DNA of 29,090 nt from a virus, in IMG/VR virus record IMGVR_UViG_3300032282_004537, positions 1 to 29,090 of that record; one strand, 5' to 3'. Numbering within the stretch: the stretch's first letter is position 1; the number at the start of each line of letters is the position of its first letter. The notes beneath the pieces are model-generated. The model saw only the letters and a program-made list of their open reading frames with translations, did not search any database and had not been told where the DNA came from. The position numbers and the translations under genes are program-made. Positions 1 through 29,090 of this stretch are shown piece by piece.

Positions 1-54
1 GCAATCGGTGGAACACATTTTGTAGTTGAATTAGCGTTTAACAATAAAAAATAA
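1..54 (+). CDS. C-terminal end of an unidentified protein (partial)
   Basis: The first 17 codons of the window are open in frame 1 and end with TAA at 52-54. They encode a tail ending AFNNKK. The 5' part lies outside the window, so no function can be given. The next start codon follows 18 bases later on the same strand, which fits one transcription unit that ends at the terminator at 180-207. Confidence 0.5.
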   Translation, partial: AIGGTHFVVELAFNNKK

Positions 55-72
55 AGAAAGGTAGGGTAATGT

Positions 73-168
73 ATGCCATGGGAACGTAAAAATCGCCCGC
101 GTAAAGGGAGACGAAAAATAGGTTCTGCTAAACGTAAAGCAAAAAAGAAAGCTCGTAAAGCAAACTGA
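73..168 (+). CDS. Tiny highly basic protein, 31 aa
   Basis: A 31-residue ORF starts at ATG 73 behind a purine-rich ribosome-binding site (AAAGGTAGGG, about 57-66). Nearly half of its residues are Lys or Arg, with the start MPWERKNRPRKGRRK and a Lys/Ala/Arg tail. There is no hydrophobic segment. Such composition suits nucleic-acid binding, but this is only inference from charge. A second ATG at 69 in another frame stops after a few codons and is less likely. It is the last gene before a strong terminator, so it closes the upstream operon. Short length limits confidence. Confidence 0.5.
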   Translation: MPWERKNRPRKGRRKIGSAKRKAKKKARKAN

Positions 169-179
169 AGTATGTTATG

Positions 180-207
180 ATCCCCCCGAAAGGGGGGATT
201 TTCTTTT
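180..207 (+). terminator. Rho-independent terminator with GAAA tetraloop
   Basis: A perfect 8-bp stem (180-187 with 192-199, six G:C pairs) is capped by a GAAA loop and followed by TTTTCTTTT to 207. It ends transcription of the 31-aa gene. The next start codon, ATG 208, follows at once, and the G-run of the 3' stem arm is the only SD-like sequence ahead of it. Confidence 0.9.
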
Positions 208-1188
208 ATGGTAAAAAAAATGAGCAAAATACTTGTAATTGATTTTTTAAACTTGTTTATCCGTTCTTATGTTGTAAATCCATCTATATCCAAGCAGGGA
301 AGCCCTATTGGTGGTATTGTTGGCGTTTTCAAATCTCTACAAAAAATAAGTCGGGAAACAAAACCCGATAAAATTGTTATTTGCCACGATGGACCCGGAG
401 GCAGTAGAAAGAAGAAGGCACTACATAAGGATTATAAAGAAGGTAGAAACCCACTACGCTTGAATAGAAACATCAAGGTGCTGGATGACAAGCAAGAGAA
501 TGAAAATCGTATTTGGCAGCAATTAAAAACGTTTGAATACCTAAATCTTTGTCCAGTAATCCAACTTATGGAAGAGAATGTAGAAGCAGATGATCTCATA
601 TCTTATGTTGTTCAACATAAAGAGTTTGATAATGCTGTGAAAATAATTGTATCCAGTGATAAAGATTTTATTCAGTTATTGAACGACAAAACTATCTTAA
701 TGCGACCTGTACAGGATGAAATTTTAAACAAGAATCGTGTTGTTGAAGAATATAGCATTCATCCAAATAATTTTGCTCTCGCTCGTTCTATTGCTGGCGA
801 CAAGAGTGATAATCTAGAAGGTATTAAGGGTGTTGGTTTGGTGAGTTTAGCAAAGAAATTTTCTTTTCTTGCCGAAGAACAGCGATATACAGTTGATGAT
901 ATTTTAGAGAAATGTGAAACGAGTAAAGAGGATGGTAAAATCTTTGAAAATATACTTGCAGAGAAACAAAAAGTATATTTGAACTATCAAATCATGCAAC
1001 TTTATCAACCAAACATGTCATTACAAGCACAAAATAAAACTGACTATGTTTTAGAGAACTTCAGTCCAGAATTTAATAAAACAGAATTTTTAAAATCTTC
1101 TATTCTTGATGGATTTGCAGAATTGAATCTTAATGATCTATTTACCACTTTCAACCGTATAATTAGTGATGACAAGTCCGGTACTTGA
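208..1188 (+). CDS. 5'-3' exonuclease / flap endonuclease (FEN family)
   Basis: This is a PIN-like 5' nuclease of the T4 RNase H / T5 D15 / Pol I exonuclease family. It would remove RNA primers and 5' flaps during lagging-strand synthesis. Visible metal-binding acidic residues are D12 (VIDFLNL), D61 (CHDGPGG), E126-D128-D129 (EADD), D151 and D153 (SSDKDF), and D198 and D201 (GDKSDN). The helix-3-turn-helix GIKGVG follows at 205-210. At 326 aa it is normal for phage members. Two starts are possible: ATG 208 or ATG 220 (MSKILVIDF). Neither has a clean SD, but AGGGGGG at 191-197, inside the terminator stem, lies 10 bases before ATG 208. The helicase and reductase genes follow, so this opens a replication block. 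Confidence 0.9.
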   Translation: MVKKMSKILVIDFLNLFIRSYVVNPSISKQGSPIGGIVGVFKSLQKISRETKPDKIVICHDGPGGSRKKKALHKDYKEGRNPLRLNRNIKVLDDKQENENRIWQQLKTFEYLNLCPVIQLMEENVEADDLISYVVQHKEFDNAVKIIVSSDKDFIQLLNDKTILMRPVQDEILNKNRVVEEYSIHPNNFALARSIAGDKSDNLEGIKGVGLVSLAKKFSFLAEEQRYTVDDILEKCETSKEDGKIFENILAEKQKVYLNYQIMQLYQPNMSLQAQNKTDYVLENFSPEFNKTEFLKSSILDGFAELNLNDLFTTFNRIISDDKSGT

Positions 1189-1213
1189 CGAACCCTTGAA
1201 CTCGTATTAGACT
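1185..1213 (+). promoter_or_regulatory. Host-type (sigma70-like) promoter before the helicase gene
   Basis: TTGACG at 1185-1190 and TAGACT at 1208-1213 are separated by 17 bases. The stop codon TGA of the exonuclease gene (1186-1188) lies inside the -35 box. The same pair of boxes recurs at 4693-4720 with TAGACT and at 28310-28338 with TAGGAT. Expected transcription start is near 1220, and an SD (GAGGAGAG) sits just before ATG 1235. Confidence 0.55.
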
Positions 1214-1234
1214 GGGCATCCGTTTGAGGAGAGT

Positions 1235-2623
1235 ATGGCTATAAAAAATGAACCTTCCCTTGGTTCTTTTGGAAAAGATTTCCAAGAGAAGTTAGTACAA
1301 CTTATTCTTGATGATACACTCTTTGCTTCACAGATCAGCGAAGTATTAGATGTAAACTTTTTTGAACTGAAATATCTACAGATATTCGTAGATTTCGTAT
1401 TCAAATATAATGAAAATTATGGTTGTTTTCCAAATCGTTCAACTTTGGAAACAATTCTCAGAACAGAATTAGAAAAACAAAATCCTGTTATTCAAAAACA
1501 GGTTCGCGACTTCTTTGCTCGTATCCTTGCTGGAACAATTGAAGATATTGAAGATGATTATGTAAAAGATAAAAGTCTTGATTTCTGTAAAAAACAAAAA
1601 CTCAAAGAAGCGATGTTGAAGAGTGTTTCATTAATGGAAACATCTTCTTTTGATGAGGTTTCTAAAACCATTAATAATGCTCTAAAACTTGGTCTTGACA
1701 ATGAGCATGGTTATGATTTCATGAAACACTTTGAGGAACGATATAAAGTTAAATCACGTGATCCAATTTCAACTGGATGGGATGTTGTAGATAATTTTAT
1801 TCAGGGTGGTCATGGTAAAGGAGAATTGGGTGTTGTTGTTGCTCCAACCGGTGCTGGTAAAAGTATGGCACTTGTTCATCTTGCTGCTCAAGCGATGAAA
1901 CAAGGAAAAAATGTTGTTTATTATACTTTAGAACTTGGTGATACTGTTATTGGTCGTCGTTTTGATAGTTGCTTAACAGGTTTCCCACTTAAGCAATTAA
2001 ATCTTGTCAAAGAAGAAGTTTTTGAAAAAGTAAGAGAAATCCCAGGGAAGCTTATAATTAAAGAATACCCGACCAAGACAGTATCAACGGAAACGTTGAG
2101 AAACCACCTTAAGAAACTTGAACAAAGAGATTTTAAGGTGGATATGGTCGTTGTAGATTATGGTGATTTGTTAAAGCCAGTAACAGCCCAGAGAGAGAAG
2201 AGAAATGAACTTGAAGGCATCTATGAAGAATTACGTGGAATTGCTGCTGAACTCAAGTGTCCTCTCTGGACAGCATCACAAACAAACCGTTCAGGACTGA
2301 ACGCAGAAGTCGTCACCATGGAAAGTATTAGTGAAGCTTTTAATAAATGTTTCGTTGCTGATTTTATTTTCAGCCTTTCCAGAACTGCAACTCACAAGCA
2401 AAATAATACAGGTCGTATTTTTATAGCAAAAAATAGAAATGGACCAGATGGAATTGTTTTACCGATCTTCATGGATACATCAAACGTAGCAATTAAAGTG
2501 ATGGAGCCAACAAACGAAACTGTTGAAGAAATCAATAAAAATGCCGCTGCTGATCAAGCCAAGAAACTAAAAGAAAAGTATGCTATACACAGAAAAGAAA
2601 AGAAAGAACTAAAGGGAGAATGA
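1235..2623 (+). CDS. Replicative DNA helicase, DnaB / T4 gp41 type
   Basis: A RecA-fold hexameric 5'-3' helicase of the replication fork. The N-terminal ~165 residues are helical and would bind primase or the neighbouring subunit. Then come GWDVVDNFIQGG, Walker A PTGAGKS at 204-210, the Glu of YTLELG near 233, Walker B with D308 (MVVVDYGD), and the H3-like ASQTNRSG near 347-354. The last 30 residues are Lys/Glu-rich. Length 462 aa fits the family. ATG 1235 follows GAGGAGAG. The gene sits between the flap nuclease and NrdJ. Phage gp41-type helicases are known targets of split inteins, but this one is uninterrupted. Confidence 0.92.
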   Translation: MAIKNEPSLGSFGKDFQEKLVQLILDDTLFASQISEVLDVNFFELKYLQIFVDFVFKYNENYGCFPNRSTLETILRTELEKQNPVIQKQVRDFFARILAGTIEDIEDDYVKDKSLDFCKKQKLKEAMLKSVSLMETSSFDEVSKTINNALKLGLDNEHGYDFMKHFEERYKVKSRDPISTGWDVVDNFIQGGHGKGELGVVVAPTGAGKSMALVHLAAQAMKQGKNVVYYTLELGDTVIGRRFDSCLTGFPLKQLNLVKEEVFEKVREIPGKLIIKEYPTKTVSTETLRNHLKKLEQRDFKVDMVVVDYGDLLKPVTAQREKRNELEGIYEELRGIAAELKCPLWTASQTNRSGLNAEVVTMESISEAFNKCFVADFIFSLSRTATHKQNNTGRIFIAKNRNGPDGIVLPIFMDTSNVAIKVMEPTNETVEEINKNAAADQAKKLKEKYAIHRKEKKELKGE

Positions 2624-2626
2624 ACC

Positions 2627-4696
2627 ATGGATAAAGCAAGTAAAATATTGTCGGATGTAACAGTTTTTTCACGATACGCAAAGTTTGATGATAAACTTGG
2701 ACGTCGTGAGAATTGGGTAGAGCTTGTTGATCGTAATAAAGCAATGCATATTGCTAAATTTCCCGATCTAAAAGATCAGATTGAGGAAGCATATAAATTT
2801 GTTTACGATAAAAAAGTATTACCATCCATGCGTTCAATGCAATTTGGTGGCAAGGCAATTGAAGTAAATAATTCACGTATTTATAACTGCTCTTTCCAAC
2901 ATATTGATAGTGTTCATAGTTTTAGCGAAACTATGTTCCTATTACTTGCCGGTTGTGGTGTAGGTTATTCAGTCCAGAAAAAGCATATTGAAAAACTACC
3001 ACCAGTTACTAAACCAACTCGCGGAGAAAAGAAATTTCTTGTTGGAGATAGTATTGAAGGTTGGGCTGATGCTGTAAAAGTATTGATGAAATCATACATG
3101 CAACCAAATTCTCCAAAAGTACGTTTTGATTATTCATCAATTCGCGCTAAAGGTACACCAATTAAAACTGGTGGTGGTAAAGCTCCCGGTCCAGAACCAT
3201 TAAAGCGTGCATTAGATAATGTTCGCGGCATCCTTGAAAGTGTGGAAAATGGCGAACAGCTACGTTCGGTTCAGATCCATGATATTCTTTGTCACTTAGC
3301 TGATGCTGTTCTTGCAGGTGGTATTCGTCGTTCAGCAATGATTTCTTTATTTGATATTGATGACGAGGCTATGCTTACCTGTAAGAGTAATTTCAAAACA
3401 GTTTCATATGAACCTGTAACAATTACTCGTCACGATCAGTATGGTAATGAAGTAAAGCTTGAAGTTCGTACCGTAGATGAAGCTACAAATACCACCTATA
3501 AGCGTGTTAAAATCATTTATAATGACCCGGCTTATGGTGTGCGTACAACCGAAGCCGATGTTGCTGAACACGATATACCATTCTTTTTAGACAGCGGTAT
3601 TGTTCCATGGTTCTATGTTCAGGAACAACGTGGTCGTGCAAATAATAGTGTTGTTCTTGTACGTCACAAGATGCGCAAGAAAGCAGATTTCGAGCGAATT
3701 CTTAAGATTACAGAAGAAAGCAAAGCTGGTGAACCAGGTATTTTCTGGACAAATAATCCAGATTGGGGTACTAATCCATGTGGCGAAATTGGTTTGAGAA
3801 CAAATCAATTCTGTAATCTTTGTGAAATCAACGCTTCAGATATTACAGATCAAAAAGATTATGAAGATCGTGTACGTGCTGCAGCGTTCATTGGAACACT
3901 ACAGGCTTCTTATACTGATTTTCATTATCTCCGTGATGTTTGGCGCAAAACAACAGAAAAAGAAGCATTACTCGGTATTGGTATGACTGGTATTGCAAGT
4001 GGAAAAGTATTAGCACTTGATATGGCAGCAGCATCAGAAGTAGCAACAAAAGAAAATGAAAGAGTTGCTAAACTAGTTGGAGTTAATAAAGCTGCTCGCG
4101 TCACTACTGTAAAACCAAGTGGTACAACTTCTTGTGTTCTTGGTTGTTCATCTGGTATTCATGCTTGGCATAATGAATTTTATCTACGTCGTATGCGTCT
4201 CCTAAAGACAGAAACAATGTATGGTTATTTAAAGATGTTCCACCCAGAACTTCTTGAAGATGATGCATTCAATAAGAATAATGGAATTCTTGTATTGCCA
4301 CAACGAGCACCAGAAGGAGCTATTACAAGAAAAGAAAGTGCTCTTCAGCAACTTGAGCGTATGAAGAAAGTATATCTTGATTGGGTTCAAGGTGGTCATC
4401 GTAGAGGTGATAATACACACAACGTCTCTATTACTGTTTCTGTTCGCGATGGTGAATGGGCAGAAGTTACTGAGTGGATGTGGAAAAATAAAGACAGCTA
4501 TGCTGCAATTTCTCTACTTCCTCACAGCGACCATACATATCATCAAGCGCCATTTGAAGATATTGGAGAAGCGGAATATAATCAGAGAATTGCACAATTA
4601 ATAGATGTTGATATTGATTTAATTCGTGAAGATCAAGATTATACAAATCTATCTGGTGAAGTGGCATGTAGTAATGGTGCGTGTGTTGTGACTTGA
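2627..4696 (+). CDS. nrdJ: Adenosylcobalamin-dependent (class II) ribonucleotide reductase
   Basis: Converts ribonucleotides to deoxyribonucleotides using coenzyme B12, without oxygen or a second subunit. It resembles the monomeric RTPR of Lactobacillus leichmannii. The matching cysteines are C88 (YNCSF), the radical-site C385 with E387 (NPCGEI), C396 (FCNLCEIN), and the C-terminal shuttle pair C681 and C686 (CSNGAC). KPSGT and GIGMTG stretches are present. At 689 aa it is near family length, but about 70 residues (roughly 254-326) lie between the usual MLTCKS and PWFY...RANNS segments, where relatives that I recall have only a few residues. The insert lacks intein splice motifs. ATG 2627 follows AGGGAGAATGAACC and is 3 bases after the helicase stop, so the two are co-transcribed. 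The phage would depend on B12 supplied by the host. Confidence 0.92.
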   Translation: MDKASKILSDVTVFSRYAKFDDKLGRRENWVELVDRNKAMHIAKFPDLKDQIEEAYKFVYDKKVLPSMRSMQFGGKAIEVNNSRIYNCSFQHIDSVHSFSETMFLLLAGCGVGYSVQKKHIEKLPPVTKPTRGEKKFLVGDSIEGWADAVKVLMKSYMQPNSPKVRFDYSSIRAKGTPIKTGGGKAPGPEPLKRALDNVRGILESVENGEQLRSVQIHDILCHLADAVLAGGIRRSAMISLFDIDDEAMLTCKSNFKTVSYEPVTITRHDQYGNEVKLEVRTVDEATNTTYKRVKIIYNDPAYGVRTTEADVAEHDIPFFLDSGIVPWFYVQEQRGRANNSVVLVRHKMRKKADFERILKITEESKAGEPGIFWTNNPDWGTNPCGEIGLRTNQFCNLCEINASDITDQKDYEDRVRAAAFIGTLQASYTDFHYLRDVWRKTTEKEALLGIGMTGIASGKVLALDMAAASEVATKENERVAKLVGVNKAARVTTVKPSGTTSCVLGCSSGIHAWHNEFYLRRMRLLKTETMYGYLKMFHPELLEDDAFNKNNGILVLPQRAPEGAITRKESALQQLERMKKVYLDWVQGGHRRGDNTHNVSITVSVRDGEWAEVTEWMWKNKDSYAAISLLPHSDHTYHQAPFEDIGEAEYNQRIAQLIDVDIDLIREDQDYTNLSGEVACSNGACVVT

Positions 4697-4720
4697 CACC
4701 GCGAGAAAACCTGTTAGACT
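4693..4720 (+). promoter_or_regulatory. Host-type promoter after nrdJ, with extended -10
   Basis: TTGACA (4693-4698) is a perfect -35 box, 16 bases before TAGACT (4715-4720), which is preceded by TG to form an extended -10. The nrdJ stop codon TGA (4694-4696) is embedded in the -35 box, just as for the promoter at 1185. It would drive the GroES-like operon starting at 4764. Confidence 0.6.
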
Positions 4721-4725
4721 TGGAG

Positions 4726-4745
4726 GCGTCCCGATCATGGGGCGC
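4726..4745 (+). promoter_or_regulatory. GC-rich leader hairpin in the 5' UTR
   Basis: GCGTCCC (4726-4732) pairs with GGGGCGC (4739-4745), one G:T included, around a six-base loop. It lies just downstream of the promoter at 4693-4720 and is followed by TTTCCTTT, then the SD for ATG 4764. It could be a leaky attenuator or a transcript-stabilising hairpin. The T-tract is weak, so I do not call it a terminator. Confidence 0.3.
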
Positions 4746-4763
4746 TTTCCTTTAGGAGATAAA

Positions 4764-5045
4764 ATGACAGATCTAAAGACTTTGGAACAGCAAGATAAAA
4801 AGCTTACCCGTGAAGAGCATATTGTTAATTATTTGAAAGCACTTAACACGATTGAGCAGGCTATTGAGCCGTATCGTGAGCACAAGCTTGCCCTAAAGAA
4901 GCACTATGCTGATAATAGTTTTCTTTCACGAGAAGATCAGAGTAAACTTCTCCGTGCTTATCGTATGGCCCAGAAGGGTGAAGAACTTGAAGATTTCGAA
5001 GAGTTTATTAATGTCATCAAGACAAAACTTAAAGTAGGAGTGTGA
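4764..5045 (+). CDS. Uncharacterised helical protein, 93 aa
   Basis: A soluble, charged, mostly helical protein with no motif I recognise. It starts MTDLKTLEQQDKKLTREEH and is rich in Glu and Lys. I chose ATG 4764 because TAGGAG lies 5 bases upstream. An in-frame ATG at 4737 lies inside the leader hairpin and has no SD. Its stop overlaps the start region of the GroES-like gene, so the two are probably translationally coupled. It is the first gene after the promoter at 4693-4720. Confidence 0.7.
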   Translation: MTDLKTLEQQDKKLTREEHIVNYLKALNTIEQAIEPYREHKLALKKHYADNSFLSREDQSKLLRAYRMAQKGEELEDFEEFINVIKTKLKVGV

Positions 5046-5047
5046 TG

Positions 5048-5320
5048 ATGAAGTTGGAACCGCGTAATAAAAGATTGGTATTAGAAGTAGTTAAAACGGT
5101 AAAAGAAGAGCCGGTCATGTCTGAATTTGCTGGACTGTCGAAAAAACGACCAGATAATTTTCTTTATCGCGTTGTTGATCGTTCTGATGATTGTACTGTT
5201 TCAATTCACACAGGAGATCTGATCCTTGTAGAAGGAAACATGGTTGAAGAGGCCAAGGTTGGAGAATTTACATTTTTGACTTGTAAAGAAAATTTTGTTA
5301 TTGGCCTTGTTAAGGAGTGA
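5048..5320 (+). CDS. GroES-like co-chaperonin (Cpn10 / gp31-like)
   Basis: A 90-aa protein with the shape of a Cpn10 subunit. It begins MKLEPRNKRLVLEVV, comparable to the MKIRPLHDRVIV strand of GroES. A mobile-loop-like region follows near 20-35, and the end matches the GroES closing strands (HTGDLILVEG ... FTFLTCKENFVIGLVKE). T4 and other phages encode such proteins to adapt host GroEL for folding the capsid protein. Sequence identity is low, so the call rests on pattern and length. Three starts occur in a row (GTG 5042, ATG 5045, ATG 5048). ATG 5048 has the best spacing (7) from GGAG at 5037-5040. Confidence 0.6.
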   Translation: MKLEPRNKRLVLEVVKTVKEEPVMSEFAGLSKKRPDNFLYRVVDRSDDCTVSIHTGDLILVEGNMVEEAKVGEFTFLTCKENFVIGLVKE

Positions 5321-5323
5321 TAT

Positions 5324-5707
5324 ATGGGAATGTATGATGAACTAACTTGCGAATATCCTCTTCCTGAGAAATATAAAAAATATCAGAATAGTGTATTTCA
5401 AACAAAAAGTTTGCTTAATTGTCTTGACAAGTACCTCATTACAAAAGAAGGTGAGTTAGTTCATCATTCCTATAATTGGGATGTTGTTCCAGAAGAAGAA
5501 CGACCATATTACGGTAAGCCAGAGTGGGATAAATTTAGCTGGATTGGTTCACTGAAAACAGTAGGCAAGGAACCACAAAAACTTAATCATACGGGTGAAG
5601 TTAGATTTTATGAATGGGATCTTGATGAAGATAAATGGATTGAATTTGTTGCTTTTTTTGCAAAAGGTAAATTGATCCATTTTGAAGCAGAGGAGAAAGA
5701 ACTATGA
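5324..5707 (+). CDS. Conserved phage protein of unknown function, 127 aa
   Basis: It begins MGMYDELTCEYPLPEKY and has FQTKSLLNCLDKY near 25-37. This layout (MGMYD, a Cys-x-x-PLP segment, FQTK, then a TKEGEL strand) is one I recall from small uncharacterised proteins in many tailed phages. No catalytic motif is visible. ATG 5324 follows AAGGAG. An internal ATG at 5330 is possible. It overlaps the next gene by 4 bases (ATGA). Confidence 0.7.
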   Translation: MGMYDELTCEYPLPEKYKKYQNSVFQTKSLLNCLDKYLITKEGELVHHSYNWDVVPEEERPYYGKPEWDKFSWIGSLKTVGKEPQKLNHTGEVRFYEWDLDEDKWIEFVAFFAKGKLIHFEAEEKEL

Positions 5708-6288
5708 AACAAGAACTTGAAGAACAACTCTATAACAAATATCCAAAACTGTTTAAAGAACGCACACTTCCCATGACACAAACAGCCATGTGTTTTGGAT
5801 TGGAATGTGGGTCTGGATGGTTTAATATTGTTGAACGTATGTGTTCTCTTATTCAAAACCACGTCAATCAGTCTCGTAGTTCTGCTTATTATGTAAAAAA
5901 ATATAATCGTGTTCTTAAACAAGCTATTAATGGAAATGATAGAAATCTACGCTTTCACTACAAGAAGCTTGGTCATAAAGATGAAGCTATTGAAGATTTT
6001 GTAAAAAGAGATCTTGAACAAAAAGCTTTTCGTCAACCATTTCGTGAAGTTGCACCACAACTTCAGTTTACTCAAATTAAAGAGAAGTTTGGAACTCTGA
6101 GAGCTTATAGCACAGGTGGCGATGAATACTGCGAAGGCGTAATCAGCATGGCAACAAGTATGAGTGCTATAACTTGTGAAGAATGTGGTATGCCAGGCAA
6201 ACAAAGAGGTGGTGCTTGGATAAGAACTCTTTGCGATAATTGTGTTGAAGCAAGAAAAACAAGGACTTTTAATGTTCAAAATTCTTGA
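5704..6288 (+). CDS. Conserved phage protein with C-terminal zinc-ribbon-like cysteines
   Basis: A 194-aa protein. The N-terminal part carries CFGLECGSGWFNIVERMCSLIQ near 30-51, the middle is basic and helical, and the C-terminal third has QIKEKFGTLRAYSTGGD followed by CEECG and CDNC (CxxC pairs about 20 residues apart). This arrangement recurs in uncharacterised phage proteins. The two CxxC pairs suggest a structural zinc site, and function is unknown. The start ATG overlaps the preceding stop by 4 bases, and the gene overlaps the next by 17 bases. Confidence 0.7.
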   Translation: MKQELEEQLYNKYPKLFKERTLPMTQTAMCFGLECGSGWFNIVERMCSLIQNHVNQSRSSAYYVKKYNRVLKQAINGNDRNLRFHYKKLGHKDEAIEDFVKRDLEQKAFRQPFREVAPQLQFTQIKEKFGTLRAYSTGGDEYCEGVISMATSMSAITCEECGMPGKQRGGAWIRTLCDNCVEARKTRTFNVQNS

Positions 6289-6799
6289 TATTAAGAAAAC
6301 AAAAAAGAGAAATAAGAATTACTTCTTTATTGAAGTAAACTTCTCTCATTCTGGTGAACACGAAAAAGATTTCCATTTTGGTCATCTTGACAAGTATTTT
6401 AAAGCAGTTGTTATGATTGATCGTCAAAAATATGAAGATCACTATAATAATCTGCCAGTAGACGATATGTATTTCGAAGATATTGAGGGAACAGAGTTTT
6501 CAACTGTTAAATTTAAAAGTGAAAGTCCATATGATCTTGGTTATTGTAAAACATTAGATTGTATTGGCGGCGATAGTATTCACAAGCTTGAAGATGGAAC
6601 TTTTAGATATTCTCAATATATCTCTTCTAACTATATTACAGAAGCAGCAGTTAAACAGCTAAAAGAAATGAAAGAACATCAAGATCGTGGTTTTTGCCGA
6701 TATGGTAATTATTCAGACCAAATTGGTGCTTTCCGTAGCGGAGATCCATTTCACGATTTTATCGGTATTGTGGAAACTCTTGACAGATTTTGGGATTGA
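6272..6799 (+). CDS. Unknown acidic protein, 175 aa
   Basis: It starts MFKILDIKKTKKRNKNYFFI and continues with strand-rich sequence (FFIEVNFSHSG, FHFGHLDKYFKAVVMID), then acidic and aromatic segments. No family is recognised. I chose ATG 6272 because AAGGA lies 6 bases upstream. An upstream GTG at 6242 in the same frame sits deep inside the previous gene. It ends the operon that began at 4764, and a 137-base AT-rich gap with a possible small membrane peptide follows. Confidence 0.65.
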   Translation: MFKILDIKKTKKRNKNYFFIEVNFSHSGEHEKDFHFGHLDKYFKAVVMIDRQKYEDHYNNLPVDDMYFEDIEGTEFSTVKFKSESPYDLGYCKTLDCIGGDSIHKLEDGTFRYSQYISSNYITEAAVKQLKEMKEHQDRGFCRYGNYSDQIGAFRSGDPFHDFIGIVETLDRFWD

Positions 6800-6815
6800 T
6801 ACATAATTATATATT

Positions 6816-6950
6816 GTGGATACTATAGGATTTTTGATATTATTATCAAGTATCATATTAAGTATCCCAATTTGGATTCTGAGTATAGGTATTTTACTTT
6901 TAGTTGAAGCATCGAATAAAAAAAGTTATATAGAATATGAAATTGAGTGA
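6816..6950 (+). CDS. Possible small single-pass membrane peptide, 44 aa
   Basis: An open frame from GTG 6816 to TGA 6948-6950 encodes a short N-terminus (VDTIG), about 25 hydrophobic residues rich in Ile, Leu and Ser, and a polar tail (EASNKKSYIEYEIE). No good SD is seen. Its 3' end overlaps the start of the M15 peptidase gene (ATG 6937) by 14 bases, and that gene also lacks an SD, which suggests translational coupling. Next to two lytic enzymes, a holin- or antiholin-like role is conceivable but not shown. An alternative start is TTG 6834. Confidence 0.35.
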   Translation: MDTIGFLILLSSIILSIPIWILSIGILLLVEASNKKSYIEYEIE

Positions 6951-7359
6951 ACATTTTTCCCTAGAAGAGATGACAAAATCTCAAACCGGATCTCGCAAGG
7001 GTATTGACAATACGCCCGGTGAAAAAGAAATACAAAATTTAAAACTATTATGTCAAAATGTGTTGGAAAAGATAAGAATTCACTTTGGAAGACCGGTTAA
7101 TGTCAATAGTGGATACAGAGGGCCAGCCTTAAACAAGGCTATTGGTGGAGCAAAGAAATCTCAGCATCTAACAGGCCAAGCAGCCGATATTGAAATAGCG
7201 GGAATAGATAATAAAATATTATTTTGCTGGATTAAAGATAATCTAGAATTTGATCAGTTGATCTTAGAATATTATAAACCTGGAGTGCCTGATAGTGGTT
7301 GGGTTCATGTTTCTTGGAATTCAGAAGGCAACAGAAAACAAGTTATAACAATAGATTAA
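6937..7359 (+). CDS. M15-family peptidoglycan peptidase (endolysin-type)
   Basis: A zinc D-Ala-D-Ala carboxypeptidase / L-Ala-D-Glu endopeptidase-like domain fills all 140 aa. The M15 signature SGYRGPALNKAIGGAKKSQH leads to zinc ligands H77 (SQHLTGQAADIE) and D84. E111 (QLILEYY) and H124 (WVHVSW) complete the site. There is no signal peptide, so it would need a holin to reach the wall. It cuts peptide stems or cross-bridges. The gene overlaps the small membrane ORF at 6816 and lies a short distance from a GH24 lysozyme gene at 8395, together forming a lysis region. Confidence 0.85.
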   Translation: MKLSEHFSLEEMTKSQTGSRKGIDNTPGEKEIQNLKLLCQNVLEKIRIHFGRPVNVNSGYRGPALNKAIGGAKKSQHLTGQAADIEIAGIDNKILFCWIKDNLEFDQLILEYYKPGVPDSGWVHVSWNSEGNRKQVITID

Positions 7360-7361
7360 AA

Positions 7362-7370
7362 CTATTTATA
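7362..7370 (+). promoter_or_regulatory. CTATTTATA motif, candidate late-promoter element
   Basis: The 9-mer lies between the M15 gene stop and the 26-aa ORF start (36 bases before ATG 7406). Exact copies occur at 8857 and 16991, and variants at 8360 (TATTTATA) and 27422 (CTATTTACA), all intergenic. Its function is inferred from position only. Confidence 0.35.
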
Positions 7371-7405
7371 TTTATTATTGAGCAAATGGCTCAGGAGAAA
7401 TAAAC

Positions 7406-7486
7406 ATGTTTTTTTATAGAGAAGTTGCACCAGAACCGCCATCTTTTTCGTTTTCTGAACAATTTGAAGTTTCCGGTGGTTGGTGA
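7406..7486 (+). CDS. Very short ORF, 26 aa, before the virion-like gene
   Basis: ATG 7406 follows AGGAG by 8 bases, a textbook ribosome-binding site. The peptide is MFFYREVAPEPPSFSFSEQF followed by EVSGGW. It is Pro/Phe/Ser-rich without a membrane segment. It sits 30 bases before the 246-aa Gly-rich gene and after a CTATTTATA motif. It could be a small virion peptide, a leader for the next gene, or the remaining 5' end of a longer structural gene. The strong SD supports translation. Confidence 0.45.
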   Translation: MFFYREVAPEPPSFSFSEQFEVSGGW

Positions 7487-7516
7487 TTTATTTAAATTTA
7501 TAGGAGATAATTAATA

Positions 7517-8257
7517 ATGGGCTATTCAGATTGGGATATTAGTGGCAATGGTACAGATGTACGTTATGATAATAGCAGTATATCACCTCCACTATCTTCA
7601 GGTGTATATGGATCGCATTGTCGTCGATTAGATGCTAATGGTAATTACCGAAATTTAGCTATTAAAAATACTGTAGCTAGTGGTGCTTTTAGCGCCATAT
7701 CTGCTACTCAGGCATTACAACTAGAAATAACAGTACGTAGTGTTATCCATGAAACATGGGAAAATAATTTTTTTATGGGTGCATATACAAAAAATGTTAG
7801 TATATTGGGACCAAGTTCGGAAGTTGGCTACCTATTGGGACTATATTATGATGGTTCTGGTGGTTATGTTGTAGCATATCTAAATAATGGTTGCTGGTAT
7901 CAATTTTATTGGCCAGGAAATCCTGGTCCTGGTCCTTTTTTTGGTGACTGGCAAAGTTTGCGTTTAGATGTTGCAGTATCTGGTACTACTCATATACTTA
8001 AAGTGTATAGTGAGTTTGCTACTAGTGGACCATACAAACCAGAACCCGGTAATGGTAATTGGGTACAGGGAAACACCGTGCATGGAGGTGGTAACAATAC
8101 CGATATTACAATAGTTGGTGGAAACGAAATACACATACCAAATACAGCACCAGCATATGCTGGCTATAATGCTAATAGTAGATCTGGTGTATACTGCGGT
8201 GGTGGTTCGACCCCAGCTGGCGGTATGGTTGATGGATTTAAAATCACACTATTGTGA
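7517..8257 (+). CDS. Putative virion-associated beta-rich protein, 246 aa
   Basis: A Gly-, Ser-, Asn- and Tyr-rich protein beginning MGYSDWDISGNGTDVRYDNS. Repeated short strand-like stretches and aromatic pairs (GYLLGLYYDGSGGYVVAYL, WYQFYWPGNPGPG, DWQSLRLDVAVSG) resemble jelly-roll or lectin-like domains of phage tail or capsid-decoration proteins. No signal peptide or catalytic motif is seen. AGGAGATAATTA precedes ATG 7517. A strong terminator closes the unit. Its place among lysis genes and the composition suggest a structural or receptor-binding role. This is inference, not a family match. Confidence 0.5.
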   Translation: MGYSDWDISGNGTDVRYDNSSISPPLSSGVYGSHCRRLDANGNYRNLAIKNTVASGAFSAISATQALQLEITVRSVIHETWENNFFMGAYTKNVSILGPSSEVGYLLGLYYDGSGGYVVAYLNNGCWYQFYWPGNPGPGPFFGDWQSLRLDVAVSGTTHILKVYSEFATSGPYKPEPGNGNWVQGNTVHGGGNNTDITIVGGNEIHIPNTAPAYAGYNANSRSGVYCGGGSTPAGGMVDGFKITLL

Positions 8258-8294
8258 TGGCATTAAAATAACTTTACAAACTTGTTTGTATGGT

Positions 8295-8327
8295 ATAAAC
8301 CCACCTTTACAGGTGGGTTTATCTTTT
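8295..8327 (+). terminator. Rho-independent terminator after the virion-like gene
   Basis: An 11-bp perfect stem (ATAAACCCACC at 8295-8305 with 8312-8322) has a 6-base loop and a TCTTTT tail. It isolates the following lysozyme gene, which must have its own promoter. Confidence 0.9.
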
Positions 8328-8359
8328 GAAAAAATTAATATTATTGCTATTTCTATCCA

Positions 8360-8367
8360 TATTTATA
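8360..8367 (+). promoter_or_regulatory. TATTTATA motif between terminator and lysozyme start
   Basis: TATTTATA lies 33 bases after a strong terminator and 27 bases before the lysozyme ATG 8395, where a promoter is required. It is a variant of CTATTTATA found at 7362, 8857 and 16991. Confidence 0.35.
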
Positions 8368-8394
8368 AAAAGTGATTCAATGGAGAACTTAAAT

Positions 8395-8856
8395 ATGGCA
8401 GAAAAAATAACAAAAGTTTCAAAAGAAGCATTAAAACTTATAAAAACGTTTGAAGGCTTTTGTGCTCAACCATATCTTTGCCCTGCAAATGTTCCTACAA
8501 TTGGTTATGGAGCAACATTTTACGAAGATGGAACAAAGGTAAAGATAGATGATCCAGCAATAAGCGAAGAAAGAGCTGCACAACTTCTTCAAAATGTATT
8601 AAAGACTTTCGAAAAACATGTTGATTCATATACAAGAGACGATATAACCCAACAACAGTTTGATGCTCTTGTGTGTTTTGCTTATAATGTTGGTGTAGGC
8701 GCTTTAAAATCGTCTACCTTGCTTAAATTGGTGAATACCAATCCAAGTGACCCACAGATAAAGAACGAATTTTTAAAATGGAATAAAGCCGCAGGCAAGG
8801 TATTAAAAGGTTTATCAAAACGACGAGAAGCCGAAGCAAATCTATACTTTTCTTGA
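8395..8856 (+). CDS. GH24 phage lysozyme (muramidase)
   Basis: A T4-lysozyme-family enzyme that cuts the MurNAc-GlcNAc glycan backbone. The catalytic Glu is E20 (TFEGF). The position of T4 Asp20 holds C29 (LCPANVPTIGYG), and T35 matches Thr26. A Cys at this Asp position is common in GH24 enzymes with the CPAG-like motif, and I recall T4 D20C staying active. The conserved FAYNVGVGAL follows near 103-112. ATG 8395 is preferred because TGGAG lies 9 bases upstream. A TTG at 8326 in the same frame would add a hydrophobic N-terminus but overlaps the terminator tail and has no SD. Length 153 aa is normal. Confidence 0.88.
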   Translation: MAEKITKVSKEALKLIKTFEGFCAQPYLCPANVPTIGYGATFYEDGTKVKIDDPAISEERAAQLLQNVLKTFEKHVDSYTRDDITQQQFDALVCFAYNVGVGALKSSTLLKLVNTNPSDPQIKNEFLKWNKAAGKVLKGLSKRREAEANLYFS

Positions 8857-8865
8857 CTATTTATA
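8857..8865 (+). promoter_or_regulatory. CTATTTATA motif before the glycosyltransferase genes
   Basis: It starts at the base after the lysozyme stop codon and lies 25 bases ahead of ATG 8891. TTGACT (8854-8859) overlaps it, and TATAGG lies 16 bases further on, so a host-type promoter is an alternative reading. Confidence 0.35.
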
Positions 8866-8890
8866 AACATATATTATAGGAAAATAATAC

Positions 8891-10057
8891 ATGAAAACTG
8901 AAAGAAAAGTAAATATTGGAATTACTATAGCAATTACTGATTATAGTGATAGTTTGTTTACGAATGGAATAAGACAAAACGTTTTAATATTAAGAGATTT
9001 ATATGAAAAATGTAAAAATGTAAAAAATGCATATATTATCAACACTGCAAGTCCAAAAAATATAGATGAAATAAATGAAGAATTAAAACCTTATTTAAAG
9101 CATATAATAACTTTACAAGATTCTTTAGAAAAATGTGATCTTATCGTTATTGGTCATGGCTCTATATCTCCAGAAACTTCATCGATTTTTAAACAAAAAG
9201 GCAAGAAATTAACGAAGCATATAATGGGACCGGAATTATCTACATTTAATGAAACAATATTATTTAAAGACAATGAACAAGCAAGGAACGTATACATAAG
9301 AAATTCTGGAACTGTTAGTGCTGTATGGATTTCTGCTCATTATTATAATAGAGATAGATATTTTTTCGAAACTATGTATGATACAGAAGTTGTTATTGCT
9401 CCATATGTATGGGATCAAAGATTTATAGAAAGTCATATTGAAAAGTTATTAACTCTAGAAAATAATACTCATACAGGCTATTACGTTCCATCTGGTAAAA
9501 AAGAAAAAAGAATATGTAGTATGGAACCAAATATAAATATCGTGAAAACAAGTGTGTTGCCAATTATGATAAATGAACATTTTTATAGAAAAAATCCAGA
9601 ACTTATTGATAGATGTTATTTATTTGCTGCAGATAAAATTAAAACAAAAAAAGATTTAATTAATTTTGTAAAAGATTTAGATGTATATAAAGCCAAAAAA
9701 ATGTTTTTTGAATCTAGATATCCAATTGTATGGACGTTACAAAAACACACCGATATTGTTCTGTCTCATCAGAATCAAAATGAATTAAATTATTTATATC
9801 TAGATGCATCATGGATGGGATATCCAGTCGTACATAATAGTCCGATGATGAAAGAGTTAGGATGGTATTATGAAGAAAATGATGTGAAAACCGCAGTTGA
9901 ACATTTAAGTTATATATCAAAATATTTTGATGAAAATGAGCATCTAAATAATGAATACTTAAATAAATCAAGAAATTTTGCTTATAAATATAAAATTGAA
10001 AATCCAGAAAATATACGTGGATATGAAAAACTTATTGATAAAGCGATGAATTCTTGA
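8891..10057 (+). CDS. Putative GT-B-like glycosyltransferase (DUF2827-like)
   Basis: A 388-aa protein whose start (VNIGITIAITDYSDSLFTNG, then IRQNVLILRDLY and a Cys-Lys-Asn stretch before YIINTASP) follows the DUF2827 pattern of a first Rossmann strand, NGxxQN helix and second strand. Members that I recall are annotated as glycosyltransferase-like. The C-terminal half has YLDASWMGYPVVHNSPMMKE followed by LGWYY, similar to the donor-binding part of GT-B enzymes. DNA here is much more AT-rich than the replication genes, with AGA/ATA-heavy codons, which suggests separate acquisition. It is followed 12 bases later by a GT-A enzyme. The acceptor could be virion protein, modified DNA or host glycan. 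Confidence 0.6.
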   Translation: MKTERKVNIGITIAITDYSDSLFTNGIRQNVLILRDLYEKCKNVKNAYIINTASPKNIDEINEELKPYLKHIITLQDSLEKCDLIVIGHGSISPETSSIFKQKGKKLTKHIMGPELSTFNETILFKDNEQARNVYIRNSGTVSAVWISAHYYNRDRYFFETMYDTEVVIAPYVWDQRFIESHIEKLLTLENNTHTGYYVPSGKKEKRICSMEPNINIVKTSVLPIMINEHFYRKNPELIDRCYLFAADKIKTKKDLINFVKDLDVYKAKKMFFESRYPIVWTLQKHTDIVLSHQNQNELNYLYLDASWMGYPVVHNSPMMKELGWYYEENDVKTAVEHLSYISKYFDENEHLNNEYLNKSRNFAYKYKIENPENIRGYEKLIDKAMNS

Positions 10058-10069
10058 TAGGATAAATTT

Positions 10070-10876
10070 ATGAAAATATCTGTAGTAATGCAATCTTATT
10101 TAGGCGATTATCCAGGTGCTCGTAGTAGACCAAAAGAAAAATTTATTAGAGCAGTTAATAGTTTTTTATCTCAGATACACGAAGATAAAGAACTTATAAT
10201 AGTTTCTGATGGATGTAATATTACAAAAGAAATATATGATAATTTTTATAAAAATTATGAAGAAATAAAATTTATATATTTAGATAAAAAAAATAATAAA
10301 GAAACAAATAATATAATAATAGAAAAAAATAAAACTTCTTATAATTTTAGGGGCTTTCCAAGATCACTAGGGTGTTGTTTAGCTACAGGCGATATAATAT
10401 GTTATTTTGATACAGATGATATTATATTGCCTCATCATTTAACAACTCTTGATACTGTATGGAAAAATTGTCCGGATACATTAAAATGGATAAATAGCCC
10501 GATTAGATATGTTCATGCAAAAGCATTACCATGGTCAAAAGAATTAGAAAAAAGAAAACAAGAAATTGAAGATAAAATAAAAAATAAAAAGTTTGTAGAT
10601 CTAAAATCATATGGAATTAAAGATATATTTTTTGAAGAAGAATTTAAGAAAAATGAGATAAGATGTTCTTCTTCTTCAATATCTCACAGAAAAAATATAA
10701 AAACCACATGGTCTGATAGCACTATGATGCTTGATGACAATCATAATAGAATAAAAGGCTATAATGAAGATCATTTGTTCGTAAATAATTTAATCGATAA
10801 TGAAAAATGTCCAGGTATGAGAGTTGATTTTGCCACTCTTGTAGTTTGTCACGTAAGAGATGTATATGATTTATAA
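10070..10876 (+). CDS. GT-A (family 2-like) glycosyltransferase
   Basis: The N-terminus MKISVVMQSYLGDYPGA with RAVNSFLSQ and ELIIVSDGC is the classic nucleotide-sugar-binding start of a GT2 fold. The metal-binding DxD region is YFDTDDII near 114-121. A helical insert rich in Lys and Glu follows, then a C-terminal part with GYNEDHLFVNNLI, which could provide the ED catalytic pair. Length 268 aa is normal. It is co-oriented with the 388-aa enzyme, and the same AT-rich composition suggests that the pair moved together. Sugar and acceptor are unknown. Confidence 0.75.
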   Translation: MKISVVMQSYLGDYPGARSRPKEKFIRAVNSFLSQIHEDKELIIVSDGCNITKEIYDNFYKNYEEIKFIYLDKKNNKETNNIIIEKNKTSYNFRGFPRSLGCCLATGDIICYFDTDDIILPHHLTTLDTVWKNCPDTLKWINSPIRYVHAKALPWSKELEKRKQEIEDKIKNKKFVDLKSYGIKDIFFEEEFKKNEIRCSSSSISHRKNIKTTWSDSTMMLDDNHNRIKGYNEDHLFVNNLIDNEKCPGMRVDFATLVVCHVRDVYDL

Positions 10877-10898
10877 TATTGATATAAGGAGATTATAT

Positions 10899-11000
10899 AT
10901 GGGTAAAGGTCAAGAAAAAAGTAACAAAAACAATAAACAAAAACTAACACCAAAAGAAAAAGCAGAAAAGAAGAAGGCAAAGAAAGAAGGAAAGAAGTGA
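10899..11000 (+). CDS. Tiny lysine-rich protein, 33 aa
   Basis: ATG 10899 follows AAGGAG by 7 bases. The peptide begins MGKGQEKSNKNNKQKLTPKE and ends in a Lys/Glu/Ala tract. About 15 of 33 residues are Lys, with no Cys and no hydrophobic core, so it is probably disordered or nucleic-acid binding. The excellent SD supports expression. A long antisense ORF over this area is a shadow of the Lys codons. Confidence 0.55.
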   Translation: MGKGQEKSNKNNKQKLTPKEKAEKKKAKKEGKK

Positions 11001-11006
11001 TATTTA

Positions 11007-11243
11007 TTGTTGATTAAAGTCATACACATAATAGAAAAAATAACTGGTAATATACACACAAAAATCTCTTCATTAGAAGAGTTATTTGTTTTTTTCACAA
11101 TTGAAGCACTCGAAGATGATTTCCAAAGAAGATCGGCAGTAGAATCTCTCTTGACTTTATACAACAACTCTGGTAATAGTATTGACAGAAATTGGGAAGC
11201 AAAGTTGGTTGAAGAGCCAACTAAACGAAAGAGGAAGAAATGA
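11007..11243 (+). CDS. Unknown small protein, 78 aa, TTG start
   Basis: The frame opens with TTG TTG ATT AAA at 11007 and encodes LIKVIHIIEKITGNIHTKIS, a mixed helical middle and a very basic tail (EEPTKRKRKK). No ATG lies near the beginning. A loose purine-rich stretch (AAGGAAAGAAG) ends about 10 bases upstream. It overlaps the YkgJ-like gene by 4 bases (ATGA), which supports the reading frame. No family is recognised. Confidence 0.5.
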   Translation: MLIKVIHIIEKITGNIHTKISSLEELFVFFTIEALEDDFQRRSAVESLLTLYNNSGNSIDRNWEAKLVEEPTKRKRKK

Positions 11244-11665
11244 GCAAACAATTAATTATTTTTGATTATTTGCCACATTGTCAGCCATGTCTCGCATGTT
11301 GTAAAAATGAAAATATTTTTCTCTCTGTTTCAGAAAAACAATTCTTTGGTGAGAAAAAAGAAGATGAAAATTGTCACAATCTTTTAGATGATGGTAGATG
11401 TTCGATTCACAATAACCGTCCATTAGAATGTCATATTTTCCCTCTTGATTTAAAGAGGATTAATAATGAAATTAAATGGCTTTTATGGAATACTTGCCCA
11501 GCAACTTCTGACGCATCGATACAATTTTACAAACAAGAAATAGAAAATTATGAAAAAATCTTGACAAAAGAGTGGATTGAGGCTTATATAAGCCATCATG
11601 AAAAAAACGAACCTCAGAAATATTCTGAAATGAATTTTACAGTTATTAAAACTTATGGAGTATAA
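11240..11665 (+). CDS. YkgJ-family cysteine-cluster protein
   Basis: A 141-aa protein with the CxxCxxCC signature of the YkgJ / UPF0153 putative metal-chelating family: C14, C17, C20 and C21 (HCQPCLACC). C45, C54 (DGRCSIH) and C64 (RPLECHIFPLD) follow. The order of a CxxCxxCC, a C-x-[IV]-[YH] and an RPxxCxxFP-like segment is diagnostic. It would bind iron, an Fe-S centre or zinc. The biochemical role of the family is unknown. It starts within the stop of the 78-aa gene and ends at the base before thyX, so it lies in the same unit. Confidence 0.8.
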   Translation: MSKQLIIFDYLPHCQPCLACCKNENIFLSVSEKQFFGEKKEDENCHNLLDDGRCSIHNNRPLECHIFPLDLKRINNEIKWLLWNTCPATSDASIQFYKQEIENYEKILTKEWIEAYISHHEKNEPQKYSEMNFTVIKTYGV

Positions 11666-12280
11666 ATGAAGAATGAAATTCATCTGATTGGTACATATGG
11701 AAATGATCAAACTCACGCTATGTCTGCCTGGACTTCGACAAGTCGTGAACTAACAGAAGATAAAAAGAACCGTATTCCTGCCTTATTAAAAATGTTGGCT
11801 GAAAATGGTCACGAAACACCATTCGAAAAGTCATCATTACATTTTCTTGTAACAGCCGATATAGCATCACATATCCACTGTCTCAAACATCGTATTGGTG
11901 TTTCAATTAACTGTGAAAGTGCCCGATACAAAGAGTTAAAAGAAGATAAATGTTATATTCCACACGATTGGTCAGTTGAGGAACAAAAACTATTACAAGA
12001 ACACTGTGACCAATCGCTTACAAAATATCATGAAGCACTTACTCGCCTCACACCAGTTTTGGGTCGTAAACGTGCTAAAGAAAGTGCCCGTTTTTATCTA
12101 CCATATGCCACACAACTTACGTTTGATGTGATGTTTAATATGCGTTCGTTTGTTCATTTCCAGCGTCTACGAAACGATGAAGCAGCACAAGTAGAAATTC
12201 GTGAAATCGCACAAGAAATGTTACGTCTTGTGAAAGAATGTGGTGAATACGAACATACACTAACAGCTTTTGGCCTCTAA
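11666..12280 (+). CDS. thyX: Flavin-dependent thymidylate synthase
   Basis: Makes dTMP from dUMP with FAD, NADPH and methylene-folate. GHETPFEKSSLHF near 48-60, the substrate/flavin motif, and FNMRSFVHFQRLRNDEAAQVEIREIA near 157-182 are all present. The signature normally reads RHR-x7-S. Here it is KHRIGVSINCESARY at 74-88, so the first Arg is Lys and the spacing is one residue longer. I recall the same form in ThyX of marine T4-like phages, so it is probably active. It begins at the base after the YkgJ-like stop. With NrdJ and dUTPase it completes a dTTP supply route. Length 204 aa fits the family. Confidence 0.9.
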   Translation: MKNEIHLIGTYGNDQTHAMSAWTSTSRELTEDKKNRIPALLKMLAENGHETPFEKSSLHFLVTADIASHIHCLKHRIGVSINCESARYKELKEDKCYIPHDWSVEEQKLLQEHCDQSLTKYHEALTRLTPVLGRKRAKESARFYLPYATQLTFDVMFNMRSFVHFQRLRNDEAAQVEIREIAQEMLRLVKECGEYEHTLTAFGL

Positions 12281-12288
12281 TTAATGGT

Positions 12289-13344
12289 ATGAAAGAACTA
12301 TTAACTGAGTGGCGTAAATTCCTAAAAGAAGAAAAAACTAAATCAATAAAAGAAATATCAGCATCTAATATGAAAGATGCTGGTTTTTCTATTGGTGAAC
12401 TTTTAAAAAAGCAAATTAATAATGCTGTTAAAAAACATAAAACAGAAGATTTAATAAAAGAATTTCCAGAATGGCTTGAAAAAGCAAAAAAACTAACAAA
12501 AAAAGAAGCACCTAGTACCTATGAATTTATCGATGGTATGGCCGATGGTGCGGATATTGATTTTGATGTTGCTTTTGGCACTTGGTATGAAGAATTAAAT
12601 TACGCAAAAAATAAAGAAAAAGTAAAAGATGAAGGTTGTACTGACATTATTGTTATAAACAATAAAACAGTTATGATAGGTCACACGAATGATGAAACTC
12701 CCGGTGATGGTTCAAGATTGATAAAATTATCCATTAAAGATAAACCAGTAATATATGGATGTTTTACTAGAGGTGTTCCATCGATAGGGTTAAATGAGAA
12801 TGGTCTTGTTATTTCTGGTAATCAAATAGATGCTAATGATACAAAACCAGGAATTCCAAGAATGGTGTTATATTTTGAAGCACTTTTTAGTAAAAATATG
12901 AAAGAAGCAGAAAATATTTTATTAAACTCAAAACGAGCAAGTTCTTTCAATAATATACTTGCTGATGATAGTGGAGAAGTTTTAAGTTTAGAAGCCAGTT
13001 CTGAAGAAGAAAAGAAAACTAATCATAGTGACGGTATAGACGCTCATACAAATCATTTTATATCCCTTAAAAATAAAGAGGGAAGAAAAGGTGATAATCT
13101 AGAACGCTCCATGAAGCGGCTTGAAAGAGCATTAAAAGATGCTAAAGAAAAAGGCAATAAAATGTCTGTAGAAGATATGAAAGAAATAATTAAATCGCAC
13201 GGTGAAGGTGGCCTTTGTCGCCATGTAGAAGATGAAAAAGACACAGAAACAGTATTTTCGGTTATATTCCTTCCAAAAGAAAGAAAATTCTTTTATGGCG
13301 ATGGTCACCCTTGTAAAACTCAGTATGTAGAAGTAGAATACTGA
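12289..13344 (+). CDS. C45-like Ntn hydrolase / acyltransferase with leader segment
   Basis: Resembles the acyl-CoA:6-aminopenicillanate acyltransferase (peptidase C45) family, which cleaves itself before a Cys to free an N-terminal nucleophile. The likely nucleophile is C117 in DEGCTDIIV. The usual GHTNDE near 130 and GLNENGLVISGNQI near 168-181 follow. The first ~15 residues, MKELLTEWRKFLKEE, nearly match those of the next gene and look like an added tag. Residues 20-115 are helical and Lys-rich and would be the chain removed by autocleavage. Substrate is unknown: an amide, peptide or N-acyl amine bond of the host is possible. No signal peptide. The SD is weak. Confidence 0.7.
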   Translation: MKELLTEWRKFLKEEKTKSIKEISASNMKDAGFSIGELLKKQINNAVKKHKTEDLIKEFPEWLEKAKKLTKKEAPSTYEFIDGMADGADIDFDVAFGTWYEELNYAKNKEKVKDEGCTDIIVINNKTVMIGHTNDETPGDGSRLIKLSIKDKPVIYGCFTRGVPSIGLNENGLVISGNQIDANDTKPGIPRMVLYFEALFSKNMKEAENILLNSKRASSFNNILADDSGEVLSLEASSEEEKKTNHSDGIDAHTNHFISLKNKEGRKGDNLERSMKRLERALKDAKEKGNKMSVEDMKEIIKSHGEGGLCRHVEDEKDTETVFSVIFLPKERKFFYGDGHPCKTQYVEVEY

Positions 13345-13365
13345 TATTTATTTCTATTTAAGATT

Positions 13366-13950
13366 ATGAAACAATTTTTGACTGAATGGCGTAAATTTCT
13401 CTTAGAAAATAAAGAACCAAAACTTCTTGATGTTCCAGATATACGTCAATTTAATGATTATAGTTGTGGTTCTGCTTGTTTATTAGCGGTTCTTGCTTTT
13501 TATGATTTATATGATAAAAATGAGAAAGAATTAACAAAAGAACTTAATACCAATAGTGAAGATGGAACTTCATTAAAAGCAATTAAGCGAGTTGCTGAAA
13601 AACACGGTTTAAATTGTAGTGTTAGAAAAGAGTGTGATTTAGAAGAATTAAAGTCTTCTTTATCAAATGGAAATCCTGTAATATTGAATTTCCAAGCATG
13701 GTCAAAAGATAAGAAGCCAAATTGGAAAGATGATTGGAAAGACGGACATTATGCTGTTCTTGTTGGAATAGATAAAGAAAATCTTTACATGAGAGATCCC
13801 AGCATTTATAATAAAGTCGGAACTTTACCGGTTAAAGAGTTTATGGATAGATGGCATGATATGGGAAAAGATAAAGAAAAATTATATAATGTTGCTATTT
13901 TCTTTTCAGGCGAACAAGAAACAGATCAAGAATTTGAAAAGATAAAATAA
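13366..13950 (+). CDS. C39-like cysteine peptidase with the same leader segment
   Basis: A papain-fold peptidase of the C39 / C39-like type. Catalytic residues are Q28 and C34 (RQFNDYSCGSACLLAV), H128 (GHYAVLVGI) and D144 (MRDPS). C39 domains usually cut after double-Gly leaders and are fused to ABC transporters. Here the 194-aa protein has no membrane part. The N-terminus MKQFLTEWRKFLLEN is shared with the preceding C45-like protein in 11 of the first 14 positions. A short AT-rich gap separates the genes, with TATTTATT at 13345. Target could be a host or virion protein. Role in the phage is unknown. Confidence 0.7.
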   Translation: MKQFLTEWRKFLLENKEPKLLDVPDIRQFNDYSCGSACLLAVLAFYDLYDKNEKELTKELNTNSEDGTSLKAIKRVAEKHGLNCSVRKECDLEELKSSLSNGNPVILNFQAWSKDKKPNWKDDWKDGHYAVLVGIDKENLYMRDPSIYNKVGTLPVKEFMDRWHDMGKDKEKLYNVAIFFSGEQETDQEFEKIK

Positions 13951-13959
13951 AGGTGCTAA

Positions 13960-14718
13960 TTGCAAAAATTAGAAAAACTCACCTATGACACCATAATACT
14001 TGGTGGAACTCTAGAAGCTCTTATTCACAGTTATGTTGAGGGAGTACCACTAATAATGGTAAACCCTCAAATTCCTTTCTATCGTGATATTGATCCACTT
14101 GGATCTAATAAATCTAGAATTTGGAGCAAATTAAGTTATTATCTTTCTTATGCCGGATTAAATTCAATTGGATTAAAAGCGGGAAATTACAGATTTGATG
14201 AAGATAATATTATAACAATATTCGGTAAAACAGCATATAAAGTAGAAATTAAATACAATAATTTAATAAGATATGATCAAATAGAACCAACAGAAAAATT
14301 AAGAGTTTTTGATTATATTAAAATGCAAAATATACAATTATCAGACATAGAAATAATAAACAAAATAAATACAGGCGATCATTTTGTAAATAATTTTTAT
14401 ACTATGATAGAAAATAGAGTATCCGATATTGCTTCTATTTCTTCTCTCACTCAAAATCAATTAAATGATGAACAATATAGTGAGATTTATGCTCGTTTAA
14501 AGACTATTGAAGTGTTGAAGTCTCATGGAATTGTTGGTAGAGTAGAACAATTACAAAAAGGATGTAGAACTCATAAATTAAAATCAACAACTCTTAGAAG
14601 AGAAGTTCTATTTGATACAAGACAAAAAGAAGATATAATATTAATGGAAAGAAAAGAAACAAAAAGTCCATTAATGAAAAAAATTACAGACATGTTAGGA
14701 AATCCTTATGTTGACTGA
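13960..14718 (+). CDS. Unknown protein with a Rossmann-like N-terminus, 252 aa
   Basis: TTG 13960 follows AAAGGTG. The N-terminus YDTIILGGTLEALIHSY then GVPLIMVNP has the strand, Gly-Gly turn and helix of a dinucleotide-binding fold, but with GGTLEA in place of GxGxxG. The remainder is Ile/Asn/Lys-rich and helical. It overlaps the next gene by 11 bases, so the pair probably acts together. I cannot name a family with confidence. A degenerate FAD- or NAD-binding protein is one possibility. Composition is AT-rich, like the glycosyltransferase pair. Confidence 0.55.
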   Translation: MQKLEKLTYDTIILGGTLEALIHSYVEGVPLIMVNPQIPFYRDIDPLGSNKSRIWSKLSYYLSYAGLNSIGLKAGNYRFDEDNIITIFGKTAYKVEIKYNNLIRYDQIEPTEKLRVFDYIKMQNIQLSDIEIINKINTGDHFVNNFYTMIENRVSDIASISSLTQNQLNDEQYSEIYARLKTIEVLKSHGIVGRVEQLQKGCRTHKLKSTTLRREVLFDTRQKEDIILMERKETKSPLMKKITDMLGNPYVD

Positions 14719-15643
14719 TATAGAAGATGGTAAAAAAGATATTAGTGCTTTTCATCTTGCCGGAATAATACCTGTAGCAGGTCAAAAACTTGATTTTAAA
14801 TTTCCATGGCACGATTGCTTGATGCCTGTTGCTGATAATTTAACCGCAGTAGAAAATGCTGTACTTCAATGTACTTATGCCGGCTGTGAAAGTATCTGGA
14901 TTGTTGCTCATCGTGAAATGCAGCCTATTTTACGCGATAGAATAGGTGATTGGATATTCGAATACGGTTCTTTACTTCAATCAAGATTTAAAGAAAGGAT
15001 GGCACAACATCAAGTAAAACAAACATCCATCTATTATGTTCCAATTCATCCAAAAGACCGTGATAAACGAGATTGTTTAGCGTGGAGTGTTATTTATGGT
15101 TCTTTGAGAGCATTTCATATATCAAAAACAATTAGTTCTTGGATTGTACCAGACAAATATTTTGTTTCATTTCCATATGGCGTTGTATCATTAGATTCAA
15201 TTTACCAAAATCGTTCGCTTATAAGTTCTCCAAAAAATTTTTATATGGAACATGATGGAAAAACAATTCGCGATGGAGAATATTTACCATTTACTTTCGA
15301 TAAAGAAGATTTTAAAAAGTTTCGCAGAGTTATAAGATCGGAAGGAACAGGAATGTTTGCTAATTTTCACAAGGACAAAGAAACAGGCAAAATAACACAA
15401 GATCGCCTCCCAGCGGAACAACGATACAGCGCCCGTTCCTTTCCGCTTGACAAGGTGTTCGGATGTGCTACACTTGAGGGCAACAATGTGGGCCAAACCG
15501 CATGGTATTCCCGCATAGATTCGTGGAAAAATTATCAAGAATTTATGCGTTCCGAAAATAGTAGATTAGTATATAGGCCGAAGTTCTTCAAATATCATGA
15601 GTGGAGTCCAATTGCAAAGGACAAAGAAGATTTAGAAGAGTAA
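14708..15643 (+). CDS. Unknown protein with nucleotidyltransferase-like N-terminus, 311 aa
   Basis: Residues ~18-70 (HLAGIIPVAG, FKFPWHDCLMPV, NLTAVENAVLQC, AGCESIWIVAH) follow the order of a sugar-nucleotidyltransferase: Gly-containing first strand, a conserved MPV-like strand, then a helix and a second strand. The GxGxR and downstream Lys motifs of true pyrophosphorylases are not evident. The C-terminal half is rich in aromatic and charged residues. It overlaps the preceding gene. A role in sugar activation for the phage glycosyltransferases is a tempting link but unproven. Confidence 0.5.
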   Translation: MLTDIEDGKKDISAFHLAGIIPVAGQKLDFKFPWHDCLMPVADNLTAVENAVLQCTYAGCESIWIVAHREMQPILRDRIGDWIFEYGSLLQSRFKERMAQHQVKQTSIYYVPIHPKDRDKRDCLAWSVIYGSLRAFHISKTISSWIVPDKYFVSFPYGVVSLDSIYQNRSLISSPKNFYMEHDGKTIRDGEYLPFTFDKEDFKKFRRVIRSEGTGMFANFHKDKETGKITQDRLPAEQRYSARSFPLDKVFGCATLEGNNVGQTAWYSRIDSWKNYQEFMRSENSRLVYRPKFFKYHEWSPIAKDKEDLEE

Positions 15644-15660
15644 TTACTTTTGGAGGAATT

Positions 15661-16029
15661 ATGGAAATGGCACTCACCGAAGAAAAAAAACTAATGGCTC
15701 GTTCTCCAAAGATGGAGGACAATCTTGATTTCGAAAAAATCAGAGAAAAAACAAAAAAGGCACGCCAAGCATTAATAGTTTCGGAAAAGCCAATTACTCC
15801 GAGTGAATTAAAAAGTATTCCAATGTATATTGGCGATATTGAAAGATATATCGATAAATATGCTTCTCAAGGAAAAGAAGAATTTCAGTACGATTGTAAA
15901 AACTTAACTAAGGCATGTTTCTTTGAATTAGCAAATCAATTCAAACATAAATACAAAGAATTTTTCGTTGTAACAAATTCTAAAACTCAAGTTATTACAA
16001 TTAATTGGTCTGGCAAAAGTGAAGTATGA
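15661..16029 (+). CDS. Unknown small charged protein, 122 aa
   Basis: It starts MEMALTEEKKLMARSPKMED after GGAGG (15652-15656). ATG 15667 is an equally good start with longer spacing. An earlier in-frame ATG at 15601 lies inside the previous gene. The protein is Lys/Glu-rich and helical, with DIERYIDKYASQGKEEFQYD near 60-80 and a strand-rich end (EFFVVTNSKTQVITINW). No family recognised. It overlaps the next gene by 4 bases. Confidence 0.6.
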   Translation: MEMALTEEKKLMARSPKMEDNLDFEKIREKTKKARQALIVSEKPITPSELKSIPMYIGDIERYIDKYASQGKEEFQYDCKNLTKACFFELANQFKHKYKEFFVVTNSKTQVITINWSGKSEV

Positions 16030-16217
16030 AAATCCGATATATCTATCCTGCTGATAATGAAGATGGGTTTGAAGAAGTAATTGTAACACGCGAAGAGGCA
16101 ATAAAAATTCAACGAGAACATGTTGCAAAAGTTCGCCCTCATTTCGTTTATAAAAACGATGAAGAAGCACTTTTGGATTATATGTGTATTCATTGGGCTG
16201 AAGAAATACCGGATTAA
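16026..16217 (+). CDS. Unknown small protein, 63 aa
   Basis: Begins MKIRYIYPADNEDGFEEVIV and ends DYMCIHWAEEIPD. The start overlaps the previous stop (ATGA). Acidic, with no membrane segment or known motif. It belongs to a run of four small genes in the same direction with overlaps or gaps of 2-4 bases, typical of phage accessory modules. Confidence 0.55.
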   Translation: MKIRYIYPADNEDGFEEVIVTREEAIKIQREHVAKVRPHFVYKNDEEALLDYMCIHWAEEIPD

Positions 16218-16219
16218 AC

Positions 16220-16411
16220 ATGAAATTCACCATTGGTGATATGTTAGTACAAGTGAACCCAACAGAAAATATATTTTGGATTCTTGTAAAAAAAGATGCA
16301 CAAGGGTTTCATTTTGAAGCTGGAAAAAGAAAAATCAGATATGTCTCTAGTTATCAGTTGCGAGAATTGATTTCTCGTGGTATATATCAGTACTTCCCGG
16401 TGGTAAAATGA
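16220..16411 (+). CDS. Small GD(L/M)L-family protein A, 63 aa
   Basis: It begins MKFTIGDMLVQVNP and ends with a Tyr-rich QYFPVVK. The next gene and the one at 16678 share the start MK-x-x-[IV]-GD-[LM]-L, a central I[IL]-like strand (FWILVKKD here) and, for this one and the next, a Y-x-V-[IV]-K end. The pattern suggests a small beta-barrel (SH3-like) fold and paralogues arisen by duplication. Function unknown. It overlaps the following gene by 4 bases. Confidence 0.55.
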   Translation: MKFTIGDMLVQVNPTENIFWILVKKDAQGFHFEAGKRKIRYVSSYQLRELISRGIYQYFPVVK

Positions 16412-16590
16412 AAATTGAAGTTGGAGATCTCCTATTAGTAAATGGACAATTGTGGACAATAATTCAAAAGAATAGAAATGTTCCACTTATTCTTGAAAAT
16501 GGAGATAGAAAAGTTCATATGTATCTTTATGAAATACAACGTTGGTTAAAAAGAGATAAAGATAGTAAGCATTACTCTGTAATCAAATAA
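16408..16590 (+). CDS. Small GD(L/M)L-family protein B, 60 aa
   Basis: Begins MKIEVGDLLLVNGQLWTIIQ and ends KHYSVIK. It is a paralogue of the 63-aa protein at 16220, with matching length, start and end. The start overlaps the previous stop codon. Behind it lies an SD (AAGAGG) that serves the broken dnaE start at 16602. No function is known. Confidence 0.55.
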   Translation: MKIEVGDLLLVNGQLWTIIQKNRNVPLILENGDRKVHMYLYEIQRWLKRDKDSKHYSVIK

Positions 16591-16601
16591 AAGAGGTTTA
16601 A

Positions 16602-16673
16602 ATGACTGAACGTAAAGTGTCCAATATTAAATTCGTTGGACTTCATGCCCATTCGGGCTTTTCTATTAGGTGA
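16602..16673 (+). pseudogene. Remnant of a dnaE 5' end (23 codons)
   Basis: ATG 16602, preceded by AAGAGG, opens a 23-codon frame ending at TGA 16671. It contains IKFVGLHAHSGFSI, which lines up with IKFIGLHCHDGFSL at the start of the intact DnaE encoded at 17776. The nucleotide sequences also align (about 70% over ~45 bases by eye), and both have AAAGAGG upstream. After FSI the homology stops. It is the 5' end of a second or former dnaE copy, cut off where the gene at 16678 begins. The peptide may still be translated. Confidence 0.75.
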
Positions 16674-16677
16674 TTTA

Positions 16678-16950
16678 ATGAAATACAAAGTTGGTGATCT
16701 TCTGTTTATCAAGAAATATGAATATAAACTTCGCCTTCGCCTTCGCCTTCGCCTTCCCCCTCGCCCTCACCTTCGCCTTCGCCCTCTCATTCAAAATACA
16801 TTTGGTATTATCACCGAAGTTGAAAAACATACGGATCTTTTTGAAAAGGATTCAACTGAAAACAACAACGGTTACATTTGGTATTCACAAGTTGATGGAA
16901 AAGAATACTATTTCTACCAAGATGAAGTTGATGGTGAGGTGATTAGTTAA
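16678..16950 (+). CDS. Small GD(L/M)L-family protein C with Leu-Arg repeat, 90 aa
   Basis: ATG 16678 (MKYKVGDLLFIKKYEYK) lies 5 bases after the TGA of the dnaE remnant, with AGGTGATTT upstream. The N-terminus matches the two paralogues at 16220 and 16408. Then a hexamer repeat encodes alternating Leu-Arg and Pro residues (about residues 18-37), and a C-terminal part (FGIITEVEKHTDLF, YYFYQDEVDGEV) returns to the family pattern. The repeat looks like an expansion inserted between two strands. An in-frame ATG at 16636 would overlap the remnant and is less likely. Confidence 0.55.
   Translation: MKYKVGDLLFIKKYEYKLRLRLRLRLPPRPHLRLRPLIQNTFGIITEVEKHTDLFEKDSTENNNGYIWYSQVDGKEYYFYQDEVDGEVIS
16729..16788 (+). 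repeat. CTTCGC hexamer microsatellite, 10 units
   Basis: Ten tandem hexamers: four CTTCGC, then CTTCCC, CCTCGC, CCTCAC, two CTTCGC and CCTCTC. It is GC-rich and pyrimidine-only apart from G and one A, in an AT-rich genome. Six-base units keep the reading frame of the 16678 gene, so copy-number change would only add or remove two residues. Confidence 0.95.
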
Positions 16951-16966
16951 ATTAATTTATCTTTTG

Positions 16967-16975
16967 TGGTAAGAT
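16967..16975 (+). promoter_or_regulatory. Extended -10 promoter candidate before the GIY-YIG gene
   Basis: TGG followed by TAAGAT (16970-16975) forms an extended -10. The -35 region (TTAAAT at 16947-16952, 17-base spacing) matches poorly. Expected start near 16982 leaves a 30-base leader with a good SD before ATG 17013. It would also feed dnaE. Confidence 0.35.
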
Positions 16976-16990
16976 ACACCATTCATATTA

Positions 16991-16999
16991 CTATTTATA
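16991..16999 (+). promoter_or_regulatory. CTATTTATA motif before the GIY-YIG gene
   Basis: Exact copy of the 9-mer at 7362 and 8857. It ends 13 bases before ATG 17013 and directly abuts the SD (TGAGGAG), so if it were a -10 box the transcript would begin inside the SD. This copy may therefore have another role. Confidence 0.25.
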
Positions 17000-17012
17000 C
17001 TGAGGAGTTAAT

Positions 17013-17789
17013 ATGACAAGCGGCGTATATATCATAAAAAATAAAATTAATAATAAAGTTTATATAGGAAGTTCAATTCATATTCCTAAAAGATGGAAAG
17101 AACACATAAGACATTTAGACAGCAATGAACATACTAATCAATATTTACAAAATTCTTGGAATCAAAATGGAAAAGACAATTTTGAATTTTTAATAGCCGA
17201 AGAATGTGATATAGAAAATTTATTGATAGTAGAACAAAAATGGCTTGATACTACAAAATCATATGAGCCAGAAAATGGCTATAATATTTGTCAGTATGCG
17301 GGCAACACTCTTGGAAGGTTTCATACAGAAGAAGCAAGAAAGAAAATTAGTGAAAACCACCACGATGTTAGTGGAGAAAATAACCCTATGTTTGGCGTTC
17401 CTTCACCAAATTTTGGTAAAAGACACAGCGAAGAAACAAAAAATAAAATATCTCAAAAACTAAAGGGTAAGAAATCTTGGAATGAAGGAAAAACAAAAGA
17501 AAATGATCTTTTACTAAAAAAACATTCAGAAAGAATGACTGGTAAAAATAATCCTTTTTATGGGAAAACCCTTTCTGAAGAAAGAAAAGATCAATTAAGA
17601 AAAAATAAAAGTGGTGAAAATAATTCCTTGTCTAAATTGACTTGGGAAAAGGTTAGGCAAATAAGAAAACTAAACAAAGATGGCTTGTCTAATCGCAAGA
17701 TTGCTGCTATGTTTGATGTATCTTCAACTACCATCTGTAGTATTGTAAATAATCTATCTTGGAAAGAGGAAAATAATGGAACGAATTAA
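17013..17789 (+). CDS. GIY-YIG homing endonuclease with NUMOD3 repeats
   Basis: A free-standing intron-type endonuclease of the I-TevI / Seg kind. The GIY-YIG domain is at ~1-95: SGVYIIKN, VYIGSS, R27 of KRWKEH, and E74 (LLIVEQKWLD). It is followed by DNA-binding NUMOD3 modules (GENNPMFGV, GKRHSEETKNKISQ, GKNNPFYGKTLSEERKDQLR) and a C-terminal helix-turn-helix of the NUMOD1 kind (GLSNRKIAAMFDVSSTTICS). Its 3' end overlaps the dnaE start by 14 bases. Such enzymes cut the matching site in phages lacking them and spread by repair. Position next to dnaE, and just after a dnaE 5' remnant, suggests dnaE is the target region. Confidence 0.9.
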   Translation: MTSGVYIIKNKINNKVYIGSSIHIPKRWKEHIRHLDSNEHTNQYLQNSWNQNGKDNFEFLIAEECDIENLLIVEQKWLDTTKSYEPENGYNICQYAGNTLGRFHTEEARKKISENHHDVSGENNPMFGVPSPNFGKRHSEETKNKISQKLKGKKSWNEGKTKENDLLLKKHSERMTGKNNPFYGKTLSEERKDQLRKNKSGENNSLSKLTWEKVRQIRKLNKDGLSNRKIAAMFDVSSTTICSIVNNLSWKEENNGTN

Positions 17790-20700
17790 GTCAAAAATTA
17801 AGTTCATCGGACTCCATTGTCATGACGGCTTCTCACTTTTTGATGGACTTGGATTGCCGCAAGAACATATGGATTTTGCTTATTCAAATGGAATGGATGC
17901 CATGGCTATAACAAACCATGGCAACATGAATTCTCTTGCATATCAAGTTCTACATGCCAAGAAAATGAAAAAGGAAGGAAAAGATTTCAAGCCGATCTAT
18001 GGCTGTGAAATGTATTTTCATCCTTCTATTGCTGCTTGGCGGAAAGATAAGGAAGAAATTGAAAAAACAACAAAAGCAAAAAAAGAGGACGAAGAGATCA
18101 CAGGAGCGATTGTTGAGAACGAAGAAGAGACAAAGAAGACTAAGAAGAGTATCCTCAATCGGCGTTCCCACCTTGTTCTTCTCGCACAAAATCAGAAAGG
18201 TCTGAATAATCTTTTTACTCTTATCAGCAAGAGTTTTTCAGACGAGAATTACTATCGTTTTCCTCGTATTGACTATGAAATGTTGAAGCAATTCAACGAA
18301 GGTATTATTGCGTCTTCTGCCTGTCTTGGTGGAGTATATGCTACTGATTTTTGGGAGAATTGGGATAATGGTGAAGAAGCAATTCTAAATGCTATGCGTG
18401 AAACATCACGCAAGATGATTGATGTATTTGGTGATCGTTGGTATGGCGAAGTTCAGTGGAATGGTATTCCAGAACAGCACAAATTAAATCAACTGATTAT
18501 TCGTGTATGCGAAGAGTTTGGTATTAAAGTTATTTCTACTGGTGATAGTCATTATCCATCTCCCGGAGCTTGGAAAGACCGAGAAATTTACAAGAAACTT
18601 GGTTTTCTTGGTAATGGCAAAACAATTGATACTACCCTTCCAGATAGTATTGATGACATGGAATATACACTTTATCCCAAGAACGGTGATGAAATGTGGC
18701 AGGCATACAAGAAGTATTCTGCCAAGTGTGGTGTAAAGTATAATGACGATTTTGTCCTCAAAACAATTGAGGAAACATGGGATATTGCCTTCAATCGTAT
18801 TGAAAACTTTATTCCAGATAATACTGTTCGTCTGCCAAATTTTATTCTTCCCGAAGGTAAAACAGCAGAAGAAACACTTGATCAACTCGCAGAAACAGGT
18901 TTGCGAGATATGAAGAAGTGGAGCAATAAAGAATATCATGATCGCCTTCTACGAGAACTTGATGTAATCAAGGAGCGTGGATTTGCCAAGTATTTCTTGA
19001 CAATGAAAGCGATTTCTGATCGTGCAAATGAAAGTTATATTACTGGTCCCGGTCGTGGTTCTGCGGCAGGTGCTCTTGTATCTTATGTTCTTGGAATTAC
19101 TCAAGTTGATCCAATTAAGCATGGCCTTCAATTTGAGCGTTTCCTTTCAAAGACAGCAACAGATTATCCCGATATTGATTATGATGTAAGTGATGCTATG
19201 GGATTGAAACAGAACCTTATTGATGAATGGGGCAAGAATAATGTTGTTCCAATTACAAATTGGAATACACTACAGCTGCGTTCACTAATCAAGGATATTA
19301 GTAAGTTCTATGGCGTTGATTTCCAAGAGGTAAATGCAGTAACAAATAAAATGTTGCTTGAAGCAACTCCACTTGCGAAAGCGGAGCATGGAATTACTGC
19401 TGGTGTATATAATCCAACATTCGAAGAGGTAATGAAATATTCACTATCCCTTCAAACATTCCTCGGTCAGTATCCGCATATCAAAACCCATATTGAACAA
19501 TTACATGGTTCAATCCGTTCAGCATCTCGTCATGCTGGCGGTATTGTTGTTGGTGAAAATCTTGATAAATGGATGCCGCTAATCAATAGCAAGGGTGTTC
19601 GCCAAACACCTTGGAGTGAGGGTCAGAACGTCCGTCACCTTGAACCTATGGGTTTTATCAAGTTTGACGTACTTGGTCTTGAAACTTTGAATATGATGGA
19701 GAAAGCAATTCAGCATGTTCTCCGACGTCATCATGGAATTAAAAATCCAGAATTCAAAGATGTGAAGCAATTCTATTCCAAACATCTACATCCTGATGTC
19801 TTGGACATGAATGACAAGAATGTATATGAGAATATTTTTCATGCTGGTAAATGGGCAGGAATTTTCCAATTTACAGAAAGTGGAGCACAAAATTTCTGTC
19901 AGAAAGTAAAGCCAAACAATATCGTTGATATTTCTTCTATTACTTCTATTTTCCGTCCCGGTCCTCTATCTGCCGGGGTAGATAAATCATTTGCCGAAAG
20001 TAAGCATGATCCGGATAGTGTTGTGTATGAACATCCACTAATCAAAGAGGCTACAAGTGAAACATACGGATACTTGGTTTTCCAAGAACAGATTGCCTTA
20101 CTTGCTCACAAACTTGGTCGTGACATTTCTCTTGATGAAGGTAATTCTCTCCGAAAAGTCTTGACCAAGAAAGGAACAGGAAAGGAGGCAGAAGTTAAAG
20201 AAAAACTACACGATAAGTTTATTAATGGTTGTGTAGATAAAGGTCTTGGTAAAGAGATTGGTGAGAAACTGTGGCAGAAGTTTATTTACTTCTCAGGATA
20301 CGGTTTCAACAAGTCTCATGCTGTATCTTATTCTATTATTTCTTTCCAGTGTGCTTGGTTGTACAATTATTATCCAAGCGAATGGCTTGCTGCCTATCTT
20401 GACAGTCAGCCAGAAACAAAGAAAGAAAAGGCAGTAAATATCGTAAAGGCCGCTGGATATAATGTTCAAGGCGTAGATATTAATAAGTCTGGAAAAGTAT
20501 GGGAAATTAGTGAAGATGGAAAAACATTAATTCAGCCACTTTCAGCCATCAAGGGTGTAGGTGATGCTGCTATTAAAGAGATCCTTGATCATAGACCGTT
20601 TAAAACGATTGAGGACTTCCTTTTCCATCCTCGTGTAAGTTATAGTAAGTTGAATAAGAAGAATGTTGATGCTCTTTGTAGGAGTGAAGCACTTCTGTCA

Positions 20701-21195
20701 TTAATGGATAGTCGCTTTACTGGAGGTAAGCATTTCTGGTCTGCTGTCGCTGTTGATCGTCCTCGTAAACCGGATAATCTCCTTGAGAATATTAAAACAT
20801 ATGCAGCAGAAGGAGACTTTACGCGAGATGAAAAAATTCTTAACACTTTGGAGTTGACAGGAGTTTATCCAATCAATATGATAGTCTCCGAGGATGTTCA
20901 GAAGAAACTTGCAGAAAAAATGATCCCACCTCTAGGTGAATTTGATCAAGAACTTGGTATTTGTTGGTTCATTCCAAAAGGTATTGAGAAGAAAACAACG
21001 AAGAAAGGTACACAATATCTAATCGTTGAGGCGATTGATGAAACTAATATTGTGACCAAGATTAAGTGTTGGAAATTTGATCCAAAGAAAGATATAATTC
21101 ATCTCAATCATCCTTATGTTGCAAGGTTGGAATATCAAGAGGATTGGGGTTTTTCAGTTCGTTCTATTAACAAAGCATTTAAGCTTATTGGGTAA
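17776..21195 (+). CDS. dnaE: DNA polymerase III alpha subunit (family C polymerase)
   Basis: The replicative polymerase, 1139 aa. Domains in order: PHP (GLHCHDGFSLFDG, ITNHGN, YGCEMYF, GDSHYPSP), with most metal-type His residues kept; palm with GPGRGSAAGALVSYVLG near 422 and catalytic D466 and D468 in PDIDYD; third Asp D631 in KFDVLGL; fingers and beta-binding region with GYGFNKSHAVSYS; helix-hairpin-helix AIKGVGDAAIKEIL near 922; and a C-terminal OB fold to ~1130. A Lys/Glu-rich insert lies near 93-125. It is slightly shorter than E. coli DnaE. ATG 17776 follows AAAGAGGAAAATA, inside the endonuclease gene. A DnaE in place of a family A or B phage polymerase is unusual for T4-like neighbours. 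Confidence 0.95.
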   Translation: MERIKSKIKFIGLHCHDGFSLFDGLGLPQEHMDFAYSNGMDAMAITNHGNMNSLAYQVLHAKKMKKEGKDFKPIYGCEMYFHPSIAAWRKDKEEIEKTTKAKKEDEEITGAIVENEEETKKTKKSILNRRSHLVLLAQNQKGLNNLFTLISKSFSDENYYRFPRIDYEMLKQFNEGIIASSACLGGVYATDFWENWDNGEEAILNAMRETSRKMIDVFGDRWYGEVQWNGIPEQHKLNQLIIRVCEEFGIKVISTGDSHYPSPGAWKDREIYKKLGFLGNGKTIDTTLPDSIDDMEYTLYPKNGDEMWQAYKKYSAKCGVKYNDDFVLKTIEETWDIAFNRIENFIPDNTVRLPNFILPEGKTAEETLDQLAETGLRDMKKWSNKEYHDRLLRELDVIKERGFAKYFLTMKAISDRANESYITGPGRGSAAGALVSYVLGITQVDPIKHGLQFERFLSKTATDYPDIDYDVSDAMGLKQNLIDEWGKNNVVPITNWNTLQLRSLIKDISKFYGVDFQEVNAVTNKMLLEATPLAKAEHGITAGVYNPTFEEVMKYSLSLQTFLGQYPHIKTHIEQLHGSIRSASRHAGGIVVGENLDKWMPLINSKGVRQTPWSEGQNVRHLEPMGFIKFDVLGLETLNMMEKAIQHVLRRHHGIKNPEFKDVKQFYSKHLHPDVLDMNDKNVYENIFHAGKWAGIFQFTESGAQNFCQKVKPNNIVDISSITSIFRPGPLSAGVDKSFAESKHDPDSVVYEHPLIKEATSETYGYLVFQEQIALLAHKLGRDISLDEGNSLRKVLTKKGTGKEAEVKEKLHDKFINGCVDKGLGKEIGEKLWQKFIYFSGYGFNKSHAVSYSIISFQCAWLYNYYPSEWLAAYLDSQPETKKEKAVNIVKAAGYNVQGVDINKSGKVWEISEDGKTLIQPLSAIKGVGDAAIKEILDHRPFKTIEDFLFHPRVSYSKLNKKNVDALCRSEALLSLMDSRFTGGKHFWSAVAVDRPRKPDNLLENIKTYAAEGDFTRDEKILNTLELTGVYPINMIVSEDVQKKLAEKMIPPLGEFDQELGICWFIPKGIEKKTTKKGTQYLIVEAIDETNIVTKIKCWKFDPKKDIIHLNHPYVARLEYQEDWGFSVRSINKAFKLIG

Positions 21196-21202
21196 AAAAA
21201 AT

Positions 21203-21643
21203 ATGAAAATAGCAATTACAAGTGGATATTTTAATCCAATACATCCAGGTCATATTGAGTGCTTTAAATTAGCAAAAGAATTACCAGAAATAACTAAGTT
21301 ATGTGTTATTGTCAATAATGATAAACAAGCGTTTCTGAAACGTGGTGTCCAGTCATTTCAAAAGCAAGAAGATAGAATTTCTATTGTTTCTTCCATTAAA
21401 TGTGTAGATGATGTATTTTTATCAATTGATGATGATCTTACTGTTTGTAACACATTAAAAAATGTAGTTTCTTATTACCAAGCTATGGATCATAGAGTTG
21501 GATTTGTTTTCGCAAAGGGTGGAGATAGATTTTCTAATAACACTCCTGAAAAAATAATTTGCGATGAATTAGGAATCCAATTAATTGACGGTTTAGGAGC
21601 AAAAACACATAACAGTTCAGATTATGTGAAAGGAATTGTATAA
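21203..21643 (+). CDS. Cytidylyltransferase-like protein (HxGH nucleotidyltransferase)
   Basis: A 146-aa single-domain protein of the cytidylyl/adenylyl-transferase superfamily. The nucleotide-binding motif is SGYFNPIHPGHIECF near 6-20 (HPGH). KGGDR near 110 and NSSDYVKGIV at the C-terminus take the place of the ISSSxxR-type motif. Relatives include glycerol-3-phosphate cytidylyltransferase and the C-domain of HldE. It would join CTP or ATP to a phosphorylated substrate, perhaps to make a nucleotide sugar or cofactor. ATG 21203 follows the dnaE stop after 7 bases with no clear SD. A longer in-frame start at 21116 lies inside dnaE. It overlaps the next gene by one base. Confidence 0.75.
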   Translation: MKIAITSGYFNPIHPGHIECFKLAKELPEITKLCVIVNNDKQAFLKRGVQSFQKQEDRISIVSSIKCVDDVFLSIDDDLTVCNTLKNVVSYYQAMDHRVGFVFAKGGDRFSNNTPEKIICDELGIQLIDGLGAKTHNSSDYVKGIV

Positions 21644-21822
21644 TGAACGAGAAATTAAAAGAAGAATTACTCGCATTTTTTACGAATGTTGAAAGAACCA
21701 TGAAAGCGTATAATTATGCGCTTACATCAAGAGAATATATTGATCCACAGTCTCATATGAGGAATATCGAAAATATTAATCGTATGTGTTCTGAATTAAA
21801 AAAGAAGGTTCAAAACTCATGA
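21643..21822 (+). CDS. Unknown small helical protein, 59 aa
   Basis: ATG 21643 overlaps the preceding stop by one base (TAATG), and AAGGA lies about 10 bases upstream. It begins MNEKLKEELLAFFTNVERTM and ends LKKKVQNS. The residues are charged and helical with no known motif. It overlaps the following gene by 4 bases (ATGA), so the frame is supported on both sides by coupling. Confidence 0.6.
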   Translation: MNEKLKEELLAFFTNVERTMKAYNYALTSREYIDPQSHMRNIENINRMCSELKKKVQNS

Positions 21823-22007
21823 ATGATATTGCTTTTGCTATTATTAGAAAGGCTCGTATGGAAGCAGAAAAAGAAATTATATCAGAAAACATGATGGGGC
21901 TTGACTTTGTCGCTCTGTTGTGCGAATGTAGACCTGTTGTGCGTCTTATGCGTATGACTGAAGATTTTGGTGGATACGATATGGAATTTAAAAAAGGTGA
22001 ATGGTAA
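21819..22007 (+). CDS. Unknown small protein, 62 aa
   Basis: Begins MNDIAFAIIRKARMEAEKEI and ends FGGYDMEFKKGEW. Two Cys (LLCECRPVV) lie mid-way. ATGA overlap with the previous gene and one-base overlap with dut. No family recognised. It belongs to the nucleotide-metabolism unit by position only. Confidence 0.55.
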   Translation: MNDIAFAIIRKARMEAEKEIISENMMGLDFVALLCECRPVVRLMRMTEDFGGYDMEFKKGEW

Positions 22008-22495
22008 TGTTGTTAGAATATACTACCGTACATGAAAATGTTTTCAAACCAACGAGAGCAAATCCAAGTGACGTTGGTCTTGATCTCTTCTTTTCTCCCG
22101 ATGTAAAACACGGAGAACATGATCAAGAAAAGAATATACCACTTGGTAGTATTGTAATCATGCCAAGTCAATGTGTAAAAATCAGAACCGGTTTGCGCTT
22201 TGCTGTACCACATGGATTTTGTTTAGAAATTAAGAACAGAAGTAGCGTAAGTAGTAAAAAAGAACTTCTTGTTGGTGGTGGTGTTATTGATCCCGGTTAT
22301 GATGGTGAAGTTGTAATCATCATGCATAATGTTGGTCGTAATCCACAAATTATTAAACCAGGAGACAAAATTGCACAAGCAGTATTGTTTCCAGTAGTTC
22401 ATGTTAGACCAATATTGGTCGATGAGAAAAAATTATATGCTGATAAAATCGCCATGAGCGATAGAGGTAATAATGGATTTGGTTCAACAGGCTGA
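22007..22495 (+). CDS. dut: dUTP pyrophosphatase (trimeric dUTPase)
   Basis: Hydrolyses dUTP to dUMP, keeping uracil out of phage DNA and feeding ThyX. All five family motifs are present in order: DVGLDLF (motif 1), NRSSVS (2), GGVIDPGYDGEVVI (3), PGDKIAQAVLFPV (4) and a C-terminal arm RGNNGFGSTG (5). Length 162 aa is normal for the homotrimer. ATG 22007 is 7 bases after AAGGTG. ATG 22001 in the same frame is too close to the SD. The last 23 bases overlap the HNH endonuclease gene, so the conserved arm motif and the start of a selfish gene share DNA. Confidence 0.95.
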   Translation: MLLEYTTVHENVFKPTRANPSDVGLDLFFSPDVKHGEHDQEKNIPLGSIVIMPSQCVKIRTGLRFAVPHGFCLEIKNRSSVSSKKELLVGGGVIDPGYDGEVVIIMHNVGRNPQIIKPGDKIAQAVLFPVVHVRPILVDEKKLYADKIAMSDRGNNGFGSTG

Positions 22496-23006
22496 TAATA
22501 GTATTTCTGTCCAAGAAATATGGAAGCCGGCAATAAAAAATAATAAAGTTCTACCTGGCTATGAAGTTTCTAATCTTGGTAAAATTAGAAACAAAAAAGG
22601 TATTATCTTAAAATGTCAAGATGAAGTGCCATCAGGCAAAGGTGCTTTCAAAGGTGCCAGACAATCGATAGGATTATCAATACCAGAAAATTTATATGAA
22701 GATTATAAATACAAGAAAACAACACCAAATCGTAAATCTTGTAAGATTACAATCTCAGTTCATCGTCTAATCATAGAAACTTTTAAACCTATCGATGATT
22801 ATCCACCTATTCCAAAACACGAATGGGATGTAACTCCAGAAAGTGCTAAAAGATTAATAAGAGAATGTTGTGTTGTAGATCACATAGATAATAATCCATT
22901 AAACAACAACATTAATAATTTACGCTGGGTTTCATTAAAAGAAAACCAAACATTTATAAAAAAACATTTATTCAAAAAAGAAAGTATTGGTGAAAACATA
23001 TGCTAA
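22473..23006 (+). CDS. HNH homing endonuclease (NUMOD4 + HNH)
   Basis: A 177-aa free-standing endonuclease. NUMOD4 at ~15-45 reads EIWKPAIKNNKVLPGYEVSN followed by LGKIRN. The HNH part reads VDHIDNNPLNNNINNLRWVS near 138-157. It starts inside the last codons of dut (AGAGGTAATA before ATG 22473) and overlaps the methyltransferase start by 7 bases, so it has inserted without breaking either neighbour. Likely cleaves dut or adjacent sequence in related phages lacking it. Separate from the GIY-YIG enzyme. Confidence 0.88.
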   Translation: MDLVQQADNSISVQEIWKPAIKNNKVLPGYEVSNLGKIRNKKGIILKCQDEVPSGKGAFKGARQSIGLSIPENLYEDYKYKKTTPNRKSCKITISVHRLIIETFKPIDDYPPIPKHEWDVTPESAKRLIRECCVVDHIDNNPLNNNINNLRWVSLKENQTFIKKHLFKKESIGENIC

Positions 23007-23488
23007 AGAAAGATAGAGATGTTCTTTTTAGTCACAAGAGTGACGAATGGTCGACCCCACAGCACATTTTTGATAAACTAAATCAAAAGTACAATTTCAC
23101 ACTTGATCCGGCAAGTGATGGAACAAATAATAAATGTGTTAAACATTATACGATGAAAGAAAATGGATTATCCCAGAGTTGGCATGGTGAAACTGTGTTT
23201 GTCAATCCACCATATAGTAAAATATATGATTGGGTTGGTAAAGCATATCACGAAGTTGTGAGAGGAGATACAACTGTGGTAATGCTACTGCCTGCTAGAA
23301 CTGATACAAAATGGTTTCATGAATTTTGTATTGAACCAATACTTGTTAAAAGTATAACATTTATTAAAGGCAGATTGAAATTTGGTGGTAATAAAAATTC
23401 AGCACCATTTCCATCTATGATTGTTGAATTTTGTCATCCAAAAAAACCACCATCACAGCCAGATATTCTTACTATGAGTAATAAATGA
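23000..23488 (+). CDS. Phage-type DNA N6-adenine methyltransferase
   Basis: Matches the phage Dam-like family. DEWSTPQHIFDKLNQKYNFT leads to LDPASD (SAM-binding region, ~35-40), then the catalytic NPPY at 69-72 (FVNPPYSKIYDW) and VMLLPARTDTKWFHEF. A C-terminal FIKGRLKFGG follows. It would methylate adenine at N6, protecting phage DNA or marking it. At 162 aa it is a normal single domain with no target-recognition insert. It starts inside the end of the HNH gene, with only a weak SD. Adenine methylation implies that normal adenine is present in the DNA, which bears on the PurZ question. Confidence 0.88.
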   Translation: MLKKDRDVLFSHKSDEWSTPQHIFDKLNQKYNFTLDPASDGTNNKCVKHYTMKENGLSQSWHGETVFVNPPYSKIYDWVGKAYHEVVRGDTTVVMLLPARTDTKWFHEFCIEPILVKSITFIKGRLKFGGNKNSAPFPSMIVEFCHPKKPPSQPDILTMSNK

Positions 23489-23763
23489 AACCAATAAAAG
23501 ATAAATCAAAATCATACAAGGATAAAGAAAAAGACCTCAAACAGAAATTAAATATGTTTGATCGTATTCCAGATCATTGCTTGACTTGTAACTCTCCGTT
23601 TGATAGAAAGAATAAGGAGCAAGTTCAGTCGTGGTTTGTTGTTGTAAAAAACGCTGACAATAAAGTAAATCTTTATTGCCCTTCATGTTGGGGTAAAGCA
23701 ACATCGTTGGTTGAACAAGTTATTAATGGAGAAAAAAATGCTACAGACAGCTCTGACGTTTGA
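23485..23763 (+). CDS. Small zinc-ribbon-like protein, 92 aa
   Basis: Basic, helical N-terminus (MKPIKDKSKSYKDKEKDLKQ), then HCLTCNSPFD and LYCPSCWGKA: two CxxC knuckles about 36 residues apart that would hold one zinc. The start overlaps the methyltransferase stop (ATGA). Its 3' end overlaps the IMPDH gene start by 26 bases. No function can be given. Confidence 0.6.
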   Translation: MKPIKDKSKSYKDKEKDLKQKLNMFDRIPDHCLTCNSPFDRKNKEQVQSWFVVVKNADNKVNLYCPSCWGKATSLVEQVINGEKNATDSSDV

Positions 23764-24571
23764 TGATGTACTTCTTGTGCCAAAATACAGTTCAATTACG
23801 AGCCGAAGCGAAGTTGATCTAAAACTTAATCTAGATCCAACAAGACAACTTTCTCTTCCTGTTATTTCATCTCCGATGGATACGGTTACAGAAGTAGAAA
23901 TGGCTGTAACTATGTCCAAACATGGTGGTCTTGGAATTATACATCGTTATAATTCTATTCAAGAGCAAGTAAAACTTGTTTGTGATGCAAAACAAGCAGG
24001 TGCCAAACTTGTTGGTGCTGCTGTTGGTTCAACAGGCGATTTCTATGAAAGAGCATTTGAACTTATAAAATTTGATATTGATGTAATTTGTGTTGATGTT
24101 GCACACGGACATCACCAGAATGTAAAAGAAGCAATACAAAAGATTAAAAATCATCCAAGTCATTATAAGTTCCATCTTATGGCTGGAAATGTTGCTACAG
24201 GAAAAGCTTTTCAAGATTTAAGTGATTGGGGAGCTGATAGTATCCGTGTAGGTATTGGTGGTGGTTGTTTCGTCCCAGGAACTCTTGTAAATACTGAAAA
24301 TGGTTTGAAGAAAATTGAAGAAGTAAAAGTAGGTGATAAAGTTTTCAGTCATACAGGAAAACTACAATCTGTTGTTGATACTCTTGTGTTTGATAGAGAC
24401 GAAGAAATTGTATCTATTAATGGTATTGATTGCACTAAAAATCACGAGTTTTATGTAATTGACAAAGAAAATGCCAGTCGTGTAAATGAAGATAATATTC
24501 ATCTATTTGCCCGATGGGTTCATGCAGAAGAGCTTGATATGAAAAAACATCTACTTATTGAATTGGAGTAG
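23738..24571 (+). CDS. guaB: IMP dehydrogenase-like N-terminal half fused to N-intein
   Basis: Residues 1-176 are the first part of an IMPDH/GMP-reductase TIM barrel: FDDVLLVPKYSSI, SSPMDTVTE, GGLGIIHRYNS, DVAHGHHQ, MAGNVATG and VGIGGG. The CBS domains usual in IMPDH are absent. Directly after GIGGG begins a 101-residue N-intein (C177, CFVPGT) and a stop codon. ATG 23738 follows GGAG by 6 bases. A longer in-frame frame from TTG 23711 lies in the previous gene. The enzyme becomes whole only if this chain trans-splices with the product of 24684-25313. IMPDH makes XMP from IMP and leads to guanine nucleotides. GMP reductase is the alternative. Confidence 0.9.
   Translation: MLQTALTFDDVLLVPKYSSITSRSEVDLKLNLDPTRQLSLPVISSPMDTVTEVEMAVTMSKHGGLGIIHRYNSIQEQVKLVCDAKQAGAKLVGAAVGSTGDFYERAFELIKFDIDVICVDVAHGHHQNVKEAIQKIKNHPSHYKFHLMAGNVATGKAFQDLSDWGADSIRVGIGGGCFVPGTLVNTENGLKKIEEVKVGDKVFSHTGKLQSVVDTLVFDRDEEIVSINGIDCTKNHEFYVIDKENASRVNEDNIHLFARWVHAEELDMKKHLLIELE
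24266..24568 (+). mobile_element. N-terminal half of a split intein (IMPDH-1 type)
   Basis: 101 residues from the nucleophile C177 of the host protein to the stop. CFVPGTLVNTENGLKKIEEV is the first block. TKNHEFYV is block B with the TxxH motif, and FARWVHAEELDMKKH lies near the end. The sequence closely recalls the IMPDH-1 split intein reported from environmental phage-like sequences. No endonuclease domain is inside. Insertion is at GIGGG/SICST, two residues before the catalytic Cys. Confidence 0.92.
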
Positions 24572-24694
24572 GTACAAAATGCAGGAACAGCACAACTGAA
24601 TGGTTATAAATTATATCGCGTTAGAGAAGATGAAAATAGAAAAGTAGATTTTCTAAAAGAGATCAAACAAATAAGGGAGTTTTATGAAGTTTAA
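24572..24694 (+). pseudogene. Open-frame relic between the intein halves, possibly a homing endonuclease tail
   Basis: In the frame of the N-half and directly after its stop, 40 codons stay open to TAA 24692. They include LNGYKLYRVREDENRK and FLKEIKQIREFYEV. The shape (L-x-GYK-x-x-RxRE-E, then a Lys-rich helix) looks like the C-terminal end of Vsr-like (very-short-patch-repair) homing endonucleases, the type associated with fractured intein genes. No start codon or upstream domain remains. The tail overlaps the C-half start and its SD. The identification is tentative. Confidence 0.5.
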
Positions 24695-24803
24695 ATTAAA
24701 AGAAATAACCTCTATTGAGACAAAACACTATAAGGGTGTCGTACATGATCTTACCGTAAATGAAGATCATTCTTATAATATTCGTGGAACAATTGTTCAT
24801 AAC
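24684..24803 (+). mobile_element. C-terminal half of the split intein
   Basis: 40 residues starting MKFKLKEITSIETKHYKG, with block F (VHDLTVNEDHSYN) and block G ending VHN, followed by Ser as the +1 extein residue. This His-Asn-Ser junction is the standard splice end. It pairs with the N-half at 24266-24568. Confidence 0.92.
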
Positions 24804-25313
24804 TCTATCTGTTCAACACGACTACAAACAGGTTTTGGTGTTCCTAATCTTGCTGCTATATTTGATTGTGTTCAGACACAGGCATATAAGAGTGGAAAAA
24901 CAAAACTTATTGTTGATGGTGGTATTAAGAATAGTGGAGATATGGTAAAAGCTTTTGCTGCTGGTGCTCATTTTGTTATGTGTGGTTCATTACTTGCCGG
25001 AACAGATGAAAGTCCAGGTGAAACTTTTGTTGATGGTAATGGCGTAAAGATGAAGAATTACCGTGGTATGGCTTCAAGAGAAGCACAAACAGATTGGCGC
25101 GGTAAAAGTTCAGCACCAGAAGGTATTTCTACGTTCATTAAACACAAAGGTTCAGTAAACCCTATCCTTGATGATATTCGTGGAAACATCCAAAGTGGAT
25201 TTTCATATGCCGGTGCAAGAAACTTCACAGAACTATCAGGTAAGGTTGAGTTTATTCAGCAGACAAGTGCTGGTGCTGCTGAAAGCTTTACACATATCTT
25301 ACATAAAAAATGA
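24684..25313 (+). CDS. guaB: C-intein fused to the IMP dehydrogenase-like C-terminal half
   Basis: Residues 1-40 are the C-intein and 41-209 the C-extein. The extein starts S41-I42-C43, completing the IMPDH loop GSICSTR with catalytic C43. Then TGFGVPNLAAIFDC, IVDGGIKNSGDMVKAFAAGA, MCGSLLAGTDE, YRGMASREAQ, APEGIS and SGFSYAGA follow. The flap region is short and lacks the clear Arg-Tyr pair of typical IMPDH. The joined enzyme would be 345 residues, close to GMP reductase length. ATG 24684 follows AAGGGAG. The stop overlaps the start of the next gene (ATGA). Confidence 0.9.
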   Translation: MKFKLKEITSIETKHYKGVVHDLTVNEDHSYNIRGTIVHNSICSTRLQTGFGVPNLAAIFDCVQTQAYKSGKTKLIVDGGIKNSGDMVKAFAAGAHFVMCGSLLAGTDESPGETFVDGNGVKMKNYRGMASREAQTDWRGKSSAPEGISTFIKHKGSVNPILDDIRGNIQSGFSYAGARNFTELSGKVEFIQQTSAGAAESFTHILHKK

Positions 25314-25648
25314 GTGAAGAACAAAATCCACCTCAAGGTGCAAAACCATGCCAAGTATGTTTCGAAACAATAGACGGTGAATATGCTCGTCTGATGATAA
25401 AATTAAGACATGAAGAACTCACTAAAAAAGAGTTCTTTATTGCTATTATTAACGGTTTTCTTGAAGATGAACCAAACTTAAAAGAATTCCTAAAAGCATA
25501 TCGAAAGAGTAAAGGTTATGCTCAATGGAAAGAAGAAGTGCTTGACAAGGAAATAGAAGATGGTAAAATTGAGATGCGTAAATTCGGTCTAGATAAAGAT
25601 GAAATAGACGATATTTACGATCTTTTTGATGATGAGGCAGGATTATGA
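25310..25648 (+). CDS. Unknown acidic protein, 112 aa
   Basis: Begins MSEEQNPPQGAKPCQVCFET with one CxxC and continues as a helical, Glu/Lys/Asp-rich chain (EFFIAIINGFLEDEPNLKEF) to an acidic end (DIYDLFDDEAGL). It sits between guaB and the purA-like gene with ATGA overlaps on both sides, so it is translated with them. No domain recognised. The context suggests only co-expression with purine genes. Confidence 0.6.
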   Translation: MSEEQNPPQGAKPCQVCFETIDGEYARLMIKLRHEELTKKEFFIAIINGFLEDEPNLKEFLKAYRKSKGYAQWKEEVLDKEIEDGKIEMRKFGLDKDEIDDIYDLFDDEAGL

Positions 25649-26661
25649 ATTATAAAAGATTAAATGCTGATATTATTATTGGGCTAGATCATGGTGACGA
25701 GGGAAAAGGTAAAGTAACCAATTCATTACTAAAAAATGGTGAATATACTCACTGCATTAGGTACAATGGAGGTCATAATGCCGGCCACACCATTTACAAT
25801 AATGGAAAGAAAGTTGTAACACATATAGTTCCTTCTGGTGTATTACAAGGTGTAAAATCTATTATTGGTCCTGCTTGTGTTGTATCTCCAACACTCTTAA
25901 AAAAGGAAATAGAAGATTTAGAAGAAGCAGGTGTAGAAGTAAAAAAACATCTTTATATAGATAAACGATGTAATGTTATTACTCCTCGTCACCTTGAGGA
26001 AGACGGAAAAGATACAAAAATAGGTACAACAAGAAAAGGTAATGGTCCAGCATATCGCGACAAATATGATCGCAAAGGTTTAAGATTTGGCGATTTACCA
26101 GCAGATCCAGATTTTAAACTAACTGATATGTACGAGGAATTCTTTAATAATGATCACGTTGTTGCTCTTTTTGAGGGAGCACAAGGTTTCGGATTAGATA
26201 TTGATTGGGGAGATTATCCATACGTTACATCATCAACTTGTACGGTTGGTGGAGCAGTAATAAATGGACTTCCACCAAAATCAATCCGTAAAGTGTATGG
26301 AATAGCCAAAGCATACCAAACATATGTAGGAGCGAAGAAATTTCAGCCAGAAGGCGAAATATTCAATAAAATTCGTGAAATTGGTATGGAATATGGCGCT
26401 ACAACAGGAAGACCAAGACAAGTAAATTATCTTGATTTAGATTTCCTTGTTAAATCAACAAACATTAATGGTGTCTCGCATCTTATTATTAATAAAACTG
26501 ATATTTTACAAGAAGTTAATGAATGGAAGATGTATAAAGACGGTCAATTAATTGATTGTAAATATGAAGACAAGTTTAAGGATTTAATCAAAACAGCACT
26601 TTTAAGAAAATGTGAAGAATTAGAACAAGTTCATTTTTCATATTCAGCGGAAGGTATTTGA
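25645..26661 (+). CDS. purA: Adenylosuccinate synthetase-family enzyme (PurA / PurZ0-like)
   Basis: A short member of the family, 338 aa, like archaeal PurA and phage PurZ rather than the ~430-aa bacterial form. Phosphate loop GDEGKG at 17-22 keeps D18, the catalytic Asp, and H48 (NAGH) is the second catalytic residue. RKGNGPAYRDKYDRKGLRFG, EGAQGFGLDID, YVTSSTCT and the Asp-binding ATTGRPRQVNYLD follow. NKTD at 283-286 is the guanine-recognition motif, so GTP is the expected phosphate donor. PurA makes adenylosuccinate from IMP. PurZ enzymes act on dGMP to make the 2-aminoadenine precursor and usually lack the Asp, and later forms lack the guanine motif. This one therefore fits PurA or the GTP-using PurZ0. 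Confidence 0.85.
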   Translation: MNYKRLNADIIIGLDHGDEGKGKVTNSLLKNGEYTHCIRYNGGHNAGHTIYNNGKKVVTHIVPSGVLQGVKSIIGPACVVSPTLLKKEIEDLEEAGVEVKKHLYIDKRCNVITPRHLEEDGKDTKIGTTRKGNGPAYRDKYDRKGLRFGDLPADPDFKLTDMYEEFFNNDHVVALFEGAQGFGLDIDWGDYPYVTSSTCTVGGAVINGLPPKSIRKVYGIAKAYQTYVGAKKFQPEGEIFNKIREIGMEYGATTGRPRQVNYLDLDFLVKSTNINGVSHLIINKTDILQEVNEWKMYKDGQLIDCKYEDKFKDLIKTALLRKCEELEQVHFSYSAEGI

Positions 26662-26669
26662 GGTTGGAT

Positions 26670-26906
26670 ATGAAAAAATGTAGCCAAAAATGTGTAGAAT
26701 TACAAACAGAATGTCCCAATACTGATTGTAGATATTGGGTAGAACATCAACAAAGTTTAAATTGTTGTTTTGTAGCCATAGATCAAAATGGAGAGATGGA
26801 TTTGCGAACTATTGGTAATATAATGGGTGTTAGTTTTGTGAGAATAAAACAAATCCAAGACAAGGCTATAACTAAGATAAACCGAGCGTTAAAGATACTA
26901 CAATAA
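26670..26906 (+). CDS. Cys-rich protein with sigma-region-4-like helix-turn-helix, 78 aa
   Basis: The N-terminal third has Cys at 4, 8, 15, 20, 32 and 33 (KKCSQKCVELQTECPNTDC), a likely zinc site. The C-terminal half (residues 44-75) reads DLRTIGNIMGVSFVRIKQIQ then DKAITKINRAL, closely like sigma70 region 4 (x-EIG-x-x-LGVTRERIRQIQEKALRKLR). Region 4 binds -35 DNA or the RNA polymerase beta flap. It could redirect host polymerase or act as an anti-sigma-like regulator. ATG 26670 follows GAGG at good spacing. A GTG-like earlier frame from 26658 is unlikely. It ends the purine operon. Confidence 0.7.
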   Translation: MKKCSQKCVELQTECPNTDCRYWVEHQQSLNCCFVAIDQNGEMDLRTIGNIMGVSFVRIKQIQDKAITKINRALKILQ

Positions 26907-26956
26907 TAATTACAAACTAATTATATTGTTATTCAATTTCTCTCGGAGGATTTAAT

Positions 26957-27394
26957 ATGGATGGTAATATATTAGTCGCCAATGGCGCTTTATTAGTTAC
27001 TCTTGTAGCACTTGCAGCGAGAGAATTATTTTCATGGTTAAAAGAAAAAAATCTACAGAATACTGATAATAAAATATTTCAAATGAATGATAGTATTAAA
27101 TCAATCAGCAATCATGTAGAAAAAATGGATATTAAAGTTGATAATGTTATGCAACTAACAAAAACCATGTATGATTGGCACGATAAGAATGACGAAGATG
27201 GTGTTAAAATATGGTATGTTCGTCGTTCTCTAGAAGAAGCCTTACATGAAAATGTAAAAGCGATTAATATATTAGCCAAAAATAGTGAAGTCCAAACCAA
27301 ACTATTAGAAGATATGGTAAAACAAAACAAAGAAATTAGTAAAGATCAAATGATTTTATCAAAACTTCTTGAAAGATTGATAGATAAACAATAA
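26957..27394 (+). CDS. Membrane-anchored coiled-coil protein, 145 aa
   Basis: One N-terminal hydrophobic segment (about 5-25, VANGALLVTLVALAARELF) is followed by a long polar helical region with heptad-like spacing (KSISNHVEKMDIKVDNVMQL) and a Lys/Glu-rich end (ILSKLLERLIDKQ). No Cys. CGGAGG precedes ATG 26957. The layout (short outside tip, one TM helix, coiled coil) fits holin-like, spanin-like or virion-membrane proteins, but no family is recognised. It lies ahead of the scaffold-like gene. Confidence 0.6.
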   Translation: MDGNILVANGALLVTLVALAARELFSWLKEKNLQNTDNKIFQMNDSIKSISNHVEKMDIKVDNVMQLTKTMYDWHDKNDEDGVKIWYVRRSLEEALHENVKAINILAKNSEVQTKLLEDMVKQNKEISKDQMILSKLLERLIDKQ

Positions 27395-27421
27395 ATTTTG
27401 TGTATTTCAGCAATTAAAGCA

Positions 27422-27430
27422 CTATTTACA
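27422..27430 (+). promoter_or_regulatory. CTATTTACA, variant of the CTATTTATA motif
   Basis: One base differs from the exact motif. It lies in a 70-base gap, 34 bases before ATG 27465, ahead of a probable late structural gene. Confidence 0.25.
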
Positions 27431-27464
27431 ACTAGATTTCTTTATTTTTAAGGGAGAATGGTAA

Positions 27465-28247
27465 ATGAGTAAGAAACTATTAGAAGAAAGCACAATCCGT
27501 AGCTTTATGAAATTGGCTAATCTACAGCCATTATCAGAAAAATTCATTTCTGAAAAATATATGGACGAAGAAAAACCAAAAATGGAAGAAGGTGAACTTG
27601 AAGAAGAAGTTCAAGAAGAAGGCGAAGCTCTTGAAGAAGAGGTAGTCGAAGAAGAAGGTGAAGCAGTAGCAGAAGGCAAAGAAAGTGAAGGACGTCCATC
27701 CTCACCAAAACCAAAAGTTAAAGGTGTTGCAAAGCCAGGTAAAATGGATGCTGCTAAAAATGCTCCAAAAGATGCTAAATTAACTCCAATGAAACAAACT
27801 CATGTTCATTCGGATAAACCAGATAGTATTGAAACAAAAGATCATTCAACTCCTCGAAACAAAAATAATTCACAATTCGAAGTTGTAACTGAAGCTCTTG
27901 AAGAAGAAATGGAAGATGAAGCCGCTGACGCACCAGAAATGGATGCCGGTGAAGGTGATATGGGTTCAGCAGGCGAAACCGGTGATCACCAAGCCAAAAT
28001 GAAAGATCTTATCAACAACATGTTGGACACACTAAAGAACATGGCATCTGAATATGGTGTTGATATGGAAATATCACGTGGCGCAGAAGGTGGCGAAGAA
28101 GCTCCAGCTCCAGAAGCACCAGAAGCCGAAACAGCACCAGCAGAAGAAGATGAAGCAATGATGGAAGAAAAACTCGATGAAATGGTTGAAAAATTAACCA
28201 AACGAGTTGCTGCTCGTCTTGTAAAAGAAAGTAAGAAAAAGCGTTGA
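27465..28247 (+). CDS. Acidic scaffold / prohead-core-like protein, 260 aa
   Basis: N-terminus MSKKLLEESTIRSFMKLANL then QPLSEKFISEKY, a Glu-rich low-complexity stretch (~35-75), a basic Pro/Lys-rich linker (~80-130), a second acidic block and a helical, basic C-terminus (VEKLTKRVAARLVKESKKKR). Highly charged chains of this kind with a basic end are typical of phage head scaffold or core proteins (T4 gp22/gp67/gp68 kind). The N-terminal part has LLE, LSE and ISE, which fit the LxE/IxE cleavage rule of the T4 prohead protease. AAGGGAG precedes ATG 27465. The capsid genes themselves are not in the window. Confidence 0.55.
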   Translation: MSKKLLEESTIRSFMKLANLQPLSEKFISEKYMDEEKPKMEEGELEEEVQEEGEALEEEVVEEEGEAVAEGKESEGRPSSPKPKVKGVAKPGKMDAAKNAPKDAKLTPMKQTHVHSDKPDSIETKDHSTPRNKNNSQFEVVTEALEEEMEDEAADAPEMDAGEGDMGSAGETGDHQAKMKDLINNMLDTLKNMASEYGVDMEISRGAEGGEEAPAPEAPEAETAPAEEDEAMMEEKLDEMVEKLTKRVAARLVKESKKKR

Positions 28248-28277
28248 TACGTTTCCGTAAATAAAGAAATCAGGTGG

Positions 28278-28302
28278 AGCCGGGGTTTTCCCCGGCTTTT
28301 CC
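28278..28302 (+). terminator. Rho-independent terminator after the scaffold-like gene
   Basis: An 8-bp GC-rich stem (28278-28285 with 28290-28297) around a TTTT loop, followed by a short T-run. It separates the scaffold-like gene from the zinc-knuckle gene, whose promoter begins 8 bases later. Confidence 0.85.
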
Positions 28303-28309
28303 TTTGCGG

Positions 28310-28338
28310 TTGACGGGTTGCCCGTCCCGTGGTAGGAT
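28310..28338 (+). promoter_or_regulatory. Host-type promoter before the zinc-knuckle gene
   Basis: TTGACG (28310-28315), 17 bases, TAGGAT (28333-28338), with a TGG extended -10. It directly follows a terminator, where a promoter is needed. Start near 28345, then CGGAGG at 28348-28353 and ATG 28358. Confidence 0.65.
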
Positions 28339-28357
28339 TACAAAGATCGGAGGTAGG

Positions 28358-28867
28358 ATGATCACCGCGTCAGCATGGAAATTTACCGCAGATGACGAAG
28401 GACATGTATATCGTATACAAGTAAATAATGTTGATGGAAAAACTCGTTCTATCGTTGAACAATCTCTCCATGATTGGGAAGAATCCGGAGAAGGTTGGAA
28501 TAACGATGGACAAATCTTATTCTTTGTAAAGAAATTCCCAGATACACAAGTATGGGAGGAATGGACACGGAGATTTAAAGATTTTAATCTAAAAGTTCTT
28601 GACCGAGAAGGTAAGGCAAAAAAAGAAATTAAAGTTGATAAACCTGTGGTTGTTGAGACAGCCACGAAGCGCGTTTGTTCCAAGTGTAAACTTCCGGGAC
28701 ATAATGCTACAACTTGTAAAGATTTTCATCGTAAATCAGCAGCACAACCACCCGTAAAAGTGGAAACAAAACTTGAACCAAGTGTTGCTATTGTTGAGAA
28801 AGGACAACGAACATGTTCTATGTGTAACCAAAAGGGACATAATGCCAGAACTTGCAAAAATAAATGA
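28358..28867 (+). CDS. Double CCHC zinc-knuckle protein, 169 aa
   Basis: N-terminal ~85 residues (MITASAWKFTADDEGHVYRI; aromatic and acidic) form an unknown domain. Then two CCHC zinc knuckles: CSKCKLPGHNATTC at 107-120 and CSMCNQKGHNARTC at 153-166, each C-x2-C-x4-H-x4-C, separated by a Pro/Val-rich linker. This spacing is that of retroviral nucleocapsid knuckles, which bind single-stranded RNA or DNA. The fold is rare in phages, and a single-strand-binding or RNA-chaperone role is inferred. ATG 28358 follows CGGAGG. An earlier in-frame start at 28274 lies in the terminator and promoter. The 3' end overlaps the next gene by 26 bases. Confidence 0.75.
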   Translation: MITASAWKFTADDEGHVYRIQVNNVDGKTRSIVEQSLHDWEESGEGWNNDGQILFFVKKFPDTQVWEEWTRRFKDFNLKVLDREGKAKKEIKVDKPVVVETATKRVCSKCKLPGHNATTCKDFHRKSAAQPPVKVETKLEPSVAIVEKGQRTCSMCNQKGHNARTCKNK

Positions 28868-29090
28868 ATTTATTCAATACATAGATCGATTAAACAATGC
28901 TCTAGATTCGGTGGGATATGGTGGCAGATTTATTCCTGCTACTTTTTCACCTAAGTTTGGAGTGATTATTGGACCTAATGCAAAGATGGTGACAAAACAC
29001 TTACATTCATCAGGAAAGATACAAAAATATTATGAATTCAAAGGACGCAAAACAAGAGGGAGAGCCTACGCTGTGGAGTTTTACGATTGA
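28842..29090 (+). CDS. Unknown small protein, 82 aa
   Basis: ATG 28842 (MPELAKINEFIQYIDRLNNA) follows AAGGGA by about 6 bases and overlaps the second knuckle of the previous gene. The middle, GGRFIPATFSPKFGVIIGPN, and the basic end (GRKTRGRAYAVEFYD) give a mixed alpha/beta chain with no recognised motif. An upstream in-frame ATG at 28773 lies deep in the zinc-knuckle gene. The stop is the last codon of the window, so the gene is complete. Confidence 0.6.
   Translation: MPELAKINEFIQYIDRLNNALDSVGYGGRFIPATFSPKFGVIIGPNAKMVTKHLHSSGKIQKYYEFKGRKTRGRAYAVEFYD

Follow-up and report, generated by a model that had tools for sequence, protein, structure and literature searches.

Upstream of the intact dnaE gene in this viral DNA lies a short reading frame that looks like the beginning of another dnaE, which raises the question whether it is the gene's own former 5′ end and, if so, what displaced it. 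The window, i.e., the whole stretch of DNA that was analysed, is 29,090 nucleotides long. A preliminary description had reported a 23-codon frame with its own Shine-Dalgarno (SD) sequence at 16602-16673, and the start codon (ATG, 16602-16604), the stop codon (TGA, 16671-16673) and the SD (AAGAGG, beginning eleven bases 5′ of the ATG) were located exactly there. The product of the frame is MTERKVSNIKFVGLHAHSGFSIR*. The intact gene starts with ATG 17776, 1174 nt away, in agreement with the distance of about 1.17 kb given earlier; it extends from 17776 to 21195 and codes for 1139 amino acids, beginning with MERIKSKIKFIGLHCHDGFSLFDGLG. As read from the sequence, the region is composed of the following features.

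16408-16590, plus strand: small gene of 60 amino acids (MKIEVGDLL...), an open reading frame directly 5′ of the old dnaE start.
16591-16601, plus strand: SD AAGAGG (16591-16596) and spacer of the former dnaE; context identical in contig L119.
16602-16667, plus strand: former dnaE codons 1-22, the displaced 5′ end; 62/66 nt and 20/22 amino acids identical to the dnaE start of L119; homologous fragments in L001, L003, L004 and L113.
16668-16673, plus strand: AGGTGA, left end of the insert, which ends the old frame with R and a stop and looks like an SD for the gene that follows; TTTTCTATTAGGTGA also in L129, L003 and L113.
16678-16950, plus strand: small inserted gene of 90 amino acids (MKYKVGDLL) with CTTCGC-type repeats; identity to L129 97% in the first 63 nt and 92% in the last 153 nt; not present at this site in L119.
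16951-17012, plus strand: leader of the endonuclease gene, the SD of which is enclosed in a predicted hairpin (fold z = -2.73); 60/62 nt shared with L001.
17013-17789, plus strand: free-standing GIY-YIG homing endonuclease with NUMOD3 and HTH segments; PF01541, 9.7e-13; PF07460, 3.7e-22; phrog_314 homing endonuclease, 5.5e-36.
17776-17940, plus strand: replacement dnaE codons 1-55, carried with the endonuclease; about 67% nucleotide identity to L119 over codons 1-60; 212/216 nt of codons 1-72 shared with L001, which carries the same endonuclease.
17941-21195, plus strand: resident dnaE body; L119 homology resumes at codon 56; domains PHP, DNA_pol3_alpha, finger and HHH_6.

Homology of the short frame to dnaE stops at codon 22 (16667, ...TTTTCTATT). 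A search of the 3-kb upstream stretches of relatives with its first 22 residues matched the fragments found there with E ~1e-12. An uninterrupted counterpart is present in L119, a contig obtained with a degenerate DNA search for GLH[A/S]HSGFS that returned 30 stretches. Here the SD AAGAGG is followed by MTERKLSKIKFVGLHAHSGFSIFDGLGYP..., and an intact dnaE of 1140 amino acids (MTERKLSKIKFVGLHAHSGFSIFDGLG) lies directly 3′ of a small gene, behind the same SD as the fragment of the window. With this E value and the 20/22 amino acids and 62/66 nt shared with the L119 start, the homology that the preliminary description had seen between fragment and DnaE N-terminus is far above chance. It had also suggested that the fragment is the former 5′ end of dnaE and that a relative without the insert should then start dnaE at this place; L119 does so, with the same SD and the same start. 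On these comparisons 16602-16667 is the true dnaE start, displaced.

The neighbourhood on the left is preserved as well: in L001 and L003 an MKIEVGDLL-like small gene ends just 5′ of the fragment; in L113 and L119 this place, before the fragment and before dnaE respectively, is taken by a different small gene of the same type. DnaE of L119 is only about 90% identical to that of the window, and the window junction is therefore read across some divergence. L113 (occupied) and L119 (empty) are a close pair, in which the insert is absent from an otherwise similar allele. Their left flanks are colinear, with 92.3% identity over 2776 columns, and colinearity ends at L113:4663 = L119:6541, the final base of codon 22; right of L113:4663 follow the small gene, the endonuclease gene and a foreign dnaE start. 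Counted per 30 nt and leaving out the truncated last block, the dnaE genes of the pair share 16-23 positions up to about codon 75 (about column 240) and 25-30 from there on. The sequence of this pair shows an insertion after codon 22.

In the window, the TGA of the fragment ends 4 nt before the ATG of the small inserted gene (16678-16950), which the first reading had left unmentioned. Inside this gene, hexamer runs of the CTTCGC/CTTCTC type (16729-16791) encode RLRLRL repeats, the length of which varies between phages. The endonuclease is encoded by a separate ORF in a frame different from that of dnaE, and the 3′ end of its gene overlaps the dnaE ATG by 14 nt. Between the fragment and the endonuclease leader, the DNA of the window and that of L001 differ entirely. 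The L001 fragment breaks directly after TTTTCT, and a 220 amino acid gene (L001:4470-5159) without a Pfam or PHROGs match replaces the usual small gene. PHROGs gave no name for five other proteins of the window or L001.

The dnaE gene downstream of the insert consists of two parts. Compared with L119 in 45-nt blocks, it shows 30, 30, 30 and 31 identities, followed by 44 and 43 (from codon 61), and per-codon identity changes at codon 55/56 (17940/17941). The displaced fragment and the window's own dnaE start share 41/63 nt. On the right side, the dnaE start of the cassette passes into the resident dnaE at codon 55-75, and a full-length hybrid DnaE is encoded: a carried foreign gene end restores dnaE, and the native codons 1-22 are displaced upstream. 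The preliminary description had assumed that the GIY-YIG gene came in together with a related dnaE by co-conversion. Co-conversion of flanking sequence is indeed seen as sharp identity tracts with boundaries inside dnaE, but only the first 55-75 codons or so came in, not the whole gene.

A scan of IMG/VR with the DnaE protein yielded 80 loci, including five contigs with 81-95% identity. Four of these five include the 5′ part of dnaE and the region upstream, and three of them (L001, L003 and L004) carry the fragment at the same place. L113 was added through a search with the L003 endonuclease; it probably represents the same phage as L005, which comes from the same metagenome and meets it within dnaE. 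L003, L004 and L113 have no GIY-YIG gene and encode instead a LAGLIDADG_3 protein, the gene of which likewise overlaps the dnaE ATG (the domain was tested on L003, where the gene lies at 5223-6011, and on L004; the L113 protein is identical to that of L003). Endonuclease type and dnaE 5′ type form two linked sets, the window with L001 and L003 with L004 and L113. In the second set the dnaE 5′ type is identical at 215/216 nt between L003 and L113 and at 89-93% between L003 and L004; between window and L003, 147/216 nt of dnaE are identical before codon 72 and 225/234 after it. L003 and L113 share 991/994 nt over the endonuclease gene and dnaE codons 1-72, compared with 423/474 in dnaE codons 73-230 and 282/369 in an upstream gene, a sign that about 1.1 kb was transferred recently. 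Together with the linked types, this tract shows that nuclease and dnaE start travel together, recently in L003/L113. Spread between lineages is also seen. The left side may have formed once, because the left junction and the small gene are common to several lineages. In the 5′ half of the small gene L003 and L113 share 71/108 nt, and it may be that nothing but nuclease and dnaE start was exchanged in later moves. Among cultured phages, all 1351 INPHARED records with a DnaE relative were below 60% identity (tblastn), and a DNA search gave short matches only; a scan of genome contigs found two relatives near 60%, the others being distant.

The same plan occurs in a second lineage with a third nuclease. 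DnaE of L129, L123 and L131 is about 60% identical to that of the window or L119, and their dnaE is preceded by a fragment (MTERVKSVIPFVNLHGHSTFSIR*), TTTTCTATTAGGTGA, an MKYKVGD gene and the nuclease gene. The L129 nuclease, encoded at 4804-5607, contains a Phage_endo_I domain (7.3e-8); among solved structures, its best matches are those of endonuclease I. L129 and the window share 36/57 nt in fragment codons 1-19 and 61/63 in the first 63 nt of the inserted gene (Fisher p 2.8e-6). Each lineage thus seems to have kept its own start as the left-over, the mobile part being the DNA on the right of it. An intact dnaE with the exact L129 start was not found; the best intact start was that of L073 (76%). 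L118 also has the third nuclease; its fragment is shortened and runs in frame into the small gene. Nucleases of the homing endonuclease type are thus encoded at the site in three forms, GIY-YIG (window), LAGLIDADG_3 (L003 and L004) and Phage_endo_I (L129). The arrangement is best read as a recurrent homing cassette that uses the same plan with three unrelated families (GIY-YIG, LAGLIDADG and T7-endonuclease-I-like), each of which goes with a dnaE 5′ end of its own.

In the third cassette type, 10 additional nucleotides with a stop lie precisely at the junction codon. In seven distinct contigs (L129 at 5609-5720, L118, L123, L130, L131, L135 and L002 (L141)) a stop follows right after GLH(A/S)HSGFS (TTTTCC TAA TGG), and dnaE continues in the +1 frame. 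A sequencing error as cause of the stop in L002 was rejected, since the seven distinct contigs share it; two further matches to the pattern, L219 and L220, are due to chance, with no dnaE there. This dnaE type might be read either by a +1 ribosomal frameshift at UUU UCC UAA U or from an AUG start in the other frame. The other-frame AUG is missing in L130, where the remaining stop-pattern contigs have one, and in a frame test of the stop region 4/11 variable sites were at frame-A third positions. In L142, with a dnaE about 40% identical, a 12-nt in-frame insertion with TAA follows GLHAHSGFS (about 2489-2530, oriented), and the gene has a further gap of about 1.3 kb at a later position. In L135, about 1.16 kb (6036-7193, oriented) interrupt dnaE after residue 701, probably another mobile element.

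We consider it probable, at roughly 0.86, that the fragment is the 5′ end of the resident dnaE, displaced by a homing cassette that inserted after codon 22, directly 3′ of the PHP metal-binding motif (GLHAHS), with a dnaE start of its own. The endonuclease would cut the intact gene near codon 22, and repair would copy the cassette (from left to right the small gene, the homing endonuclease gene and its own dnaE 5′ end) into this site through homologous recombination. The right crossover would fall within dnaE where donor and recipient agree. The cassette's dnaE start would escape cutting since its site sequence differs: TTTTCTATT of L119 aligns with TTCTCACTT in the window, TATAGTATC in L003, and TTTTCC with ten extra nucleotides before ATT in L129. 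The resident codons 1-22 remain upstream as a dead-end reading frame.

Whatever its origin, the fragment could now be a working short gene, a leader peptide or a translational coupler, which we regard as unlikely. It has its own SD, is conserved in five close relatives and stops 4 nt before the next ATG; in the five fragments 6/7 variable sites are at third codon positions (P = 0.007). It also changes more slowly than its neighbours: fragment and SD together are identical at 74/77 nt vs. 282/369 in the neighbour gene between L003 and L113 (p 1.7e-5), at 72/77 vs. 291/369 between window and L003, and at 71/77 vs. 304/368 between window and L001. A pure relic would not show this unless each copy was recently captured from an intact dnaE, but the same pattern is expected if the fragments recently belonged to intact dnaE genes. 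Moreover, only 9 codons are left in L002, the fragment is fused to the next gene in L118, and the two lineages encode different peptides. Repeated recent capture from intact dnaE would explain the conservation, the alternative being a retained role, such as that of a homology arm or of a short leader that is translated; the codon-6 variant of the L113 fragment is shared with L119. The earlier view that the fragment had diverged before it was cut off fits the third-position pattern, but later constraint on the fragment predicts the same pattern.

The joint occurrence of fragment and nuclease was counted in 174 distinct contigs including the window, of which 21 with less than 1300 nt upstream were left out, leaving 153. 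As the contigs had been collected by searching for dnaE and for the fragment, they are not a random sample. The endonuclease-search loci without dnaE (L086-L112 and L115), L219, L220, the genome loci L221-L237 and L005 stand outside the census. Fragment and endonuclease occur together in 8/153 contigs, which fall in about three related groups, and in all eight the endonuclease gene abuts dnaE. The full fragment was found in 0/142 contigs without an endonuclease match, and an endonuclease match without the full fragment in three (L118, L074 and L078); in L074 and L078 the GIY-YIG matches lie about 1.5-2 kb upstream, do not abut dnaE and are not accompanied by a fragment. Other nuclease families could be missed, because the census searched only for GIY-YIG, LAGLIDADG and T7-endonuclease-I-like proteins. 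With eight contigs, three nuclease families and two dnaE lineages, the arrangement is not the rare footprint that the preliminary description had taken it for. L002, L130 and L135 have the third-type dnaE 5′ end, small genes at the site and none of the three nucleases. L002 keeps a 9-codon fragment remnant (MTERVVSNR*), which is below the census threshold and was counted as no fragment; this contig looks like a former carrier because its dnaE 5′ end goes with the third nuclease. L119, the eight carriers and these three contigs look like empty, occupied and nuclease-lost states of the site, in an order that we infer.

A tandem duplication, in which MKxxVGDLL-type small genes and dnaE codons 1-22 were duplicated by unequal exchange and the endonucleases arrived later and independently, is very improbable. 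Small genes of this type do cluster here (16220-16411, 16408-16590 and 16678-16950), and L002 has a shortened fragment and small genes without an endonuclease, but this is the contig that looks like a former carrier. The fragment matches the downstream dnaE start at only 41/63 nt and the L119 start at 62/66. Between lineages, the inserted gene differs far less than do the fragments on its left, and the full fragment was absent without an endonuclease match (0/142). The sharp left boundary between window and L129 strains the duplication further, and L119 and L113 also weaken it. That fragment and dnaE are joined by RNA or protein splicing is scarcely credible: endonuclease genes of these families often reside in introns, but the stretch 14000-21500 has no match in Rfam up to E = 1, a separate start and a complete PHP motif are present in the downstream dnaE, and the DNA from fragment to endonuclease leader is entirely different in window and L001. 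A group I intron was rejected on the Rfam result and the separate dnaE start, and an intein because the endonuclease is not in frame inside DnaE but ends 14 nt into dnaE in another frame.

The displacing cassette has a close likeness in fungal mitochondria, where the mORFs of Allomyces atp6 and Glomus atp6, atp9, cox2 and nad3 are described as LAGLIDADG or GIY-YIG ORFs that bring a divergent gene end into a gene and leave the native end on the far side (PMC3630166). The two C-terminal copies of Glomus atp6 share only 63.5% with each other, but one of them shares 91.2% with that of a close relative (PMC3630166), much like the figures at dnaE. The mORFs described there replace the 3′ (carboxy-terminal) end in mtDNA, whereas the dnaE cassette replaces the 5′ end in a phage genome; it works like a mORF but is for this reason not filed as a member (PMC3630166). 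The dnaE site also has three nuclease families at one position, including the endonuclease-I-like type, which the available text of PMC3630166 does not report for mORFs. The seg and mob genes of T4-like phages, as described in PMC2988022, share with the cassette the position of an endonuclease beside an essential replication gene and the co-conversion of flanks, and the predicted SD hairpin of the window (z = -2.73) resembles the regulation reported there for several T4 endonucleases. In that account their usual place is between genes, or else they divide a gene into two functional parts (PMC2988022), whereas dnaE is remade whole with the old start left over. In T4, the endonuclease gene mobA lies in the topoisomerase gene, together with the 50-nt bypass element, an out-of-frame insertion that may be protective (PMC5009743). 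The dnaE site likewise has an endonuclease in a replication gene, and the 10 nt of the third cassette are comparable to the bypass element; the T4 gene is split into two proteins, whereas DnaE stays one gene. In the open-access literature searched, no phage case of a carried 5′ gene end was found. The dnaE cassette is best read as the 5′-end, phage mirror image of the fungal mitochondrial 3′-end arrangement.

Home-and-rescue drives carry a cut-proof replacement part of their target gene. The dnaE cassette resembles the synthetic versions described in PMC7968924 in that a nuclease is aimed at an essential gene, and it differs in being natural and viral, in having a fixed homing enzyme and in that its cut-proofness is inferred (PMC7968924). 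Tentatively, and with somewhat less than even odds in our estimation, it might be a natural counterpart of such drives: a codon-22 cassette with three nuclease families, each with a cut-resistant start, that keeps codons 1-22 as left homology arm, one type resisting through a 10-nt out-of-frame insertion that ribosomes shift across.

With empty, occupied and apparently nuclease-lost states of one site, the life cycle of a homing element in an essential gene may be readable from sequence. By bringing a spare gene start, a nuclease can settle beside a replicative polymerase's catalytic motif with neither intron nor intein. The 5′ ends annotated for phage polymerase genes can be foreign, and small broken starts upstream of genes can be footprints of homing. 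The three pairs of nuclease and substitute start make cleavage resistance directly testable.

Two further observations concern other parts of the window. At 23711-25313, what we take to be an IMP-dehydrogenase-like gene extends over two ORFs and is apparently interrupted by an intein-like stretch (GGGCFVPGTLV... to ...IVHNS). A 177 amino acid protein encoded at 22473-23006 reads like an HNH endonuclease and may be a further mobile endonuclease.

What the first reader, a model, noticed from the sequence alone, without database searches (positions are those of the whole stretch)
23738..25313. IMPDH-like enzyme encoded in two genes joined by a split intein
The N-half ends GIGGG then a complete N-intein (C-F-V-P-G-T, TxxH) and a stop. 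The C-half begins with a 40-residue C-intein ending VHN, then SICSTR. The joint restores the IMPDH active-site loop. The sequences closely recall the IMPDH-1 split intein, previously known mainly from environmental fragments, so this window offers the gene in full context: between dut/methyltransferase and a purA-like gene. Activity depends on trans-splicing at a site two residues from the catalytic Cys.
Basis: partly seen in the sequence, partly recalled or inferred. Interest (0 to 1): 0.8.

Follow-up and report, generated by a model that had tools for sequence, protein, structure and literature searches.

The report
Split-intein phage IMPDH-like gene, HEG lost
An uncultivated phage makes an IMPDH-like purine enzyme from two separate genes whose products should be stitched together by a split intein; relatives show that this is a mobile element that normally carries its own DNA-cutting enzyme, which this phage has lost, leaving a visible scar.

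Summary
ORFs 23738-24571 and 24684-25313 encode the two halves of an IMPDH-like enzyme. The first ends in a 101-aa N-intein, the second starts with a 40-aa C-intein, and the intein catalytic residues checked are present. The junction GGG/SIC is the one published for IMPDH-1. It is a new member of a known kind (IMPDH-1-type split intein, 'fractured gene').

What relatives add: IMG/VR holds 43 contigs with an intein at this exact site and at least 72 with an empty site. Most inteins are split. Many have an EDxHD/Vsr-like homing endonuclease gene (HEG) between the halves. Between the window and its closest intein-bearing relative (L001) the intein is about 99% identical in DNA while the exteins are 80-91%, so the cassette has moved. 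The window has lost 716 bp of the HEG. It keeps only the HEG's last 35 codons, which overlap the second gene's start and hold its Shine-Dalgarno. At least four other lineages show similar scars.

Two cautions. Trans-splicing is inferred, not shown. The enzyme lacks IMPDH's Arg-Tyr flap dyad and has a shortened flap, so IMP dehydrogenase activity is uncertain. Identity with published IMPDH-1 could not be tested letter for letter: no held text gives its sequence.

The parts
23738..24571 (+). N-half gene: N-extein (IMPDH-like residues 1-176) plus N-intein, TAG stop
   Evidence: GGAG Shine-Dalgarno at 23728-23731
23738..24265 (+). N-extein, 176 aa, ends ...IRVGIGGG; no CBS domain
   Evidence: PF00478 positions 1-179, E 7e-53; contiguous homologues in empty-site relatives
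24266..24568 (+). N-intein, 101 aa, Cys1, T57-x-N59-H60
   Evidence: Hint_2 E 9e-7; alignment A1
24569..24683 (+). Stop codon and spacer: 18 nt of the HEG leader joined to the HEG 3' end after a 716-bp deletion relative to L001
24587..24694 (+). Homing-endonuclease remnant: last 35 codons and TAA stop (TAQLNGYKLYRVREDENRKVDFLKEIKQIREFYEV*), without start codon, NUMOD3 motifs or nuclease core; overlaps the C-half start
   Evidence: 100% identical to residues 229-263 of the L001 HEG; profile E 2e-11 with Z set to 1000; sequence
24673..24679 (+). Probable Shine-Dalgarno (AAGGGAG) of the C-half, inside the HEG remnant
   Evidence: sequence; function inferred
24684..25313 (+). C-half gene: C-intein plus C-extein
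24684..24803 (+). C-intein, 40 aa, ends ...GTIVHN
   Evidence: Intein_splicing 120-155, E 0.0017; alignment A2
24804..25310 (+). C-extein, 169 aa, SICSTR... with the catalytic-loop Cys at residue +3; short flap RGMASREAQTDWRGKSSAPEG
   Evidence: PF00478 positions 177-345, E 5e-48

Best explanation
An IMPDH-superfamily enzyme of an uncultivated phage is encoded in two adjacent genes split at the active-site loop by a naturally split class 1 intein of the IMPDH-1 type. Each half is translated from its own start codon. The two intein halves should associate, and Cys1, the penultimate His, Asn40 and Ser+1 should carry out protein trans-splicing, joining ...GIGGG to SICSTR... and rebuilding the catalytic loop, so that enzyme activity depends on splicing. 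The intein and a free-standing EDxHD/Vsr-like homing endonuclease between its halves spread together as one cassette into intein-free alleles of related phages. In the window the endonuclease gene has been deleted (716 bp), leaving 35 codons that overlap the C-half start and carry its ribosome-binding site. The window's copy can therefore no longer home by its own endonuclease but should still splice. Shown: gene architecture, conserved catalytic residues, empty and occupied alleles, intein more similar than its flanks, the HEG deletion. Inferred: trans-splicing, homing by that nuclease, the reason the remnant is kept, the enzyme reaction.
For: Architecture and domains. Catalytic residues invariant. 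Contiguous intein-free relatives prove the insertion point to the codon. Occupied and empty alleles alternate within one tight clade of the extein tree. L002 (intein and HEG) and L005 (empty) have 507/507 identical C-extein bases and the same 48 bases around the junction. Window vs L001: intein 5 differences in 423 nt (N-intein dS 0.03, C-intein dS 0), exteins 147 in 1029 (dS 0.49 and 0.40), Fisher p 1e-17; L002 vs L003: 6/423 vs 126/1035, p 2e-13. HEG in the spacer of L001-L003 and others: NUMOD3 E 2e-10, DUF559 E 1e-6, PDB 3r3p E 2.5e-4. Purifying selection on intein and C-extein between older lineages: window vs L002/L003 dN/dS 0.03-0.10. HEG scar identical at protein level to the L001 HEG C-terminus; shuffled spacers give nothing comparable.
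Against: No splicing or cleavage data. Gain by homing and precise loss cannot be told apart from counts on an unrooted tree. In L002 vs L005 an 18-SNP cluster 25-127 nt upstream of the junction fits co-conversion but also ordinary recombination. The window's own intein lineage separated too recently from L001 to measure selection since the HEG was lost. The IMPDH flap dyad is absent, so the enzyme reaction is uncertain.
Confidence: 0.9

Rival explanations
1. The gap between the halves is a sequencing or assembly error in a contiguous intein-containing gene.
For: The window is a metagenomic contig known from one record; contiguous inteins at this site exist (L090, L099, L120, L122).
Against: Other contigs from other metagenomes have the same stop after the N-intein and a new ATG with its own Shine-Dalgarno before the C-intein, with spacers from 17 to 1099 bp. 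The window's spacer is homologous to the HEG of L001.
Confidence: 0.02
2. The locus is a decaying pseudogene: the intein no longer splices, the enzyme is lost and the host enzyme is used instead.
For: The HEG has decayed. A recently disabled intein could not be recognised from dN/dS alone, because the window and L001 inteins are almost identical.
Against: Both halves are open, start codons and Shine-Dalgarno sites are present, all splicing residues tested are intact, and the C-extein vs the empty-site relative L004 has dN/dS 0.05.
Confidence: 0.07
3. The two-gene split is a regulatory device: trans-splicing controls when the phage enzyme becomes active, and this is why the split intein is kept after loss of the HEG.
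For: Split inteins persist without HEG in several lineages, and the site is directly at the catalytic loop.
Against: At least 72 relatives encode the enzyme in one piece, so no regulation is needed generally. Persistence is equally expected because precise loss of both intein halves is rare.
Confidence: 0.1
4. The enzyme is a GMP reductase or another IMPDH-superfamily activity, not an IMP dehydrogenase; with the neighbouring purA-like gene it could turn guanine into adenine nucleotides.
For: No CBS domain; flap shortened and without Arg-Tyr; other members of the same intein family sit in GMP reductase-like genes (L096, L099, L116, L117).
Against: Best NCBIfam model is IMP dehydrogenase (300 vs 217 bits for GMP reductase), best solved relatives and folds are IMPDH catalytic domains, and the C-terminus keeps an IMPDH-like AG..ES pattern.
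Confidence: 0.3

Closest known systems
IMPDH-1 natural split intein (Dassa et al. 2009; Carvajal-Vallejos et al. 2012; used in PMC7090010, PMC12350263)
   Same: Natural split, Cys1, Ser+1, same insertion site GGG/SIC (PMC12350263), split near the classical endonuclease position, comparable half sizes (published table: 106 and 42 residues, apparently with a few extein residues; PMC11766414).
   Different: Sequence identity could not be measured (sequence not in any held text). Here the locus has been stripped of its HEG and sits in a phage contig with full neighbourhood.
'Fractured gene' arrangement: split intein halves with a free-standing HEG between them (Dassa et al. 2009, known here from its title and citations)
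   Same: Relatives L001-L003 and many others show exactly this.
   Different: In the window only a 35-codon 3' remnant of the HEG is left.
EDxHD (Vsr-like) homing endonucleases, type I-Bth0305I (PMC3943268; PDB 3r3p)
   Same: The HEG of relatives has NUMOD3 motifs and a C-terminal domain matching 3r3p (E 2.5e-4).
   Different: Only the relatives' genes; the window's remnant keeps none of the nuclease core.
gp41-1 split intein (PDB 6qaz)
   Same: Same Hint fold family, class 1, Ser+1.
   Different: Only weak sequence similarity (E 0.02-0.07); different host gene.
Bacterial IMP dehydrogenase catalytic domain (GuaB without CBS, e.g. PDB 4my1, 7oj2, 5uzc)
   Same: 42-47% identical positions, TM about 0.89 for the intein-free relative L004.
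   Different: Short flap, no Arg-Tyr dyad, no CBS domain.

Membership tests
IMPDH-1-type split intein | Insertion between GGG and SIC in the catalytic loop | tested here: met
   empty-site relatives contiguous at this codon
IMPDH-1-type split intein | N-intein and C-intein on separate genes, each with its own start | tested here: met
IMPDH-1-type split intein | Class 1 splicing residues: Cys1, block B TxxH, penultimate His, terminal Asn, Ser+1 | tested here: met
IMPDH-1-type split intein | High sequence identity to the published IMPDH-1 halves | not testable with these tools
   sequence not in held papers or PDB
IMPDH-1-type split intein | Trans-splicing activity | not testable with these tools
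   needs an experiment
Fractured gene with HEG (Dassa 2009) | Intact EDxHD-type HEG between the halves | tested here: not met
   Window: 35-codon remnant only. Met in relatives L001-L003, L085-L087 and others. The window is a derived, HEG-less form.
EDxHD homing endonuclease (relatives' HEG) | NUMOD DNA-binding motifs plus Vsr-like nuclease domain | tested here: met
   NUMOD3 E 2e-10, DUF559 E 1e-6; 3r3p E 2.5e-4, 0.006 with profile. The four catalytic residues were not mapped one by one.
IMP dehydrogenase | IMPDH/GMPR TIM barrel with catalytic loop SICxTR | tested here: met
IMP dehydrogenase | Arg-Tyr dyad in the mobile flap | tested here: not met
   E. coli GuaB ...DRYFQ..., window ...QTDWRGKSSAPEG, flap about ten residues shorter; same in the phage relatives listed with this flap
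IMP dehydrogenase | NCBIfam equivalog cut-off TIGR01302 | tested here: not met
   300 of 481.5 bits for the intein-free relative L004; GMP reductase models also below their cut-offs

The most novel reading that the evidence does not exclude
The loci show a full life cycle of a split-intein mobile element: empty site, split intein with HEG arriving by homing, HEG deleted with a retained 3' scar that now serves only as the leader of the C-half, and in some lineages a contiguous intein. The scar would act as a ratchet: because the HEG 3' end overlaps the C-half start and holds its ribosome-binding site, HEG decay leaves the gene split and makes the phage permanently dependent on trans-splicing. 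The enzyme may in addition be a phage-specific IMPDH/GMPR subfamily with altered chemistry.
Probability: 0.3. Interest if true: 0.65.

Novelty: new member of a known kind. Interest (0 to 1): 0.48.

Why it matters
IMPDH-1 is a widely used protein-ligation tool whose natural setting was known mainly from environmental fragments. These loci place it in phage genomes, show empty and occupied alleles in close relatives (one pair identical over 507 bp of C-extein), show the intein being much younger than its flanks, and show repeated loss of the endonuclease with splicing residues kept. That makes a testable natural series for how split inteins arise and persist, and supplies about 30 new distinct split or contiguous inteins for the toolbox.

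Tried and rejected
Direct comparison with the published IMPDH-1 sequence: Dassa 2009 and Carvajal-Vallejos 2012 are not held, and searches for stretches of sequence in full texts found nothing. Solved structures: no close intein match. Bacterial and archaeal genomes: the N-intein alignment found no relative; the C-intein alignment gave one weak partial match in a Myxococcales MAG (L133), not followed. Named phages: no DNA match except a small contaminant-like record, no IMPDH intein among the listed N-intein matches; polymerase III is at most 31% identical to any of the listed phages, so the lineage is uncultivated. Stop-codon readthrough joining the halves was considered: after TAG the frame stays open for 40 codons, but the C-half is in another frame, and the frame is the HEG remnant. 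The first gapped alignment of the window and L001 cassettes was misplaced around the deletion and its 79% figure was discarded; part-by-part identities were used instead. A hairpin over the HEG ribosome-binding site was strong in L001-L003 and L085 but not in L086 or L087, so it is not a general feature.

Full report
Observation. The N-half (ATG 23738, TAG 24569-24571) carries 176 residues of an IMPDH-like barrel ending VGIGGG and then a 101-residue N-intein. The C-half (ATG 24684, stop at 25313) carries a 40-residue C-intein ending VHN and then 169 residues beginning SICSTR. Pfam IMPDH covers positions 1-179 in one gene and 177-345 in the other. The junction lies two residues before the loop cysteine. 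The neighbourhood dut, Dam methyltransferase, a 92-aa ORF, the two halves, a 112-aa ORF and a purA-like gene is confirmed by families and is syntenic in related contigs.

The intein. Cys1, T57-x-N59-H60, penultimate His39, Asn40 and Ser+1 are invariant in an alignment with five relatives, whose identity to the window goes down to 55% for the N-intein. This is the signature of a class 1 intein (established knowledge). The published IMPDH-1 junction is GGG/SIC (PMC12350263) and its halves have similar sizes (PMC11766414). The sequence of IMPDH-1 itself could not be obtained, so identity with it remains a recollection, not a test.

Relatives. A scan of IMG/VR with the C-half gave 80 loci, most of them intein-free genes contiguous through GIGGG-SICSTR. 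A scan with the N-intein alignment gave 49 loci. With those of the first scan, 43 contigs other than the window carry an intein in an IMPDH/GMPR gene at the same site. Most are split. Spacers fall into two classes: 565-1099 bp with a HEG (in L116 broken), and 17-282 bp without an intact one. Four are contiguous: L090, L099, L120, L122. No relative was found in 84,980 bacterial and archaeal species genomes with the N-intein query, and one weak partial match with the C-intein query.

The endonuclease and its loss. In L001 the spacer is 828 bp and encodes a 263-aa protein with NUMOD3 motifs and a C-terminal domain matching DUF559 and PDB 3r3p, 'mobile intron protein'. From general knowledge 3r3p is the I-Bth0305I catalytic domain; PMC3943268 names I-Bth0305I as the EDxHD example. 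The window's spacer equals the first 18 nt of L001's spacer (from the stop codon) joined to its last 97-98 nt with one substitution, a 716-bp deletion. The retained 35 codons are identical in protein to residues 229-263 of the L001 HEG. They run past the C-half ATG and contain its AAGGGAG. No start codon, NUMOD or nuclease core remains. L095, L097/L098, L107, L117 and L118/L119 also have the 3' end of a HEG just before the C-half start. Profile E-values are 4e-19 to 0.003 with the database size set to 1000 (L098 0.11), while shuffled spacers give 0.03 at best. On the extein tree these fall in several separate places, so loss happened repeatedly; I count at least five losses including the window, without claiming an exact number. 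That the remnant is kept because it carries the C-half ribosome-binding site is an inference.

Mobility. Window vs L001: the intein halves differ at 5 of 423 nt, the exteins at 147 of 1029 (Fisher p 1e-17). N-intein dS is 0.03, extein dS 0.49 and 0.40. L002 vs L003: 6 of 423 against 126 of 1035 (p 2e-13). Codon differences are not independent trials, so the p-values are indicative; the tenfold gap in dS is the stronger statement. The intein has therefore moved between these gene lineages after they diverged. L002 (intein and HEG) and L005 (empty) share 507 of 507 C-extein bases, all 48 bases around the junction, and are identical from -128 to -390; they differ by an 18-SNP cluster at -25 to -127. 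L003 is identical to L005 over the 254 nt before the junction. The extein tree needs at least 9 changes between empty and occupied over 90 rows, several of them inside the window's own clade of 12. Homing with co-conversion explains this best; recombination and precise loss are not excluded.

Selection. Between older lineages (window vs L002 and L003) dN/dS is 0.09-0.10 for the N-intein, 0.03 for the C-intein and 0.08-0.09 for the C-extein. Both halves and the intein have been kept functional in the long run. The window's own separation from L001 is too recent for such a test.

The enzyme. The intein-free relative L004 is closest to IMPDH catalytic domains in sequence and predicted fold and scores 300 bits on the IMPDH model against 217 on the best GMP reductase model, both below cut-off. 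The predicted model is weak exactly in the catalytic loop and flap (pLDDT under 50). Alignment with E. coli GuaB and GuaC shows that the flap is shortened and lacks Arg-Tyr. The motif RGMAS.EAQ..W[RK]G...S.EG runs through the phage group with few exceptions. The reaction is thus open; I put about 0.3 on a non-IMPDH activity.

Verdict. A real and well-preserved natural split intein of a known type, in a state (HEG deleted, split retained) that the relatives make interpretable. The architecture itself was already known from Dassa et al. 2009; what is added is population evidence for cassette movement, recurrent endonuclease loss with 3' scars, and a caution about the enzyme's name.

Noticed in passing
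L001:7185-7222, L002 and L003 same place: Hairpin (CCTCCTAA...TTAGGAGG) that would bury the HEG ribosome-binding site; z-scores -4.4, -3.4, -3.7; L085 has another strong one (-4.2). Absent in L086 and L087. The window's deletion removed it.
   Followed up: partly
window 22473-23006: Free-standing HNH endonuclease gene (HNH_3, NUMOD4) between dut and Dam methyltransferase; among 14 related loci only L007 also has it, so it is probably mobile.
   Followed up: partly
window 17013-17789: Homing endonuclease-like gene (PHROG 314 and GIY-YIG families) just before the DNA polymerase III alpha gene.
   Followed up: no
L096:6001-7420 and L099:6001-6430: Near-identical inteins (91-94% DNA) in a GMP reductase-like gene, one split with a HEG and one contiguous: a natural split/contiguous pair.
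   Followed up: partly
L108, L109, L110, L111, L121: Highly diverged IMPDH-like exteins with the same split intein type and a spacer of about 1 kb holding a different HEG-like ORF (three or more NUMOD3-like repeats).
   Followed up: partly
L123-L128: Similar N-inteins after GPGRGS in a DnaE-like polymerase; the window's own polymerase (17776-21195) has that site uninterrupted (GPGRGSAAG).
   Followed up: no
window 25645-26661: PurA-like gene (338 aa) that keeps GDEGKGK and scores better against PurA (281 bits) than PurZ (120 bits), both below cut-off; so no sign of the diaminopurine pathway.
   Followed up: partly
L002:6697-6842 vs L005: 18-SNP cluster at -25 to -127 from the junction in otherwise identical alleles: looks like a one-sided co-conversion tract.
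   Followed up: partly

What the first reader, a model, noticed from the sequence alone, without database searches (positions are those of the whole stretch)
24572..24694. Relic of a homing endonuclease between the split-intein halves
The 112-base gap is not random: in the N-half frame, 40 codons stay open, with LNGYKLYRVREDENRK and a Lys-rich helix. This looks like the end of a Vsr-like endonuclease, the class found between halves of fractured intein genes. It would show a fractured gene after its endonuclease was mostly deleted, leaving only a tail that overlaps the C-half RBS.
Basis: partly seen in the sequence, partly recalled or inferred. Interest (0 to 1): 0.75.

Follow-up and report, generated by a model that had tools for sequence, protein, structure and literature searches.

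The report
Endonuclease relic inside split gene
A virus gene for IMP dehydrogenase is cut in two by a self-splicing protein element, and the short stretch between the halves is the leftover tail of a DNA-cutting "homing" gene that used to move the element around and was later deleted.

Summary
Window 23738-25313 is an IMP dehydrogenase gene broken by a split intein. The 112-nt gap (24572-24683) is what is left after a 716-bp deletion inside a free-standing homing endonuclease gene. Related viral contig L002 has an intact 263-aa endonuclease at this place; the gap holds its last 35 codons (229-263) with 96 of 97 bases identical, plus 15 bases of its leader. Two more close relatives and one more distant one also keep a full gene there. 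The endonuclease family's best match by sequence profile and by fold is I-Bth0305I (EDxHD/Vsr-like). The window relic has lost the start codon, its hairpin-covered ribosome site, the DNA-binding part and the conserved nuclease core, so it is dead; it probably survives because it carries the ribosome site of the C-half. The intein-plus-endonuclease unit is ~99% identical between window and L002 while other shared DNA is ~80%, which points to recent homing. Similar relics occur in 7 of 30 distinct IMPDH inteins compared, and on a tree they need about 6 separate changes. The finding is real and well explained: a decay stage of a known kind of element.

The parts
23738..24265 (+). IMP dehydrogenase, N-extein (ends ..RVGIGGG, just before the catalytic-Cys loop)
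   Evidence: Pfam IMPDH E 7.3e-53, profile 1-179 of 345; NCBIfam TIGR01302
24266..24571 (+). N-half of split intein (CFVPGTLV..HLLIELE, 101 aa) and TAG stop
   Evidence: Hint_2 match; 99% identical to L002; Cys1 and TKNH visible in the sequence
24572..24586 (+). 15-nt remnant of the leader of the deleted endonuclease gene, identical to L002 4841-4855
   Evidence: blastn blocks, gap sequences, region table
24586..24587 (.). deletion junction: 716 bp present in L002 (4856-5571, 1-nt ambiguity) is missing
   Evidence: the two blastn blocks share window base 24586 and leave L002 4856-5570 uncovered; gaps 828 vs 112 nt
24587..24694 (+). relic of the homing endonuclease: last 35 codons (residues 229-263 of P0001) and its TAA stop
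   Evidence: 96/97 bases identical to L002 over 24587-24683; HMM 39.1 bits, 0/200 shuffles; leave-out tests
24673..24679 (+). Shine-Dalgarno AAGGGAG of the C-half, inside the endonuclease relic, 4 nt before ATG
   Evidence: sequence
24684..24803 (+). C-half of split intein (MKFKLKEI..GTIVHN, 40 aa); its first 11 nt overlap the endonuclease reading frame
24804..25313 (+). IMP dehydrogenase, C-extein (SICSTR.., carries the catalytic Cys) and stop
   Evidence: Pfam IMPDH E 4.8e-48, profile 177-345 of 345
24212..24868 (.). tract about 99% identical to L002 (8 mismatches), abruptly more diverged upstream: the transferred unit with short flanks
   Evidence: mismatch list and region table; 300-nt tiles

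Best explanation
The gap is the deletion scar of a homing endonuclease gene. A mobile unit made of N-intein, free-standing EDxHD-type endonuclease gene and C-intein sits at the catalytic loop of IMP dehydrogenase; the two gene halves are translated separately and joined by protein trans-splicing, so the host gene survives. The unit moved recently between virus lineages by homing (inferred from the identity tract). Before or after that transfer (order not resolved) a 716-bp deletion removed the endonuclease's hairpin-covered ribosome site, start codon, zinc-finger/NUMOD3 DNA-binding part and the conserved nuclease core. The last 35 codons stayed because they overlap the C-half start and carry its ribosome site, which IMP dehydrogenase needs. 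The relic is not translated as such (no ATG, GTG or TTG in frame after the N-half stop) and the element can no longer cut its target by itself. Shown: the split gene, the parent gene in relatives, the deletion, loss of the core, the identity tract, similar relics elsewhere. Inferred: trans-splicing, homing as the transfer process, selection as the reason why the tail stayed.
For: Full gene at the same place in L001, L002, L003 and L093; tail 96/97 bases identical to L002, leader 15/15, 1-nt overlap at the junction; HMM and leave-out tests; intact protein: NUMOD3 in 15 of 15 and DUF559 in 9 of 15 aligned homologues, PDB best match I-Bth0305I by profile and by fold; E171, D199, E209, H216, D223, K226 invariant in 15 of 15 and all upstream of the retained residue 229; element 98.7-99.0% identical against at most 95.0% (median 80.3%) in 83 other 300-nt tiles shared with L002; the N-extein of the window is closer to the uninterrupted allele L004 (88-96%) than to L002 outside the tract (79-81%); endonuclease stop lies 4-50 nt inside the C-half frame in 16 of 16 distinct intact loci; 7 of 30 distinct IMPDH inteins are relics, needing 6 changes on the tree.
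Against: The window is a single metagenome contig, so the junction rests on one assembly; the exact junction was not found in another viral contig. Splicing and cutting are not shown by experiment. The retained tail (97 nt before the ATG) is longer than a ribosome site needs, and three lineages manage with 17-88 nt and no detectable relic. High identity just beside the insertion site is partly expected, because the IMPDH active-site loop is conserved even in empty alleles.
Confidence: 0.94

Rival explanations
1. The junction is a chimera of assembly or amplification; the real genome carries the intact endonuclease.
For: One metagenome contig; 1-nt overlap at the junction; no second copy of the junction among viral contigs.
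Against: Six other distinct lineages show the same kind of relic, three of them in two contigs each (L109/L129, L111/L112, L132/L133); the window's flanks differ from L002, so it is not simply that genome broken.
Confidence: 0.05
2. The tail is a working peptide, for example added to the N-half by amber (TAG) read-through, and is kept by selection on the protein.
For: 40 codons open in the N-half frame; none of 30 other ORFs of 120 codons or more in the window ends in TAG.
Against: The four other short relics lie in other frames (L109 +2, L111 +1, L121 +2, L132 +1) and L121 has a stop inside the tail; L001 and L003 have a stop as the fifth codon after the TAG; no tRNA in the window.
Confidence: 0.03
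3. The gap is an ordinary leader with a chance open frame and no endonuclease history.
For: AT-rich, lysine-rich sequence; no Pfam or PHROG match of the relic alone.
Against: Near-identity with the endonuclease tail in L002; 0 of 200 shuffles reach its HMM score.
Confidence: 0.01

Closest known systems
Fractured gene with split intein IMPDH-1 (Dassa et al. 2009, doi 10.1093/nar/gkp095; paper not held, content recalled; title seen in reference lists)
   Same: Same host gene and, as recalled, the same insertion site and intein type; gene halves in separate reading frames with a free-standing endonuclease between them in sister loci.
   Different: Here the endonuclease has been reduced by deletion to a 35-codon tail.
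I-Bth0305I, founder of the EDxHD homing endonucleases (PDB 3r3p)
   Same: Best match of the intact sister endonuclease by profile and fold; NUMOD-type DNA-binding region joined to a catalytic domain (passages of PMC3943268).
   Different: The sister enzymes lie between split-intein halves, not in a group I intron (recalled); the window relic has no catalytic core.
Homing cycle of inteins and introns (PMC1654191, passages)
   Same: After fixation the endonuclease decays while splicing stays under selection.
   Different: The endonuclease is a separate gene overlapping the C-half, so decay tends to leave a 3' tail.
Hairpin-controlled homing endonuclease genes of T4-type phages (PMC2988022, passages)
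   Same: In sister loci L094-L096 a strong hairpin covers the endonuclease ribosome site.
   Different: Split-intein setting, other nuclease family; no late promoter tested.

Membership tests
Fractured gene with split intein | Host gene in two reading frames that together cover the whole protein | tested here: met
   Pfam IMPDH 1-179 and 177-345 of 345
Fractured gene with split intein | N-half ends in N-intein, C-half begins with its own start codon and C-intein, splice-site residues present | tested here: met
   Cys1, TxxH, HN|S visible in the sequence; Hint match, alignments
Fractured gene with split intein | Free-standing endonuclease between the halves (common, not universal) | tested here: not met
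   Only a relic in the window; intact in L001-L003 and L093
Fractured gene with split intein | Protein trans-splicing | not testable with these tools
   Needs expression of the halves
EDxHD (Vsr-like) homing endonuclease | Sequence and fold relation to I-Bth0305I | tested here: met
   For the intact sister protein: 3r3p E 5.3e-8 (profile), top by Foldseek, but at E 0.011 only; AlphaFold model pLDDT 84.5, pTM 0.43
EDxHD (Vsr-like) homing endonuclease | Conserved acidic/His core in the window copy | tested here: not met
   E171, D199, E209, H216, D223 of the sisters are upstream of residue 229, the first one retained; hence a relic, not a member
EDxHD (Vsr-like) homing endonuclease | Site-specific cutting of the empty allele | not testable with these tools
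   Biochemistry needed

The most novel reading that the evidence does not exclude
The overlap is an anchoring device: because the endonuclease's 3' end is at once the ribosome-binding leader of the essential C-half (overlap in 16 of 16 distinct intact loci), the selfish gene can be crippled but hardly ever removed cleanly, so decay follows the same path again and again and leaves 3' tails (7 of 10 distinct split lineages that lack an intact endonuclease still show one). The 83-125 nt kept in five of these would then be a translation-initiation module of the C-half, not mere debris.
Probability: 0.35. Interest if true: 0.6.

Novelty: new member of a known kind. Interest (0 to 1): 0.52.

Why it matters
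It catches the homing cycle of a split-intein gene in parts that can be compared base by base: empty alleles (L004 and others), invaded alleles with an intact endonuclease (L002), an invaded allele whose endonuclease has been deleted with little change since (this window), and versions without any detectable relic. It explains where the leader in front of the C-half of such endonuclease-less split inteins (the type used in biotechnology for fast splicing) can come from, and it gives a simple test of whether gene overlap slows the loss of a selfish gene.

Tried and rejected
Relic as chance reading frame: rejected by relatives and shuffles. Relic as expressed peptide or read-through product: judged unlikely on frames, internal stop and relatives. 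Pfam and PHROG on the 39-residue relic: nothing. Junction pattern in viral contigs: none. N-intein profile in bacterial/archaeal genome contigs: none. DNA search of annotated phages with the intein region: only short low-scoring matches; the intact endonuclease matches annotated phages mainly through the NUMOD3/zinc-finger part. Hairpin over the endonuclease start as a general rule: only partly supported (leader z < -2 in 7 of 16 distinct intact loci, mean -1.84, against 3 of 16 and 0 of 16 in two control stretches). In one search no relic was detected for L100 (2.0 bits, 11 of 200 shuffles as high), L101 and L106/L107.

Rows dropped before counts: of 62 loci, L137-L155 (19) were not carried further (N side not IMPDH in the listing; the script was limited to L094-L136); of the 43 others L114 (contig ends before the C-half) and L129 (N-intein cut by the contig end; its gap equals that of L109) were dropped from the tree, the window was added, and 12 near copies were collapsed (42 to 30 rows). 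L134 was added by hand as a contiguous intein. L170 (two split inteins) was found through the C-intein search and is not in the counts. L122 counts as intact by length of its frame, but its nuclease core is unclear, and it was left out of the structure alignment (15 of the 16 distinct intact loci used). The weakest relic is L111/L112 (13.8 and 9.5 bits, both 0 of 200). On the tree only 3 relic changes are forced by well supported branches.

Full report
WHAT IS THERE. Window 23738-25313 encodes IMP dehydrogenase in two pieces. The N-half (23738-24571) covers Pfam IMPDH positions 1-179 and the C-half (24684-25313) positions 177-345 of 345. The N-half ends in a 101-residue N-intein with a TAG stop; the C-half begins with its own ATG, a 40-residue C-intein ending HN, then SICSTR, the loop with the catalytic cysteine (role of the cysteine recalled). 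Between the frames lie 112 nt (24572-24683).

THE PARENT GENE. Two scans of viral contigs gave three close relatives with the same split intein, L001, L002 and L003, whose gaps are 828 nt (lengths) and hold frames of 271, 263 and 271 codons. The last 35 codons of the L002 frame are the window's gap. Blastn gives two blocks, window 23481-24586 with L002 3753-4855 and window 24586-25664 with L002 5571-6647: a 716-bp deletion with one base of overlap at the junction. Over 24587-24683 window and L002 agree in 96 of 97 bases and over the leader remnant in 18 of 18 (stop codon included). In L002 the endonuclease runs in another frame than the N-half; the deletion length brought it into the N-half frame.

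WHAT THE GENE WAS. The intact protein has NUMOD3 motifs and a DUF559 domain; among 15 aligned homologues from IMPDH gaps NUMOD3 is found in 15, DUF559 in 9, Vsr in 1. Against all PDB sequences the profile's best match is 3r3p, the catalytic domain of I-Bth0305I (E 5.3e-8; next 3hrl 1.3e-4); a predicted model (pLDDT 84.5, pTM 0.43) also finds 3r3p first, at the modest Foldseek E of 0.011. I-Bth0305I exemplifies the EDxHD homing endonucleases (passages of PMC3943268); a 2025 paper calls the group EDxHD/Vsr and cites the fractured-gene paper of 2009 for it (passages of PMC12350094). Columns E171, D199, E209, G212, H216, D223 and K226 are invariant in the 15 homologues; the relic starts at residue 229. 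So the window copy has lost its start, DNA-binding part and core.

HOW IT WAS SWITCHED ON, AND OFF. In L094-L096 (the contigs of L002, L001 and L003 again) the endonuclease's Shine-Dalgarno lies in the stem of a strong hairpin (GCCTCCTAwATACATTAGGAGGC), like the RNA structures that cover ribosome sites of T4 homing endonucleases (passages of PMC2988022). The deletion removes this hairpin. Across the 16 distinct intact loci the leader is more structured than two control stretches (mean z -1.84 against -0.62 and -0.54; 7 of 16 under -2), so the feature is suggestive, not universal. In 16 of 16 distinct intact loci the endonuclease stop lies 4-50 nt inside the C-half frame; in window and L002 the overlap is 11 nt, and the C-half's AAGGGAG is inside endonuclease codons. 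That is the plainest reason why the tail could not go (inference).

MOBILITY. Window and L002 differ at 8 positions from 24212 to 24868. In 300-nt tiles the element is 98.7-99.0% identical, while 83 other shared tiles have a median of 80.3% and a maximum of 95.0%. Outside the tract the window's N-extein is nearer to L004, an uninterrupted allele (88-96%), than to L002 (79-81%). L001 and L003 show the same pattern over N-intein (98.0%), the part of the gap compared (115 of 115) and C-intein (120 of 120) against 83% in the N-extein. This is what homing with short co-converted flanks leaves behind, though conserved active-site codons beside the insertion make the flank lengths uncertain. Whether the deletion came before or after the transfer is open.

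IT IS NOT ALONE. Profiles of the N- and C-intein brought 62 and 16 loci. After dropping loci as listed under Tried and rejected, 30 distinct IMPDH inteins (window included) were classed: 16 split with a long endonuclease frame, 7 split with a relic, 3 split without a detectable relic, 4 contiguous. An HMM of 17 intact endonucleases scores the relic gaps 39.1 (window), 32.6 (L109/L129), 13.8 and 9.5 (L111, L112), 29.3 (L121), 31.9 (L130), 62.8 (L131) and 30.7 bits (L132/L133), each with 0 of 200 shuffles as high, and finds nothing in L100, L101, L106/L107. L121 carries a stop inside the tail. On a maximum-likelihood tree the relic state needs 6 changes (bootstrap range 5-6; at least 3 forced by well supported branches). 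In five of the seven relics (window, L109, L111, L121, L132) the part matching the endonuclease reaches about 83-125 nt upstream of the C-half start (from alignment ends; 97 nt for the window); L131 and L130 keep more.

KNOWN OR NEW. The homing cycle predicts this decay (passages of PMC1654191), fractured genes with split inteins and endonucleases are known (Dassa 2009, not held, recalled), and IMPDH-1 is a fast split intein in use (passages of PMC7090010). My searches of the held library listed no paper that I recognised as describing endonuclease relics in split-intein gaps; one paper mentions endonuclease domain remnants with an intein in a phage nrdD gene (passages of PMC3653736). The key 2009 paper could not be read, so I do not claim priority. 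I file the locus as a new member of a known kind, in a decayed state; the recurrent 3'-tail relics are the part that may be new.

Noticed in passing
L170:891-3654: An IMPDH-like gene broken into three frames by two split inteins: the middle frame is C-intein 1, a 10-residue extein SACTTRFMTG holding the catalytic-Cys loop, and N-intein 2; a 235-codon frame without a Pfam match follows before the last piece.
   Followed up: partly
window 24569-24571 and homologous loci: The N-half stop codon is TAG in 13 of 16 distinct loci with an intact endonuclease but in 2 of 10 without one; background TAG is 22 of 182 stops, and 0 of 30 in the window itself. Not corrected for relatedness; no explanation.
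   Followed up: partly
L001:214-2329: DNA polymerase III alpha of this relative is also fractured: C-intein at 911-1012 preceded by an endonuclease-like frame; L001 and L003 are about 99% identical over the following part of that gene. The window's copy (17776-21195) is one frame.
   Followed up: partly
window 17013-17789: Free-standing GIY-YIG endonuclease with NUMOD3 motifs directly before the DNA polymerase gene.
   Followed up: no
window 22473-23003: HNH_3 endonuclease with a NUMOD4 motif overlapping the end of a dUTPase-like frame (Pfam; dUTPase recognised by eye).
   Followed up: no
L100 gap (88 nt): May keep the opposite end of an endonuclease, its ribosome site and first CxxC (GGAGG..GTG TAT TGT TTT ATT TGC), but the score is not significant (11 of 200 shuffles).
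   Followed up: partly
L102, L113, L134, L136: Contiguous inteins without a long insert at the same IMPDH site; L113 is close to the split L110 in the tree, so splitting or re-fusion can be studied.
   Followed up: no

Follow-up and report, generated by a model that had tools for sequence, protein, structure and literature searches.

The DNA analysed here (hereafter the window) is a virus fragment of 29,090 bases with a GC content of 33.9%. It carries a gene for an adenylosuccinate synthetase, purA (25645-26661, plus strand, as are all the features of this locus), whose product of 338 aa belongs to a compact type found in a clade of phages, as judged from its translation, profiles, trees and a structure model. 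The gene is part of an overlapping series formed by the C-terminal part of an enzyme of the IMPDH/GMP reductase family (PF00478, see below), orf112 (25310-25648), which matches no known family, purA itself and a gene for a sigma-70 region-4-like protein (26658-26906; PF04545, 24.6 bits, barely above the cut-off) that overlaps the end of purA. The start of purA shares 4 nt (ATGA) with orf112, in the manner of a translated operon. Conservation of orf112 beside purA, the PF00478 gene or the sigma-like gene was seen in 17 of 80 loci. A Dam-type N6-adenine methyltransferase (PF05869, with an NPPY motif) is encoded at 23000-23488, and the other genes recognised by profiles in the window include a class II ribonucleotide reductase, DnaB, a 5'-3' exonuclease, ThyX, a dUTPase and DnaE. 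The purA reading frame is a real gene, since hundreds of viral relatives exist. Comparison with five relatives gave a dN of 0.19-0.29 against a (saturated) dS of 1.2-1.7, and the gene is under purifying selection.

In another part of the window, a gene for an acyltransferase-like protein (PF03417, 12289-13344) adjoins one for a C39-like peptidase (13366-13950). The two proteins are unrelated and begin with a nearly identical leader, MK(E/Q)(L/F)LTEWRKFL, which could serve to target packaged proteins to the capsid.

The purA product is the only one of the record that matches PF00709 (Adenylsucc_synt; E 6.6e-87, 292 bits with a cut-off of 27, in two stretches). Translation and profile bear out the earlier note on this DNA, which had described a PurA-family protein of this length keeping the Asp of a GDEGKG loop and an NKTD motif. 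The protein also matches PHROG 1211, a family named '2-aminooxy adenylosuccinate synthetase' that lumps PurA with PurZ. The NCBIfam equivalog PRK01117 gave 281 bits, under the curated cut-off of 402, which is an annotation threshold and no biochemical feature; the small size of the protein lowers the score.

Residues that separate PurA from PurZ and PurZ0

The catalytic residues of PurA are present in the window protein (numbers are those of E. coli PurA, with Met as 0, unless the window protein is specified). Its GDEGKG loop (window residues 17-22, 25693-25710) contains Asp18 and Glu19, the equivalents of the catalytic Asp13 and of Glu14, and His48 (25786-25788) corresponds to the catalytic His41. 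The guanine-recognition motif (T/N)KxD is found as NKTD (window residues 283-286, 26491-26502), aligned with Thr330-Asp333. The contacts with IMP and aspartate, namely Thr129, Arg143, Gln224, Arg303 and Arg305, are all kept in the alignment. Among them Arg303 (Arg256 in the window protein, 26410-26412) contacts the 2'-OH of IMP and is Lys or Leu in most PurZ and PurZ0. The protein also resembles the bacterial enzyme (E. coli purA, 432 codons) in Lys331, Asp333 and the GATTGR loop.

This conservation extends to the whole phage clade. In the alignment, every one of the 92 distinct clade sequences has Asp13, Lys16, Asn38, His41, Thr129, Arg143, Gln224, Thr239, Val273, Arg303, Arg305, Lys331 and Asp333, and the PurA-type GATTGR loop appears in nearly all of them, the window included. 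The reference PurZ and PurZ0 sequences, on the other hand, have Ser at position 13 (11/11) and lack Lys331 (11/11) and, with one exception, Arg303 (missing in 10/11). Ser has been described at the site of the catalytic Asp in 100% of 147 phage PurZ/PurZ0 (PMC12884076), and Arg303, which balances the O2' of IMP in PurA, is displaced and does not do so in PurZ (PMC8342488). The PurZ0 of Gordonia phage Archimedes (PDB 7VF6) is, like the window protein, a phage-encoded member of the PurA superfamily of similar size, but it has Ser for Asp13, Lys for Arg303 and Met for Lys331, and is 23% identical to it in the structural alignment. The PurZ of phages phiVC8, S-2L and SH-Ab 15497, which share the superfamily and the phage origin of the gene, have GSTGKG, Lys or Leu for Arg303, Phe for Lys331 and Asn or Gln for Asp333. 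As far as the alignment allows us to judge, every residue separating PurA from PurZ and PurZ0 is of the PurA type in the window protein. Given these residues, the enzyme reads as one whose substrate is a ribonucleotide lacking a 2-amino group and whose donor is a guanine nucleotide; we infer both substrate and donor from the residues.

The earlier note had also considered a GTP-using, PurZ0-like intermediate, which would act on dGMP and make a precursor of 2-aminoadenine. Such a reading has in its favour that the protein is phage-encoded and short and falls in a PHROG with a PurZ-type name, and that the GDTGKG loop of some of its relatives resembles the GSTGKG of PurZ. It is contradicted by Asp13, Arg303 and Lys331, invariant in the clade, and by the GATTGR loop, all of the PurA type. 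The key formed by Asp13, Arg303 and Lys331 would sort the viral proteins that PHROG 1211 lumps under its PurZ-type name.

The phage clade has changes of its own as well. Arg272 is replaced by Tyr and Arg306 by Gln in the window protein and throughout the clade (92/92), a pair found in 0 of 79 bacterial, 0 of 11 reference PurZ/PurZ0 and 0 of 68 other viral sequences. Since these substitutions are fixed at otherwise invariant arginines, the clade enzymes could differ in kinetics or in the substrate they prefer. All sequences of the bacterial PurA set have Glu14, but some two thirds of the phage clade have another residue at this site (32 of the 92 sequences have Thr, 23 Cys and 7 Ser, and 30, with the window among them, keep Glu). 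In E. coli PurA, mutation of Glu14 severely impairs the enzyme. Most of the relatives (L013, L037 and others) have GDTGKG, GDCGKG or GDSGKG, with the Asp kept and Glu14 gone, a loop that was found in none of the bacterial PurA set. PurZ has Thr at position 14 too, but paired with Ser13, whereas the phage-clade relatives keep Asp13. The two fixed changes and the frequent replacement of Glu14 could point to a PurA-like enzyme with a shifted substrate (e.g., dIMP or another 6-oxopurine nucleotide), serving another base or metabolite. We consider this very unlikely: the compared contacts with IMP, aspartate and GTP are otherwise intact, including Arg303 for the 2'-OH, the window protein keeps Glu14, and no modification cassette was recognised nearby.

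The phage PurA family and its place among PurA proteins

A scan of IMG/VR with the window PurA as sole query confirmed 319 relatives, of which 80 were kept at 53-72% identity. A second scan added further sequences, and the clade came to 92 distinct members after de-duplication, a set that is biased towards the window PurA by having been gathered by similarity to it. Among 50,697 records of isolate phages there was no PurA relative above 60% identity (the best, at 41%, came from a 735-kb phage genome), and close matches to the purA region at the DNA level came, in isolates, to a single stretch of 192 bases. A scan of genomes returned bacterial PurA and a single phage-like contig of a bacterial MAG (L102), whose PurA is 50% identical to that of the window and falls inside the phage clade. 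This contig also encodes endolysin-, helicase- and RusA-like genes, and therefore is probably phage DNA. Among undoubted bacterial PurA, the one closest to the window protein has about 40% identity with it. The compact PurA proteins are a large, environmental, phage-only family with invariant changes of its own.

The AlphaFold model of the window PurA (pLDDT 89.7) has a predicted structure with the complete PurA fold. It matched E. coli and mouse PurA with a Z of about 39 and 2.1-2.2 A over 326-330 residues (Z 39.3, 2.2 A and 326 residues for E. coli), Pyrococcus PurA with a Z of 34.9, PurZ0 with 31.9 and PurZ with 28.9-30.2. The model is thus closest to bacterial and eukaryotic PurA, then to archaeal PurA, PurZ0 and PurZ in this order, with a possible slight pull towards bacterial PurA from some bacterial PurA rows in the input alignment.

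Unlike E. coli PurA, the window protein lacks the equivalents of residues 117-122, 155-197, 346-349, 360-386 and 421-431. The second of these deletions, of 43 residues, was found in 158 of 158 clade members, and is located in the same place as a deletion (153-195) in the PurA of the archaeon Pyrococcus horikoshii (PDB 5K7X/2D7U), which is also compact and also keeps the Asp. The two proteins differ in another deletion (E. coli 360-386 in the window protein versus 338-380 in Pyrococcus) and in residues 117-122, which are present in Pyrococcus, and the archaeal enzyme has GTVTGR and Met331 where the window protein has GATTGR and Lys331. The deletion common to the phage clade and Pyrococcus may be either convergent or ancestral.

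A careful tree of 77 sequences was built, together with a wider quick tree; archaeal PurA was sampled by the Pyrococcus chain, one archaeal-type gene from a Rhizobium plasmid and two viral sequences. The phage PurA family formed a clade of its own (support 100/100), apart from another clade (100/100) made up of archaeal-type PurA, PurZ0 and PurZ, in which the PurZ0 of Archimedes is nested. A tree of this composition had been suggested in the earlier note, and its outcome speaks against the PurZ0-like intermediate. Forcing the phage clade together with PurZ/PurZ0 was rejected (AU p = 2e-5, at a cost of 144 log units). A specific archaeal origin, i.e., grouping with archaeal-type PurA, was also rejected (AU p 4e-4, 83 log units). 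The protein had earlier been assigned to an archaeal/phage short type; the position of the 43-residue deletion agrees with this, but the implied kinship does not hold, and sequence and model are nearer to bacterial PurA. Placements of the phage clade, which has a long stem, inside and beside bacterial PurA were about equally acceptable (AU p 0.56), and the lineage may have split off in ancient times, close to where bacterial PurA begins.

That both sequence and structure are nearest to bacterial and eukaryotic PurA, over archaeal PurA or PurZ, would also be expected of a host purA of no special kind that had been captured recently (a simple moron gene). This origin is very improbable in view of the distance to undoubted bacterial PurA, the phage-clade membership of the closer match on L102, the long stem, the 155-197 deletion common to all members and the invariant changes specific to the clade. 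These sequences point instead to an old phage lineage, with no recent capture.

Genes of the 2-aminoadenine (Z) pathway

The phages that encode the PurZ proteins mentioned above have DatZ, and sometimes MazZ, in their genomes. None of the profiled ORFs of the window was a DatZ, a MazZ or a DNA polymerase I, and the polymerase found was of the DnaE type; in a fragment of 29,090 bases such absence proves little. The observation of the earlier note that DatZ and MazZ are missing from the window was confirmed, and we have extended it, using positive controls that worked, to 34 related records. The DatZ profile exceeded the cut-off in 0 of these 34 (with one sub-threshold match) and in 4 of 4 PurZ phages, while DUF550/MazZ matched 0 of the 34 and both of its positive controls. 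The case against Z genes is strong for the family but no proof for the window phage, because no family record is known to be complete.

Several purA-carrying phages (G004, G007, G010, G018-G021, G031, G032, G042 and G046) have divergent ORFs, about 395-400 aa long, that resemble DNA polymerase A. Some of the PolA-profile matches in relatives are ORFs of this kind and no full-length polymerases like DpoZ. The dUTPase of the window scores with the canonical dut profiles, whose C-terminal motif it retains. The genes taken from two PurZ0 phages as DutZ comparators did not align as dUTPases. The N6-adenine methyltransferase next to this locus had been taken as an argument against full replacement of adenine by Z; its presence is consistent with that view, but the argument is weak. 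Overall, there is no sign of a 2-aminoadenine DNA pathway around the window PurA.

With the trees and the gene content added to the residues, the PurZ0-like intermediate appears extremely improbable. The alternative reading in the earlier note, a true PurA, has been upheld: the protein very probably has the predicted PurA chemistry, converting IMP, aspartate and GTP to adenylosuccinate, because residues, tree, model and gene content all support it. What could have been a missing-link motif to Z-DNA would then be ordinary PurA chemistry, and the interest of this enzyme appears to lie in its lineage and in its partner enzyme.

The PF00478 neighbour and a possible route from GMP to AMP

The gene of the IMPDH/GMP reductase family with its split intein, missed by the earlier note, is the more informative neighbour of purA. 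It extends over 23711-25313 and is interrupted just before the loop of the catalytic Cys. The N-terminal part of the enzyme (23711-24265) is followed by the N-half of the intein (24266-24571, recognised by a Hint domain match), and the C-half (24684-24803), which ends in HN before a Ser, is followed by the C-terminal part of the enzyme (24804-25313); both parts of the enzyme were identified by profile match and alignment. The intein resembles IMPDH-1, one of the characterised split inteins (it is named in PMC7090010). Two related contigs (G001 and G007) have the intein as one contiguous piece within an ORF of 770 aa, and three others (G004, G005 and G006) have an uninterrupted gene free of any intein, so that the fractured, contiguous-intein and intein-free states all occur in one phage group.

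Without its intein, the enzyme has about 350 aa with no insertion, and the active-site Cys loop GSxCxTR is present as GSICSTR. The Cys, Thr and Glu common to IMPDH and GMP reductase are retained. There is no CBS (Bateman) domain, which some IMPDHs also lack. The flap is short and without the Arg-Tyr dyad, a feature of GMP reductase; the dyad was found in 0 of 21 phage sequences (the window and 20 readable relatives, L252 being left out of the count as misread through its intein) versus 16 of 16 bacterial IMPDH. In IMPDH, Arg418 and Tyr419 carry out the hydrolysis step, and loss of Arg418 slows this step about a thousandfold (PMC2525682). In the tree, where long branches are in play, the phage clade grouped with IMPDH at 97/95 and no grouping with known GMP reductases was seen; the scores with the NCBIfam profiles were below all cut-offs. 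Having neither a CBS domain nor an Arg-Tyr flap, the enzyme could be a GMP reductase that supplies IMP to PurA, or else an unusual IMPDH. Of the phages with a GDEGKG-type PurA, 7 of 7 also had a full-length PF00478 gene on their record; over all records, 27 of 48 gave a PF00478 match. Three proteins from phages of the GDTGKG group (L380, L381 and L382) are divergent and IMPDH/GMP reductase-like, with the loop GGGSGCLTSANTG.

Two related contigs, G045 (162 kb) and G068 (102 kb), contain relatives of PurA (58 and 43% identical, respectively) and of PurB together with a PF00478 gene. The lyase of G045 gave an E of 3e-129 and 431 bits, with a cut-off of 446. With PurA and PurB, a phage possesses both of the steps that lead from IMP to AMP. 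In the first of them, GTP would phosphorylate the O6 of IMP and aspartate would displace the phosphate group to give adenylosuccinate, from which the lyase, normally the PurB of the host and phage-encoded in these two contigs, would free AMP. By drawing on the IMP branch point, the phage PurA may pull flux towards adenine nucleotides for the A+T-rich genome; both the direction of the flux and the benefit to the phage are what we infer from the predicted activities.

It is conceivable, though on balance doubtful, that the compact PurA and the CBS-less, flap-less PF00478 enzyme form a conversion module leading from GMP through IMP and adenylosuccinate to AMP. The PF00478 enzyme would be matured by splicing of the split intein, its conversion of GMP to IMP would feed PurA, and a PurB of host or phage origin would finish the route from adenylosuccinate to AMP. 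If so, guanine nucleotides of the host would be turned into adenine for an A+T-rich genome. Large environmental phages appear to carry their own IMP-to-AMP enzyme, some of them with PurB, beside another enzyme acting at the IMP junction, which makes phage control of the balance between adenine and guanine a testable idea. Outside the phages, an archaeal-type purA (L258, 1189-2196) is located beside folE and purB in plasmids of Rhizobium leguminosarum, as if it were part of a small-molecule pathway.
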